From: Bacteroidales bacterium
GTDB lineage: Bacteria; Bacteroidota; Bacteroidia; Bacteroidales; UBA932
NCBI GenBank assembly: GCA_016291185.1
Contig: JAEFAI010000017.1
Span: 1 to 53,520 of the forward strand
Direction: 5' to 3'
Length of the DNA: 53,520 nt
The translations under genes were made by a program, and so were the position numbers. The notes below the pieces were generated by a model. The model made no database searches. It was not told the origin of the DNA and saw only the letters and a program-made list of their open reading frames with translations. This document shows, piece after piece, positions 1 through 53,520 of the stretch (positions are counted from its first letter, which is position 1; each line of letters begins with the position of its first letter).

Positions 1-307
1 GGGCCGGGAAGGGTTCGGCGAAGAACTCGGCGTACACCTCGTTCATCGCGGCGAAGTCGCCCATGTCGGCCAGGAAGACCGTCGTTTTCACGACGTTGGC
101 CATGGAAAGGCCCTCGGCGGCCAGGATGGCCTGCACGTTGCGCAGGGACTGGCGCGTCTGCGCCTGGATGCCCCCTTCGGGGAAGGCGCCCGTGGCGGGA
201 TCGATGGGCAGCTGCCCGGACAGAAAGACGAGACCGGCGCCACTGTCGACAGCCTGGCTGTACGGACCGATGGCGGCGGGAGCGTTGGAAGTACTGATGG
301 GTTTCAT
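1..307 (-). CDS. ridA: RidA family reactive imine/enamine deaminase, 3' end cut off by the window
   Basis: About 102 N-terminal residues are visible, starting at the ATG whose complement is at 305-307 (MKPISTSNAPAAIGPYSQAV). The N-terminal IGPYSQAV stretch, the FLSGQLP strand and a region resembling the NVVKTTVFLADMGDF core are typical of RidA (about 125 residues), a trimeric cytosolic enzyme that hydrolyses 2-aminoacrylate and related imines. The last 20-odd residues, which in the family carry the catalytic arginine, lie outside the window, so activity cannot be judged. It is preceded on the same strand by a terminated leader or small RNA (346-461) that may influence its expression. Confidence 0.93.
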   Translation of the reverse strand, partial: MKPISTSNAPAAIGPYSQAVDSGAGLVFLSGQLPIDPATGAFPEGGIQAQTRQSLRNVQAILAAEGLSMANVVKTTVFLADMGDFAAMNEVYAEFFAEPFPA

Positions 308-345
308 ATATAGGTAAATCACTAACTATGTTCGTGACGGACAGG

Positions 346-461
346 CATAAAAAGAAATGAGTTGGTACCATCCCGGCAACAACTCATACTAACCACATAA
401 TTAATAACACTAAAACTAATAACCAATAGGTTGATGGGCCAGAACGGTCACTTGCTCAACC
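346..461 (-). ncRNA. Candidate small RNA or attenuated leader upstream of ridA
   Basis: Downstream of a two-element Bacteroidota promoter (468-498) lies a non-coding stretch of about 115 nt. It opens with an inverted repeat, GGTTGA/TCAACC (429-461), has an AT-rich middle, and ends with a perfect 8-bp hairpin, ATGAGTTG/CAACTCAT (357-387), followed on this strand by a T-rich tract (346-356). That is the form of an intrinsic terminator placed about 40 bases before the ridA start. The transcript is therefore either a free-standing small RNA or a 5' leader that attenuates ridA. I do not recognise an Rfam family. Confidence 0.5.
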
Positions 462-467
462 CGAGTG

Positions 468-498
468 CAAAGGTACTACAAAAAATTGAATCTGCAAA
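468..498 (-). promoter_or_regulatory. Strong sigma-ABfr-type promoter
   Basis: On the minus strand TTTG (495-498) is followed after exactly 19 bases by TACCTTTG (468-475). This matches the known Bacteroides consensus TTTG-N19-21-TAnnTTTG. It is the only promoter in the window where both elements are clear. Transcription would start near 461 and run into the candidate small RNA and ridA. Confidence 0.7.
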
Positions 499-602
499 TT
501 TTTTTTGAAAATTTTTTAATAATTTCTCTCATTGTTGATTTTCAATGCGTTAGAGTTAAATAAAATCTTTTTAAAGGGCTTTTCGACTGATAATTGCCGC
601 TT

Positions 603-637
603 TTTGAACGAAGTTTGTCGCTTTTTGCCTATCTTTA
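603..637 (+). promoter_or_regulatory. Possible promoter of the BASS transporter operon
   Basis: TATCTTTA at 630-637 resembles the -7 box TAnnTTTG. TTTG at 603-606 could be the -33 element, but the spacing of 23 is long. The rest of 476-655 is AT-rich (long A and T runs) and I see no other feature in it. Confidence 0.3.
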
Positions 638-655
638 CCTAATAAAACGTGTACT

Positions 656-1618
656 ATGAGTCCTGAAATCACCTCAGTTATAGACGGAATTAACGTCACC
701 ATGAACGCCGGTGGCATGAACACCATCAACATTGTCCTGGCTTTCGTGATGTACGGCGTGGCGCTCGGCATCAAGCCGAAGATGTTTGCCGAGGTATTCA
801 AGAATCCCAAATCCCTGATCATCGGCATGTGCTGCCAGCTCATCCTGCTGCCGCTGCTGACCTTCCTGCTGGCCCTGGCCTTCGGCCACTGGATCAGCTG
901 GACCATGGCGCTCGGCATGATCCTGGTGGCCTCCTGCCCCGGCGGCAACATCTCCAACTTCATGAGTTCGCTCTCCAAGGCGAACATCGAGCTCTCCGTC
1001 AGCCTCACGGCCGTCAGCACGGCCCTGGCCGTCCTGATGACGCCGTTCAATTTCTGGCTCTACGGCAACCTGTACCTGCATTTCGCCGAGATCGCCGGCG
1101 ACGTGCCGCAGCTCGCCATTCCCCTCTGGGACGTTTTCAAGACCATCTTTATTTTATTAGGTATTCCCCTGACGCTCGGCATCCTGACCGCCCGCTACCT
1201 GCCCAAGGTGGCCGAGAAGATGAAGAAACCCATGCAGTGGTTCAGCATCATCTTCTTCGTCGCCATGGTGGTGCTCTCCTTCATGGGCAACATCGAGGCC
1301 TTCCTGAAGAGCATCCAGTACATCTTCCTGGTCGTGCTGATCCACAACCTGCTGGCCCTCAGCATCGGTTTCGGCATGGGTTCCGCCTTCAAGGTCCCCA
1401 AGAAGGACCGCCGCACCCTGACCATCGAGACCGGCATCCAGAACAGCGGCCTGGGCCTCGTCCTGCTGCTCGGCACCAACCTCTTCGCCGGCTTCCCGCC
1501 GCACGGCGGCACGCTCGTGATCACCGCCTGGTGGGGTGTCTGGCACATCATCAGCGGCCTGACCGTCAGTACCATCTTCAACCGCTACGAATTCCTCAAG
1601 GCCAAGAAGAATGGCTAA
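656..1618 (+). CDS. Bile acid:sodium symporter (BASS) family transporter
   Basis: A 320-residue integral membrane protein with about nine or ten hydrophobic segments and no signal peptide. The N-terminal half has the typical run FVMYGVALGIKPKMF and the glycine/serine-rich CPGGNISNFMSSLSKAN, which in this family lies at the crossover helix that binds sodium. Members move organic anions (bile acids, pantoate, keto acids) with sodium. The substrate cannot be deduced here and the family name does not imply bile-acid transport. The stop codon overlaps the start of the downstream plsC-like gene by 8 bp, so the two are probably translated together. Confidence 0.9.
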   Translation: MSPEITSVIDGINVTMNAGGMNTINIVLAFVMYGVALGIKPKMFAEVFKNPKSLIIGMCCQLILLPLLTFLLALAFGHWISWTMALGMILVASCPGGNISNFMSSLSKANIELSVSLTAVSTALAVLMTPFNFWLYGNLYLHFAEIAGDVPQLAIPLWDVFKTIFILLGIPLTLGILTARYLPKVAEKMKKPMQWFSIIFFVAMVVLSFMGNIEAFLKSIQYIFLVVLIHNLLALSIGFGMGSAFKVPKKDRRTLTIETGIQNSGLGLVLLLGTNLFAGFPPHGGTLVITAWWGVWHIISGLTVSTIFNRYEFLKAKKNG

Positions 1619-2519
1619 AATCTGGGAAGAATATCCCTGGTACAGGTCCACGCGCGCATATGTTGACTTCATCACCCGGACCTGTCTCCGCTCTATCCAG
1701 ATAGAGGGGCTGGAGCATATTCCCCGCAGCGGCGCCGTCCTGCTGGCGCCCAACCACTGCGCCACGCTGATGGACCCGCTGCTCCAGCTGCAGATTCCGG
1801 GACTGATCGGCTTCGGGGCCCGTTCGGATATCTTCGAGAATCCCAAAACCGCCAAGATTTTGCGCTGGATGCGCATCGTTCCCCTCGCCCGCGAGCGCGA
1901 CGGCCTCACGGAGGTGGCCAAGAACTTCGAGGTCTTCGACGAAATCATCGACTGCCTGGCCCACGACGTCCCCTTCTGCATGTACGCAGAAGGCACGCAC
2001 CACCCTGCGCCGGGCATGCTGCCCGTCAAGAAGGGCCTCTTCCGCATCGCGAAAATGGCCTCCGAGAAGCTCGGAAAGCCGATTTACATCGTGCCGATCG
2101 GCACCAACTACGAGGATTTCTACCGCGGCCAGACCCACGTGCGCATGCGCATCGGCGAGCCGATGGAGATCGCGCAGGAGTTCGCGCGCCGCGAGGGCAT
2201 GCCCGAAGCGGAGGTCTACCGCGAGCTCTGCGAGCAGCTGCGCGAGCGCGACCTCGCGCTGATCGGCGAGCCGATGACCTTCAAACGCCCCGCGAAGGCC
2301 CTGCGCTGGCTCCTGTCCGTGCTGTCGCTCCCGCTCTTCGCGGTCTGCGCCGTGGGTGCCCTGCCCATCTGGCTCCCCTACCTGCTGATCATGCGGGGCA
2401 TGAAAGACAAGGCCTGGGCGCACACCGTGCGCTTCGGCCTGCACATGTTCCTGCCGCTCTTCATCCCCTTCCACATCGGGTACGAGCGGCTGCTGAATCT
2501 ATATCGAAGTCTGTTCTGA
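1611..2519 (+). CDS. 1-acyl-sn-glycerol-3-phosphate acyltransferase (PlsC family)
   Basis: 302 residues. The acyltransferase motif I, NHCATLMDP (H49 and D55, the HX4D catalytic pair), and the glycerol-phosphate binding motif EGTHH near residue 128 (the usual EGTR with changed last positions) identify a PlsC-type enzyme. Such enzymes acylate lysophosphatidate or a related lysolipid at the inner membrane. A long hydrophobic stretch near residues 245-285 should anchor the C-terminus. The start overlaps the upstream transporter gene by 8 bp. The family also includes lyso-ornithine lipid acyltransferases, so the exact acceptor is open. Confidence 0.9.
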   Translation: MAKIWEEYPWYRSTRAYVDFITRTCLRSIQIEGLEHIPRSGAVLLAPNHCATLMDPLLQLQIPGLIGFGARSDIFENPKTAKILRWMRIVPLARERDGLTEVAKNFEVFDEIIDCLAHDVPFCMYAEGTHHPAPGMLPVKKGLFRIAKMASEKLGKPIYIVPIGTNYEDFYRGQTHVRMRIGEPMEIAQEFARREGMPEAEVYRELCEQLRERDLALIGEPMTFKRPAKALRWLLSVLSLPLFAVCAVGALPIWLPYLLIMRGMKDKAWAHTVRFGLHMFLPLFIPFHIGYERLLNLYRSLF

Positions 2520-2524
2520 TCAGG

Positions 2525-2767
2525 CTATTTGCCTTTCTTCGACCCGGTGAGAATTTTCCTGATGCCCTGCACCAGGCCAAGACCCGCATCCGCCAGTAAG
2601 GAGGACGGGACCAGGTTGCTGACCAGATTGGCCGGCTTCAGCGAATTCAGCAGGCGGCCCGTTTCGTTGCTGATGTTTCTTCCGGTCGCCTTCTGCTCCG
2701 CCTTGATGTAGAGAATGGCTTTCTCCAGATCGTCGACGGTCTTGATATTTTCGTATTTGCTACTCAT
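2525..2767 (-). CDS. Short conserved-type protein of the YtxH/DUF1469 cassette
   Basis: 80 residues beginning MSSKYENIKTVDDLEKAI; this ATG was chosen because it overlaps the upstream stop by 8 bp, whereas a longer start would run into that gene. The N-terminal half is charged and helical. The C-terminal half has a weak hydrophobic stretch (LVPSSLLADAGLGLVQGI) and a lysine-rich end. I do not recognise a family. Its position as third gene of a tightly packed envelope cassette suggests a membrane-associated partner of the two upstream proteins, which is inference only. Confidence 0.75.
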   Translation of the reverse strand: MSSKYENIKTVDDLEKAILYIKAEQKATGRNISNETGRLLNSLKPANLVSNLVPSSLLADAGLGLVQGIRKILTGSKKGK

Positions 2768-3104
2768 CTTCGTCGTAGAATGCATCGATAAACAGTTTCA
2801 CGAACATATCGCGGAACAGGTTTTTCCTGCACGCGCACAGGACGATCAGGACCAGCACAAAGAAGGCGGCGACCAGGAGCGTGCCCCACGGGGCGCCCAG
2901 CAGACCGTTGATCCACTGGAGCAGCGCGATGGAAAGCAGACCGAGCACCAGCGACACGGTGCAGATGATGACCAGGCCGGCCAGAAACTGCGAAAGCGCG
3001 TTCGAGAGGGCGCGGGTGGTCTTGAGCTTGGCTTCGTCGACCGCCAGCTTCACGTATTCCTGGACATCTTTGCCGATGATGCCCAGCGAAGTGTCGATAT
3101 CCAT
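2760..3104 (-). CDS. DUF1469 / phage-holin-like family membrane protein
   Basis: 114 residues. An amphipathic N-terminal region (DVQEYVKLAVDEAKLKTTRAL) is followed by two adjacent transmembrane helices (about residues 40-65 and 72-95) and an acidic C-terminus. This is the usual form of the 'putative actinobacterial holin-X / DUF1469' family found in many non-phage genomes. No phage genes are nearby, so a lysis function is unlikely. It starts 2 bp after the YtxH-like gene and overlaps the next gene, forming a three-gene unit. Confidence 0.8.
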   Translation of the reverse strand: MDIDTSLGIIGKDVQEYVKLAVDEAKLKTTRALSNALSQFLAGLVIICTVSLVLGLLSIALLQWINGLLGAPWGTLLVAAFFVLVLIVLCACRKNLFRDMFVKLFIDAFYDEDE

Positions 3105-3106
3105 AA

Positions 3107-3352
3107 CTATTCTTCCGCTTGTTTCTTGCTCTTGCTCCTGGCGGTGGCTTTCGCCTTTTTCTCCTTCAGGGCGTCCTCGACCTTGTCGAGCCCCTTGAGC
3201 ACGGCCGCGCGGCCGTTGGTGAAGGCTTCGGAGCCTTTTTCCTTGATGTCTTTGACGACTTCCTCACCCTTTTCCGTCTTGGCGAGGAAGAGCAGGGCGG
3301 CACCGGTCAGGGCGCCGGCCACGAATGCAAAAAATGAATTTCCGTTGGCCAT
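3107..3352 (-). CDS. YtxH domain-containing protein
   Basis: 81 residues. A single N-terminal transmembrane glycine-zipper segment (FFAFVAGALTGAALLFLAKT) is followed by a lysine/glutamate-rich helix likely to form a coiled coil, as in YtxH/general-stress proteins. It is the first gene of the cassette 3352-2525. A minus-strand -7 box (TAAATTTG, 3392-3399) lies about 40 bases upstream. The role is unknown beyond an association with envelope or stress responses in relatives. Confidence 0.8.
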   Translation of the reverse strand: MANGNSFFAFVAGALTGAALLFLAKTEKGEEVVKDIKEKGSEAFTNGRAAVLKGLDKVEDALKEKKAKATARSKSKKQAEE

Positions 3353-3391
3353 AATGCTAGTGTTTTTAATCTAATTTCATGTGGTCTCCCG

Positions 3392-3399
3392 CAAATTTA
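3392..3399 (-). promoter_or_regulatory. -7 box (TAAATTTG) of the YtxH cassette
   Basis: An exact match to TAnnTTTG on the minus strand, 39 bases before the YtxH start. No TTTG lies at the ideal -33 spacing. Confidence 0.45.
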
Positions 3400-3464
3400 T
3401 GGAATTTTTCCTAAATTCGCACCTACAAACACTGTTATTTACTAACCACACTAAACTTTCTAAA

Positions 3465-4007
3465 ATGAATACCGGTAAAAAAATCTGGCTCTGCATTGTC
3501 GGCCTTCTGCTCATTGCACTGGGCGTGTATTGTTTCACCAGCCCCAGCCTGACCCTGCTGACCACCGCGAAAATCCTGGGTATCGCCCTGCTGGTCGAGG
3601 GTATCATCAAGATGGTGTTCACCCTCCGGACACAGGCGTTCCTCCCCTTCAGCGGCACCCGCATGCTCAGCGCCCTGCTGGACATCCTGTTCGGCTGCTT
3701 CATCCTGTTCAACCTTTACAGCACGGCCGTTTCGCTGCCGATGATCTTCGCCATCTGGGTGATCATCGAGGGCATCAGCGTCGCCGTCCAGAGCTTCGAC
3801 TACAAAAAGGCCGGTTTCTCCCAGTGGTGGCTGATCTTCATCCTGGGCGTCTGCGCCGCCATTCTCGGCTTCTTCGGCATGCAGAACCTGCACGTCACCG
3901 CCGCCACGCTCAGCGCCCTGATCGGCATCGCACTCATCCTCTCCGGTCTGGCCAATTTCTTCGCCGTGATCGGCGTCAGCCGCATCGAGAAAGCCCTCAG
4001 GTTCTAA
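3465..4007 (+). CDS. DUF308 / HdeD-like membrane protein
   Basis: 180 residues with about six short transmembrane helices and the regular alternation of the HdeD/DUF308 family (LLLIALGVYCFTSP; AIWVIIEGI; FFGMQNL). E. coli HdeD is linked to acid resistance; most homologues have no assigned role. The start MNTGKKIW was chosen because the upstream in-frame stretch lacks membrane-protein character. The gene stands alone between divergent genes and ends before a good hairpin terminator (4027-4060). Confidence 0.85.
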   Translation: MNTGKKIWLCIVGLLLIALGVYCFTSPSLTLLTTAKILGIALLVEGIIKMVFTLRTQAFLPFSGTRMLSALLDILFGCFILFNLYSTAVSLPMIFAIWVIIEGISVAVQSFDYKKAGFSQWWLIFILGVCAAILGFFGMQNLHVTAATLSALIGIALILSGLANFFAVIGVSRIEKALRF

Positions 4008-4026
4008 ACCCCGAGGCCATATAGAA

Positions 4027-4060
4027 AAAAGCGGATCCTGTCACAGGGTCCGCTTTTCTT
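4027..4060 (+). terminator. Intrinsic terminator after the DUF308 gene
   Basis: A 14-bp stem (4027-4040 with 4044-4057, one G-T mismatch) closes a 3-base loop and is followed by TTTTCTT. An A-run on the left flank means it could also work on the opposite strand for the converging dehydrogenase gene. Confidence 0.8.
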
Positions 4061-4107
4061 TAGGTAATAGTACAGTTTATTGTTTAATATCCATCTGTTC
4101 AGGATAT

Positions 4108-5046
4108 TCAACAATCCAAAACCGTGCCACGAATGTTTTCGGCCACCTGGTGCACCAGGCGGAGCAGCGCTTCGCGGCTCGCCCAGGCCGTGTGCGGCGT
4201 AAAGCGGAAGCGCTCGGGGTGCTGTACGTGCAGCAGCGGGCTGTCGGCCGGGAGCGGCTCCGTGACGTACACGTCGAGCGCCGCGCCGGCGATCACGCCC
4301 GCGTCCACAGCCGCGGCGAGAGCGGCCTCGTCCACGATGCCGCCGCGGCCGAGGTTGAGCAGGAAGGCGCTGGGGCGCATCTTCCGGAGCTCCGCGGCAC
4401 CAATCAGGCCCTTCGTGCGCTCGTTGAGCGGCGCGTGCACGCTGACCACGTCCGCGCGCGCGAGCAGCTCGTCCAGCGGGACGCTCGGATAGTCCGTGTT
4501 GTGCGAGGTCCCGGAGGTGGAATAATAGATGACATTCATCCCGAAAGCCGTCGCCACGGCCGCCACGCGGGTGCCGATAGTCCCCATGCCGATGATGCCC
4601 AGCGTCTTGCCGGCCAGCTCGGGATACGGGTGCGAGATGTCGCAGAAGATGCGCCCCGCCGAGTAGCGGCCGCTCTTCACGCAGTCGTCGAAATAGGGCG
4701 AGAAGCCCGCCAGCGACAGCAGATGGGCGAAGGTGGACTGGACCACCGCCTCCGTGGAGTAGCCCGCGGCGTTGCGCACGGGGATCCCCCGCGCCGCCGC
4801 GGCCTCCAGGTCGATGTTGTTCACGCCCGTCGCCGCCTCGCAGATCAGCTTCAGGCGCGGAGCGCGTGCGAGCAGCGCCTCGTTCACGCGTACCTTATTG
4901 ACAATCAGCACGTCGCAGTCCCCCACCCGCTCCAGCGCCTCCTCCGGCGTGGAGAACGGGTAGCAGACCAGCTCGCCCTGCGCGGCGATCTCGGTCAGCG
5001 GGGTCTCCCCCAGCGTAGCCGCATCCAGAAATACAATTTTCAGCAT
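4108..5046 (-). CDS. D-isomer-specific 2-hydroxyacid dehydrogenase (NAD-dependent)
   Basis: 312 residues starting MLKIVFLDAATLGETPL. The Rossmann motif GKTLGIIGMGTIG (about residues 140-152) binds NAD. The catalytic set is visible: Arg in NLGRGGIVDE, Glu in DVYVTEPLP and His in TPHTAWAS. The closest-looking relatives are glycerate/hydroxypyruvate dehydrogenases of Bacteroidales; other hydroxyacids remain possible. A 27-bp palindromic repeat (5053-5079) fills most of the gap to the upstream GH3 gene. Confidence 0.9.
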   Translation of the reverse strand: MLKIVFLDAATLGETPLTEIAAQGELVCYPFSTPEEALERVGDCDVLIVNKVRVNEALLARAPRLKLICEAATGVNNIDLEAAAARGIPVRNAAGYSTEAVVQSTFAHLLSLAGFSPYFDDCVKSGRYSAGRIFCDISHPYPELAGKTLGIIGMGTIGTRVAAVATAFGMNVIYYSTSGTSHNTDYPSVPLDELLARADVVSVHAPLNERTKGLIGAAELRKMRPSAFLLNLGRGGIVDEAALAAAVDAGVIAGAALDVYVTEPLPADSPLLHVQHPERFRFTPHTAWASREALLRLVHQVAENIRGTVLDC

Positions 5047-5052
5047 AGGAAT

Positions 5053-5079
5053 GAGATTCCCGGTCAAGCCGGGAATGAC
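5053..5079 (+). repeat. 27-bp palindromic repeat, intergenic copy with compensated stem
   Basis: Arms ATTCCCGG and CCGGGAAT flank TCAAG, preceded by GAG and followed by GAC. The layout matches the copies at 16512-16538 and 47310-47336, but one stem pair is swapped (G:C to C:G) on both arms, so pairing is kept. It sits between the GH3 and dehydrogenase genes. Confidence 0.8.
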
Positions 5080-5081
5080 GT

Positions 5082-7394
5082 TTAGTTAATGTTCGGGGTG
5101 TTCCAGACCTTGGTCTGGGTGCAACGGACCATCACAGCCTGGCCGCCGCAGCTGAGGCGGAAGTCGCCCTCCTCCAACCGCCACTTGCCGTCGGCGCCCA
5201 CGAAGGCCAGCTCCTCCGCCGGGACGGTGAAGGACACGGTCTTCGTCTCGCCCGGCTGCAGCTCGATCTTCTCGAAGCCGCGCAGGCGCTTCACGTCCGG
5301 GATGAGCGACGCCACGAGGTCGGAGCTGTAAAGCAGCACGGCCTCCTTGCCGGCGCGAGCGCCGGTGTTCGTCACGTCCACGGAGATTTTGATCTCGTCG
5401 CCGGCCTTGAAGGATTCGGGCGTTTCGAGTTTCATGTTGCCGTAGGCGAAGGTCGTGTAGCTCAGACCGAAGCCGAAGGGCCACTGGACGTCCATAACGG
5501 CGTCGTAGTTGTAGGACCCTTCCATCACCTCGCGGTGCTCGGAGACCTTGTAATCATAGGTATGCAGGGCGTTGATGTGCTTGCTGTAGGTGTACGGGAG
5601 CTTGCCGGAGAAGTTCTCGTCACCGGCGAGCAGGGCCGCCAGGGCGTCGCCGCCATAGTTGGACGGCAGCATCACGTCCACGACCGCCTTCGCGAGCGGC
5701 TCGATGTCGCCGATGATGCGCGGACGGCCCTCGTTCAGCACCAGGATCACAGGCTTGCCCGTGGCGGCGAGCTGGCGCACCAGCTCCTTCTGGTTGGCCG
5801 AGAGGTTCAGGTCGTCCATGTTGCCCGGGGTCTCGCAGTAGCTGTTCTCACCCACGCAGGCCACGATCACGTCCACCCCGCGGGCGGCGGCCACGGCCTT
5901 GCGGATGCCGGAAGCGTCCTCGGCCTCCCAGGCCATCGGGATGTTGATATACTGCACGCCCGGCTCGTAGACCACCTTGCCGAAACGCTGCTGCAGCGCC
6001 TCCACGAAGGTGTTGTACTGCGGCACGAAATCGTCCGCCGAGCCCTGCCAGGTGTAGGACCAGCCGCCGTTCATGGCGCGCAGGCTGTTGGCGTTCGGGC
6101 CCGTGACGAGGATGCGCTCCGTGCCCTTGAGCGGCAGGACGCCCTCGTTCTTGAGGAGCACCTCGGACTCCAGCGCGGCGGCGTAGGACTGCTTCGCGAA
6201 TTCCGGCGAGGCGAAGTCCGGGTATTCATAGTCCCAGGTCGGGTGCTCGAAGAGCCCGAGGCGGACCTTCAGGCGCAGAATGCGGCGCACGGCATCGTCG
6301 ATGCGGGACATCGGGATCTCGCCGCTCTTCGCCAGGTCCACGAGCACGTTGCAGCACTCGGGATCGTAGGGATCCATGATCATGTCGATGCCGGCGTTGA
6401 TGCCGATTTTCACGGCCTCACGCTTGTCGGCGGCCACATGGTCGCGGACATACAGGTTGTCGATATCGGCCCAGTCGGTCACGAGCATGCCGTCCCAGCC
6501 GAGCTGCTCCTTGACCCAGCCGGTCAGCAGCTCATAGTTGGCGTGCGTGGGGATGCCGTTGATGGAAGCGGAGTTGACCATGGCGGTCAGCGCGCCCGCC
6601 TGGAAGCACTCCTTGAAGGGGCGGAAGAACTTCTCGCGCAGGTCGTTCTCGGCGATATACGCAGGCGTGCGGTCCTTGCCGGACAGCGGCACGCCGTAGC
6701 CCATGAAATGCTTGATGCTCACGGCGGCGTTCTCCGGGCCGATGTGGTTGGGGTCGGAGCCCTGGATGGCGATGGTCTCCACACGGGCCATCTCGGCCTG
6801 CAGGTACGGATCCTCGCCCCAGCTCTCCCAGTGGCGCGGCCAGCGGGGATCGCGGCCGAGGTCCATGACCGGGGAGAACACCCACGGCGTCTGCGCGGCG
6901 CGGGTCTCATAGGCCATCGCGCGGCCCATCGCAAAGGCGTAGTCGCGGTTGAAGGTGGCGGCCAGGTTGATCTCCTGCGGGAAGAAAGTGCCGTCAGTAA
7001 GGTAGCTCGCGCCGTGGATCATGTCCAGGCCGTAGATGCACGGGATGCCGATGCGGCGCATCGACACTTCCTGCATCTGGCGGACGAGCTCCGCCGTCTT
7101 CTCGCGACTCTGCGCGCGGTCATTCAGCACGTTCAGGATGGAGCCCACCTTGTAGTCGCCGATGATCTTCTCGAGCTTGGCGGGGTCCAGGTTCTCGCCC
7201 GTCTCGTCCTGCACCTGCAGGATGGAGATCTGGACCATCTGGCCGGCTTTCTCCTCGAGGGTCATGCCCTTGAGGACTTTCTCAACTTGCGCCTCCACGT
7301 CCGGATCGGGTGCGATGGCGGGGATCACTTTGCCCGCGGGTGCGCTGCAGGCGACGAGGGCGCCAAGCAGCAGCATGGTTAACTGTGTTCTCAT
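5082..7394 (-). CDS. GH3 family beta-glucosidase, lipoprotein (BglX-like)
   Basis: 770 residues. A lipoprotein signal peptide (MLLLGALVACSAP, Cys16) predicts envelope anchoring. The GH3 barrel follows, with KHF (228-230) and the nucleophile Asp307 in MLVTDWADID. Then come the second GH3 domain and a C-terminal fibronectin-like domain (from about residue 650, after GFGLSYTTF). The length fits BglX-type exo-beta-glycosidases that release glucose or other beta-linked sugars from oligosaccharides; specificity cannot be read from the sequence. The 12 bases just upstream of the ATG (AAAACCAATTCG) recur before the arabinose symporter gene. Confidence 0.93.
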   Translation of the reverse strand: MRTQLTMLLLGALVACSAPAGKVIPAIAPDPDVEAQVEKVLKGMTLEEKAGQMVQISILQVQDETGENLDPAKLEKIIGDYKVGSILNVLNDRAQSREKTAELVRQMQEVSMRRIGIPCIYGLDMIHGASYLTDGTFFPQEINLAATFNRDYAFAMGRAMAYETRAAQTPWVFSPVMDLGRDPRWPRHWESWGEDPYLQAEMARVETIAIQGSDPNHIGPENAAVSIKHFMGYGVPLSGKDRTPAYIAENDLREKFFRPFKECFQAGALTAMVNSASINGIPTHANYELLTGWVKEQLGWDGMLVTDWADIDNLYVRDHVAADKREAVKIGINAGIDMIMDPYDPECCNVLVDLAKSGEIPMSRIDDAVRRILRLKVRLGLFEHPTWDYEYPDFASPEFAKQSYAAALESEVLLKNEGVLPLKGTERILVTGPNANSLRAMNGGWSYTWQGSADDFVPQYNTFVEALQQRFGKVVYEPGVQYINIPMAWEAEDASGIRKAVAAARGVDVIVACVGENSYCETPGNMDDLNLSANQKELVRQLAATGKPVILVLNEGRPRIIGDIEPLAKAVVDVMLPSNYGGDALAALLAGDENFSGKLPYTYSKHINALHTYDYKVSEHREVMEGSYNYDAVMDVQWPFGFGLSYTTFAYGNMKLETPESFKAGDEIKISVDVTNTGARAGKEAVLLYSSDLVASLIPDVKRLRGFEKIELQPGETKTVSFTVPAEELAFVGADGKWRLEEGDFRLSCGGQAVMVRCTQTKVWNTPNIN

Positions 7395-7434
7395 TCGAAT
7401 TGGTTTTAGTCTCTAAAATTAGGTATTTTTTTCG

Positions 7435-7442
7435 TAATTTTG
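7435..7442 (+). promoter_or_regulatory. -7 box (TAATTTTG) of the antiporter gene
   Basis: An exact TAnnTTTG match ending only 8 bases before the ATG at 7451. With the usual start of transcription a few bases downstream, the message would have almost no leader. No clear -33 element is present. Confidence 0.5.
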
Positions 7443-7450
7443 CCCTGATT

Positions 7451-9700
7451 ATGTCCGAAGAATTGAACCTTGTGCGCGATCTGGCGGTCATCCTCGTATC
7501 CGCCGGCGCCTTCACCATCATATCCAAGGCCCTCAAGCAGCCGCTCATCCTGGGCTACATCCTCGCCGGCTTCCTGGTCGGCCCGCACATCTCGTGGTTC
7601 CCGGGGATCACCTCCGAGGAGACGGTCCACCAGTGGTCGGAGATCGGCATCATCTTCCTGATGTTCGGTCTGGGTCTGGAATTCAGCTTCAAGAAGCTGC
7701 TCAAGGTGGGCAGCAGCGCCCTCGTCACGGCCGGGAGCAAGTTCCTGGGCGTGTTCGTGCTGGGCTTCGTGACCGGCCAGGCCATGGGCTGGACGGCCAT
7801 GGAGAGCATCTTCCTGGGCGGTCTGCTGTCGATGTCCTCCACGATGGTGGTGCTCAAATCCTACGACGACATGGGCCTGAAAGGCCGGCCCTGGGCCGGG
7901 ATGGTGTTCGGCACCCTCGTGGTCGAGGACCTGATCGCGATCCTGCTCATGGTCCTCCTGTCCACGATGGCGGTCTCCAACCAGTTCGCCGGCGGCGAGA
8001 TGCTCTTCAACCTGGCCAAGCTGGCCTTCTTCCTCATCCTGTGGTTCCTGGTGGGCATCTATGTCATCCCGTCCGTGCTCAAGCGGGCGCGCCGCTTCCT
8101 CAACAACGAGATCCTGCTCATCGTCAGCATCGGCCTGTGCTTCGGCATGGTCGCGCTGGCGGAGACCGTCGGTTTCTCCTCCGCGCTCGGCGCCTTCGTG
8201 ATGGGCTCCATCCTCGCGGAAACCATTGAGAGCGAGCATATTGAACATCTCGTCTCCCCGATCAAGGACCTCTTCGGCGCCATCTTCTTCGTGTCCGTGG
8301 GTATGATGGTCGCCCCGGCCGTCATCGCGGAGCACTGGCTCACCATCCTCATCATCACGCTGCTGGTGATGCTCACCCACATCCTCTTCGCGGGCGCGGG
8401 TATCCTGATGACCGGCGGCGGCCTGCGCAACGCCGTCCACACGGGCTTCAGCCTCGCCCAGCTCGGCGAATTCGGCTTCATCATCGCGGGCGTGGGCGTG
8501 ACCCTCGGCGTGATGCGGGAATTCATCTACCCGGTCATCATCGCCGTGTCCGTCATCACCACCTTCACCACCCCGTACATGATCAAACTGGCCGAGCCGG
8601 CCTACGGCGGCCTGATCAAGCTCCTGCCGGAGAAGTGGATCGCGCGCCTGGACGCGCCGGAGCAGAAATCCCGCTCGACGGCCGCCGAGCAGAGCGAGTG
8701 GAAGAAGCTGCTGCGCGCCTACTTCCTGCGCATCGTGCTCTACGGCGTGGTTCTCGTGGCCATCATGATCGGCTCCAAGCAGTTCCTGGAGCCGCTCGCA
8801 AGCCGGCTTTTCCCGGACTGGAGTCCGTTCATCCACAACCTCGTGGTGGTGGCCGTGACGCTCGTCGTGATGGCCCCCTTCCTCTACGGCATGGCCATCA
8901 GCTCCGGCTCCATCAACGCCCACGCCGCCAAGCTCCTGGCGGAGAAGAACGCCAACAAGTGGCCCCTCGCGGGCCTCGTGCTCACCCGCACCTTCCTGGC
9001 CATCTCCATGATCCTCAGCGTCATCGCCAGCCACTTCTCGCTGGCGGGCTGGGCGGTCGTGCTCATCATCGTCGGCGGCTTCGTCTTCGTGATCGCCTCC
9101 CGCAGCACGATGCACCGCTACTCCGCGCTGGAGCAGCGCTTCCTGAGCAACCTCAACGAGAAAGAGGAAGCCGAGCGCAAGCGCCACCCGGTCACGAACT
9201 CCGTCCGCAACAAGATGGCCGGCTACGACGTGCACCTGGAGTTGCTGGACGTCTCGCCCGACTCCATCTTCGTCGGCAAGCAGCTCAAGGAGATCCCTTT
9301 CCGCGCCGAGACGGGCGCCAACCTGATCAAGATCCAGCGCGGCTCGCAGAGCATCACCATTCCTTCAGGCGAGATGCGTATCTTCCCGTACGACAAGCTG
9401 TTGGCCGTTGGCTCCTCCATACAGATTGATGCCCTGCGCGCCATGCTTTCGCAGTCGGACACCCAGCCCGCGCCGCTCGCCGAGCAGGAATTCGAGGTGG
9501 CGCCGGTCACGCTCGACGAGGATTCCTTCCTGAGCGGAAAGGTCCTGCGTGACATCAACATGCGCCAGTACCGCTGCATGGTCATCAGCGTCCTGCACGA
9601 GGGGGAGTTTATCACAAACCCCAAACCGGATTTCCGATTTGGGGCTGGTGACATTGTATGGATCGCCGGCGAAACCAGCGCGCTCCCTTATAAATCGTAG
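7451..9700 (+). CDS. CPA2 family cation:proton antiporter with two TrkA-C domains
   Basis: 749 residues. The N-terminal part (about 1-400) is a CPA2/KefB-like sodium/proton exchanger domain with a dozen hydrophobic segments and the LGYILAGFLVGP and GLGLEFSF motifs. A further membrane region (about 415-580) follows. The C-terminus has two TrkA-C (RCK-C) regulatory domains (about 600-665 and 675-745) without an intervening nucleotide-binding RCK-N domain. It probably exchanges K+ or Na+ for protons. The start at 7451 was preferred because the upstream in-frame extension covers the promoter region. The 3' end overlaps the converging DUF5723 gene by 13 bp. Confidence 0.9.
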   Translation: MSEELNLVRDLAVILVSAGAFTIISKALKQPLILGYILAGFLVGPHISWFPGITSEETVHQWSEIGIIFLMFGLGLEFSFKKLLKVGSSALVTAGSKFLGVFVLGFVTGQAMGWTAMESIFLGGLLSMSSTMVVLKSYDDMGLKGRPWAGMVFGTLVVEDLIAILLMVLLSTMAVSNQFAGGEMLFNLAKLAFFLILWFLVGIYVIPSVLKRARRFLNNEILLIVSIGLCFGMVALAETVGFSSALGAFVMGSILAETIESEHIEHLVSPIKDLFGAIFFVSVGMMVAPAVIAEHWLTILIITLLVMLTHILFAGAGILMTGGGLRNAVHTGFSLAQLGEFGFIIAGVGVTLGVMREFIYPVIIAVSVITTFTTPYMIKLAEPAYGGLIKLLPEKWIARLDAPEQKSRSTAAEQSEWKKLLRAYFLRIVLYGVVLVAIMIGSKQFLEPLASRLFPDWSPFIHNLVVVAVTLVVMAPFLYGMAISSGSINAHAAKLLAEKNANKWPLAGLVLTRTFLAISMILSVIASHFSLAGWAVVLIIVGGFVFVIASRSTMHRYSALEQRFLSNLNEKEEAERKRHPVTNSVRNKMAGYDVHLELLDVSPDSIFVGKQLKEIPFRAETGANLIKIQRGSQSITIPSGEMRIFPYDKLLAVGSSIQIDALRAMLSQSDTQPAPLAEQEFEVAPVTLDEDSFLSGKVLRDINMRQYRCMVISVLHEGEFITNPKPDFRFGAGDIVWIAGETSALPYKS

Positions 9701-11037
9701 GTCAGGCCCAGCGACCAGGTCCTGTGGGTCGGATCGATGTAGTTGGCGGTATCCTTCTGCTTACCCGCCGTAGAGTTCTCGAGTCCGTAATAGATCTGGA
9801 ACCGGGACACGCGGACGGAGACGCCGAAACTGTACAGGAAACCGAAGGAACCGCGGCCGAAGGAAGCGGTCAGGTCCAGCCACTTGAACGGGTTGTAGTC
9901 CGCGCCCAGACGCGCCTCCCAGTACGGTGAGTACTTATAGTTAATATACTGCGCGATGGCGCCGACACGTACCTTGTCGCAGGACGGGATCGTGTAGCGG
10001 ACACCCAGGTTGGCCGTGAACGGCAGCGCCTCGACACGCCACTTGCTGTAGCGCAGCTGCGGGTGGACGCCTTCCAGGAACTTCTTGGCAATATCTGTGG
10101 CCCGCTTAGTGAGACCGTCCTTGTTCAGGTCATCATATGAGAGGGGGCCCACGCCATCAAAATACACGTAGCCGGAGGAAGCGGCCGCATTGCCGTAATG
10201 CCAGGCAATGCCGCCAAGGTCCAGGATCGCGGCGGACAGGGTCAGGTACTCGTTCGGCGTGACGGCCACGCCCAGGTCGAAAGCGGCGCCGGCTCCCGTG
10301 GGAAGCGGGAACTTGTGGTGGGCGTGGATGTCCGACAGACTGATTTTTTGATCAGGGTATCCTTCAGCCTTGTAGAAGCTGCTGGGCAGGTCGATCTCCG
10401 CTTTCGAGAAGATGGTGTAGCCCGCGTCCGACTTCTCGACGTCGAACTGCGTGAAGCGATAGGACAGGCCGTACTCGGCGATCAGCAGCTTGGCGCGGCC
10501 GCCGATGGAGACGATGTCGCTGAGCTTGCGGCCGTAGCCGTAATTCAATTCGAAATAGCCCTGGGCCTTGACTCCCAGGTCGCTCAGGTCATAATGGGTA
10601 TCCGTCGTACCGCGCTTCAGGAGTTCGAAGATGCCCTTGGGCGCCGTCATGGTCGTCGGGAGGCGGAAGCCGATTTCAAAAGAATGATAGGCGTCGCCGC
10701 GACGGATGCCGTAGGAGAACAGGTTGAGCGTGATCTCGCCGTTGCGCGCGACGGTGTTCGGAATCCGGCTGAGGAACTGATCGGCCGAGATGGACTCGTG
10801 CAGGCCCGTCACCAGACCTCCGTCGACGGGATAATAGAAAGTGGAGACACCGTAGTTCTGGACTTTGTTGCGGGTCAACTCGAAACCGCCGATGAAGTCA
10901 CTGTCCGGGAAAAGGGCCGGATTGATGCGGTAGACGGGACGGTAGTCCTTCAGGAAGAAGCCCTGCTGGTACACCTGCGCGTTCAGGAGCGTCCCTGCGC
11001 TGAGGAAAAGCGCTATCTGGAGTAAGAACTTTTTCAT
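9688..11037 (-). CDS. DUF5723 family outer-membrane-like protein
   Basis: 449 residues with a Sec signal peptide (MKKFLLQIALFLSAGTLLNAQ). The mature protein is rich in alternating strands with aromatic residues, starts with the typical NPALFPDSDF, and ends in TWSLGLTYDL. It looks like a beta-barrel or barrel-like outer-membrane protein of DUF5723, whose function is unknown. Its start codon overlaps the stop of the upstream lipoprotein gene by 4 bp, so the two form a coupled pair and probably act together. Confidence 0.85.
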   Translation of the reverse strand: MKKFLLQIALFLSAGTLLNAQVYQQGFFLKDYRPVYRINPALFPDSDFIGGFELTRNKVQNYGVSTFYYPVDGGLVTGLHESISADQFLSRIPNTVARNGEITLNLFSYGIRRGDAYHSFEIGFRLPTTMTAPKGIFELLKRGTTDTHYDLSDLGVKAQGYFELNYGYGRKLSDIVSIGGRAKLLIAEYGLSYRFTQFDVEKSDAGYTIFSKAEIDLPSSFYKAEGYPDQKISLSDIHAHHKFPLPTGAGAAFDLGVAVTPNEYLTLSAAILDLGGIAWHYGNAAASSGYVYFDGVGPLSYDDLNKDGLTKRATDIAKKFLEGVHPQLRYSKWRVEALPFTANLGVRYTIPSCDKVRVGAIAQYINYKYSPYWEARLGADYNPFKWLDLTASFGRGSFGFLYSFGVSVRVSRFQIYYGLENSTAGKQKDTANYIDPTHRTWSLGLTYDL

Positions 11038-12170
11038 TTGCCGAAGAGGGTTATGCCACCGTACAGCTTGACGGAAGCGGTTTTCATCGAAAGACTCATC
11101 GCAGAGGAAAGCGGGACCAGGCCGGCCGTCTTGGAGTATTCAAACTTCAAGTCAAGCACGACTTCATGGATGTCGGGGATGGTCCCCGTCAGGGCCTCCA
11201 CCTCAAGCACGACCGGCGTCACGGTCGCTGCGCCCGGCTTTCCGCCGATGATCTTGACGTCCGAGGAGAAGACGACATCCTTGATTTCGTTCCCCTTCTC
11301 GTCCAGGAGCTTGATGCTTTTGATCGTCACGTCGAGCGGAAGCGTATTCTCCAGATCGAAGGCCAGATAGCACTTGTGCAGCTTGAACTTGCCCAGGGGC
11401 ACGTTCAGCTTCGAGATCGGTAACGCCTGCGAAATCGAGAACTTCTCGGAGAGAGCGAGATTGCTGGTGAAAGTGGTATAGAACGAGAACTTGGCATCAT
11501 CCGACGGGCGGACCTGGTCCTTGGCGTTCGCCGGAAGGTCCAGCGTCAGGTCATTCATCTCGACGCGGGTGACCAGGTCGGTCACTTCGACGGGAAGGTC
11601 CAACTTGAAAAGAGAAGTCGCGGAATAGCTGCTCCGGAGGGAGAAATCCTCCATCTTGTACTCTTTCGAATAAGTCTCCGTGTAGCTGTTGTCCATGCAG
11701 CGGACCCAGATGTCGGTATTCAGGGTCAGCGGAGCCGTGATCGGATTCGTGGCGTAGAGGGACAGGCGCTGGTTCATGAATCCGATGTTGAACATGCGCA
11801 GCAGGGCGACCGTTGAAGCGATGGAGCAGGACTGCGAACCGATGTCCCAGTGGTACGGCTGGGTCGGATCGGGAATGTCCATGAGCTCACGGAACGCATT
11901 CATCGCGAACACCTGATCTTCGCTTTCGATATAGAAAGTGCCGTTGGGCTCCTCTTTCATGAGGCTCTCGAGCAAGGATGCGATCGATTTGTTGGAACTG
12001 AGCAGGTCTTTGACCGTGATGGGGCCGACCTGGCCGATGGGGACGTAGATCTCCTCCTGGAACAAAGTCATTTCCCTGTTGACGCCGTCAGGATCATACT
12101 CGCTGCGGGTGCAGGAGACAAAAGACAACAGCATCGTCAGACCGGAAAATAGTAAGAAACGATGGTTCAT
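11034..12170 (-). CDS. Predicted lipoprotein, partner of DUF5723 protein
   Basis: 378 residues with a lipobox signal peptide (LTMLLSFVSCTRSEYDPDG). The rest is beta-rich with repeated strand-like segments and no motif I recognise. The 4-bp overlap with the DUF5723 gene and an upstream -7 box (12190-12197) indicate a two-gene operon. A plausible reading is a surface lipoprotein working with the DUF5723 barrel; this is inference from position only. Confidence 0.8.
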   Translation of the reverse strand: MNHRFLLFSGLTMLLSFVSCTRSEYDPDGVNREMTLFQEEIYVPIGQVGPITVKDLLSSNKSIASLLESLMKEEPNGTFYIESEDQVFAMNAFRELMDIPDPTQPYHWDIGSQSCSIASTVALLRMFNIGFMNQRLSLYATNPITAPLTLNTDIWVRCMDNSYTETYSKEYKMEDFSLRSSYSATSLFKLDLPVEVTDLVTRVEMNDLTLDLPANAKDQVRPSDDAKFSFYTTFTSNLALSEKFSISQALPISKLNVPLGKFKLHKCYLAFDLENTLPLDVTIKSIKLLDEKGNEIKDVVFSSDVKIIGGKPGAATVTPVVLEVEALTGTIPDIHEVVLDLKFEYSKTAGLVPLSSAMSLSMKTASVKLYGGITLFGK

Positions 12171-12189
12171 ATTTCTTCAGTTAGCTGGT

Positions 12190-12197
12190 CAAAGATA
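12190..12197 (-). promoter_or_regulatory. -7 box (TATCTTTG) of the lipoprotein/DUF5723 operon
   Basis: An exact TAnnTTTG match on the minus strand, 19 bases before the lipoprotein start at 12170. It is back to back with the plus-strand box at 12219-12226. Confidence 0.5.
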
Positions 12198-12218
12198 TAA
12201 ATAATCCATGGATTTTTT

Positions 12219-12226
12219 TATTTTTG
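12219..12226 (+). promoter_or_regulatory. -7 box (TATTTTTG) of the Na/Pi cotransporter operon
   Basis: An exact TAnnTTTG match 24 bases before the ATG at 12251. Its position argues against a start further upstream at 12224. The operon that follows may extend to the mug gene at 17578. Confidence 0.5.
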
Positions 12227-12250
12227 CATAACAAAAACCGAAACTCCCGA

Positions 12251-13963
12251 ATGATTCTCCAGATTCTTACGCTGCTCGGGGCAGTAACGCTCTTCCTCTT
12301 TGGTCTGAGCCTGCTCAGCGGCGGTCTTCAGAAAGTGGCCGGCGACGGACTCCGTTCGTTCCTCGCCTCGATGACTTCCAATCCCTTCAAGCAGATCATC
12401 ACCGGCATGGGTGTCACGGCTGCCATCCAGTCCTCCACGGCTACGACCATCCTCGTGGTCAGCTTCGTCAATGCGGGGCTGCTGGTGCTCGGACAGGCCA
12501 TCGGCGTGATCATGGGCGCGAACATCGGCACGACGGTCACCTCCTGGATCATGGCGGTGTTCGGCTTCTCCTTCAACATGGCGGATTTCGCCTTTCCGCT
12601 CTTCCTCGTCGGCTTCCTGCTGCGGGGCAAGAAAGCGCAGAAGACCAAGGACATCGGCGAGATCATCATCGGCTTCTGCCTCTTCTTCATCGGTTTCGCG
12701 CAGCTGCGCGCCACCGCGCAGGTGCTCATCACCCCGGAGAAGCTCGGCTTCGTGCACGCCTGGACCGACCTGGGCGGCTGGTCGATCGCCATCTTCCTGA
12801 TGATCAGTATCGTGATGACCGTCTGCTTCCAGTCTTCCGCCGCCACGATGGCCATCATCATGATCCTCGTGACCACGGGCGTCATCCCCTTCCGCCTGGC
12901 GGCGGCGATGATCCTGGGCGAGAATATCGGCACCACGATTGCGGCCAACATCGCCGCTTCCGTCGGTAATGTGGCCGCCAAGCGTACGGCCTTCTCGCAC
13001 ACGGTCTTCAACCTGTTCGGCGTGTTCTGGGTCCTGTGCATCTTCCCGTTCTTCCTCCGCCTCGTGGGCAGCATCGTGACGCTCTTCGGCCTGCCCGATC
13101 CCAACACGGCCGACCTGACCGACAGCTCGAACGCGGAGGTCATCAGCACTTCCCTGCTGTACAGCGTGTGTACGATGCACACCCTGTTCAACGTCACCAA
13201 CGTCCTGATCCTGGTCTGGTTCATCCCGCTCATCGAGAAGCTGGTCACGGCCATCTTCCCGACCCGGGAGGGCGAAGGCGAGGTGTACCGCCTCAAGTAC
13301 ATCTCCGGCGGCCCGCTTTCCACGGCGGAGCTCTCGCTGGAGGAGGCCAATAAGGAGATCATCTACTTCGGCGAGATCTGCTACAAGGGCTTCGGCTACA
13401 TCCGGAAAGCCATCAACGAGCAGGATGCCGACCGCTTCGAGGAAGCCCGCGCCAAGCTGGTCAGATACGAGGAGATCACCGACAACATCGAGCGGGAGAT
13501 CGCCAGCTATCTCAACGAGGTCTCGCGCGGCGAGATCTCCGAGCGCTCCTCGATGCGCATCAAGGGCATGTACAAGATCATCGGCGAGATGGAGTCCCTG
13601 GGCGATTCCGGCGAGAGCATCTCCCGGATGCTGCAGCGCGCCCGCACCCATGGCAAGTTCTTCGACGAGGACCTGATCGCCCGTCTGAACCGGATGCTGG
13701 ACAACGTGGACGAGGCGTACCGCGCCATGCTGGAGAACCTGAAGGCCCCGTACGGCACGCTCAAGGACATCACCAACGCAGAGCACGCGGAGGACCACAT
13801 CAACGAGTGCCGCAACACCCTGCGCGAGGAGCACATCGTCAACATCGAAGAGAATCCCGACTACAACTACCAGACGGGCGTGTTCTATATCGACATCGTC
13901 TCCGAGCTGGAGAAGCTCGGCGACTTCATCATCAACATTTCCCAGGCGAAAGTCAAAGAATAA
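12251..13963 (+). CDS. Na/Pi cotransporter family protein with PhoU-like C-terminus
   Basis: 570 residues. Two inverted Na/Pi-cotransporter repeats are seen, each with a QSS motif (AIQSSTATTILV near residue 58 and CFQSSAATMAII near 200), which in NptA/PiT2-type proteins binds phosphate and sodium. The region after about residue 340 is charged and helical, matching the PhoU-like regulatory domain fused to many bacterial members. It would import phosphate with sodium across the inner membrane. The next gene begins 19 bp downstream. Confidence 0.92.
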   Translation: MILQILTLLGAVTLFLFGLSLLSGGLQKVAGDGLRSFLASMTSNPFKQIITGMGVTAAIQSSTATTILVVSFVNAGLLVLGQAIGVIMGANIGTTVTSWIMAVFGFSFNMADFAFPLFLVGFLLRGKKAQKTKDIGEIIIGFCLFFIGFAQLRATAQVLITPEKLGFVHAWTDLGGWSIAIFLMISIVMTVCFQSSAATMAIIMILVTTGVIPFRLAAAMILGENIGTTIAANIAASVGNVAAKRTAFSHTVFNLFGVFWVLCIFPFFLRLVGSIVTLFGLPDPNTADLTDSSNAEVISTSLLYSVCTMHTLFNVTNVLILVWFIPLIEKLVTAIFPTREGEGEVYRLKYISGGPLSTAELSLEEANKEIIYFGEICYKGFGYIRKAINEQDADRFEEARAKLVRYEEITDNIEREIASYLNEVSRGEISERSSMRIKGMYKIIGEMESLGDSGESISRMLQRARTHGKFFDEDLIARLNRMLDNVDEAYRAMLENLKAPYGTLKDITNAEHAEDHINECRNTLREEHIVNIEENPDYNYQTGVFYIDIVSELEKLGDFIINISQAKVKE

Positions 13964-13982
13964 ATAGTAAATCGATAACCCC

Positions 13983-15173
13983 ATGATTCAACCCATCAGC
14001 GACGCCATCCGCTACATCGGCGTGGATGACAACGACCTTGACCTTTTCGAAAGCCAGTACGATGTCCCCGAGGGGATGTCCTACAACTCCTATATCATCC
14101 TGGACGAGAAAATCGCCGTGCTGGACAGCTCCGACGGCCGCACGGGCGAGGCCTGGATGCGCAATCTGGAAGAGGCTCTCTCCGGCCGGGAGCCGGATTA
14201 TTTGGTCGTCCACCACATGGAGCCCGACCATTCCGCCTGCGCCGCGGCGCTGCTCCAGAAGTATCCGTCCCTGACGCTGGTGGCCACGGCCCAGGCCCTC
14301 AAAATGCTCCCGCAGTTCTTCCCGGGCGTGAAGCTGGAAGGCCGCACCCGCGCGGTCGGTGAAGGAGACACGCTCCCGCTGGGCGCGCATACCCTCCAGT
14401 TCTTGCTGGCGCCGATGGTGCACTGGCCGGAGGTCATGATGAGCTTCGAACAGACGGAGAAAGTGCTTTTCAGCGCCGACGCTTTCGGCAAATTCGGCGC
14501 CCTGGCGCAGACCGGCGGCCTCTGGTGCACGCCCGAGACGGACTGGGCCTGCGAAGCACGTCGCTATTATTTCAATATCTGCGGCAAATACGGCGCGCAG
14601 GTGCAGCGCGTGCTCGCGAAAGTCGCCCCGCTGGGCGTGCAGACCATCTGTCCGCTGCACGGACCAATGCTGCGCGACACGCTCGGCGAGGCCTTGCGCC
14701 TCTACGGCATCTGGAGCAGCTACGGCGTCGAGACGCCGGGGGTGTTCGTGGCATACGCTTCGATTCACGGTGGCACGGCGGCTGCGGCGGAGCGTTTCGC
14801 CCAGATGCTCCGCGACAAGGGCTGTCCGAAGGTGGCCACCTCCGATCTGACCCGCGACGACCTGGGCGAAGCCATCGAAGATGCCTTCCGCTACGGCACG
14901 CTGGTCGTCGCAGCCTCTTCCTACGACGCCGGCCTCTTCCCGCCGATGTACGATTTCCTCTGGCACCTGCAGATCAAGGGCTGGCAGAAGCGCCGCGCGG
15001 CCGTCATCGAGAACGGCAGCTGGGCGCCGTCCGCCGGCCGTGTGATGACGGAAATGCTCTCCGCGATGAAAGACGTGGAGATCGTCGGCGAGAAGGTCAC
15101 CATCCGCAGCCGCCTGCAGGACGCCGACCTCCCTGCCCTTGAAGCCCTTGCAGACGCCGTCCTGGCGAAATAG
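13983..15173 (+). CDS. FprA family A-type flavodiiron protein
   Basis: 396 residues. The N-terminal metallo-beta-lactamase-like domain carries the diiron ligands H78, E80, D82 and H83 in HHMEPDHS, plus later ligands in VHWPE, SADAFG and CPLHGP. The C-terminal flavodoxin domain (from about residue 255) begins VAYASIHGGTAAAA, the FMN phosphate loop. Flavodiiron proteins reduce oxygen to water or NO to N2O in anaerobes, here in the cytosol. It is followed after 8 bp by a TSCPD gene, forming part of a plus-strand run. Confidence 0.94.
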   Translation: MIQPISDAIRYIGVDDNDLDLFESQYDVPEGMSYNSYIILDEKIAVLDSSDGRTGEAWMRNLEEALSGREPDYLVVHHMEPDHSACAAALLQKYPSLTLVATAQALKMLPQFFPGVKLEGRTRAVGEGDTLPLGAHTLQFLLAPMVHWPEVMMSFEQTEKVLFSADAFGKFGALAQTGGLWCTPETDWACEARRYYFNICGKYGAQVQRVLAKVAPLGVQTICPLHGPMLRDTLGEALRLYGIWSSYGVETPGVFVAYASIHGGTAAAAERFAQMLRDKGCPKVATSDLTRDDLGEAIEDAFRYGTLVVAASSYDAGLFPPMYDFLWHLQIKGWQKRRAAVIENGSWAPSAGRVMTEMLSAMKDVEIVGEKVTIRSRLQDADLPALEALADAVLAK

Positions 15174-15181
15174 ATTTAAAT

Positions 15182-15469
15182 ATGTTTGACGTTACACTGA
15201 TTTCCGACACGACGGAGGGCGGCATACGCAAAGCCGCTTTCCTGACCTGCGACGCAGTTTGCTCGCAGCAAATTGATATTGAACTGGACGGCGAGACCGT
15301 CCGCAGCGTCCGCTACACCGGCGGCTGCCACGGCAATACGCAGGGCGTAGGTGCCCTGGCAGTGGGCATGAAGAAAGACGAAGTCATTGCCCGGCTGGCA
15401 GGCATCAACTGCAAGGGCCGCGGCACCAGCTGCCCGGACCAGCTCGCCCGGGCGCTGAAAATGCTGTAG
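15182..15469 (+). CDS. TIGR03905-type TSCPD domain protein
   Basis: 95 residues covering a complete TSCPD domain. The C-terminal CKGRGTSCPDQLARAL and three further cysteines (CDAVCSQQI, GGCHGN) are typical of the small stand-alone TIGR03905 form. The domain is related to the C-terminal part of B12-dependent ribonucleotide reductase. The function of the stand-alone form is not established; a metal-binding or redox role is suggested by the cysteines and the flavodiiron neighbour, but that is inference. Gaps to neighbours are 8 and 3 bp. Confidence 0.88.
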   Translation: MFDVTLISDTTEGGIRKAAFLTCDAVCSQQIDIELDGETVRSVRYTGGCHGNTQGVGALAVGMKKDEVIARLAGINCKGRGTSCPDQLARALKML

Positions 15470-15472
15470 GCT

Positions 15473-16252
15473 ATGGTTCCCGTCGGTACGCTGGTGATGT
15501 TGGCGCTCTGTGCCCTGGTGGGCATCGCCGCGCCCGTTGCACTGGCCTGGTGGCTCGTGAAGAAGCAACACGCTAAACTGACTACCATCCTGGTCGGTGC
15601 CGGCGTGTTCTTCGTTTTCGCCCTGCTGCTGGAGCCCCTTCTGCACCAGGTGGTCCTGAAAGGCCCCAACGGCGCTGCAATTACAGGAAATATCTGGTAT
15701 TATGCTCTTTACGGAGGCCTTGCCGCGGGAATCTTTGAAGAGACCGGCCGCTTCCTCGGCATGAAGTTCCTCTTGAAGAAGGAGCCGAACGGAGCCCTGC
15801 CGGCTGTGGCCTACGGCACCGGCCACGGCGGCATGGAGATACTGATGATCTTCGGGGTCACGATGATCTCCAATCTCGCCATCTCGCTGATGATCAACGC
15901 CGGGCAGGCCGATACCATCCTCGCCGCCGTGCCGGCGGAGACGCAGGGACAGGTGGAGGCGCAGTTCGCGCAGTTGCAGGGCCTGAACGCCGGAGAGCTT
16001 CTGCTGGGCTTCTGGGAGCGCATCTCCGCCCTCATCCTCCAGCTGGGCTTGTCCGTCATCGTCTGGACGGCGATCCGCAAGGGCGGAAAATGGCTTTGGC
16101 TCTTCCCGACCGCCATCCTGCTGCATGCGTTGGTGGACGCCTGTGCCGTAATACTTTCTAAGTCCGTGAGTGTGACCGTTGTAGAGTTGATTATCTGCAG
16201 CATGGCTATCGCCGTTGGCGCTGCCGGCTATATGCTCGCCAAGAAGCTATGA
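15473..16252 (+). CDS. YhfC family intramembrane (glutamic-type) protease
   Basis: 259 residues with about seven transmembrane helices. The motifs GIFEETGRFLGMK (EExxR type) and YGTGHGGMEIL (GxGHGGxE type) are characteristic of the YhfC branch of the CPBP/CAAX-like membrane proteases. The substrate is unknown. It starts 3 bp after the TSCPD gene, and its stop overlaps the AlkD-like start as ATGA, so translation is coupled. Confidence 0.85.
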   Translation: MVPVGTLVMLALCALVGIAAPVALAWWLVKKQHAKLTTILVGAGVFFVFALLLEPLLHQVVLKGPNGAAITGNIWYYALYGGLAAGIFEETGRFLGMKFLLKKEPNGALPAVAYGTGHGGMEILMIFGVTMISNLAISLMINAGQADTILAAVPAETQGQVEAQFAQLQGLNAGELLLGFWERISALILQLGLSVIVWTAIRKGGKWLWLFPTAILLHALVDACAVILSKSVSVTVVELIICSMAIAVGAAGYMLAKKL

Positions 16253-16995
16253 ACCCCCTGCTGGAACAGATGCTCTCGCACGCCGACCCCACGCAGGTGG
16301 CGGGCCTGGCGCGCTTCTTCAAGACCGGTCCCGGCCAGTACGGCGAGGGCGATCAGTTCCTGGGGATCAAGGTCCCCGTGACGCGTGCCGTCGTCAAGGA
16401 TTGCTGGCGGGGCGTGGACTTCCCGGCGTTGGAAGAATGCATTGAGAGCGAATACCACGAAGTGCGGCTGGCGGCGCTGCTCGCGCTGGTGGAGATTTTC
16501 AAATACGCAAAGAGATTCCGGGTCAAGCCCGGAATGACCATAAAAGAACCTGGCATCTCCCAGCAGGCGTGCGTTGACTTCTACCTTGCGCACACCGACC
16601 GCATCAACAACTGGGACCTGGTGGATCTGTCGTGCTATCCGCTGCTCGGCGAATGGCTGCTGGACAAGGACCGCACGCTGCTCTACGACCTGGCGCGCAA
16701 CGGCAAGACGCTCTGGGAGCAGCGCATCGGCATCGTCAGCACGATGACCTTCGTCCGCCACGGGCAGCTGGAGGACACCTTCGCCATCGCGGACATCCTC
16801 CTGCACCACCCGCACGACCTCATCCACAAGGCCGTCGGCTGGCTGCTCCGCGAAGCGGGAAAGAAGGATCAGGCCGCGCTGGTGGCTTATCTACAGCCCC
16901 GCTATCTCCAGATGCCCCGCACGATGCTCCGCTACGCCATCGAGAAATTCCCGGAGGCTCAGCGGCAGCTATACCTGACCGGCCATGCCCACTGA
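16249..16995 (+). CDS. AlkD-like DNA alkylation repair protein with in-frame palindrome
   Basis: 248 residues of alpha-helical HEAT-like repeats, matching the DNA alkylation repair (PF08713) family of glycosylases for N3/N7-alkylpurines. DFYLAHTDRINNWDLVDLS is the conserved core. Residues about 88-98 (KRFRVKPGM) are encoded by a complete copy of the 27-bp palindromic repeat found elsewhere in the window, inserted without a stop or frameshift at a predicted inter-helix loop. Compared with the usual family this adds roughly 8-10 residues. The start overlaps the YhfC stop (ATGA), and the end overlaps the mug-like gene by 11 bp. Confidence 0.9.
   Translation: MNPLLEQMLSHADPTQVAGLARFFKTGPGQYGEGDQFLGIKVPVTRAVVKDCWRGVDFPALEECIESEYHEVRLAALLALVEIFKYAKRFRVKPGMTIKEPGISQQACVDFYLAHTDRINNWDLVDLSCYPLLGEWLLDKDRTLLYDLARNGKTLWEQRIGIVSTMTFVRHGQLEDTFAIADILLHHPHDLIHKAVGWLLREAGKKDQAALVAYLQPRYLQMPRTMLRYAIEKFPEAQRQLYLTGHAH
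16512..16538 (+). repeat. 27-bp palindromic repeat inside the AlkD-like gene
   Basis: Arms ATTCCGGG (16515-16522) and CCCGGAAT (16528-16535) flank TCAAG, with GAG before and GAC after. The sequence is identical over 27 bp to the intergenic copy at 47310-47336 and in the same orientation. It is read in frame as part of the host protein. Confidence 0.85.
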
Positions 16996-17578
16996 GAAGC
17001 ACCCTTTTGAGCCCTTTCTGCCGCCGGGAGCGCGCATGCTCTTCCTCGGCAGCTTCCCGCCGCAGCCGCACCGCTGGAGCATGCCGTTCTACTATCCTAA
17101 TTGGATCAACGACTTCTGGCGCATCCTGGGATTGATCTTCTTTGAAGATAAGAATCACTTCTGCCTCCCCGGCGAGAAACGCTTCGACGAGGCGGCCATC
17201 CGGGCCTTCTGTACGCAGGAGGGTCTGGCCTTCTACGACACCGCCTGCGAGGTGCGACGTCTGAAGGACAACGCCTCCGACGCCTTCCTGGAGATCGTTA
17301 CGCCCACGGACATCCCGGCGCTGCTCCGGCGGATTCCGGAATGTAAAGCGCTGATAACCACCGGCCAGAAAGCAACCGAAGTGGTCGCCGCCTCCTTCGG
17401 ATGTGAGCTTCCGGCGGTCGGAGGGAGTCTGCTGCTGGAGGTCGGGAATGACAAGCCCGGCGCCGACCCGGCATCTCGGACCATACAATTTTGGAGGATG
17501 CCCTCCACCTCCCGTGCCTATCCTTTGGCCTTGGAGAAAAAGGCCGACGCCTATCGACAGCTGTTCGCAACGGAATAA
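16985..17578 (+). CDS. Mug/UDG-superfamily DNA glycosylase
   Basis: 197 residues. Motif A appears as LFLGSFPPQ (residues about 19-27) and motif B as RMPSTSRAYPLALEKK near the C-terminus, as in the single-strand/mismatch uracil or hypoxanthine glycosylase branch of the uracil-DNA glycosylase superfamily. It would excise deaminated bases. A region just before motif B (VGNDKPGADPASR) looks like a degenerate palindromic repeat read in frame (17450-17488). The gene overlaps the AlkD-like gene by 11 bp, so two base-excision enzymes are made together. Confidence 0.85.
   Translation: MPTEKHPFEPFLPPGARMLFLGSFPPQPHRWSMPFYYPNWINDFWRILGLIFFEDKNHFCLPGEKRFDEAAIRAFCTQEGLAFYDTACEVRRLKDNASDAFLEIVTPTDIPALLRRIPECKALITTGQKATEVVAASFGCELPAVGGSLLLEVGNDKPGADPASRTIQFWRMPSTSRAYPLALEKKADAYRQLFATE
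17450..17488 (-). repeat. Degenerate palindromic repeat inside the mug-like gene
   Basis: Read on the minus strand it begins GAGATGCCGGGTC, 12 of 13 bases like the start of the 27-bp repeat. The second half (GCCGGGCTTGTCATTCCC) is diverged but keeps the CATTCCC/GGGAATG element. It is encoded in frame as about 13 residues between conserved parts of the protein. Membership in the family is probable, not certain. Confidence 0.4.
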
Positions 17579-17619
17579 AAACTGCGGTAGGTCTGCCAAA
17601 AAATGGGACACCTACCGCA
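17578..17619 (-). terminator. Intrinsic terminator of the ABC ATPase/TcdA operon
   Basis: A perfect 10-bp stem, TGCGGTAGGT/ACCTACCGCA (17583-17592 and 17610-17619), is followed on the minus strand by GTTTTTATT. It lies just beyond the stop of the minus-strand ABC gene (17640) and touches the mug stop on the other strand. Confidence 0.8.
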
Positions 17620-17639
17620 CCGGGGTAAGTCCCGGCGGC

Positions 17640-18899
17640 CTACAGCGTCAGGCTGTGGTCGATGCAGGCGGGGTATTCTTCGGGATAGTGGGTGACCATC
17701 AGAAGGGTCTTGCCGGGGGCGCCGCAGAAGCGGTCCAGCAGAGACTTGACGCGGCGGCGCTGGGGCTCATCGAGACCGTGCAGCGGCTCGTCGAGCACGT
17801 AGAGCCGCGGATCCTTAACGAAGGCGCGGGCCACCAGACACAGCCGCTGCTGCCCGCTGGAGAGGCGCAGGAAGGGTTTTTCGGCCAGATCTTCGATGCC
17901 GAACTCCCCCATCCATCGGCGCGCACACGCATATTGCTCCGCAGAAGGATGTCGGAACAGTCCCTCCGTGTCAAAGAGGCCGCTGGCCACGATGTCCAGC
18001 GCCGGCGCGTCCACCTGGAAGGCCCGGTGTAGTTCGGGACTCACATAGCCGATATTTCGTTTAATATCCCAGATGGTCTCCCCGCTCCCCCGCGGCCGGC
18101 CAAATAATTCTATATCACATGCATAGGCCCGGGGATTGTCGGCACAGATCAGGCTCAGGAGCGTGCTCTTGCCGCTGCCGTTGGCGCCGGTCAGCGCCCA
18201 GTGCTCGCCCTCGCGGACCGTCCAGTCCAGCGCGTCCAGGATCACCCGTTCGCCATAGGAGATGGTCACCCCGCGCATGCGGATGACGGCCGGCGGCAGG
18301 ACCGCGTCCAAATAGGTTTCCAGGGGAACCTTCTCCCCCATCAAACCATCCGAAACGGGCACGACGTGCGTGATGAATGGCGGAATCTCCGCCACACGGG
18401 ACAGCACGAGCACCAGCGTCGTCTGCGCACTGAGCGACGCGAGCAGTCGCGTCAGCAGCCCGCGGGTGCGCGGGTCCAGCCCGATAAAAGGATTGTCAAT
18501 GACCAGAATCTGCGGTCCGCCGAGCAGGGCGCGCGTCAACTGGAACTTGCGCAGCTCGCCGGACGAGAGCGTCACCAGCGGCTTGTCCAGCACGGGCGAG
18601 AGCCCGAACAGGGCCGTCAATTCCTCCAGACGGCGCAGGGCAGCGGAAGGGTCCTTGTCGGACTGCGCCTCCTTGCGGAGCTGCTCCCCGGCCGTGGGCG
18701 GATCGCCCTCCAGGGTGAAGAGGTTCCAACGCTGCTGCATGAAGAAATTGCGGTCGCCGTAGCTCCCGTAGGAGTCCCGGAAGGTGATGAATTTCGCGCC
18801 GGCACGGCCGGCAAATGCGGACGCGAGGCGGCTCTTACCGGAGGCATTGGGGCCCACCAGGGCCACGTGCTCCCCTTTCCGGACGTCCAGCGTTTCCAT
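17640..18899 (-). CDS. Tandem-domain ABC ATPase (ModF-like)
   Basis: 419 residues with two ABC domains and no membrane segments. Domain 1: Walker A GPNASGKS (about 15-22), signature LSSGELRK, Walker B ILVIDNP, where the catalytic Glu after Asp is Asn. Domain 2: Walker A GANGSGKS (about 240), signature LSSGQQRL, Walker B LYVLDEP with Glu intact. This matches ModF/PhrA-like soluble tandem ATPases, whose role is unclear. The N-terminus is short (Walker A begins at residue 15), but a longer start would run into tcdA, whose stop it overlaps by 1 bp (TAATG). No permease is adjacent. Confidence 0.85.
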   Translation of the reverse strand: METLDVRKGEHVALVGPNASGKSRLASAFAGRAGAKFITFRDSYGSYGDRNFFMQQRWNLFTLEGDPPTAGEQLRKEAQSDKDPSAALRRLEELTALFGLSPVLDKPLVTLSSGELRKFQLTRALLGGPQILVIDNPFIGLDPRTRGLLTRLLASLSAQTTLVLVLSRVAEIPPFITHVVPVSDGLMGEKVPLETYLDAVLPPAVIRMRGVTISYGERVILDALDWTVREGEHWALTGANGSGKSTLLSLICADNPRAYACDIELFGRPRGSGETIWDIKRNIGYVSPELHRAFQVDAPALDIVASGLFDTEGLFRHPSAEQYACARRWMGEFGIEDLAEKPFLRLSSGQQRLCLVARAFVKDPRLYVLDEPLHGLDEPQRRRVKSLLDRFCGAPGKTLLMVTHYPEEYPACIDHSLTL

Positions 18900-19645
18900 T
18901 ACCCAACGATTTGATGGTAAACGTCTTCGATCACCAGGCCGGAGAGCGTCATCCCGAACATCGCGGTGATGTGTACCAGCGCGCCGTTGATCTGCGCCTT
19001 GTTGAACAGGTCGGTCTCCGCCTTGCCCTCACCGCCCCGGTTGGGCAGCACCTCCTCATCGTACACACAGCGGAACTTGCGGCCCGGCCAGGTATGATTC
19101 TGCTTGAATTTCTTGCGCAGGGCCGCGCCCAGCGGGCAGCCCCGGACATTCCAGAACTCCCCCACCCTCACCTGCGTCGGATCCACCTTGCAGGCCGCAC
19201 CCATCGAGCAGAAGAATTTCGCCGGTGTGCGCGTCGCGCGCAGGATCAGCTCGCCCTTGTCTTTGAGCGAATCGATGGCGTCGAGGATGTAGTCATACTC
19301 CTCCATCGCGAATTCCTCGGCCGTCTCGGCCGAGAAAATCTTCTGATACACAGTAATTTCCGCATCCGGAGCGACCTCCAGCAGCCGGTCGCGCAACGCC
19401 TCAACCTTCACCTGGCCGACCGTGCGCGGCGTCGCCATCAGTTGGCGTCCCACATTGCTCTCGCTGATCACGTCCGCATCCACAAGCGTGAGGTGCTTCA
19501 CCCCCGAGCGGACCAGGCCCTCGGCGCACCAGCTCCCGACGCCACCGGCGCCGAACAGCAACACGCGCACCTCGCCCAGGCGCGCGAGGACATCCTCGCC
19601 CACCAGCAGGCCCACGCGCTCCAGATATGCTTTTCCCTGGCTCAT
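18899..19645 (-). CDS. tcdA: tRNA threonylcarbamoyladenosine dehydratase
   Basis: 248 residues of the ThiF/E1 superfamily. LLFGAGGVGSWCAEGLVRSG is the ATP-binding loop, with DADVISESNVGRQ following, as in TcdA (CsdL/YgdL), which cyclises t6A at position 37 of tRNAs in an ATP-dependent reaction. The start at MSQGKAYLERVG fits the family length and lies 9 bases after a perfect -7 box. It is the first gene of a two-gene unit with the tandem ABC ATPase. Confidence 0.92.
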   Translation of the reverse strand: MSQGKAYLERVGLLVGEDVLARLGEVRVLLFGAGGVGSWCAEGLVRSGVKHLTLVDADVISESNVGRQLMATPRTVGQVKVEALRDRLLEVAPDAEITVYQKIFSAETAEEFAMEEYDYILDAIDSLKDKGELILRATRTPAKFFCSMGAACKVDPTQVRVGEFWNVRGCPLGAALRKKFKQNHTWPGRKFRCVYDEEVLPNRGGEGKAETDLFNKAQINGALVHITAMFGMTLSGLVIEDVYHQIVG

Positions 19646-19654
19646 AATTCGAGG

Positions 19655-19662
19655 CAAAGATA
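19655..19662 (-). promoter_or_regulatory. -7 box (TATCTTTG) of tcdA
   Basis: An exact TAnnTTTG match on the minus strand only 9 bases before the tcdA ATG, so the message is probably near-leaderless. On the plus strand TATCTTTA at 19684-19691 may serve the divergent lipoprotein gene. Confidence 0.5.
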
Positions 19663-19718
19663 GGATTTTTGCCGCAGAATCCTTATCTTTATACAAACAA
19701 TTATTGATCGTTAGAATT

Positions 19719-20804
19719 ATGAAAAAACATCGCCTCGCCGGCGCTGCGGCCATCCTCCTGAGCCTTGCCGGCCTCGCCTCCTGCGACAAAAACAACCCCC
19801 TCGCCCCCAACCGGAACAACCCGCCGGAAGCGGGCCTGAAGGCTGCGGCCTTTGACATCACCCTGCTCGATCACGAACGGGGCTACAACCGGGACTCCGT
19901 GTACTGCTTCGAGGGAATCTGGAAGCAGGATGCCTTCTACTTCGGTTACTGGAAACTCGACCCGATGGTCCCGAACATCTTCCCGGAAGGCCAGAACCAA
20001 CTCGAATTCCGCATCTCCTCTGAAGCCGCTGGCTTCGAGGGCGTCAATGCATCCAGCTCCTCCCGCTGCATCAACATCGTCCAGGACGGCGCCGACCACA
20101 CTCGCTACCACCTCGAATGGGTTGCCGAGGGCGAATCCACCATCACCTTCTGGAACGGCGAAGGGGACGCCCGCCAGGAGATCTCTTTCAAGGCAACCTC
20201 AAAAAAACATATCCCCTTCGTTAACCTCAAGTACCGCTATGATGGCGAGCTCTATACTGCCAAGGATCTTTCTTCGGCAGCTGGGTATAAAACCCTCCTC
20301 AAGCCCTGCCCCCAGGGGAATACGGATTGGGATAATATGCCTATCTATGAGCTTGTTCCCGAGCCCCTCAATGCCACTCTGGAAGAAAACACTTACCTAT
20401 GGGGAGGCCTCGTAGTAAAGTTACACCGCGTAACAGAAACCGGCCAAGAAGACGCCTATACCTTCGAAACCGTTGAAGATATGATGGTTCCGGGTTCCCT
20501 AACAGAAGAGAACGAACGATACAAGAACAGGATCCGAATGACAAAAGAAGACATCTACAACAGATGGCCACAAACAAGACTGTACAGCTCGTTTGAAGAT
20601 GGAAAAGAAAATGTTCCGCTGAACTTCAACGACCTCCGCGAAAGAAGAACCGTCGCCTACAAGGTCATTCATCAAAAGTACATTGACGACAAGGCCTCCC
20701 AGGAAAAACAAGTCGTCGGCGGATCCTTGAAAATCATCAAATACAACCCCAACGATCCTGACGACTGGAAAGAAATCCGAATCCTCAGCGGAGCGATCGA
20801 TTAA
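19719..20804 (+). CDS. Predicted lipoprotein of unknown function
   Basis: 361 residues. A lipobox signal peptide (AAAILLSLAGLASCDKNN) anchors it in the envelope. The mature part is mixed alpha/beta with many aromatic and acidic residues, and I recognise no domain. The first about 470 bp have the high GC of the neighbours, while the rest is clearly AT-richer, and the shift continues into the converging gene across the shared terminator. This suggests that the 3' part was replaced by recombination. It is monocistronic. Confidence 0.75.
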   Translation: MKKHRLAGAAAILLSLAGLASCDKNNPLAPNRNNPPEAGLKAAAFDITLLDHERGYNRDSVYCFEGIWKQDAFYFGYWKLDPMVPNIFPEGQNQLEFRISSEAAGFEGVNASSSSRCINIVQDGADHTRYHLEWVAEGESTITFWNGEGDARQEISFKATSKKHIPFVNLKYRYDGELYTAKDLSSAAGYKTLLKPCPQGNTDWDNMPIYELVPEPLNATLEENTYLWGGLVVKLHRVTETGQEDAYTFETVEDMMVPGSLTEENERYKNRIRMTKEDIYNRWPQTRLYSSFEDGKENVPLNFNDLRERRTVAYKVIHQKYIDDKASQEKQVVGGSLKIIKYNPNDPDDWKEIRILSGAID

Positions 20805-20821
20805 CTCAGCTTTCTAAAAGA

Positions 20822-20852
20822 AGAGAGGCGTCCTTATCAGGGCGCCTCTTTC
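20822..20852. terminator. Bidirectional terminator between converging genes
   Basis: A 10-bp stem (20824-20833 with 20840-20849, one G-T pair) closes a TTATCA loop. It is followed by TTTCT on the plus strand and TCTTCTTTT on the minus strand, so it can serve both the lipoprotein gene and the pilus operon. Confidence 0.8.
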
Positions 20853-20854
20853 TA

Positions 20855-23800
20855 TTAGTCATTCGTAAACATTTCATTGACATCCACATACACGGCCGCA
20901 AGCCACTCATTCCCGAAATAGGATTTAAGATCAGCGCGCGTATTGGTATTCCAGGTACTCAATTGGTTTTCATATATCTCCGAAGAAGAATCCTCACTAT
21001 CGCCAAGGGCGGAAACCAAATACTGCAGATGCGCATTTTCCCGGCTAACCGACGAAGCCGAATCGCCCGGCTTAACCGGGAGGTTCCCATGGAGTAATGA
21101 ATAAACCAACGACGAATTCCATTGCGTCGAAGCATAATTCACATAGTAAGCATCAAAATCCTTTAACGGGAAATGAACATTGGACGTGTATCTCTTAAAA
21201 TAACTGCGGTTTCCATAAACCAAACCGGCGGAATGATTGTACCTGTCCAAATATGAATAGGCAGCTTGAACGTAATAATTAGCACCAGCCGAAGCGCCCA
21301 GGAACTGGGTAAGATAGGTCCTTCCCGCGCGGTTTAACGACCCAGACATACTAGTCAAATATTTAAGTTGCTTGGGCGTAACCAAATGTACCTCAGCATA
21401 ACGCGTCCGCGTCGCGCCGACGAAGACATAGAGTTCGGAGTCATATTCGATCTTGAAACTACCGGTCGTCTCAAACTCACGGCCATCCCAACGGTTCGAA
21501 ATCTTGTAACGAAGATGCTGCGTACTAAACGGAACGATTAGCCCACCAGGAACCGGTTCTCCATAGGAATCCTGCATCACTTGATGCGCCTCGTCAAAGG
21601 TGAGCGCAAGTTCACCCTTGTTCCCGGTGTCTGCCGAAACCAGTTCCACATCCCACACCGGGCCGAAGGTCTCCCCATGAGAACTCGTATAAGGGGAATA
21701 ACCGCCATCGCAAACCACCTCAAGCGTCGCAAGGTCCGAGCCCACAAAGTTATACTCGTTCATGAATGTCATCTTGCTGTTCTCAGTAAACGGATGCGTG
21801 TCACGCATATTATAACTCGCGCCCTTGAAATAGTTATCAACGGTAATAACCGTACCCTCTACATAATCACCGTAAGTACCGCCAGTATATGTCCAGTCCG
21901 ACTTATAACTTACAGCTGAGATACGTTTAAGAACAAGCTTACTGTACTGACAACTCTGCTTGAACACCCGGCCGGAATAAAGGCCCGTGGAAGTGTTCGC
22001 CTGAAGATACAAGGTGCGTCCCGCCCCAAGGTCTGTCACGCCCCTGGAGTCATAGCTCAGCGCCAGCAGGTCTCCCCCGCCGGAGTATGTCGTCTGCCGG
22101 CAGTAGGCCTTGAGGGTCCTGGGATCCAGCCCGATGCATTCCGCGTACGCACCGCTGGTCGTCCGCTCGAAAGCCAGCAGGCTATTATAGAGGGTACCGT
22201 CGAAGGAATCCAGGTCCAGCAGGGACGATCCAGAATAGTCCATATACCCGAACTCCGGCACCGCCTGCGGCGTGCCGTCCAGCGGAAGGACAAGATCCTG
22301 CGTGGCCTCCATCCGCTTCAGGTACGGCTCGCTGATGCGCACGTCCAGCTCGAGCGCGTCGTTCAGCCAGTCTTCCGTGAAGAAGACGATCTTGCCGGGA
22401 CGGGATTCCCATCCGTGCCCCGGCTGAAAGCGGTTCGGGTAGAAGGCATACACATCCAGGGCGCCCAGATAGGTCTGCGCGGCATAGGCGGCATGGTGCA
22501 CGTCCAGCACGGGATGGCCCGCAGCATCCCGGGCACAGTCCGGGAAAGGCGCAGCGGCGCCGGAACCGGTCTTCCACATCCGGTTGCCGCTCTTCCCGCC
22601 GCAGTCCGGCTGGATCGCGGCATATTTGACGGTATGGCCACTGAAGCCGGACACCGTCACCGTCCGCTTCTGTCCGAGGTAGAATTCGTCCGTCAGGGAC
22701 TTCCCGTCTGCAACGGACACGCGCAGATCGTCACACAGCGCGAGACGGAAACTGGCCGTGACCGACCCGCCGGGCAGCAGCCGCAGGGTAAAGGTGCGGG
22801 CCGGATCCGCCTTGCGGGCTTCGAATTTCGCCGCATCCGTGACCGAGAACGCCAGGCGTCCGGAGGCTTTCTCCCAGGACGCGCTGATCCCGTGGTCCGC
22901 CAGCCAGTTGGCATCCTCCGTGCCCGCCTGCAGGAAGGCCCCGTACCAGGAGCAATCCGAGAGGCTTCCGGGCGAGAAATCCGTCGTCGCGCTGGCGTCC
23001 TTGCCCAGCAGCAGGTTCGTTCCGCCCAGCGTACCGACCTGATTCATATAGAGATAGAAGGCACCCGGACGTGTCTTTCGGACAGCGACCAGGCGGCTGT
23101 CGTTCACCATCCCGATGTCCGTCGTAAAGGAGGCGTCCGCCGTCAGGGCGAAGGTCCGGGAATCCGTCAGCGACGGCTCCACCCGCCAGTCAGACTCGAA
23201 CAGACTGCCCACCCGGAAAGACAGGGAGACTTTGTACTCCCGCCCCCGCTCCAGATCAAAATCCGCGCAATTGTCCCGGCCCAGGTAGAAACGGTACGTC
23301 ACATCGCCCCCGTAGCCTCCGGCCGCGGGATCCAGCCGGCCGCAGAATTCCACATAGGTCAGATACGGTTCCACAGCGCTCAACCCCCTGGCGATCAGCT
23401 CGTCTCGAGTTTTCCGCCGGCCGTCCGAGTTGCCTGTCAGCAAGGTCCCCTGCCGGTTTTCCGGCACATAGAAGCTGAAAGAGGTGACCGACGCGCTGGT
23501 GGATTGCATGTCCGGATCGTAATCGCTTTGCGAGAGCACATCGGCCGCCTCGACGGCCTTCTGGGGCGCATCCGAGAACGGCTGCAGGCGCGCGTTCGCC
23601 TGCCGCAGGTAGAGGCGGGAATTCACGAAGAATTCCGGATTCGCTCCACTCCCGTCAAAGGCGCCGTGGTCGATGCGGACGGTCACCTTGCTGAACAGCC
23701 GGCAACAGCGATTCGCATCCGGGAGCCCCTGGCCGGACCCCACAAGGCTGGCGGTGTTGACGTCCTTCTTGATCAGCGCATACGGGATGCCCAGAGCCGC

Positions 23801-24328
23801 CACGTCCGCGAAAGTCTCCCGGCGGAAGCCGCCAATCAGATCGCCGCCATCCAGCCGGTAAACCATCGTTTCCAGGGCATCTTCCTCCATGGGGAAAGAA
23901 GCATCCAGCGCATCCAGCAGATTCACGGCAGCGCCGTCTGCCTTGCTGATGGCATTCAGGTTGCCCAGGATGTAGAAATCGCACACAGCCAGGGGCACGC
24001 GGACACGCAGCGGGACCGCGGTCTGGTTGTCCAGCTCATCCTGCCGGAAAAAGCGGGACGTCACGAACTGGCGAGTGTCGCTGCGGTACACCAGCACCAG
24101 CGCGCCGCTCCCGCGGGCCTCCACGTCTTTTAGCAAAGAGGCCTTGGTCCCGCCCTCCTCCGTTGCAGGAGCGAGCGTCAAAGGCAGATCCGCCCATTGT
24201 TCCTGCCCCTCCGCCGGGCGTTGTCCGGAAGCATACGTAGTAATCAACGCATCCGGTTTGCAGGCGGCCGCTAGCAGCAGACACGCCAGCAACGCGGCAA
24301 GCGGGAAATATCGTTTCAATCCTATCAT
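20855..24328 (-). CDS. Large DUF4906-like lipoprotein, probable pilus tip/adhesin
   Basis: About 1157 residues with a lipobox signal (LLACLLLAAACKPD). The start at MIGLKRYFPL, 2 bp after the upstream stop, was preferred; an ATG at 24349 is also in frame. The N-terminal about 370 residues resemble a FimA/Mfa-type pilin fold (VPLAVCDFYILGNLNAI, then TFSFYVPENRQG-like segments). The long C-terminal part is beta-rich and resembles DUF4906 proteins encoded at the end of Bacteroidales fimbrial operons. Its last position in the operon and its size suggest a tip adhesin. GC drops sharply after about position 22000 towards the 3' end. Confidence 0.7.
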   Translation of the reverse strand: MIGLKRYFPLAALLACLLLAAACKPDALITTYASGQRPAEGQEQWADLPLTLAPATEEGGTKASLLKDVEARGSGALVLVYRSDTRQFVTSRFFRQDELDNQTAVPLRVRVPLAVCDFYILGNLNAISKADGAAVNLLDALDASFPMEEDALETMVYRLDGGDLIGGFRRETFADVAALGIPYALIKKDVNTASLVGSGQGLPDANRCCRLFSKVTVRIDHGAFDGSGANPEFFVNSRLYLRQANARLQPFSDAPQKAVEAADVLSQSDYDPDMQSTSASVTSFSFYVPENRQGTLLTGNSDGRRKTRDELIARGLSAVEPYLTYVEFCGRLDPAAGGYGGDVTYRFYLGRDNCADFDLERGREYKVSLSFRVGSLFESDWRVEPSLTDSRTFALTADASFTTDIGMVNDSRLVAVRKTRPGAFYLYMNQVGTLGGTNLLLGKDASATTDFSPGSLSDCSWYGAFLQAGTEDANWLADHGISASWEKASGRLAFSVTDAAKFEARKADPARTFTLRLLPGGSVTASFRLALCDDLRVSVADGKSLTDEFYLGQKRTVTVSGFSGHTVKYAAIQPDCGGKSGNRMWKTGSGAAAPFPDCARDAAGHPVLDVHHAAYAAQTYLGALDVYAFYPNRFQPGHGWESRPGKIVFFTEDWLNDALELDVRISEPYLKRMEATQDLVLPLDGTPQAVPEFGYMDYSGSSLLDLDSFDGTLYNSLLAFERTTSGAYAECIGLDPRTLKAYCRQTTYSGGGDLLALSYDSRGVTDLGAGRTLYLQANTSTGLYSGRVFKQSCQYSKLVLKRISAVSYKSDWTYTGGTYGDYVEGTVITVDNYFKGASYNMRDTHPFTENSKMTFMNEYNFVGSDLATLEVVCDGGYSPYTSSHGETFGPVWDVELVSADTGNKGELALTFDEAHQVMQDSYGEPVPGGLIVPFSTQHLRYKISNRWDGREFETTGSFKIEYDSELYVFVGATRTRYAEVHLVTPKQLKYLTSMSGSLNRAGRTYLTQFLGASAGANYYVQAAYSYLDRYNHSAGLVYGNRSYFKRYTSNVHFPLKDFDAYYVNYASTQWNSSLVYSLLHGNLPVKPGDSASSVSRENAHLQYLVSALGDSEDSSSEIYENQLSTWNTNTRADLKSYFGNEWLAAVYVDVNEMFTND

Positions 24329-24329
24329 A

Positions 24330-25160
24330 TTAAATTTCAATATTTTCATAACTATTATCTCCTTCCCAGTCCTGCACGCTCACGCGAATATCCGCAGCAG
24401 CGAACCCCACCTTGACCGAGACGTCACGCAGGTCCTCGGCAGTCCAGTCGTAGCCCATCGCCTCGAACTCCGCGCCCAGGTCGATCACATATTCTACCCG
24501 TCCCTGGTCTTCACGGTCCGCGTCCGGAAGATAGACCTCCAGCAGCAGGTCATTGGATTTCTGGCGCGGAATCACGCCATACCAGGCTCCCTGGGCATTG
24601 GGCCCTACGCAAGCGGAATACTCCCCTTCCAGCGGCTCCAACGTGTAGATATCCATCCCCGAGCAGGCCGCCTTGATCCGGAACCGCCACGGGTAGTCCG
24701 GGGACGCCGTCGGCGAATCTTCAAAGAGGAACTGCACCAGGCAATACTGCTTATGCGGCGTGGCGTCGATCACGTATTCGTCCGATTGGGCGGAAAAGCT
24801 CTCGCCATAAGCCCAGAGCAGCCCGGCCTGGCAGCCCGGAATCACCCGCATCGATTCTTCGACCAGGATGTAATTCTCCGCGCCGCTAAAGACCGCTGCC
24901 CGCGCGTATTCCCGCGGGCAGGCTTGCCGGTATCCGCTACGCAGGATGGACAGGAAACTGACGTCCTCCCGGTCGATGACGCGCTCGTCAGAGAAGGAGA
25001 CCAGGCCTTCATTCATCCCCATACGGACAAATTCGTCCGTCAGGACCGTCACATAGACCGGACACTCGACCCGATCCTCCTTGACGCTGCAAGCCGGTGC
25101 GGACAGCAGGACCGCCAGCCCCAGGATGGCTCGCGCCAAATGATTGCTGATTCCAGCCAT
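24330..25160 (-). CDS. FimB/Mfa2 family fimbrial anchor-type lipoprotein
   Basis: 276 residues. The lipobox is followed at once by CSVKEDRVECPVYVTV, the start typical of the Mfa2/FimB family that anchors type V pili to the outer membrane and limits their length. The C-terminus (ISVQDWEGDNSYENIEI type) is a predicted beta strand like those that serve in strand exchange. It lies 11 bp after the pilin-like gene and just before the tip-like gene, the usual order in such operons. Confidence 0.75.
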   Translation of the reverse strand: MAGISNHLARAILGLAVLLSAPACSVKEDRVECPVYVTVLTDEFVRMGMNEGLVSFSDERVIDREDVSFLSILRSGYRQACPREYARAAVFSGAENYILVEESMRVIPGCQAGLLWAYGESFSAQSDEYVIDATPHKQYCLVQFLFEDSPTASPDYPWRFRIKAACSGMDIYTLEPLEGEYSACVGPNAQGAWYGVIPRQKSNDLLLEVYLPDADREDQGRVEYVIDLGAEFEAMGYDWTAEDLRDVSVKVGFAAADIRVSVQDWEGDNSYENIEI

Positions 25161-25171
25161 AACGCTCAGGT

Positions 25172-26278
25172 TTAGATTTCCCGGTCATAACGTTCCCCGC
25201 TCCCCCAGTCGGTCACGCTGATGAGCGGCGTCATGTCGTCAAAGGTGACGGGGCGATTGGGATCCAGGGAACCAGGGCGGTGGATGACCAGGTTCACGCG
25301 GTACTGCTTGTTGGAGAGCAGCGGACCAGCCGCCAGCTGAACGGGATAATAGTATTTCTGCCAGCCCGTCGGGTACTTGATGGACGCTTCCAGCACCAGC
25401 AGCGTGGCGCGCGCACACCAGGCCGCGTCTTCGCTGACCGCGCAGTTGTTGGGATAGGTGTAGAACGTGTGCGGGACGGGATAGGTTGACCCGAAATCGA
25501 CGATCTGGCCGGAAAGCGAATCGTACAGCAGGTCGGCCTTGGGCGATGTCGTCTCTGCCGCCAGGCGGGCATACCACTGCTCTGTGGGCAGGGCGGACGG
25601 CTCGGACGTTTCTCCGAAATCGATCCGACCTGGCACATTGAGCAGATAGCAACTCTCCAGCCGGAACATATCCGCCTTCTGATAGGCCGGAGCGCTGAAA
25701 TCATTCTTCACGCTCTCCAGGATCACGGAAGCGGCCAGACGCCGGACACTGATATGGATTTCCTCCCGACCTTCGTGCAAGGTCACGGCCGGGGCCGAAG
25801 CGGTTCCGGAATGGCCGATCATCAGCAGTTTCGTGGACGAGGAGTTTTTCAGCTCATGTGTCAGCGCGAGGAATTCGGACTTGGTGGTCACCGTGCCGGC
25901 GGTACGGTCCTCTGAGTCATTGACCACCGCCCAGACCTCGCGCTGGCCCGTGGAGCACCGCAGAGAGAGGCCGCCGTATACCCCGTTTGTCACGCCCAGC
26001 GGAGTGTCAAAACCGGCAGATGCCGCAATCTCCAGGTTCCCGGCATCGGCACCGCTTCCCGCCCGAAACACGAAAACCTGCACGTTCTGGATGGCTTTTT
26101 CGTTGGAGGCGCTCTGGCTGCCCACCTTGGTGGCCGGAGCGTCGAAACGGACGGACAGCTGCACATCGCCCGGCACGGTCCCGTCCCCGCCGTCCGGCAT
26201 CATTTTGCCGCAAGCGGCGAACAGCAGGCCGTAGACGGCCAGGCCGGCTAAAAACATTTTCTTCTTCATGGTATTCAT
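25172..26278 (-). CDS. FimA/Mfa1-like fimbrillin lipoprotein (second pilin)
   Basis: 368 residues. A lipobox signal (YGLLFAACGKMMPDGG) is followed by a pilin N-domain (VQLSVRFDAPATKV; VQVFVF; REVWAVVND, the strand order of FimA-type pilins) and a C-domain ending LISVTDWGSGERYDREI, the expected donor-strand region. Type V pilins are exported as lipoproteins and then cut by a trypsin-like protease; a basic residue (K51 in ATKVG) is a candidate site. It lies 6 bp after the first pilin-like gene. Which of the two forms the shaft is not known. Confidence 0.8.
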   Translation of the reverse strand: MNTMKKKMFLAGLAVYGLLFAACGKMMPDGGDGTVPGDVQLSVRFDAPATKVGSQSASNEKAIQNVQVFVFRAGSGADAGNLEIAASAGFDTPLGVTNGVYGGLSLRCSTGQREVWAVVNDSEDRTAGTVTTKSEFLALTHELKNSSSTKLLMIGHSGTASAPAVTLHEGREEIHISVRRLAASVILESVKNDFSAPAYQKADMFRLESCYLLNVPGRIDFGETSEPSALPTEQWYARLAAETTSPKADLLYDSLSGQIVDFGSTYPVPHTFYTYPNNCAVSEDAAWCARATLLVLEASIKYPTGWQKYYYPVQLAAGPLLSNKQYRVNLVIHRPGSLDPNRPVTFDDMTPLISVTDWGSGERYDREI

Positions 26279-26284
26279 AGTCGT

Positions 26285-27328
26285 TTAAAGAGATTCGTTA
26301 TACTTGGCACCGTCCACCCAGTTGGTGATCCGGACCTGTACCGGGAGATATGCCTTTTCAATCCTGTCGAACGGCCGGTCTTCCGTATTGCCCAGCCCGA
26401 TCAGGGTCAGGTCCACCTTGTAGTCCTTGTTGCGCTCCAGCGTACCGGTCAGGGCAACGGGATAGTAATACGGCACGTTTTTAATCTGCACGACCACCAT
26501 CAGGACCGTGGCGGTGGGGGCAAACGTGGCATGGTAACCATTGTTCGGGTTGGTCAGCGCATTCGGAAAAGCATAGAAATACTTCTGCGAGAAGGTGTGG
26601 GTTGCTCCCATCGCAACATCTTGATCCAGCGCGGCATACGTCAACGCAGGCTCCTTTGCTGCATAGCCGTCCTTCCCAATCACATGCCCGGCCACATAAT
26701 CGGACGTGGCACTCCGGTTGTACCAGACGGTCGGATCGGCCGAGCCTGCCACATTCTGATTGCCGACCACGTTGCAAAGGAAGGCGCGCAGCACACGGAC
26801 GGCCCCATAGGGCGCGGGCAGGTTGTTGGTCACGGAGCCCAGGGCGACGCGCGCCACGGGACGGGTTAACTCCAGCATCGCGCTGTTGCTGCTTCCAGAC
26901 AGGACCTGCGTGTACGAGAAAGCGGTCATCAGCAAGCCATTCGGCTGGTTATCTCCCAGGTTAAATGCCACCTGCTCCAGCTCCGCGCAAGTCGTGCAGG
27001 CATTCGCGGCCTCGAGCGGCGCCCCTTGGAAATTGGCCAGGGCATAGACCGTCTTGCTACCTGGCTTGACAGACAGCACGACCGATCTGGACCACAGCTC
27101 CCTTTCCGTGCAGGCATGCGAGAGATCAAGCATCCCGTTGGAGTCAAACACATACAGGTTCAGCGAGTTCAGCTGCATTTCGGCAGGGTTGGCCCCAACG
27201 ATGGCCTTGGTGTCCTCCATCCCGACCAGATTCACGAAGAGCTGCCCTCCGTCACCGGGAACCGGATCGCGCTGGCAAGCGCACCCGACAAAAGATAGAA
27301 TAATAAATAGTAAAGATCTTAGTTTCAT
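26285..27328 (-). CDS. FimA/Mfa1-like fimbrillin lipoprotein (first pilin)
   Basis: 347 residues starting MKLRSLLFIILSFVGCACQR, a lipoprotein signal with lipobox. The layout is the same as the next gene: LFVNLVGMEDTKAIVG, then LNLYVFDSNG, KTVYALANFQG, and a C-terminal VQVRITNWVDGAKYNESL strand. A basic residue in EDTKAIV could be the processing site. The two pilin-like proteins share fold features but differ widely in sequence, as expected for shaft and accessory subunits. The gene starts 23 bp after the OmpA-like gene. Confidence 0.8.
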   Translation of the reverse strand: MKLRSLLFIILSFVGCACQRDPVPGDGGQLFVNLVGMEDTKAIVGANPAEMQLNSLNLYVFDSNGMLDLSHACTERELWSRSVVLSVKPGSKTVYALANFQGAPLEAANACTTCAELEQVAFNLGDNQPNGLLMTAFSYTQVLSGSSNSAMLELTRPVARVALGSVTNNLPAPYGAVRVLRAFLCNVVGNQNVAGSADPTVWYNRSATSDYVAGHVIGKDGYAAKEPALTYAALDQDVAMGATHTFSQKYFYAFPNALTNPNNGYHATFAPTATVLMVVVQIKNVPYYYPVALTGTLERNKDYKVDLTLIGLGNTEDRPFDRIEKAYLPVQVRITNWVDGAKYNESL

Positions 27329-27351
27329 AGTTATATGAATAGTTATCGTCA

Positions 27352-29361
27352 TTATTGAATCAGGTCGCCCCAATCCTCCTCCGGTTCCTTGTGAAGATCG
27401 TATCGCTTGACCAGCGCGGAGATCTCCGGATCCAGGTTGCCGCGGCTGATGAAACTGCGGTCCTGCCCGCAGGCGTCCAGGTAATGCTGCACCGCCGCCT
27501 GGTCGTCGCCCCGACGGGCATACAGGAGGGCGAGCATGTAGTTCACCTGGGGCGTGCGCGGCAAGGGTTCGAGGATCTCCAGGGCCGACAGGTTGCGGTC
27601 CAGGGCCACGTACGCCACCGCCGTGTTGTAGTCGTGGTAGGGCGCCAAGAAGGCCAGGGCCGCCTGGTAATCATGGTCCCGGATAGCCTGAACGCCCTTC
27701 ATATAGACCGTATCGAGTTCAGTCGTATGGACCGTGTCTTTCACCATGCCCTTGCGGTGCAGCGCAAAAGTAAAGCGAACCGTCCGCAGGCGGGGATAAT
27801 ACGTATCCACGACATAGCGGTACCAGGGCTCCCCTTTCATCCGCCGCTCCCGCTCGTCGAGGTTCGCTACTGCGGCAAATTCCGCATAGCGGGCCTTCTG
27901 CTCATCCGTCAGGAGCGTGTCGGCAGCTACCAGCGCATCCAGCTTCTTCCAGTCCTCCCCGCCCGGGCGGGACAGGAACGGGATCTCCTTGCGGGCGCGG
28001 CCGGAGCCGTGCAGCGTCCCTTCGTGAAGGTCGTCGCCCACCGTCAGGAACAAGCCGTCCTCGCGCCGCACCGAATCCCGCACGAAGCGGATATATTTCT
28101 CAAAATAGTCCGACGCAGACCGGGAGCGCCGCAGGGTCAGGGCGTTGTTCGCGGAGAGCAAGCCTTCCGGCGACGCGGAGGCCGCAATGGTCACGCTGTC
28201 CAGCTCGAAACTGTCGTTCAGCAGCAGGTTTCGGAGATTCTCCTGGATGAAAGCGATCTCGCGCGCATTGTCCCCCAGTCGCTCGTCGATGTCGTGCCTG
28301 CCGGTCCGGAAATCGATGTTGCAGGCGGTGTTCGCCTCCACGTTCCGGGAGATCACGACGGTCTTGTAGCGCTCCGTCCCGTCGACGAAAGCCGACACGG
28401 ACGAAATGTAGAAAGTCAGCGGATCGCAGCGGGGCACGGTGTACAGTTGTTTGTCGCGCTCGAAGATCTCGCCGGACAGCACCACGTCCACCTTGCGCAG
28501 GCGGGGACGCGTGTTGATGGTCTGGACATAATTGTACAGGAAGGTGCCGTTGTCGAAACGAACGACAGTGTCCAGCCGGATCCCGTCCGTGACGATGGGC
28601 ACCTTGACATACTTATTGTACATCTTCTCCCGCCGGGCCTTGCGCCACTCGTTGCGCCGACGCAGGTACTTATTGGTATAATGCTCGATAGCGTCCCGTT
28701 CCGTCACGCCAAAATAGCTCTCGAACACCTCGTCGGAAACGAAGGTCGTGTCCGCCTTGAGGGCATAGACCTGCGGGATGTTCCGCTCGAGAAAGATCTC
28801 CAGATTGCGCAGGTCCACGAACGCGAGCGTGTCGCTGACGATGCGGGAAAGAAACTTCTCATATTGCTGATAGCCACGCAGCTGCGCTTTACGATACGCT
28901 GCGCCCGTGACCACGACGTCGTCCAGCCGGAGGCTGTCTTCCAGCACAAACATATCGGGATGGAGCCGGAGCTGCCAATGCGAATCCTGCATCTCCGGCG
29001 GCACCAGCACCTGGAATTCCAGATCAATCTTGCCATGGCGCTCGGCGATATTACGAAAGCGCGCAGTCACCATGGCGGCATCCAGCATTTCCGCAGCCAC
29101 CATTTCCCCGCTTTGCTCGTCCCGAACGGCCTTCATCAGAATCATCTCCCGACCGTCCAGGTCCGTCACGCGAATCGTATCCCGCCGGGGCGCCTTCACA
29201 TCGGCGTATTCCGGAAGATAATCCGCCTGCCTGGGCAGTTGGAGCGAGGCACTCAGCTGCCTGCGGCTCACCTCGTTCGCCTTGCGCCGGGTGCCGCAGG
29301 CGGGCAGCAGCGCCGCCACCAACAGCAGCGGCAGCCAGAACTTCATGATCCTGCGTCCCAT
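27352..29361 (-). CDS. OmpA-like lipoprotein of the pilus operon (DUF3868-type)
   Basis: 669 residues with a lipobox (LLLVAALLPACGTRRK). The middle has an OmpA-like peptidoglycan-binding segment (ASASPEGLLSANNALTLRRS, about residues 415-434), in which N and R positions of the motif are kept. The C-terminal about 130 residues look like TPR-type helices (VAYVALDRNLSALEIL; MLALLYARRGDDQAAVQHYL). Large OmpA-like proteins of this form accompany DUF3575 proteins in Bacteroidales fimbrial loci. The start overlaps the DUF3575 stop as TGATG, so translation is coupled. The DUF3868 name is tentative. Confidence 0.75.
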   Translation of the reverse strand: MGRRIMKFWLPLLLVAALLPACGTRRKANEVSRRQLSASLQLPRQADYLPEYADVKAPRRDTIRVTDLDGREMILMKAVRDEQSGEMVAAEMLDAAMVTARFRNIAERHGKIDLEFQVLVPPEMQDSHWQLRLHPDMFVLEDSLRLDDVVVTGAAYRKAQLRGYQQYEKFLSRIVSDTLAFVDLRNLEIFLERNIPQVYALKADTTFVSDEVFESYFGVTERDAIEHYTNKYLRRRNEWRKARREKMYNKYVKVPIVTDGIRLDTVVRFDNGTFLYNYVQTINTRPRLRKVDVVLSGEIFERDKQLYTVPRCDPLTFYISSVSAFVDGTERYKTVVISRNVEANTACNIDFRTGRHDIDERLGDNAREIAFIQENLRNLLLNDSFELDSVTIAASASPEGLLSANNALTLRRSRSASDYFEKYIRFVRDSVRREDGLFLTVGDDLHEGTLHGSGRARKEIPFLSRPGGEDWKKLDALVAADTLLTDEQKARYAEFAAVANLDERERRMKGEPWYRYVVDTYYPRLRTVRFTFALHRKGMVKDTVHTTELDTVYMKGVQAIRDHDYQAALAFLAPYHDYNTAVAYVALDRNLSALEILEPLPRTPQVNYMLALLYARRGDDQAAVQHYLDACGQDRSFISRGNLDPEISALVKRYDLHKEPEEDWGDLIQ

Positions 29362-29975
29362 CAGAAGATAAATTGGAGAGATACACGCAGCTCGTCCGGC
29401 AGGAAGAACGCCTTGACGCCCTCGTCCGTACGCTGCCCGCAATAGGGGCAGGCATAGGAGACATAACGGGTCATACCGCCCCAGCCAAACAGGCCAAAAT
29501 CCACATTCAGCCAAGGATTTACATGCACGGCGTAGCCACCGCCCAGCGAAATGCCGACGGCATCTCCTTCTTCCGTCTCAGGGCCGAGGAGCCCGCCCCG
29601 GTTGTACTCTTGATACTGAAGTTTGCCTCCCGCCCACCAGCCGGAATAGGTGTACCAGGGCCACCAGCGGCCCGCCACATAATAGGTCTGGTTCCGGGAC
29701 TGGAACTGCGCATCCTGCCGGTGGCGCCACGTCCAGTTGTTGTAGCGCGCCCCCAGGCCGAGCGTCCAATTCCGGTGCACGGCGTATTGCAATTCCGCAT
29801 TGAGCGTTCCCAGAAAGAGATAGTCCGCCAGGTTCTGGTCCACCGCCACGCGGGAGCGGTGCTCCAGTTCCTGCCGGCTGTCTGCCGCCTGCCCGGAGGG
29901 CCCCTGCGCGTACGCAGGAGCGCCCAGGCAGCAGGCGGCGGTCAGCAAGGCAAGCAATGAGGTCCTACATTTCAT
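29361..29975 (-). CDS. DUF3575 family outer-membrane protein
   Basis: 204 residues with a cleavable Sec signal (LLALLTAACCLGAPAYAQ). The mature protein alternates aromatic-rich beta strands (WTLGLGARYNNWTW; YYVAGRWWPWY) and ends in F (LRVSLQFIF), as outer-membrane barrels do. DUF3575 proteins of Bacteroidales are regularly encoded with the OmpA-like protein next door and pilin genes. The start overlaps the ssb stop by 11 bp, tying it to the unusual first gene of the operon. Confidence 0.85.
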   Translation of the reverse strand: MKCRTSLLALLTAACCLGAPAYAQGPSGQAADSRQELEHRSRVAVDQNLADYLFLGTLNAELQYAVHRNWTLGLGARYNNWTWRHRQDAQFQSRNQTYYVAGRWWPWYTYSGWWAGGKLQYQEYNRGGLLGPETEEGDAVGISLGGGYAVHVNPWLNVDFGLFGWGGMTRYVSYACPYCGQRTDEGVKAFFLPDELRVSLQFIF

Positions 29976-30312
29976 AGGACATCGGAGAAGCATCGTCGAT
30001 AATCTGGATCTGGCTGGCCAGGATGTCCGTACCGACGCGGTCGATGCCGTCCACACCCGTGTAGTTCTGGTAGCGGATCCGGCCGAAGACATGCAGTTTG
30101 GTCCCTTTGCCGATTTTGTCCAGTCCCTGAATGTTGCGGCCTTCCCACGCAATCACGTTGTGCCAGCTCGTGTCGATCACGGCCGCCCCTTCCCGGTCCT
30201 TGTAAGCGAAATTAGTCGCCAGGCCGATGCGGGCCATCTTGTTCTCGTCATACGTCTGGATGCGGACATTGCCGACAATCCCCTGGAGTTCTACTCTGTT
30301 CAATTGTTCCAT
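29965..30312 (-). CDS. Small single-stranded DNA-binding protein leading the pilus operon
   Basis: 115 residues forming one OB fold: MEQLNRVELQGIVGNVR, SWHNVIAWEG, KGTKLHVFGRIRYQNY are standard SSB strands. The linker and the acidic C-terminal tip (DDIPF type), through which housekeeping SSBs recruit other proteins, are absent; the protein ends DDASPMSYEM. It is the first gene before six pilus genes and overlaps the second by 11 bp, so it is co-expressed with them. Whether it binds DNA for regulation, inversion or something else is unknown. Confidence 0.88.
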   Translation of the reverse strand: MEQLNRVELQGIVGNVRIQTYDENKMARIGLATNFAYKDREGAAVIDTSWHNVIAWEGRNIQGLDKIGKGTKLHVFGRIRYQNYTGVDGIDRVGTDILASQIQIIDDASPMSYEM

Positions 30313-30626
30313 AAGCGTTTTTCTTTGTTTAAAGGTTTGGGATCCCGGCCGCGCGGTCCGAGTCCCGGATGCAAAGGAACAAGCTTTTGGACAAGGCACA
30401 AGCCCTTCCAGGCCCGGCAGGGGCAAATAAATACGAATCTTTCCCGATTATGCTGTTTCTTTATGATCGGGGCTGGAAAATGTATGCGATTTCTTACGCT
30501 GTAAGATTTATTTTACGGCCGTAAGATTTATCAGATTCTGTAAAAAACGTCAAAACTTCGCGCACGAATCTTACAGGGTCTTGGAGATGTCCGGTCAACG
30601 ATTCATCTTTGGGAAAAAGGATTATT
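30313..30626. promoter_or_regulatory. Divergent regulatory region with GTAAGATT operator array
   Basis: The 314-bp gap between ssb and the zinc-ribbon gene holds CTTAC-GCT-GTAAG (30493-30505) and the palindrome TTACGGCCGTAA (30513-30524). GTAAGATTTAT occurs at 30501 and 30521, exactly 20 bp apart, and an inverted copy AATCTTAC lies at 30567-30574. Nearer ssb, CCCGAT/ATCGGG (30443-30471) could form a hairpin. No clean TAnnTTTG box was found, so the actual promoters are not located. Confidence 0.5.
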
Positions 30627-31010
30627 ATGAGCTACAAACTACACCACGAAGAGGAAGGGACCTGCCTGGAATGCGGGACCTCCATCCACGGCCGGAAAGA
30701 CAAGCGGTTCTGCAGCCTGAGCTGCAAAAACAAGTATAACAACCGAACGCAGATGGTCAAACGCCAGCAGCGGGTCCAAATCATAGCAGCGCTTACAGGA
30801 AATTATGCCATCCTGGAAGCGCTGCTCAATGAAGGAAAAACAGGAGCGGGTCTCGATGAGCTGTCAGAACTGGGCTTCGATCCCACCTATGTAACGTGTC
30901 ACCGGCACGGGCGTTTCAGACACGACGAATACGCGTGCTTCGACATCTGGTACTACCGCACCGACACACGGATCTTTAACGTCCGGCGGAAAGCCCTCGA
31001 CCTACTTTAA
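30627..31010 (+). CDS. Small zinc-ribbon protein divergent from the pilus operon
   Basis: 127 residues. The N-terminus has a four-cysteine zinc ribbon (CLECGTS ... FCSLSCKNKY, about residues 12-35) followed by a basic, helical middle (QMVKRQQRVQIIAAL). The C-terminal part (FDPTYVTCHRHGRFRH) has further Cys/His residues. I do not recognise a named family with a known role. The basic, zinc-binding form and divergent placement next to an operator array would fit a DNA-binding regulator, but this is inference. The start at ATG 30627 was chosen over an upstream TTG. The 3' end overlaps the converging phosphatase gene by 35 bp. Confidence 0.75.
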   Translation: MSYKLHHEEEGTCLECGTSIHGRKDKRFCSLSCKNKYNNRTQMVKRQQRVQIIAALTGNYAILEALLNEGKTGAGLDELSELGFDPTYVTCHRHGRFRHDEYACFDIWYYRTDTRIFNVRRKALDLL

Positions 31011-31812
31011 TCATGCCCATCTCCAGGCCCCACTTGCCATCGGTGATGATGGGGACCTGCTTGCCGCGGGCATTGGTCACGTAGAGGAAATCGTCCACGA
31101 AGGTGTGCGTGTGGCCGCCGATCACCAGATCGACCCAACGGGTCTCGGGGACGATCGTCTGGTCCACATCGTAGCCGGCGTGCGAGAGAAGAATGATCAG
31201 GTCGCACTTCTGAGTCTCGTGCAGGTAGTCCGCCCACTGGTTCGTCACCTCGACATTGTCGAGCTGCTGCATGCGGGAAGAGACCGCCTTCGTCACGGCC
31301 GTAGAAATGTCGGCTTCGAGGCCGATGACGCCGATCTTCTGGCCGCCGCGCTCAAAGATCGCGTACGGCTTGACATACTCGCCCAGCTCGAAGGGAGACA
31401 GATCGAGATTCGCGCACACGACCTTGGTCTCCGGCCGGAGCATCTTGACGCGCCCGGTGATGGCCTCGATGTCGTTGTCGAACTCGTGGTTGCCCAGGGT
31501 AAGGCAGTCGTAGCCGAAATCGTTGATGGTGTTCATCTCCAGGACACCGCCCAGCTCCGTGAAATACGGAGAACCCTGGCTGAAGTCGCCGGCGTGCAGG
31601 AGCAGCACGCGGTCGGCGCCGTAGGCGTTGCGGATGGAATCCACGTACGCCGCGCGCTCGATCACGCCGCCCACCCCGTCGTCCGCGCCGCCGCGCAGGG
31701 GCTCGAAATGGCTGTGGGTATCGTTGGTATGCAGGATCACCAGCTGAGGCTGCTGGCTACAGGCGCAGAAGGCCGCCAGGCCCGCTGCGAGGATGATCAG
31801 AGACTTCTTCAT
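30976..31812 (-). CDS. Metallophosphoesterase lipoprotein (5'-nucleotidase N-domain)
   Basis: 278 residues with a lipobox signal (LAAGLAAFCACSQQ). All dimetal motifs of the 5'-nucleotidase N-terminal domain are present: HTNDTHSHF, HAGDFSQG, LGNHEFD, LLSHAGYD and GGHTHTF. The substrate-binding C-terminal domain is absent from this protein but is encoded by the gene 2 bp upstream. The pair would together hydrolyse nucleotides or similar phosphoesters in the envelope. The last about 10 residues overlap the zinc-ribbon gene on the other strand. Confidence 0.9.
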   Translation of the reverse strand: MKKSLIILAAGLAAFCACSQQPQLVILHTNDTHSHFEPLRGGADDGVGGVIERAAYVDSIRNAYGADRVLLLHAGDFSQGSPYFTELGGVLEMNTINDFGYDCLTLGNHEFDNDIEAITGRVKMLRPETKVVCANLDLSPFELGEYVKPYAIFERGGQKIGVIGLEADISTAVTKAVSSRMQQLDNVEVTNQWADYLHETQKCDLIILLSHAGYDVDQTIVPETRWVDLVIGGHTHTFVDDFLYVTNARGKQVPIITDGKWGLEMGMIKVGRGLSAGR

Positions 31813-31814
31813 AC

Positions 31815-32657
31815 TTAGTCCTCCTCCCATACGTCATAGACCAGACGGCCGTCCGTGGTGTACTCCACGGGCGTGCCGGCGGCTTTCAGTTTGTACACAT
31901 TCTCAAGCACGGCGTCGATGATGCGGACATCCGTGTCCCTAAGCTCCTTGGCATTCTTGCCGATGGTCATGCCATCGCCGCCATCCAGCAGGAAGTCCAC
32001 CGTGGCCACGCCATAGACCTTGTCGGGATCGATGGGCTGGCCGCCCACCAGCAGGGTGTCAATGTGGTGCTGCTTCACGACCATCTTCACGCCACCCAGC
32101 ACGAACGGCCGGGAAGCGGCGATGGTGCCGAACACCTCCTGCAGGTCGGAGCCCTTGAGGGCCACGTAAACGAGGTCGTTCTTGAACGGGAACATCGACA
32201 CGAAGTCGTCCAGCAGGATATCGCCCTGCGCGAGGCTCGTGCGGATGCCGCCGAAATTCAGAATGCCCACATCGACCTTCTTCCTGGTCAGCCGGGCCAC
32301 GTCCGACATCATCATGTCCACCCACCAGTTGGAGAGCTCGCTCTCCGGGGCGAACGCGACCATATCGCGGGTGGCATAGCCGACCACGGTCTTAAGTTCT
32401 TTCATCTGCGGCTGCACGGCAATCAGGTCTTTCGCCACGGCATACGTGGCGCTCCCCTGCTGCCATACCGTCCCGTTCGGGGCGTTGTAGGTAGAATCAT
32501 TTACGGTGCCGAGTGCCTGCGGAACATTCTCGGCATTGGGGGCGGTCACACCGGTGCGGTGCCCGTCCATCCGGGATTTCTCCCACGTGTACGTGTACTC
32601 GCAGGAGCAGGCCAGCAGTGCGAGAGCTGCCAGCGCAATTAATTTTGTTTGAGCCAT
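31815..32657 (-). CDS. 5'-nucleotidase C-terminal domain lipoprotein
   Basis: 280 residues with its own lipobox (ALALLACSCEYTY). The mature part matches the 5'-nucleotidase C-terminal domain: NFGGIRTSLAQGDI and FLLDGGDGMTIG are the substrate-binding motifs. It precedes the catalytic-domain gene, so the usual domain order is reversed and split in two lipoproteins, a known arrangement in Bacteroidales. The ATG at 32657 overlaps the permease stop by 19 bp. Confidence 0.88.
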   Translation of the reverse strand: MAQTKLIALAALALLACSCEYTYTWEKSRMDGHRTGVTAPNAENVPQALGTVNDSTYNAPNGTVWQQGSATYAVAKDLIAVQPQMKELKTVVGYATRDMVAFAPESELSNWWVDMMMSDVARLTRKKVDVGILNFGGIRTSLAQGDILLDDFVSMFPFKNDLVYVALKGSDLQEVFGTIAASRPFVLGGVKMVVKQHHIDTLLVGGQPIDPDKVYGVATVDFLLDGGDGMTIGKNAKELRDTDVRIIDAVLENVYKLKAAGTPVEYTTDGRLVYDVWEED

Positions 32658-33997
32658 TTCCAAAGGTCTTTCCAGGTAGATTTCTTACCGAACATCAGGA
32701 TGCCGACGCGGTAGATCTTGGCCGAAGCCCAGGCGCAGAGCGCGAAGGTGACGACCAGGAGTGCGACGGACAGGATGATCTCCCACGCCGGAACGCCGAA
32801 CGGCAGGCGCGAGATCATCACGATCGGCGACGTGAACGGGATGATGGAGCCCCAGAAGGCGATCGAGCTGTCCGGCGCACGGAACGCGTACAGGGCGATC
32901 ATGTAGGCCAGCATCAGGGGGATCGTCAGCGGCATCTGCAGCTGCTGCGTGTCGCCCTCATTCTCCACGGCCGAGCCGATGGCCGCAAAGAGCGACGCAT
33001 AGAGCAGGTAACCGAAGATGAAGTACACGAAGAACAGGCTGAGAATCTGGACATACGGGAGATTCGCCAGGGAGCCGATCACCGTCCCCATCTCGCCCAT
33101 ATCGCTCAGCTGAGCGGTCATTTCTTCCATCTGGGCAGAATCCTTGGCACCCATCGCGTTCACGATCTCGGTCGCGTCGGAGCCGCCCAGCTTGTCCATA
33201 CCGATCACGGCGCCGCCCACGCTGATGATAGCCACGGACAGCACGATCCAGAGCAGGAACTGCGTCAGGGCCACCAGGGCGATGCCGATGATCTTGCCGA
33301 ACATCAGTTCGGTGGACTTGACGGAGCTGACGAGCACCTCCACCACGCGGCTGGATTTCTCCTCGATCACGGAGCTCATCACCATGCTGCCGAACATCGT
33401 CACGAAGATGAACAGGATGATGCCGAGCACCATGGACACGATGCTGTAAACGCCGGCTTCGGAGATCTTCTCCTCGCCGTCGTCACCCAGCGTGTAGGAG
33501 CGCAGGTGTATGTTGGCCTTGACGTCCTTGAGGATCTGGTCGAGGCCCTCGATATTGTACGTAGAAATGCGGTAGTCCTCCACGGCGCGGTTGATCCGGG
33601 AGGTGATGTTGTCCGTCAGCTCCATGCCGAAGGGCTTCGGCGAATAGAGGTCGGCGGGGACCGTCTTCTCCTCGGTGTTGAGCTCGCCCACGGAGAGCAC
33701 GCCGTCATAGCCGAGCGTGGCAAGGTTGGCCTTGACGCTGTCCAGCGGCATGCTGCTGGTGAGGTCCGTGTAATGCACGGTCTCCGTGTCCTCCAGGTAC
33801 GGCAGGACGATGCCGGAGGCGTCCACGACGGCGATGTTCTTGGTCTTCTCCTTGGTGTTCATCAGGGCCACCATCACACCGATGGTCAGGCCGGCCACCA
33901 GGATCGGGACCAGGAGCGTCGTCCAGATAAAACTCTTCTTCTTGACCTTATTGAGGTATTCGCGGCTGATAACAATGCCTATCGTCTTGAAATTCAT
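32639..33997 (-). CDS. ABC-2 type transporter permease (NatB-like)
   Basis: 452 residues. One transmembrane helix near the N-terminus (about 20-45) is followed by a large extracytoplasmic domain (50-170) and five or six helices in the C-terminal half (VYSIVSMVLGIILFIFVTMF onwards). This is the NatB/ABC-2 exporter form. It begins 3 bp after the ATPase gene. The exported substrate is unknown; NatAB exports sodium in Bacillus, but related pairs export drugs or lipids. Confidence 0.9.
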   Translation of the reverse strand: MNFKTIGIVISREYLNKVKKKSFIWTTLLVPILVAGLTIGVMVALMNTKEKTKNIAVVDASGIVLPYLEDTETVHYTDLTSSMPLDSVKANLATLGYDGVLSVGELNTEEKTVPADLYSPKPFGMELTDNITSRINRAVEDYRISTYNIEGLDQILKDVKANIHLRSYTLGDDGEEKISEAGVYSIVSMVLGIILFIFVTMFGSMVMSSVIEEKSSRVVEVLVSSVKSTELMFGKIIGIALVALTQFLLWIVLSVAIISVGGAVIGMDKLGGSDATEIVNAMGAKDSAQMEEMTAQLSDMGEMGTVIGSLANLPYVQILSLFFVYFIFGYLLYASLFAAIGSAVENEGDTQQLQMPLTIPLMLAYMIALYAFRAPDSSIAFWGSIIPFTSPIVMISRLPFGVPAWEIILSVALLVVTFALCAWASAKIYRVGILMFGKKSTWKDLWKWLKQN

Positions 33998-34000
33998 GGC

Positions 34001-34861
34001 CTATTCCTCCCCTTCCGTTACAAGTTTGATGAAAATGTCGTTCATACGCGGCATCAGCTCCCGGTAGGAGTTGATCTGCACGCCGTCCTTCTCCAGGTAG
34101 GAGCGGAGCGTCGAGGTGCCGTCGGTCTCGCGCGGAAGGACCTCCGTGTGGCGGCCGTTCGCATCGGTCCAGACCAGCTCGACGTTGTTGTTGCCATAGT
34201 CGCGGCGGATCTGCTCCACGCCGCCGGTGATCACCAGACGGGACTTGTTGATCAGGGCGATGTTGTCGCACAGCTCCTCCACGGACTCCATGTTGTGCGT
34301 GGACAGGATGATGGTGGCGCCTTCGTTCTTGAGGCGCAGGATCTCCTGGCGGATGACCTCGGCGTTGACCGGATCAAAGCCGGAGAAAGGCTCGTCCAGA
34401 ATCATCAGCGAGGGCTTGTGGACCACGGTGGTGATGAACTGGAGCTTCTGGGCCATACCCTTGGAGAGCTCCTCCACCTTTTTGTCCCACCAGCTCTGGA
34501 TGCCGAAGCGCACGAACCAGTCCTTCAGGGCGGCCCGGGCGTCTGCGGCGGACATACCCTTCAGCTGGGCCAGGTACATAGCCTGGTCGCCAACCTTCAT
34601 CTTGCGGTAGAGGCCGCGCTCCTCGGGCATGTAGCCGATACGGGCCACGTCGTCCTGCGTGATGGGACGGCCGTTGAAGAGGACCTCTCCCGAGTTGGGA
34701 ATGGTAATACGGTTGATGATGCGGATCAGGGTCGTCTTACCGGCGCCGTTCGGGCCAAGCAGACCGAAGATCTGACCCTCGGGAATCTCGAGGCTGACGT
34801 GGTCAAGGGCCACCTTCTCCCCGAAATTCTTGCAGACGTTTTTACATTCTATAATTGCCAT
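34001..34861 (-). CDS. ABC transporter ATP-binding protein (NatA-like)
   Basis: 286 residues. Walker A GPNGAGKT, signature LSKGMAQK, Walker B LMILDEPFSG and the switch His in STHNMESVEE are all intact. The C-terminal extension (about 215-286) is the DUF4162-type domain found in NatA-like exporters. With the next gene it forms an exporter. A split 5'-nucleotidase follows in the same run. The GH51 gene ends 36 bp upstream, so read-through from there is possible. Confidence 0.92.
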   Translation of the reverse strand: MAIIECKNVCKNFGEKVALDHVSLEIPEGQIFGLLGPNGAGKTTLIRIINRITIPNSGEVLFNGRPITQDDVARIGYMPEERGLYRKMKVGDQAMYLAQLKGMSAADARAALKDWFVRFGIQSWWDKKVEELSKGMAQKLQFITTVVHKPSLMILDEPFSGFDPVNAEVIRQEILRLKNEGATIILSTHNMESVEELCDNIALINKSRLVITGGVEQIRRDYGNNNVELVWTDANGRHTEVLPRETDGTSTLRSYLEKDGVQINSYRELMPRMNDIFIKLVTEGEE

Positions 34862-34897
34862 AATACACTATTGAATCCAACAAACTTACACGGAATC

Positions 34898-36445
34898 CTA
34901 TTTCGCGGCGATCGCGACGACGCTGCACGGCGGCAGGGTCACTTCCAGGCCGGCCTTGGTGAGCTTGAAGTCCTTGAACGCGACGGGCTTCACGACGTCG
35001 GCCTTGCCGAAATCGTTGTAGTCGTGCACGTCCTTGGAGGTCAGCACGCGGGCGGAGAGGATGTTCTTCACGCCGGCCTCGTCGAAGGTCACGAGCACTT
35101 TCTTGGCCTTCTTGAGATCCGTATTGACCAGGGAGATGTGCATCTCGCCGTCCTTGCGGGACACGGTGGCGTCCACCTCCGGCACGGCGCACTCGCGCTC
35201 GGTCTTCACGTGGGCCGTCAGCACCTCGGAGTCGATGAACTCGGCGTCCTGGTGGACGTTGTACATCTCGAAGACGTGGTAGGTCGGGGTGAGGACCATC
35301 TCGGTCTCGTTGGTCAGGATCATCGACTGCAGCACGTTGACCACCTGGGCGATGTTGGCCATCTTCAGGCGGCGGGTGTACTTGTGGAAGATGTCGAAGT
35401 TGAGCGCGGCCACGATGGCGTCACGCATGGTGCTCTGCTGATACAGGTGGCCCGGATTCGTGTTCGGCTCCACGTCGAACCAGGTGCCCCACTCGTCGAG
35501 CAGCAGCCCGACCTGGCCGGACGGATCCAGTTCGTCCATGATCTCGATGTGCTTCTTGAGCACCGGCTCGACCTCGATGGTCTTGGCGAGGGTCCACCAG
35601 TACTCCTTGTCCGTGAACTTGGTCGCGGAGCCCTTGCTGCCGGTCCAGCCCTTGCAGGTGTAGTAGTGCAGGGAGATGCCGGCCATGCCCTTGCCCTCGA
35701 GGTTCTTCATCAGGACGCGGGTCCAGTTGTAGTCGTAGTCGGAGGCGCCGCTGGCGATCTTGTAGAGAATGTTATCGCCCTGGTCGCGCAGGTAGGTGCC
35801 GTAGCGGCGGAAGAGGTCGCTGTAGTACTCCGGCGTCATGTTGCCGCCGCAGCCCCAGGCCTCGTTGCCGATACCGAAGTATTTGACCTTCCAAGGCTTC
35901 TCGCGGCCGTTGGCACGGCGCAGGTCGGCCATCGGGGTCTTGGCGTCGGAAGTCATGTACTCCACCCACTTGGCCATTTCCTCGACGCTGCCGCTGCCCA
36001 CGTTGCCGCTGATATACGGCTCGATGCCGAGCATCTCGCAGAGGTTCAGGAACTCGTGCGTGCCGAAGCTGTTGTCCTCCAGGGTGCCGCCCCAGTTGTT
36101 GTTCGTCAGGTAGCCGCGCTTCTCCTGCGGGCCGATGCCGTCCATCCAGTGGTAGTCGTCGGCGAAGCAGCCGCCCGGCCAACGCATCACGGGGACTTTC
36201 AGGGTCTTGAGGGCCTCGAAAACGTCTTTGCGGTAGCCCTCGATGTTAGGGACAGAGGAATCCTTGCCGACCCAGAGGCCGCCGTAGATGCAGCGTCCGA
36301 GGTGCTCGGAGAACTGGCCGTAGAGCTCGGCGGGAATGGTCTGGCCGGTGCCGGCGTCGTGCACGCGCACGGTGGCGTCCTGCGCGAGCAGGGACGCGGA
36401 AGCGAGCAGGCAGGCACCTGCAAGCAGGGTGATGATTTTCTTCAT
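34898..36445 (-). CDS. GH51 alpha-L-arabinofuranosidase, secreted
   Basis: 515 residues with a signal peptide ([18 protein letters not shown]). The acid/base Glu195 in GIGNEAWG and the nucleophile Glu318 in LLLDEWGTW are the standard GH51 pair in a TIM barrel, followed by a C-terminal beta domain. It removes alpha-L-arabinofuranose from arabinan, arabinoxylan or their fragments, here in the periplasm. The arabinose it releases is the substrate of the pathway encoded at 43-49 kb. A -7 box lies at 36474-36481. Confidence 0.94.
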
Positions 36446-36473
36446 ATAATCATGAATTGTGATTGCAGTAGTA

Positions 36474-36481
36474 CAAATGTA
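36474..36481 (-). promoter_or_regulatory. -7 box (TACATTTG) of the GH51 gene
   Basis: An exact TAnnTTTG match on the minus strand, 28 bases before the GH51 start. It is back to back with the holA box. Confidence 0.5.
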
Positions 36482-36495
36482 AGAAGATTTTTGCG

Positions 36496-36503
36496 TAATT
36501 TTG
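36496..36503 (+). promoter_or_regulatory. -7 box (TAATTTTG) of holA
   Basis: An exact TAnnTTTG match that ends 7 bases before the holA ATG, predicting a leader of a few bases at most. Confidence 0.5.
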
Positions 36504-36510
36504 TGGTGAT

Positions 36511-37557
36511 ATGGCCAAAGTTTCCGTCAATATCGACGCACAGTGTGCGAAAATCCTCTCCGACGTGCGCGAGGGGCGCTTCAGCCCGCTCTATCTGCTG
36601 ATGGGCGACGAGCCTTATTACCCCGAAATGGTCTGCGACGCCATCGTGCAGGCCTGCATCCCCGAGGAGGAAAAGGACTTCAACGAGACCATTTGCTATG
36701 GCGGCGAAGTCACGGCCGCGCAGGTGGTTACGGCCGCCCGTCGTTTCCCGATGATGGCCGAGCGGCAGCTCGTGGTCGTCAAGGAGGCCCAGCAGATGAA
36801 GAGCATCGAAGAACTGGCCTTCTACTGCGCCGAGCCGCTGGACAGCACCGTGCTGGTGGTCCTGCTGCACGGCGCGTCCGTGGATAAGCGCAAGGCCTTC
36901 TACAAGGCCGCCCAGAAGGTAGGCGTGGTGGTCGATTCCCCCGCCCTGCGGGATTACGAAGTCCCGAACTGGATCCTCTCCTACTACAGCTCGCGCGGCC
37001 TGCAGATTGAGCCGCAGGCGGCCGCACTGCTCGCCGAATCCGTGGGCACGGACCTTTCCAAGATCGTCGTGGAGACGGACAAGCTCACCAAGGCCCTGCC
37101 GGAAGGCGCCACGCGCGTGAGCGTCGCCGACATTGAGCGAAATGTCGGTATCTCCCGGCAGTTCAGCATCTTCGAGCTCACCAAGGAGCTCTCCTACAAG
37201 CACGCCGCGCAGGCGCTCAAGATCGCCGCGCACCTGGGCAACAGCGCCAAGTTCGCCATGCCGATGGCCGTCAGCGCCCTCTTCACGCACTACAGCCGCA
37301 TCCTCAAATATGGCGCCCTGCTCGCAAAAGGCGGCTACCCCTCGCCCGAGGACAAGGCGCGCGCCCTCGCGGGCGTCAATCCCTATTTCTACAAGGAATA
37401 CGACACTGCCGTGCGCAACTACCCCGTCCCCAAGGCCATGGCCGCCGTCTCGCTCCTCTGCGACTACGACTACCTCGGCAAAGGCGGCGACGGCACCACC
37501 CTCGTCTCCGACGGCGAGCTCCTCACGGAACTCACCGCCAAACTCCTGAATCTGTAA
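36511..37557 (+). CDS. holA: DNA polymerase III subunit delta
   Basis: 348 residues matching the delta (HolA) clamp-loader subunit in length and layout. [14 protein letters not shown] lies at the start of the nucleotide-fold domain, [18 protein letters not shown] follows, and the helical C-domain contains the conserved [12 protein letters not shown]. Delta opens the beta clamp during loading. A second, diverged 90-bp fragment of this gene lies 1.6 kb downstream (38702-38812). A GC boundary falls right after the stop. Confidence 0.92.
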
Positions 37558-37582
37558 ATAAAAAAGCCGCCCGGCGGGCGGC
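37556..37582 (-). terminator. Intrinsic terminator of the small lipoprotein gene
   Basis: The stem GCCGCCC/GGGCGGC (37566-37582) is followed on the minus strand by TTTTTTATTT. It lies 9 bp past the stop of the minus-strand gene at 37591 and touches the end of holA. Confidence 0.75.
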
Positions 37583-37590
37583 CCTGCATA

Positions 37591-38169
37591 CTAGACACCA
37601 TTATAAAGAAGTGCCACCTCTTTAAGCGCCACTTTGAAAGACTGGCCGTCGCTATTGGTAGCACAGAGCGTTAACGAGCCTGTCAGGGAAGTATTCTCAT
37701 CATTACTATTCAACGAGCCAATCAGGCTGAAGTCCGATACCTCCTCATATATATAACACAGATCACTGTAATAATAGCACAATCGAACAGACCCGACTGC
37801 ATTCTTGGAATCTATTATCAATCGGCCGTCCCTTGACATTTTCCCAGGGAATCCCCTAAAGACAAAATCGACTCCAAAGGCCTCATAAACACTAAAACGT
37901 ATCCTTTCTGACGAAATTGTAAATTCCTCCATATCATGGAGATAATCACCATTATACCGGAGAAATTCCCTTTTTAGCGGGAGTATTGTTTGCCAAGGGC
38001 CCGTCAACTGCAGGACTACCGATTCATCCTGATTGTATTCACTGAAGAAGGCATCAGGTTTCAACTCATTCTCAGGAATGTTTGCAAATTTAGAACAAGC
38101 CGAAAAAACGCCCAAAGACGCCAGGCAGAGGACGCCCGATACAAAATAGAATAAATGCCTTATTTTCAT
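37591..38169 (-). CDS. Predicted lipoprotein of unknown function
   Basis: 192 residues. A lipobox signal (CLASLGVFSACSKF) is followed by a small beta-rich domain (VVLQLTGPWQTI; FTISSERIRFSVYEAF; SLTGSLTLCATNSDG) resembling lipocalin-like or calycin-type Bacteroidales lipoproteins, although I cannot assign a family. Codon use and base composition are markedly more AT-rich than in holA next door. The region upstream is relic-rich, so this may be part of an acquired patch. Confidence 0.7.
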   Translation of the reverse strand: MKIRHLFYFVSGVLCLASLGVFSACSKFANIPENELKPDAFFSEYNQDESVVLQLTGPWQTILPLKREFLRYNGDYLHDMEEFTISSERIRFSVYEAFGVDFVFRGFPGKMSRDGRLIIDSKNAVGSVRLCYYYSDLCYIYEEVSDFSLIGSLNSNDENTSLTGSLTLCATNSDGQSFKVALKEVALLYNGV

Positions 38170-38701
38170 AATCCCGTGTAATCCATTGAATACCGACCAA
38201 GTATATTGTCTATAAAATTATGAATTTGTTATTAATTATCAAAACGTGAGTTGTTCTGCAGACCCTGCCTCCGGAGCACTGGCAGGGAACACCGGCTGTT
38301 TATTTAGTTCACATATGTCGGTCCTTTTGAGGAGCATCTGTCCAACCCGAGTTAGAGATAGAATTGGAAAAGAAGGGCTAGTTCTCTCGTATTTGTTATT
38401 GTGAATGATTTAGCGGGAACAAGATAGTAATTATCAACCATTCTTACAAGGATAATCCCTTTTTTTTTCTAACAGGAGCCCACCCGAAATATTGGAATCA
38501 ATTGATTGTATTCCAATATATTATGGAGATAATGGGAACAAGTGTTAGATTTGGCGTTTCTAACACACCGCTTACATTTAAGCCTAATGAACGTTTATCG
38601 CACTCATTATCAGCATGTTGAGAAAAGCGCCAAAAGACCCTGCTTTGTTAGTTTTTTTCGGCCAAAACGGACAATAAAGGCTCGCCTGGTTCTTGACCGC
38701 G
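38170..38701. other. Low-GC non-coding stretch with several inverted repeats
   Basis: No convincing gene was found. Perfect inverted repeats occur at 38263-38287 (CCCTGCC/GGCAGGG), 38489-38519 (ATATTGGAAT/ATTCCAATAT, 11-base spacer) and 38542-38566 (GTGTTAGA/TCTAACAC). None is followed by a convincing T-run. They may be regulatory sites or remains of a mobile element. Confidence 0.4.
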
Positions 38702-38812
38702 GCCATGCGCGTGAGCGACTCCGACATCGAGCGCAACGGGGACAACTCCCGGCATTTCAGCATCTTCGAGCCCACCAAGGAGCTCTCCTACAAGCAGATT
38801 GCCGGGAAATAA
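38702..38812 (+). pseudogene. Relic fragment of a second holA
   Basis: The fragment reads AMRVSDSDIERNGDNSRHFS and on to a stop at 38810-38812. It aligns with the holA region at 37114-37200, with about 87 percent base identity over 90 bp by hand comparison. Only about 36 codons remain, ending in an early stop. It is therefore a remnant of a diverged holA copy, not a recent duplication of the neighbour. Confidence 0.75.
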
Positions 38813-38828
38813 ATAGCATCCCCAGGAT

Positions 38829-38951
38829 TTAGAACCGGAAGCCGACGCCGGCGAGGCCGAGTGTCGCAGAAAGGGAGGGAGAACGCGTTGAGATAAAGTG
38901 CTGTCGATATTCTACGGCGATACCGTCTTTTGACAGATTCTTTTGTTTCTG
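38829..38951 (-). pseudogene. C-terminal relic of an outer-membrane beta-barrel gene
   Basis: In this minus-strand frame about 40 codons are open before a stop upstream. The end reads SLSATLGLAGVGFRF and then stops, the alternating pattern and terminal Phe of an outer-membrane barrel's last strand. No start or signal peptide is present. It lies 16 bp from the holA relic, and its upstream part overlaps the fic operator repeats. Confidence 0.5.
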
Positions 38952-38993
38952 TCAAAAATTCACTAGATTTGACAGTTGAAAGAAAAACTGTCA
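38928..38993. promoter_or_regulatory. Nested TGACAG inverted repeats at the fic start
   Basis: TTTTGACAG/CTGTCAAAA (38928-38936 and 38949-38957) and TGACAGTT/AACTGTCA (38970-38977 and 38986-38993) are both perfect. The second ends 3 bases before the fic ATG at 38997. Four half-sites in 66 bp suggest a dimeric repressor site covering the promoter and start. Confidence 0.55.
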
Positions 38994-38996
38994 GAA

Positions 38997-40106
38997 ATGA
39001 AAGCATTCGACCGTAATATTCCTTACAACCAGCTGCCTCCTCTTCCTCCAGCCATTGAGTTGTATCGCGATGAGGAAGTCATAAACAAGCTGATGCTTGC
39101 CAGTCGCCGTCTTGCAGAACTGAAGGGGTTGGCATCCACACTTCCCAACCAGTCCATTTTTGTGAACACGATCGCACTGCGGGAGGCTAAGGCCAGTAGT
39201 GCCATAGAAAATATCTTCACGACAGATGATGAGCTCTACCGTTCGCTGTCTTATCAGGAAGATGATTATCTGGAGGGGCCGGCCAAAGAGATTCTCCACT
39301 ATCGGGAAGCACTCTGGAAGGGTTTTCAGAGAATCAAAGCAGAAAAGACGATGACCATTGACACGATTATCGATGTGTACCGGGAAGTCAAAAGGACTCA
39401 CGATAGCATTCGTCCCTATCAGGCCGAAGTGCTAATCAAAAAGAGAGGGTGGGGCTCTCTGGTTGCCGAGACTGTATACACGCCGCCCCGGGGAAAGGGA
39501 GTCGTTGAAAAGAAGACGGCTGAGCTCCTGGAGTTCCTGAATGATGATACCAAGTATCCGATAGATTCACTCCTGAAGATGGCTATGGCTCATTATCAGT
39601 TTGAGGCTATTCATCCCTTTCGGGACGGTAACGGAAGAACAGGCAGGATCCTTTGCATCTTATACCTGATTCAGAAACAACTGCTGGATTTACCGATTCT
39701 GTACCTTAGCGCATACATTCTTCAGAATAAGGATGAGTATTATTGGAATTTGAACGGAGTTACGGGCACTCTTCTTTGGAGATCCTGGATTCTGTATATG
39801 CTGGAAGCCGTCTCCCAAACAGTAGAATACACTATCGACAAAATACTCCGGATCAAAAGTTTAATGGAGAAAACCCAGGCGATGATGCAGGAGAACGGGT
39901 TGCCTGTGGGAAGGATGGACGTCCCGAAACTCTTTGAGCAGCCTTATGTCCGACCGAAGAACCTGCTCTCGGATAGGATCAAGAGTATTAACACAGCCAA
40001 AAAGTATTTATCCCAACTTGAATCTTTGGGAATGCTGACTAAAGAGAAGGTGGGGAAAGAGTATATCTGGTTTAATACGGATTTGATGACCATCCTGTCG
40101 GATTGA
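38997..40106 (+). CDS. Fic family protein AMPylase, class II with winged-helix end
   Basis: 369 residues. An N-terminal Fic-N region holds the inhibitory helix motif S67-S-A-I-E71-N72 of class II Fic proteins, whose Glu blocks the ATP site. The Fic core has HPFRDGNGRTGR (H206 to R217) with catalytic His206. The last about 80 residues (SDRIKSINTAKKYLSQLESL) look like a winged-helix DNA-binding domain. Such proteins transfer AMP to target proteins and restrain themselves. The winged helix and the TGACAG repeats at the start suggest autoregulation, which is inference. Base composition is AT-rich relative to the window. Confidence 0.9.
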   Translation: MKAFDRNIPYNQLPPLPPAIELYRDEEVINKLMLASRRLAELKGLASTLPNQSIFVNTIALREAKASSAIENIFTTDDELYRSLSYQEDDYLEGPAKEILHYREALWKGFQRIKAEKTMTIDTIIDVYREVKRTHDSIRPYQAEVLIKKRGWGSLVAETVYTPPRGKGVVEKKTAELLEFLNDDTKYPIDSLLKMAMAHYQFEAIHPFRDGNGRTGRILCILYLIQKQLLDLPILYLSAYILQNKDEYYWNLNGVTGTLLWRSWILYMLEAVSQTVEYTIDKILRIKSLMEKTQAMMQENGLPVGRMDVPKLFEQPYVRPKNLLSDRIKSINTAKKYLSQLESLGMLTKEKVGKEYIWFNTDLMTILSD

Positions 40107-40131
40107 CTTCACAAAGAATACCCGTATAAAC

Positions 40132-40160
40132 AAAAAAAGGCCGTCCCGGAGGGCGGCCTT
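40132..40160 (-). terminator. Intrinsic terminator of the araB to hpf run
   Basis: The stem AAGGCCGTCC/GGGCGGCCTT (40137-40146 and 40151-40160, one G-T mismatch) is followed on the minus strand by a run of seven T. It ends transcription 19 bp after the hpf stop. Confidence 0.8.
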
Positions 40161-40178
40161 GAAAGGGAGGGAGAACGG

Positions 40179-40472
40179 TTAATTCTCGAATTTCTTTTCT
40201 TTGACGCGGGTGAGCTTCTCCTTCATCGCGTCCACGGCTTCCGTGACGGCGTTCTCGAAGGTGTCAGCCTCCCGCTCGATAACGAGCTCCTCGCCAGGGA
40301 TGTGAATCTGGATCTTGGCGAGCTTGCCTTGTTTGAGATGATCTTCGAGCGCTACTTCGATCCCATTGGCCAGATCCTCGCAGAAACGGGACAGGCGCGA
40401 GACTTTCTTCTCCACGAAGGCGGTGAGCTGCTCACTGGCTTCGAACTTGAGGGCTTTGATCTTAATCTCCAT
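40179..40472 (-). CDS. hpf: Ribosome hibernation-promoting factor, short form
   Basis: 97 residues starting MEIKIKALKFEASEQLTAFV. The alternating beta-alpha pattern of the HPF/YfiA (RaiA) fold is clear: LEDHLKQGKLAKIQIHIPGE in the middle and DTFENAVTEAVDAMKEKL in the last helix. The C-terminal dimerisation domain of the long form is missing. It binds the 30S subunit in stationary phase. The start overlaps the xerC stop by 11 bp; this xerC-hpf order is common in Bacteroidales. Confidence 0.9.
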   Translation of the reverse strand: MEIKIKALKFEASEQLTAFVEKKVSRLSRFCEDLANGIEVALEDHLKQGKLAKIQIHIPGEELVIEREADTFENAVTEAVDAMKEKLTRVKEKKFEN

Positions 40473-41502
40473 GGTTACCATCGTTTTTTGCCCTTGGATG
40501 GGCGGATTTATACACTTTTTGCAGCCGCTCAATGGAATTGTGCGTATAGACCTGGGTCGCCGCAAGGGAGCTGTGGCCCAGCAATTCCTTGATGGAATTG
40601 AGGTCCGCCCCTCCGTCCAGCAGTTCCGTCGCCAGCGTGTGGCGAAGAACGTGCGGAGACTTGCGACCGCTGATGCTGTCGACCTGTCCGAGGGCCGCCT
40701 TGACCGCCCGGTCCACATAGACCGGATACAGCCTGGAGCCACGCGGGGTCTGCAGGAGCGGAGCTTCCGGAGCCTGGTCCGCGCATTTCAAAGAGTCAAC
40801 CGATTGTAAATATAGCGAAATTTCTTCACAAAGCGAAGGAGTCAGTGGAATTTCGCGCATTTTATCTCCTTTTCCGCGGACGCGAAGCACGCGGCGCGCG
40901 GTGTCAACCGAGTCGCGGTTCAGGGCGATCAGCTCGCTGCGGCGCAGGCCCGTACCATACAGCAGCCCAAGAATCATGCGTTCCAGCTGGGCTTCGTATT
41001 TCCCGTATTCGAGCACCCCTTGGGTGCGCTCGAAGTACTCTTGCATCGCCTCCTCCCGGTAGAACACCGGCAGGCGCTTCTCCTGCTTCGGACGGTTCAC
41101 CAGGCGCACCGGATTGCTCGTCAGCACGCCCTCCTTCATCAGGAATTTGCAGAATCCGCTCAGCACGCTCAGATGCAGGCTCACCGTCTTCGCACTCTCC
41201 CCTTTCTCATCCAGCAAATATACCTCATAAGAACGAATTGTCTGTACGTCCAGCGGAGCCTCAGCAAGGGCCTGCCCAGCAGAACCGTAGCCGCCCGTGG
41301 CTTCGTGAACAGGAGGGGCCCAGCCGTCAGGCTGGGAGGGATGAGCGCGTAGCGCGAAGTTCTGTCGGGCAGCGCCCTTGCAGGGCGAAGCTCCACCAGA
41401 AACGAATGCTAGGAATTCTGTCAGGACATCCCGGTAGATGCTGACGGTGCGCGCAGAGTAGCGCCGGACGGTGGCGAGGTAGGTCAGGTAGCGCTCGATC
41501 AT
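40462..41502 (-). CDS. Tyrosine recombinase XerC/D with palindrome-rich insert
   Basis: 346 residues. The catalytic set is complete: R187 in TGLRRSEL, Lys in GKGDK (near 211-214), H284 and R287 in HVLRH, H310 in LLGHSS and nucleophile Y319 in QVYTH. The N-terminal SAM-like domain is interrupted after FVSG (residue 36) by about 47 residues rich in Pro, Ala and Gly before LDVQTIRSYE. The family normally has about a dozen there. That insert is encoded by DNA full of short palindromes (41254-41394). Whether it tolerates the insert as a dimer-resolution recombinase is unknown. Confidence 0.88.
   Translation of the reverse strand: MIERYLTYLATVRRYSARTVSIYRDVLTEFLAFVSGGASPCKGAARQNFALRAHPSQPDGWAPPVHEATGGYGSAGQALAEAPLDVQTIRSYEVYLLDEKGESAKTVSLHLSVLSGFCKFLMKEGVLTSNPVRLVNRPKQEKRLPVFYREEAMQEYFERTQGVLEYGKYEAQLERMILGLLYGTGLRRSELIALNRDSVDTARRVLRVRGKGDKMREIPLTPSLCEEISLYLQSVDSLKCADQAPEAPLLQTPRGSRLYPVYVDRAVKAALGQVDSISGRKSPHVLRHTLATELLDGGADLNSIKELLGHSSLAATQVYTHNSIERLQKVYKSAHPRAKNDGNHGD
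41254..41394 (-). repeat. Palindrome-rich in-frame insert in xerC
   Basis: It holds CCCAGCC-GTCA-GGCTGGG (41319-41336), GCGC-GTA-GCGC (about 41346-41356) and CGCCCT-TGC-AGGGCG (41373-41387), all perfect. The interrupted protein stays open. No second copy of this element occurs in the window, so its repeat status needs a genome search. Confidence 0.5.
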
Positions 41503-43028
41503 ACTTCATGCAGGCCAAGCTCAGAAGCGTGCTGCCGCATGAAGGCATCCGCCTCCTCGAAATTATTCCCAATGATTCCGTCCAGGATGGCCTCCTTGAC
41601 CATCTCCTTGATCTGACCGATCTGCCGGCACGGCGGCACGCCATACACCTGCATGACGTACTCCCCGTCGATCGGGTTCTTGAAATTGCGGATGGCGTCC
41701 TTCGCCTCCACCTCCACGAGCTTGCGCGCGACGAGCTCGAAATTCGCGCGGATGCGCGCCACCTTCGCCTCGTTCTTCGAGGTGATGTCGGCGTTGCAGA
41801 GGAGCATCAGGTCGTCGATGTCGTCGCCGGCGTCGAACAGGAGCCGGCGCACGGCGCTGTCCGTAACCTCGTCGTCCACCAGCGCGATGGGCCGCAGATG
41901 CAGCCGCACGAGCTTCTGGACATACTTCATCTCGTCGAGCGGCAGGCGCAGGCGGTCGAAGATCTTCGGTACCATCCGGGCACCCACGACCTCGTGGCCG
42001 TGGAAGGTCCAGCCGACGGCCGGATCGTAGCGCTTGCTGGCCGGCTTGCCGATATCATGCAGTAAAGCGGCCCAACGCAGCCAAAGCCCTTCGTGCTTTG
42101 GCTCCGCTGAATGCTCCTTCACCCCCTGCGCCCCCTCAAGGGGGATGGCCGGATAATCGCTATCGCGATCCGGCATTCTCGCGTCAACAGCAGCAATCTG
42201 CGAACGAACAACGTTCGTCAGCACTGCCAAGGAATGGGCGAAATTATCTTTGTGGCCGCGACCGTCCACAGTCTCGACGCCCTTCAGGGCGAGGAGTTCC
42301 GGCAGGACGTGGCCCAGCAGCCCCGCCTCGTCCATGAGGCGGAAAGCCATGGCCGGGTTGTCGGCCGCGAGCATCTTGTTCAGCTCCTCGGCAATTCGCT
42401 CGCAGGAAAGGATACTCAGGCGGTCCGCCATCCGGCGCATCGACTCCATCGACTCAGGAACGATGCGGAACGGGTGCTCCGGCGTGGAAAGCTTGGTCGC
42501 GAAACGCACGGCACGCAGCATCCGGAGCGGGTCGTCGGAATAGGTCGTGTCCGGGTCGAGCGGCGTGCGGATGATGCCGTCATTGAGGTCGCGGATGCCC
42601 CCGAAGGGATCCACCAGCGCCCCGAAGTCCTCCGCCTGCAGCGAGAAGGCCATCGCATTGATGGTGAAATCCCGACGCTGCTGGTCGTCCTCGAGGGTGC
42701 CGTTCTCGACGATGGGCTTGCGCGACTCGCGGCGGTAAGACTCCTTGCGCGCGCCCACGAACTCGACTTCGTCGCCGCGGAAATGCAGCATCGCGGTACC
42801 GAAATTCTTGAAATAGGAGACGTGCTGCTTCGTCTTCTGCCCCACCGCTTTCGCGAAATCGATCCCGCTCCCCTCCACGACGATGTCGATGTCGGCGCGC
42901 GGGCGGCCGAGGAAGCAGTCGCGCACGAACCCGCCGATCACGAACGCACGCACCCCCCGCTCGGCAGCGACTTCGCTGACGATGCGGAAGATCGGACGAT
43001 CCAGGAACTGAGCGGTTATCGTGGACAT
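41499..43028 (-). CDS. CCA tRNA nucleotidyltransferase with HD domain and in-frame insert
   Basis: 509 residues. The N-terminal nucleotidyltransferase motif GGFVRDCFLGRPRADIDI and the later RAVRFATKL helix place it in the class II CCA-adding/poly(A) polymerase family. An HD domain follows (WAALLHDIGKP, FHGHEVVGARM). Between KDNFAHSLAVLTNVV and LWLRWAALLHDIGKP, about 38-40 residues (from about 274 to 314) are inserted where relatives have only a few. The insert is encoded by palindrome-rich DNA. The start overlaps the HsdR-N gene by 13 bp and the stop overlaps xerC by 4 bp. Confidence 0.9.
   Translation of the reverse strand: MSTITAQFLDRPIFRIVSEVAAERGVRAFVIGGFVRDCFLGRPRADIDIVVEGSGIDFAKAVGQKTKQHVSYFKNFGTAMLHFRGDEVEFVGARKESYRRESRKPIVENGTLEDDQQRRDFTINAMAFSLQAEDFGALVDPFGGIRDLNDGIIRTPLDPDTTYSDDPLRMLRAVRFATKLSTPEHPFRIVPESMESMRRMADRLSILSCERIAEELNKMLAADNPAMAFRLMDEAGLLGHVLPELLALKGVETVDGRGHKDNFAHSLAVLTNVVRSQIAAVDARMPDRDSDYPAIPLEGAQGVKEHSAEPKHEGLWLRWAALLHDIGKPASKRYDPAVGWTFHGHEVVGARMVPKIFDRLRLPLDEMKYVQKLVRLHLRPIALVDDEVTDSAVRRLLFDAGDDIDDLMLLCNADITSKNEAKVARIRANFELVARKLVEVEAKDAIRNFKNPIDGEYVMQVYGVPPCRQIGQIKEMVKEAILDGIIGNNFEEADAFMRQHASELGLHEV
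42080..42218 (-). repeat. Palindrome-rich in-frame insert in the CCA gene
   Basis: Four perfect inverted repeats are packed in 139 bp: GCCAAAGC/GCTTTGGC (42080-42102), CCCCCT/AGGGGG (42131-42144), GCCGGAT/ATCCGGC (42148-42174) and ACGAAC/GTTCGT (42204-42218). One arm of the first overlaps codons of the conserved host sequence GLWLRW. The reading frame is kept. Confidence 0.55.
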
Positions 43029-43417
43029 AGCATTTCTTCGTAGCTGGGGATGCGGTCCATCGGGACGAAGCGCTCCCCTTCCAGCCTGTAAAGATACGTC
43101 TTTTTTCCGTTCGTCAGGAACAAATAACGCACGGAAAGCACGGAATTGTACCGCATCGCCTGCTCCACGACGCGCGCATCGATCGCCACGTCAGGGCGTT
43201 TGCACTCTACGACCGCCAGCGGCGCGGCATTCCGGTCATAGACCAGGATATCCGCCCGCCAGGGCTTGGCGCCGAACTTGAACCCCACCTCGCTCATCAT
43301 CAGGTGCTCCGGCACGCCGAACGTGTCACGGAGCTGCACGATAAACCACTGCCGCACCCGTTCCTCGGGTGTGGCAGTGACTTCTCGTTTGCGGAGCGGG
43401 TCCCAGATCTGCTCCAT
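43016..43417 (-). CDS. HsdR N-terminal-like (PD-(D/E)XK) protein
   Basis: 133 residues covering the type I restriction HsdR N-terminal (HSDR_N) fold. ADILVYDRNAAPLAVVECKR carries the Asp and ExK nuclease residues. No helicase, HsdM or HsdS gene is nearby, so it is not a restriction system. Stand-alone copies are common in Bacteroidales and unassigned. It starts 6 bp after araB and overlaps the CCA gene. Confidence 0.85.
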   Translation of the reverse strand: MEQIWDPLRKREVTATPEERVRQWFIVQLRDTFGVPEHLMMSEVGFKFGAKPWRADILVYDRNAAPLAVVECKRPDVAIDARVVEQAMRYNSVLSVRYLFLTNGKKTYLYRLEGERFVPMDRIPSYEEMLCPR

Positions 43418-43423
43418 TGCAAA

Positions 43424-45010
43424 TTATTTCTTGCAGCGCACGGCAGCTTCCTCGATCGGGAAAGCGGCCTTGTAGTTCGCCAGATAGGCCTCGAAGCCGG
43501 CCACGTCTTCCGCGACGGGCGCGATCTCGGAGCCGGTGTTGCCGGCGAACACGACCTCGTCCAGGTAGTCGGGCAGGCTCATGCCGCCACGGTTGTTGAC
43601 CGCGTAAGAGGCCAACAGGGCGATGCCCCAGGCGCCGCCTTCACCGGCCGTCTCCATCACGGAGATCGGCGAGTTCAGAGCGGCAGCGAGGAAGCGCTGG
43701 CCCACGACCGGCGTCTTGAAGAGACCGCCGTGACCCGTGATGCGGTCCACCTTCACCTGCTCCTCGCGGAACAGCACGTCGTTGCCGATCTTCAGCACCG
43801 CGATGGAGCCGTAGAGCTGCGCGCGGAAGAAGTTGGCGAGCGTGAAATTGTCGTTCGCGCCGCGGACAAACAGCGGACGCCCTTCGGCGAAGCCCGTCAC
43901 AGGCTCGCCGGAGACGTAGTTGAACGCCACCAGGCCGCCGCAGTCGGGATCGCCCTCGAGGGCGTGCGTGTAGAGCTTGCCGTAGATGTTGTCATCCTTG
44001 GCGCCCAGCAGTTCCTGGTACTCGCGGATCATCTTCACCCAGGCATTGAGCTCGGACGTACAGTTATTGCAATGGACCATCGCGACGAGGTTCCCGTCCG
44101 GGGTCGTCACGATGTCGATCATCTCGTTGGGCTTGGAGAGTTCCTTCTCCAGGACGATCATCGAGAAGGAGGAAGTGCCGGCGGAAACGTTACCCGTACG
44201 CGGACGGACGGCGTTCGTCGCAACCATACCGGTGCCGGCGTCGCCTTCCGGCGGGCAGAACGGCACGCCGGGCTGCAGGTGGCCCGACACGTCCAGGCGC
44301 GCAGCGCCCGTCTCGGTCAGGCAGCCGGCCGGCTCGCCGGCGGACAGCACCTTCGGCAGGATGTCGTGCAGCTTCCAGCGGTATTTCTTCGGCGCGACGA
44401 GCTTCTCGAACTTCTCGACCATGTCGGCACGGTAGTTCCCCGTCGCCGGATCGATCGGCAGCATGCCGGAGGCGTCACCGACACCCAGCACCTTCTCTCC
44501 GGTCAGCTTCCAGTGGATGTAGCCGGCGAGCGTGGTCAGGTAGCCGATGTTCTCGACATGCGCCTCATCATTCAGGATGGCCTGATAAAGGTGCGAGATG
44601 CTCCAGCGGAGCGGAATGTTATAGACAAAGAGCTTGGAGAGCTCCGCAGCGGCGGGACCAGTGTTGGTGTTGCGCCAGGTGCGGAACGGGGCCAGCAGGT
44701 GGCCTTCCTTGTTGAAGGGCATGTAGCCGTGCATCATCGCGCTGATGCCGATGGCGGCGAGATGTTCGATCTCCACGCCATACTTCTTGCGCACATCCTC
44801 GCGCATATCGGAGTAGCACTGCTGCAGGCCGAACCAGATGACCTCCTTGCTATAGGTCCACAGGCCGTCCACGAGCTGGTTTTCCCACTCGTAGCTGCCC
44901 TGGGCGATGGGGACGTTGTCCTGGTCGATCAGCACCGCCTTGATGCGGGTGGAGCCGAACTCGATGCCGAGGACCGCCTTGCCGGATTCGATGGTTTGCT
45001 TTGCGTCCAT
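43424..45010 (-). CDS. araB: FGGY carbohydrate kinase, probable L-ribulokinase
   Basis: 528 residues of the FGGY family. [16 protein letters not shown] is the N-terminal phosphate loop and the C-domain has [20 protein letters not shown] and [17 protein letters not shown]. The immediate neighbours are L-arabinose isomerase (3 bp upstream) and 4-epimerase, so it should phosphorylate L-ribulose. Its sequence is closer in look to the xylulokinase-like kinases that serve as ribulokinase in Bacteroides than to E. coli AraB, so the symbol rests on context. Confidence 0.85.
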
Positions 45011-45013
45011 AGC

Positions 45014-46552
45014 TTATTTGAGCGCCTTGTTCAGCATGTAGTACACCTCGTTCATCCGGAGCTCCTTCTTGAATTCGGGGATGGTGGTGTTCTTGTTGAT
45101 GTGGACGAACTCGATGCCGGTCATCTCGGCGAAATCATCCCAGTAGTCGGCGGTGATGTCGTAGCTGAACGCGGAGTGGTGCGTGCCGCCGGCCAGGATC
45201 CAGGCGCCGGCGCCGACTTCGAAGGTCGGCTGCGGGACCCAGAGGGCGGAAGCGACGGGGAGCTTGGGCATCGGCTTGGGCTCGATGCACTCCACATCCT
45301 GCGCGATAAGGCGGAAACGGTTGCCGAGGTCCACCACGGTGGCCTTGATGCCGGGGCCGGTCTTGGAGGTGAACACCAGACGGGCGGTCTGCTGCTTGCG
45401 GATACCGATGCCGAGGAAGTGGACCTCGAGCTTCGGCTTGTCGCTCGCGATCATCGGGCAGATCTCGAGCATGTGGCTCTGCAGGCAGGAGCTCTTGTCG
45501 CCGGCGAAGTTCAGCGTGTAGTCCTCGAGGAAGGAGCAGCCCGTCGGCAGGCCCTGGGACATCACCCAGAGGGTGCGGTACAGGCAGGCGGTCTTCCAGT
45601 CGCCTTCGGCGCCGAAGCCGTAGCCCTCCTCCATCAGACGCTGCGAAGCGAGGCCCGGGATCTGGTCAAAGCCGCAGAAGTCCGGAGCGTTGACGTCGGC
45701 GTCGCCAAGGTCGTCGAAGTTGGTGGTGAAGGCCGTAGCGCCCTCGTCCTTCAGGACGCGGCGCAGGGCGATCTCCGCTTTCGCGGAATTGCGCACCTTC
45801 TCCCAGTACACCTGCTCGCCAGACTCGTCGATCTTGATCGTGTAGAGCTTCTTGTACTCCTCCACGAGCGCGTCGGTCTCGGCGTCGGTGACCTTCTTAT
45901 AATACTCCATCAGGGAGGACACCGGGTAGTAGTCCACGTGGTAGCCGAGACGCTGCTCGAACTCCACGCGGTCGCCGTCGGTCACAGCCACGTTGTTCAT
46001 ATTCATACCGAACATCAGGCAGCGGACGTTCTTGGCATCCGCCACGCCGGCGGCCACGCGGGCCCACACGGCGATCTTCTTCTGGGCTTCCTCGCTCTTC
46101 CAGTAGCCGACGACCACCTTGCGCGCCACGCGCATGCGGGTGCAGATGTGGCCGAACTCGATGTCGCCGTGGGCGCTCTGGTTAAGGTTCATAAAGTCCA
46201 TGTCGATCTTGTCCCAGGGAATCTCGGCGTTGTACTGGGTGTGGAAGTGAAGCAGCGGCTTCTCCAGGGCCTGGAGACCCTTGATCCACATCTTGGCCGG
46301 CGAGAAGGTATGCATCCAGGTGATGATACCGACGCACTTGGGATCGTTGTTGGCCGCCTTCATGACGTCCTCGACCTCCTTGCTGCTGTTGGCCGTACCT
46401 TTATATACAATCTTCACAGGGATGTTGCCCGAAGCGTTCAGGCCATCCACCATTTCCTTGGAGTGTCCATCGACGGCGACCACCGCATCCCCGCCATAGA
46501 GGAGCTGCGCACCGGTCACCCACCATAATTCGCAATTTTCAAATGCTTTCAT
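45014..46552 (-). CDS. araA: L-arabinose isomerase
   Basis: 512 residues collinear with AraA. LYGGDAVVAVDGHSKEMVD lies near the start, WMHTFSPAKMWIKGLQAL follows, and EGYGFGAEGDWKTACL and LAGGTHHSAFSYDI carry the metal-binding Glu and His positions. It converts L-arabinose to L-ribulose in the cytosol. It is the middle gene of the D-A-B set, with 14 bp to araD and 3 bp to the kinase. Confidence 0.95.
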   Translation of the reverse strand: MKAFENCELWWVTGAQLLYGGDAVVAVDGHSKEMVDGLNASGNIPVKIVYKGTANSSKEVEDVMKAANNDPKCVGIITWMHTFSPAKMWIKGLQALEKPLLHFHTQYNAEIPWDKIDMDFMNLNQSAHGDIEFGHICTRMRVARKVVVGYWKSEEAQKKIAVWARVAAGVADAKNVRCLMFGMNMNNVAVTDGDRVEFEQRLGYHVDYYPVSSLMEYYKKVTDAETDALVEEYKKLYTIKIDESGEQVYWEKVRNSAKAEIALRRVLKDEGATAFTTNFDDLGDADVNAPDFCGFDQIPGLASQRLMEEGYGFGAEGDWKTACLYRTLWVMSQGLPTGCSFLEDYTLNFAGDKSSCLQSHMLEICPMIASDKPKLEVHFLGIGIRKQQTARLVFTSKTGPGIKATVVDLGNRFRLIAQDVECIEPKPMPKLPVASALWVPQPTFEVGAGAWILAGGTHHSAFSYDITADYWDDFAEMTGIEFVHINKNTTIPEFKKELRMNEVYYMLNKALK

Positions 46553-46566
46553 ATTGTTTCAGTGTC

Positions 46567-47301
46567 TTATTTTTTCTTTTGGCCGTAGTAGGCGTTAGGG
46601 CCATGCTTGCGGCTGTAATGTTTCTCAATCAGGAGTTTATTCATCGACGGGGCGGTCTCCGACTGGTACGGATTCCGCTTCGCGCCGGTGAAGCTGTCGT
46701 TGACCGACAGGGCCACGAAGGCCATCTTGGCCACGGCCTCCAGCACCACGGCGTTGTGCACCGCGTTGTCGGCGTCCGTGCCCCAGGCGAAAGGCCCGTG
46801 GTTCTTGACCAGCACCGCAGGCGTGTCGTCGGGGTTCATCCCCTTGAAACGCTCCACGATGACCTTGCCGGTCTCCTTCTCATATTCGCCGAAGACCTCC
46901 TCCTTGGACATATCCCGCGTGCAGGGGATATCGTCGTGGAAGTAGTCGGCGTGGGTCGTGCCAAGGCTGGGAATATCCCGGCCGGCCTGAGCCCAGGCCG
47001 TGGCGTAGGTCGAGTGCGTGTGCACCACGCCCCCGATGTTCGGGAAAGCCTTGTAGAGCTCCACGTGCGTGGGCGTGTCGGAAGAGGGGTTCAACTCCCC
47101 TTCCACCACCTTGCCGTCCAGATCGACGACGACCATATCGGACGGCTTCATATTGTCATAGCTCACACCGGAGGGCTTGATGACCACCAGCCCGCTCTTG
47201 CGGTCGATGGCGCTCACGTTGCCCCAGGTGAAGATGACAAGGCCGTGCCGGACCAAATCGAGATTGGCCCGGCACACCTTTTCTTTCAGTTCTTCTAACA
47301 T
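46567..47301 (-). CDS. araD: L-ribulose-5-phosphate 4-epimerase
   Basis: 244 residues of the class II aldolase/AraD family. [19 protein letters not shown] and [11 protein letters not shown] are the phosphate-binding segments. [18 protein letters not shown] gives the zinc histidines, with a third in the KNHGPFAWG region. It turns L-ribulose 5-phosphate into D-xylulose 5-phosphate. It lies between the symporter and isomerase genes; the 42-bp gap upstream holds a copy of the 27-bp palindromic repeat. Confidence 0.94.
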
Positions 47302-47309
47302 AATTCAGG

Positions 47310-47336
47310 GAGATTCCGGGTCAAGCCCGGAATGAC
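47310..47336 (+). repeat. 27-bp palindromic repeat between symporter and araD
   Basis: Identical over 27 bp and in the same orientation as the copy inside the AlkD-like gene (16512-16538). Arms are ATTCCGGG and CCCGGAAT around TCAAG. It fills most of the 42-bp gap between the two arabinose genes. Confidence 0.85.
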
Positions 47337-47343
47337 TATGATA

Positions 47344-49065
47344 CTACCAGAAGTAAATGTAGAACGCGACCGTGAAGGCCAGGATGATGCAGGTGTGGAT
47401 GATATCCCACGTGCCCCAGGAAGCGCGCGTAGCGGCTTTCTGTTCCGGCGTAGCCGTGCCGAAGCACAGACCCTGCACCTGCTCCTCCTTCGGCTTCGGG
47501 GTCAGCAGGGTGACCACGATGGCGAGGCACACGCAGAAGAGGAACATCCAAACGCAGAAGGCGTACACGTTCAGCTCGTTGAAGATGAAGGTGAACACGT
47601 TGTGCGCCTCCGGATTGAGGATCATGGTGATCAGTCGCGTGAAGCCCAGCACCAGACCCACAATGAGGGTCCACATACCCGCCTTCGGCGAGGTCTTCTT
47701 CCAGCAGATACCGAGGAGGAACACCGCAGCGATGGCCGGGGCCAGGAGGCTCTGGACGCTCTGGATGTAGTTGTACAGGCTCTTGCCCATGCGCTGGATC
47801 ACGAAGATCCACAGCACGCCGAGCACGACCACCACCACCGTGGCGATACGGCCGATCGTGACGAGCTTCTTCTCGTCGGTCTCGGGGTGCTTACGCTTGT
47901 AGATATCAATGGTATAGAGCATGGCGGAGGAGTTGTACAGCGAGGCCAGGGAGCTCATCAGGGCAGCCAGGATACCGCAGATCACGACACCCTTCAGACC
48001 CACCGGCAGGAGGGTGTTGACGAGCATCGGGAAGGCGATGTCCGGGTTGGAGACGGTGCCGTCGGCGTTCACGCCGAGGGCGGTGGCGAGCGTCTGTCCG
48101 ATCTGGGAATCCGGGGTCTTGGTGAGCGCGAAGGCGATCATGCCCGGGATGAGGAACAGGAACACCGGGAGGAGCTTGAGGTAGGCGCCGAAGATGGTAC
48201 CGCGGCGGGCTTCCTTCTGATCCTTGCCGGAGAGAACACGCTGGACGATGAACTGGTCGGTACACCAGTACCAGAAACCGATGATGGCGGAGCCGAAGAG
48301 GGCGCCGTACCACGGGAATTCAGGATCCTGTCCGCTGCGCATCAGGTCGGTCATCGTGTCGCCGTAGTCATTGACAGGCTGGGCGTTGCAGATATCCATC
48401 ATGGCATTCCAGCCGCCGAGTTCGCGCAGACCGAGCCACAGGATGACCAGTGAGCCGATCAGCAGGATCGGCGTCTGCAGGACCGAGGTCTTGAGCACGG
48501 ACTCCATACCGCCGATGACGGTGTAGATGGCGGTGATGATCACGAGGGCCAGGGCGGCCACCCAGAAGTTGATGCCGAGCAGGGTGTTCAGCGCGAGGCC
48601 GCCGGCGAGGACGGTCACGGACACCTTGGTGAGCACGTAGCTGGCGAGGGACAGCCAAGTGAGGATGCCGCGGCTCTCCTTGTTGTAACGCTTCTCGAGG
48701 AACTCAGGCATGGTGTACACCATACTGCGCTCGTAGAACGGCACGAAGACCCAGCCGAGGATGAGGATCATCCATCCCTGGATTTCCCAGTGGGCCTGGG
48801 CCATACCGGCGGAAGCGCCGGTGCCGGCGAGACCGATGAGGTGCTCGGAGCCGATGTTGGAAGCGAAGATGGATGCGCCGATGGCGATCCACGTGGCCGA
48901 ACGGCCGCTCAGGAAATAATCGCCGGATGTCTCTTTCTTTTTACGAGCGACATCCCAGCAAATCCAGATCATCGCGAGGAAGAACAGACCGATGACGATC
49001 CAGTCCCAGGACGCGAGGGAGATGCGGTTCAAATCCGCAGCCTGAAGAGGCAGGAAACTAAACAT
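47344..49065 (-). CDS. Sodium/solute symporter (SSS family), probable L-arabinose importer
   Basis: 573 residues with about 14 hydrophobic helices and no signal peptide. SLASWDWIVIGLFFLAMIWI and DYFLSGRSATWIAIGASIFA are the TM1 and TM2 motifs of SGLT-like proteins, and GFWYWCTDQFIVQRVLSGKD is the characteristic TM7 region. Its place directly upstream of araD-araA-araB points to L-arabinose uptake with sodium, as in B. thetaiotaomicron AraP. Just upstream is a 10-bp triple repeat. Confidence 0.92.
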   Translation of the reverse strand: MFSFLPLQAADLNRISLASWDWIVIGLFFLAMIWICWDVARKKKETSGDYFLSGRSATWIAIGASIFASNIGSEHLIGLAGTGASAGMAQAHWEIQGWMILILGWVFVPFYERSMVYTMPEFLEKRYNKESRGILTWLSLASYVLTKVSVTVLAGGLALNTLLGINFWVAALALVIITAIYTVIGGMESVLKTSVLQTPILLIGSLVILWLGLRELGGWNAMMDICNAQPVNDYGDTMTDLMRSGQDPEFPWYGALFGSAIIGFWYWCTDQFIVQRVLSGKDQKEARRGTIFGAYLKLLPVFLFLIPGMIAFALTKTPDSQIGQTLATALGVNADGTVSNPDIAFPMLVNTLLPVGLKGVVICGILAALMSSLASLYNSSAMLYTIDIYKRKHPETDEKKLVTIGRIATVVVVVLGVLWIFVIQRMGKSLYNYIQSVQSLLAPAIAAVFLLGICWKKTSPKAGMWTLIVGLVLGFTRLITMILNPEAHNVFTFIFNELNVYAFCVWMFLFCVCLAIVVTLLTPKPKEEQVQGLCFGTATPEQKAATRASWGTWDIIHTCIILAFTVAFYIYFW

Positions 49066-49082
49066 ATAACGAATTGGTTTTG

Positions 49083-49112
49083 GTTATTTCACGTTATTTC
49101 ACGTTATTTCAC
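49083..49112. repeat. Three tandem 10-bp units at the galM stop
   Basis: GTTATTTCAC occurs three times in a row. On the minus strand the first unit supplies the last two codons and stop of the epimerase gene, and the extra units fill the gap before the symporter gene. Changes in unit number would alter spacing only. Confidence 0.8.
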
Positions 49113-50189
49113 GCTGAAGGCGAAGACGCAGTGGCTGTGGTAGGTCTCGCCGGGGCGGAGCACCACGGACGGCCACTCAGGCTTGTTGGGGCTGTCGGGA
49201 TAGTGCTGCGTCTCCAGGCAGATGCCCGTGCGCTGCTGGTAAACCACACCGCCCTTGCCGGTCACTGTGCCGTCGAGGAAGTTGCCGCTGTAGACCTGGA
49301 TACCCGGCTCGTCGGTATAGACCTTGAGGTCGATGCCCGTCTGCGGGCAGTAGAGCTCGGCAGCCACCTCGTCCATGCTTCCGTTGGTGTCCAGCACCCA
49401 GTTGTGGTCGTAACCGTTGCCGTTCTTGAGCTGCTCGAACTCAAACTCGGTGATGTGGTCGCCGATCTTGTGGGAGACGGTGAAGTCCATCGGGGTGCCC
49501 TCCACGGGGAGGATCTCGCCGGTGGTCATGTAGGTGTCGTCCACCGGGGTATAGGCGGAGGCGTTCACGTACAGCTCGTCGTCGCAGATGCTGTGGTTCG
49601 CCGGGTCGCCGGACAGGTTGAAGTAGGAGTGGTTGGTCATATTGATGATCGTCGGAGCCGTGGTCGTGGCCTCATAGGCGATATCGATCTGGTTGTCGTC
49701 GGTGAGCGTGTAGGTCACGAAAGCGGTGACCGCGCCCGGGAAATTGTTGTCTCCCTCCGGGGAATCCATACGCAGCTTGATGTGGCGCGCATCGGCCTCC
49801 ACGACCTTGTAGGACTGGTACTGCCAGCCGGTCGGACCGCCGTGCAGGCAGTGACCGAAATTGTTCTTCGGCAGATCGTACTCCACGCCGTCCAGGGTGA
49901 ACTTACCCTGGGCGATGCGGTTCGCGTAGCGGCCGATCGAAGCACCGAAGTCGGTCTGGTTGTTCTCCGGGTAGTAGTCCTCGACCTTGTCGAAGCCCAG
50001 CACCACGTCGCGCTTCACGCCGTCCTTGTCGGGCAGCACGATGGCGGTGATGCGGCCGCCGAAATTGGTCACGGTCACTTCCATACCGGAAGCGTTGCTC
50101 AGTTTGTAAAAACGGTCGCCCTGCTCCTTCGCGCAGGAGAAGGCGGCGACGGCGCAAAGCGCCAGCAGGAGGATTTTATTAGTTTTCAT
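49104..50189 (-). CDS. Aldose 1-epimerase (GalM family), lipoprotein
   Basis: 361 residues with a lipobox signal (LLLALCAVAAFSCAKE). The galactose mutarotase fold is shown by RYANRIAQGKF, the catalytic His region MTNHSYFNLSG, the second His in HCLHGGPTGW and the general base Glu in TGICLETQHYPD. It speeds anomer exchange of released sugars in the periplasm. Placed between GH127 and the symporter, it would supply the transporter with L-arabinose, like araM in B. thetaiotaomicron. Confidence 0.93.
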   Translation of the reverse strand: MKTNKILLLALCAVAAFSCAKEQGDRFYKLSNASGMEVTVTNFGGRITAIVLPDKDGVKRDVVLGFDKVEDYYPENNQTDFGASIGRYANRIAQGKFTLDGVEYDLPKNNFGHCLHGGPTGWQYQSYKVVEADARHIKLRMDSPEGDNNFPGAVTAFVTYTLTDDNQIDIAYEATTTAPTIINMTNHSYFNLSGDPANHSICDDELYVNASAYTPVDDTYMTTGEILPVEGTPMDFTVSHKIGDHITEFEFEQLKNGNGYDHNWVLDTNGSMDEVAAELYCPQTGIDLKVYTDEPGIQVYSGNFLDGTVTGKGGVVYQQRTGICLETQHYPDSPNKPEWPSVVLRPGETYHSHCVFAFSVK

Positions 50190-50195
50190 ATCGTG

Positions 50196-50203
50196 TAAAG
50201 ATA
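50196..50203 (-). promoter_or_regulatory. -7 box (TATCTTTA) of the epimerase gene
   Basis: Seven of eight bases match TAnnTTTG on the minus strand; it ends 6 bases before the ATG. It would give the galM to araB part of the operon its own near-leaderless transcript. Confidence 0.4.
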
Positions 50204-50222
50204 GCTATTTCTCTTGAGAAAG

Positions 50223-52613
50223 TCAAAATTTCGTGTCCACAAGGCGCATTTCGTAGATGCCGCCGGTCTGCTTGCCGGGGTGCGCGACGATCTTCACGCG
50301 CACATCTTTCTTGCCGGCGAGCAGGGCATCGGGGATGGCGAATTCCTCGGTGATGAAGGCCGAAGTGTTCCAGCGGCCGGTGTTGTTGACCGACTGCAAC
50401 AGCGTGTCATCCACGTAGATATCGAACTCGCGGGTCTTCCACTCCCCTACGCCCCAGTACTTCAGGAAGACGGACAGGCCCGTGCGGCCGCCGGTCTGCA
50501 GGAGGTAGCTGAAGGAACGCCCGTCGCGGGCGTCGCGGTAGAAGACATCGTTGTCATTTCCGGTCACGGAGCCGTCGGTCTCCATCCGGTGGTCCGTCTC
50601 CGGCTGCTGCTCGCCCGGCTGCACACGGTCGGCGGTGCGCTCGTCCAGCGCGGCGCGCTCCTGCTCCTCGCGCGCCGTCTCCTCCAGGTAGGAGGCATAG
50701 CCGTCGGGGGTCAGGGCCAGCCAGTACATCATGTAGCGGGCGTCGTGGATCTCGAAGAAAGGCTGCAGCTCACCCTCGACGGGGTTGTGCAGTTCGGCCG
50801 TCAGGCGGAAATGCAGCGGCTTCCCCGCGATGGGCTCCAGCTGCGCGCCGAGAGCGTCGATGTCGTCGGTGACGAAGAAAGGCGCCTCGGAGAGAGGGAG
50901 CTTCGCCCCGCTCGCGTACTGCCCGAAGCGGCTGTCGTCCGCGATCAGGTGCGCCAGGTCCTCGGTGCCCGTCTTCATGCCCAGCAGGATGGGCCCGTGC
51001 ATCAGGGCCACGTACTGCGGCACGTTGACCAGATGCTCCACGCGGTTCTCCATCGGGAAGCGGATCTCCACCACGTCGCCGGCCTTCCAGGTCCGCTTGA
51101 TGCGGAAATAAGAACCCGGCTTCATGCCCAGGCGCTTGCGCAGGCGGCCGTTCACGCGCACCTCGAAGGCGCCCTTGCGCACCCAGCCCGGGTTGCGGAG
51201 CAGCAGGGCGAAGCGCCCGCGGCCCTCGGTAACGCGCAGCACGGCGCTCTCCGCATACGGGAAATCCGTCTCCTGGCGCAGCGTCACGCCTTTCTCGCGC
51301 CAGGTCAGCTCGGAAGCGACGTAGAGATTGACGTACAACGACTTGGCGCCGTCGTGCGTATAGATGAACTGGCCGTATTTGCCGTGGTTCTCCATACCCG
51401 TGCCCACGCAGCACCACATGGCCTCATTGGCGGCGGAATAGTTGCGATAGTGGCGCGGCCGCGCGGAGGTGAAGTACACATAGCCGCCGTGCTCAGGATG
51501 CTGAGTGGAGAGGATATGGTTGAAGAGCGCCCGCTCGTAGAAGTCGGCGTAGCGCGCCTCCGGCTCGAGGCGGTGCAGGTCCTCCGTGAGCTTGAGCATG
51601 TTGTAGGTATTGCAGGACTCCGGCCCGTCGATGTCGCGGACGAAGTCGATGCAGGCGTCCACGCTCGGGAAATGCTCCCGGCGGCTGTTGCCGCCAAATG
51701 CGAGGCTGCGCGCGCCGGTCACGTTCTCCCAGAACCAGCGCCCCGCCTCGAGGTAGCCCTCGTCGCCGGAAAGCTCCGCGATGCGCGTGAAGCCCACGGC
51801 CTTGGGGACCTGCGTGTTGGCGTGCATGTTGTCCAGGATGTCATGATGGTCGCGCATCGCGTCCAGCAGCAGCTTGTGCGAGAAGCGGCGGGCGCAGTAG
51901 AGGTACGACTCGTCGCCGCTGATCGCGTACGCGTCGGCGAGCACCTCGTTCATACCGCCGTGCTCGTTGCCCAGCATCCGCTCCATCTGCTCGTCGTCCA
52001 GCTCGGAGGTGATCCACACCGCCCAGTCGCAGAAACGAAGGAACAGATCGCGCGCCTGCTCGCTGCCGCAGTACACCCACGCGTCGCGCAGGCCGGCGAA
52101 CATCTTGTGCAGGTTGTAGAAAGGCGCCCAGGCGGCGAAATAGCGCCCGAACTCCCCGTTCCGGAAATCGGTCCAGAGGGCCGCGCTGCCCGGGAAGCCG
52201 CCCACGTAGTCGAGGCCCCATTCCGGGTGCTCCTGCGTGTTCGTGTCGGCCACCAGCTGCAGCTCGGAGAGCATGTACTCCATCCGGCGGCGGCATTCCT
52301 CGTCGCCCGTGGCGGCGTTGATGGCCATCGCCGTCAGGTAGTGGCCCGCCACGTGGCCGTCCAGGCCGTCCCAGTTGGGATAGCTCGGCGCCTTGGGCTC
52401 CAGCCCCGCCTCCTTGCGGTACGGGGCCAGCAGGCGGTCGCAGTCGTACTCGAGCAGCGTGTGGATATTGAGGTCGCGTGCGTGCTTGAGCGGACCGTCC
52501 AGCAGGACCACGTCCCCGAGGGGGAATTCATCCGCGTAAAGTTTATCCTGCGCAGGCAGGGCGGCGCTGCAGCACAGCAGGGCCAGCATGGATATAAGGA
52601 TCTTTTTCATCAT
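50223..52613 (-). CDS. GH127 beta-L-arabinofuranosidase, secreted
   Basis: 796 residues with a signal peptide (LISMLALLCCSAALPAQ). The GH127 zinc-thiolate site is complete by comparison with the Bifidobacterium enzyme HypBA1: Glu332 and Cys334 in PESCNTY, Cys401-Cys402 in WCCVGTG, with Cys401 the likely nucleophile, and acid/base Glu313 in GGNSRREHF. Such enzymes cleave beta-linked L-arabinofuranose, as in plant hydroxyproline-rich glycoproteins. The start overlaps the GH31 stop (TAATG), coupling the two. Confidence 0.9.
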   Translation of the reverse strand: MMKKILISMLALLCCSAALPAQDKLYADEFPLGDVVLLDGPLKHARDLNIHTLLEYDCDRLLAPYRKEAGLEPKAPSYPNWDGLDGHVAGHYLTAMAINAATGDEECRRRMEYMLSELQLVADTNTQEHPEWGLDYVGGFPGSAALWTDFRNGEFGRYFAAWAPFYNLHKMFAGLRDAWVYCGSEQARDLFLRFCDWAVWITSELDDEQMERMLGNEHGGMNEVLADAYAISGDESYLYCARRFSHKLLLDAMRDHHDILDNMHANTQVPKAVGFTRIAELSGDEGYLEAGRWFWENVTGARSLAFGGNSRREHFPSVDACIDFVRDIDGPESCNTYNMLKLTEDLHRLEPEARYADFYERALFNHILSTQHPEHGGYVYFTSARPRHYRNYSAANEAMWCCVGTGMENHGKYGQFIYTHDGAKSLYVNLYVASELTWREKGVTLRQETDFPYAESAVLRVTEGRGRFALLLRNPGWVRKGAFEVRVNGRLRKRLGMKPGSYFRIKRTWKAGDVVEIRFPMENRVEHLVNVPQYVALMHGPILLGMKTGTEDLAHLIADDSRFGQYASGAKLPLSEAPFFVTDDIDALGAQLEPIAGKPLHFRLTAELHNPVEGELQPFFEIHDARYMMYWLALTPDGYASYLEETAREEQERAALDERTADRVQPGEQQPETDHRMETDGSVTGNDNDVFYRDARDGRSFSYLLQTGGRTGLSVFLKYWGVGEWKTREFDIYVDDTLLQSVNNTGRWNTSAFITEEFAIPDALLAGKKDVRVKIVAHPGKQTGGIYEMRLVDTKF

Positions 52614-53520
52614 TACAGTTGGATTTTGAGAGCGGAACCGTCATAGGAAACTTCGCGCACGGCGCCGTCGGGCGTCACCACGCGGAAGCGGCGCTGCTCC
52701 GGCATGCCCGGGAAGGCGCCGCTGCGCGCACCGATGCTCAGCGTACGGCCGCGAAGGGTGAATTCAATGGTCGAGCAGGCGCCCTGCTCGTAGCGGTACG
52801 TGTCGCCCTCGTCTTCGTAGAGGACAAAGCGGCCGGCCGCGCCGGGATAGACCCGGATCTCCAGGTCGTCCCAGGGCTTCTGCCCGCTGTACTGCACGTC
52901 GTCGGGGCCCATCGGGATGATGGCGCCGGCGCGGGCGAACAGGGGCACGGTGTCGAGATGCGTCTGCCGCTCGACACTCCGGCCGCCCCTGAGGCGCTCG
53001 CCGGTGCGGAAGTCGTACCAGTCGCTCCCCTTCGGGAGATAGACCTGCGTGCTGCGCGCGGCGGCGAAGTCCACCGGCGTGTCGTCGAAGGCGACCTTCT
53101 CGGGCGTGTACTGGGCGTGCAGGACGGGAGCCACGAGCAGGCTGCGGCCGAACATGAATTCGCCGGCGCACTCCCACACGGCCTTATCGGCCGGGAAATC
53201 CATCACCAGCGCCCGCTGGAACGTGCCGTCGGAGGCGCTGACCTCGTGCGAGACGGAGTAGATGTACGGGAGCAGCGCGTAGCGCAGCCGGATCGTGGAC
53301 GCGATCGCGTCATAGACCGGCTCGCCGGGGGCGCCGAATTCCCAGATCTCGCGGCGCGAGCTCTCGCCGTGGCTGCGCATCATCGGGCAGAAAGCGCCGT
53401 ACTGCAGCCAGCGCACGTAGAGCTCCTGGAAGAGCGGGTTGCGGGCGCAGCTGGCGTCGCCGTAGACGCGGTTGTAGCCGTTCGGGAAGAAGCCGCCGCA
53501 GTCGGAGTTGAAGTTCGGGT
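52613..53520 (-). CDS. GH31 family glycoside hydrolase, N-terminal part outside the window
   Basis: Only the C-terminal 302 residues are present, open to the window edge. GGFFPNGYNRVYGD and RWLQYGAFCPMMRSHG are the end of the GH31 catalytic barrel, followed by the usual beta domains (SLLVAPVLH, PKGSDWYDF, RAGAIIPMGP). The nucleophile and acid/base lie upstream and are not seen. The overall look is that of alpha-xylosidase/alpha-glucosidase-type GH31 enzymes. As first visible gene of the arabinose operon it may act on xylose- or glucose-bearing side chains. Confidence 0.88.
   Translation of the reverse strand, partial: PNFNSDCGGFFPNGYNRVYGDASCARNPLFQELYVRWLQYGAFCPMMRSHGESSRREIWEFGAPGEPVYDAIASTIRLRYALLPYIYSVSHEVSASDGTFQRALVMDFPADKAVWECAGEFMFGRSLLVAPVLHAQYTPEKVAFDDTPVDFAAARSTQVYLPKGSDWYDFRTGERLRGGRSVERQTHLDTVPLFARAGAIIPMGPDDVQYSGQKPWDDLEIRVYPGAAGRFVLYEDEGDTYRYEQGACSTIEFTLRGRTLSIGARSGAFPGMPEQRRFRVVTPDGAVREVSYDGSALKIQL

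Follow-up and report, generated by a model that had tools for sequence, protein, structure and literature searches.

Palindromes that code for protein are best known from Rickettsia, where they could be attributed to relaxed selection in reduced intracellular genomes. The Rickettsia palindromic elements (RPEs) measure 105–146 bp, and an RPE-bearing guanylate kinase is described as translated and active (Delihas 2007, PMC2229807). Two of them, RPE-4 and RPE-6, have been classed as CGTC-REPs, a type of short palindrome described in five phyla, Bacteroidetes among them (Di Nocera, De Gregorio and Rocco 2013, PMC3733652). According to the same survey, family 2 of these elements has 8-bp stems, 5-nt loops and heterodimers, intragenic copies occur, often in repair genes, and no dedicated transposase accompanies them. 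REPs in the strict sense are described as seldom overlapping protein-coding sequence (PMC12306157). The RAYT-associated GTAG REPs (REPtrons) likewise consist of short palindromes in inverted pairs and carry a GTAG tag. In the open-licence literature (titles and abstract openings, among the matches listed) no work dealt with palindromes in AlkD or in rumen Bacteroidales genes, and the main text of PMC3733652 makes no mention of AlkD.

A palindromic unit in the alkD gene of a Bacteroidales contig

The window analysed here is a stretch of 53,520 nucleotides from a Bacteroidales bacterium (contig JAEFAI010000017.1 of assembly GCA_016291185.1). As the initial annotation had reported, the same 27 bp occur identically inside an AlkD-like gene and between genes, the intergenic copy lying between two minus-strand genes, one for a class II aldolase and one for a sodium:solute symporter (Table 1). 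A third copy, absent from that earlier list, is intergenic if the adjoining minus-strand gene starts at 5046, and would overlap the N-terminus of its product if the TTG at 5067 is the start. In 100 dinucleotide shuffles of the window no sequence matched the 27-mer with up to three mismatches.

Table 1. Features of the palindromic units and of the genes that carry them in the window.
Feature	Position	Strand	Remarks
AlkD-like alkylpurine DNA glycosylase gene	16249..16995	+	PF08713 DNA_alkylation, 186 bits against a cut-off of 21
27-mer GAGATTCCGGGTCAAGCCCGGAATGAC, in-gene copy	16512..16538	+	exact match inside the AlkD-like gene
27-mer GAGATTCCGGGTCAAGCCCGGAATGAC, intergenic copy	47310..47336	+	exact match
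Third copy of the 27-mer	5053..5079	+	two mismatches to GAGATTCCGGGTCAAGCCCGGAATGAC, stem pairing kept (TTCCCGG/CCGGGAA)
Probable outer-end remnant of a second, inverted unit, CCTGGCATCTC	16549..16559	-	codes PGIS with its neighbours
DNA-deoxyinosine-glycosylase-like gene	16985..17578	+	TIGR04274 at 38.3 bits, short of the cut-off of 80
Possible worn in-frame remnant of a head-to-head pair, VGNDKPGADPAS	17441..17477	+	inferred by comparison with units in the corresponding position of L130, L031 and L080

The in-gene copy begins at the third base of codon 88 and codes for RFRVKPGM plus two bases of a Thr codon; the reading frame stays open, with neither stop nor frameshift, just as first claimed. 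The AlkD motif residues are conserved in this insert-bearing protein. Its predicted fold places the segment in a loop between helices 70–89 and 105–114, which agrees with the site between helices originally proposed, residues 91–100 having a low-confidence mean pLDDT of 56. We call this loop 1 (about residues 90–104); a second loop, short in the window, lies near residues 215–222. Close homologues lacking the extra residues do exist. In an alignment of the query with 120 homologues listed of 8000 (121 rows), four proteins (P0033, P0058, P0059 and P0092) read across the site with the short loop AKNKQ(A/V)C and the other 117 have some version of the segment, both counts being among the matches listed. 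One of the four, P0033, is 89% identical to the query. These proteins, together with the 40 empty loops among 80 AlkD genes described below, support the view that the segment was inserted and is not a matter of family length.

Both exact units have the stem ATTCCGGG/CCCGGAAT and the loop TCAAG, and the third unit has the stem ATTCCCGG/CCGGGAAT around the same loop. In an RNA fold the in-gene unit forms a hairpin (z -2.36), which 3 of 200 shuffles equal. The unit ends are GAG and GAC(C/T/G), with no GTAG tag. At the tag end GTC is kept in all three window copies, reading GGTC at 16512, AGTC at 47310 and, thanks to a G directly after the unit, CGTC at 5053 only; among relatives, 12 of the 15 distinct in-gene rows for AlkD loop 1 carry CGTC. 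A short distance downstream of the in-gene unit, at 16552–16559, lies GGCATCTC, missed by the initial annotation, which resembles the end of an inverted second unit and belongs to a stretch in which PGIS is coded by CCTGGCATCTCC. Because GGCATCTC closes complete second units in three relatives (L033, L034 and L036), we read this stretch as a remnant, and the window loop probably holds a head-to-head pair of which one unit is intact and the other worn down to a scrap. Thus, of the insertion first envisaged, the event itself stands, and a lone 27-mer gives way to what is probably the rest of a pair of inverted units.

Judged by its sequence, the 27-mer fits a CGTC-type REP (8-bp stem, 5-nt loop). 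With family 2 as described in PMC3733652 it shares an 8-bp stem opening with complementary AT, a 5-nt loop and copies in open reading frames of known proteins including DNA-repair genes. It may also resemble that family in its CGTC-like tag, complete only in the 5053 copy, in the head-to-head heterodimers of five related AlkD genes, and in having no adjoining transposase gene, as judged from 17 mostly REP-poor Y1_Tnp loci. CGTC-REPs in general are characterised by stems of 8–9 bp starting with complementary AT, loops of 4–5 nt, an unpaired CGTC (or TGTC, CCTC) at one end, a predominance of head-to-head dimers and dispersal in many copies; the stem, the loop and the dispersal agree with what is seen here. 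The location of the copies differs: those of PMC3733652 are described as mostly intergenic, whereas 21 of 50 copies in the nearest genome compared (G001, see below) lie inside called genes, a share that also places them outside the strict extragenic definition of a REP. That survey describes one case of different REPs at about the same gene site (recB in two Xanthomonas species); here, in contrast, the contents of one AlkD loop vary between many lineages and come from unrelated palindrome families. With RPEs the unit has in common the in-frame position in conserved protein genes, but it is 26–27 nt long, or 61–73 nt as a pair, well short of the RPE range, and comes from Bacteroidales instead of Rickettsia. 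REPtrons also share the inverted pairs and the presence of HUH transposase genes in the genomes, and differ by their tag. The remark in the initial annotation that such a system in Bacteroidales would be notable has to be tempered, as CGTC-REPs are on record for this phylum among others, and for positions inside open reading frames (PMC3733652); the scale of in-gene copies goes beyond that precedent. Relative to the survey as described, the new features are the high in-gene share and a single loop that is filled in different ways across many lineages, also by palindromes unrelated to each other.

As a separate observation on the window, a 95-nt stretch of holA (DNA polymerase III delta) at 37108–37202 is repeated with 86% identity at 38702–38796, about 1.6 kb downstream where no gene is called, perhaps as a decayed duplicate.

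Loop fillings in related AlkD genes

To the AlkD gene of the window we added 79 loci from other genomes, 80 genes in all. These loci are the best tblastn matches to the insert-bearing query, which biases the share of filled loops; some come from one draft (L041 and L055; L074 and L081), and the relatives include metagenome drafts, some of them incomplete. Loop 1 was labelled empty in 40 genes, REP in 21, CHSER in 5 and other in 13, the labels being regular expressions under which L080 is doubtful as REP, L085 (CHAEHQRSI) counts as empty though it resembles a worn CHSERSEES relative, and L072 counts as CHSER from a short scrap. The fillings range from short loops (e.g. AKKDPALRQQC) to single units (e.g. 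RFPVKPGMT) and head-to-head pairs (RFPVKPGMT...TSCPARPGIS, the second stretch being the inverted unit), and include other stem versions (RPRVKPGVT, RPPIRSGVT) and a CHSERSEES-coding palindrome, unrelated to the REP, in L061, L092 and L094. Head-to-head heterodimers spanning 61–73 nt are present in the AlkD genes of L033, L034, L036, L040 and L065, and some REP units of relatives have 6-nt loops. Loop length also varies without a recognisable palindrome, as in the 13 genes labelled other.

Further palindromes were noticed along the way. By eye, another one is present in the AlkD loop of L047 and possibly of L108, and these two loops, as well as the neighbour-gene loop of L065, hold a palindrome-like family coding NYFSEGFPKNQFP- or EKYFSGRYPKSPFP-like peptides. 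In one draft genome (L061) CHSERSEES-type sequence occurs in AlkD loop 1, in loop 2 and in the neighbouring glycosylase-like gene. Two observations concern the gene itself: at L096:3992-5179 the AlkD frame spans 396 aa and, beyond PF08713, takes in a NUDIX domain (PF00293), so that the gene is either fused or read-on, and the surroundings of alkD in L130 match those in L031 in both orientations, suggestive of an inversion between close species.

A test free of labels, comparing the best hairpin per loop with equal-length windows from the rest of the gene, found scores of at least 8 in 16 of 44 long versions of loop 1 (0.15 expected) and in none of 55 short ones; for loop 2 the figures were 9 of 28 long (0.12 expected) and 0 of 73 short. 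The glycosylase-like gene directly downstream, whose product has no Pfam family at 1e-3, behaves similarly (6 of 25 long loops against 0.0 expected, 0 of 3 short). In the window this loop has a hairpin score of only 4 (17441–17477). Clearer units occupy this place in relatives, reading EIPDQVGND in G001 (L130) and VMPGTDRAS in L031; L061 has several CHSER units in a row, and the palindrome of L065 is a different one. In a genus sample, REP-like sequence was found in either AlkD loop of 6 of 25 genomes (our own yes/no reading; one-sided p 0.025). The sample scored 25 of 28 loci, with L153 scored no and L146, L154 and L159 left out, the last of which may hold a unit in loop 2; one of the six yes genomes has 0 copies of the REP pattern.

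On an IQ-TREE tree of the 80 AlkD proteins, built with the loops removed and with a bootstrap that had not settled, loop states change often. For the REP label (21 rows) 16 changes are needed, of which starred branches force at least 6; the CHSER label (5 rows) needs 5 changes with at least 3 forced, and the empty label (40 rows) 27 changes with at least 8 forced; these changes are gains or losses, which the counts cannot separate. The labels are hardly more clustered than shuffled ones (34 changes for all labels together, against a mean of 35.0).

The content of the loop is associated with the element load of the genome. In 34 of the 79 loci, hand-picked by loop state and compared with kinship ignored, genomes with a REP loop have a median of 32.5 REP copies (0–56, n=16) against a median of 0 (0–29, n=14) in those with an empty loop (one-sided p 0.0004). 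CHSER copies number 10, 13, 16 and 39 in the four genomes with a CHSER loop, compared with a median of 1 for the remaining 30 (p 0.008). There are mismatches: two REP-loop genomes have 0 and 2 pattern copies, four empty-loop genomes have 18–29 REP copies, and five genomes hold 16–63 CHSER copies with no CHSER loop. Across the genus, a generic REP pattern was found in 44 of 101 genomes, 13 of which have at least 10 copies.

Copies in other genes, reading frames and stem pairing

Genome-wide counts come from G001, the nearest genome compared, which shares 20% of the window's sampled 31-mers, and from other relatives. The count of the 27-mer suggested by the initial annotation, made in G001, gave 50 copies at up to three mismatches, 22 of them exact, and none for a reversed control; the repeat is thus dispersed, and both this and the homologues without the residues agree with the first interpretation. 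By a simple custom-made codon-usage gene finder, which underlies all in-gene and frame counts, 21 of the 50 fall within called genes, and for 20 of these the gene has a Pfam family. The 20 are in the genes for a tricorn protease, a MutY-like protein (inside its NUDIX_4 domain), ArgC, AtpG, an LptA/OstA-like protein (two), an outer-membrane protein, an ECF sigma factor (between regions 2 and 4), HrpB (two), a porin, GSCFA, a DsbD-like protein, a DUF1573 protein, a C69 peptidase, a sigma-54 activator, an outer membrane efflux protein, MetH (two) and a PspC protein. In the porin the copy sits close to the predicted start (residue 16), and a start error may account for it. The other 29 copies lie between genes or overlap gene ends (20 between same-direction genes, 7 convergent, 1 divergent and 1 undetermined).

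Other genes repeat the pattern seen in alkD. The ArgC segment of G001 is missing from the ArgC of eight relatives aligned and its AtpG segment from the AtpG of eleven. At the ArgC site, where G001 has a REP, L161 has CHPERSEGSP, which by eye is related to the CHSERSEES palindrome; AtpG of L182 and L187 has FRPERS-type sequences at other positions. In ArgC and AtpG no target-site duplication was evident by eye, and at none of the sites compared did a clean empty site come to light, which counts against insertion. In the 79 alkD loci, outside alkD itself, 11 of 17 strict units are in called genes (two of these low-scoring calls), and some genes are filled repeatedly, among them a PDDEXK_1 nuclease (L043, L045) and HAD-type proteins (L059, L096, L080). 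A tie between insertion and DNA-repair function was considered and set aside: AlkD, the MutY-like protein and the PDDEXK_1 nuclease are filled, but so are ArgC, AtpG, MetH, HisS and others.

Strict units numbered 94, compared with 1 in a base-shuffled control of the same 1.5 million bases. The 55 in-gene units, which include the biased alkD loci, are distributed over the frames as 12, 14 and 1 on one strand and 15, 6 and 7 on the other; taken in this order, the frames are open in 39, 33, 6, 39, 39 and 12 of the 39 intergenic units. Hence 47 of the 55 use the four frames that are open in 33–39 of the 39 intergenic units. Few units use a frame that is mostly closed, which is what the weeding out of stop-carrying copies would produce.

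The stems are preserved within the coding copies. Among 15 distinct AlkD loop-1 units, representing 19 of the 23 loop-1 rows scoring at least 20, 93% of 120 stem cells are paired and 21 cells are changed on both sides; leaving out the worn or fused rows L109, L035, L074 and L139 raises this paired share. In 500 shuffles neither measure ever reached its observed value, and a shift of the partner strand by one base lowers pairing to at most 52%. One stem pair joins a second codon position to a third, and there Phe, Pro and Cys codons alternate with the pair kept; the Ser rows L130 and L038 are unpaired at it. The same stem versions occur elsewhere in the relatives' genomes. The simplest cause is, because of this, that in-gene copies were drawn from, or exchanged with, the genome's own pool.

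Origin and meaning of the filled loops

We interpret these data as the outcome of palindromes being repeatedly inserted or exchanged and surviving where a loop is tolerant and the frame open, the segment in the window being an insertion of a CGTC-type REP in a surface loop of alkD; to this explanation as a whole we assign a probability of roughly 0.85. It is based on the dispersal of the 27-mer in G001, the in-frame location, the predicted loop, close kin without the segment, many changes on the tree and paired changes in the stems. A mobile or copied palindrome of 26–27 nt would have settled in the AlkD loop, probably together with a head-to-head partner, most of which has since disappeared. 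In this Bacteroidales clade such palindromes would insert widely or exchange between copies, and those that stop translation or disturb the fold would be removed, leaving survivors in loops and linkers and mostly in four open frames. Tolerant loops (AlkD loops 1 and 2, the neighbouring glycosylase-like gene, ArgC and AtpG) would therefore be filled over and over from the genome's own pool, and the inserted palindromes would later wear down or vanish, pairs losing units. The hairpin would be what is copied, and the peptide a by-product.

The most serious competitor is a single ancient insertion in the alkD loop, followed by vertical descent, gene conversion with other copies and losses in many lineages. 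Stem variants are often common to small clades (L033/L034/L036; L040/L081; L054/L059), the second-unit end GGCATCTC recurs in several lineages, and tree counts that cannot tell gain from loss would accommodate such a history. Against it stand the unrelated CHSERSEES palindrome in the same loop (L061, L092, L094), with its at least three forced changes, and an ArgC site that holds a REP in G001 and a CHSERSEES-like stretch in L161; we regard it as unlikely, though deserving serious consideration. The preservation of stem pairs by two-sided changes, even where one side alters an amino acid, could instead mean that the hairpin is kept in alkD for a function, e.g. slowed translation between the two helices or tuning of mRNA decay. 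That half of the AlkD genes (40 of 80) are labelled empty, that the same stem variants occur elsewhere in the genomes and that worn copies exist (L074, L035) make this improbable. Lastly, the extra residues might be an ordinary variable loop of the AlkD family that matches the repeat by chance or convergence. Length does vary without a recognised palindrome in 13 of 80 genes, but the absence of chance matches in 100 shuffles, the 22 exact copies in G001 and the excess of hairpins in long loops (16 of 44 against 0.15 expected) reduce this reading to almost nothing.

A possible mover of the palindromes is an HUH (Y1) transposase acting in trans. Y1_Tnp matches (RAYT-like proteins) are present in 78 of the 101 genus genomes, 69 of them with a match above the cut-off, and the REP load is higher in genomes with a match (78 versus 23 genomes, two-sided p 0.0013, kinship ignored); the 48 best genomes point in the same direction (39 with versus 9 without, one-sided p 0.008, kinship ignored), and G140 has one REP at a distance of about 170 bp from a Y1_Tnp match. 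On the other hand, 17 Y1_Tnp loci examined, a weak test as most are from REP-poor genomes, contained no strict CGTC unit; the REP-rich G001 has two Y1_Tnp matches only, both below the cut-off; many genomes have Y1 genes but no REP; and G049, at 70% completeness, has 12 REPs and no Y1 match. Mobilisation by the host's HUH transposases is therefore a weak lead and, as matters stand, a doubtful one. A REPtron in the proper sense finds no support for the unit, which has no GTAG tag and of which these 17 mostly REP-poor loci hold no strict copy. In L205, near-identical hairpins unlike the CGTC-REP flank a Y1_Tnp (HUH) gene on both sides (798–829 and 1968–2001); this gene with its own hairpins is a possible REPtron-like unit of the genus.

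Palindromes of this kind are frequent in drafts of about 1–4 Mb from bacteria of the animal digestive tract that are not known to be intracellular, and the same loops are filled in many relatives. An AlkD loop that carries different hairpins in different relatives amounts to a natural test of how far a protein tolerates insertions. Candidate before/after pairs are the sisters L043 and L045 (starred support) and, more weakly, L061 and L039. Such pairs could measure the cost of insertion to the enzyme and the palindrome's choice of site or its survival, and they bear on which enzyme moves CGTC-REPs, a question to which PMC3733652 gives no answer. The chances seem to us evenly balanced that, in this lineage, flexible loops of housekeeping and DNA-repair enzymes (both AlkD loops and those of the deoxyinosine-glycosylase-like neighbour, ArgC and AtpG) are standing habitats of palindromic parasites, refilled by unrelated palindrome families out of the pool that the genome has at the time, with mobile DNA as a chief source of new loop sequence. 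If they are, loop evolution in these proteins would be driven by the turnover of elements more than by point mutation.
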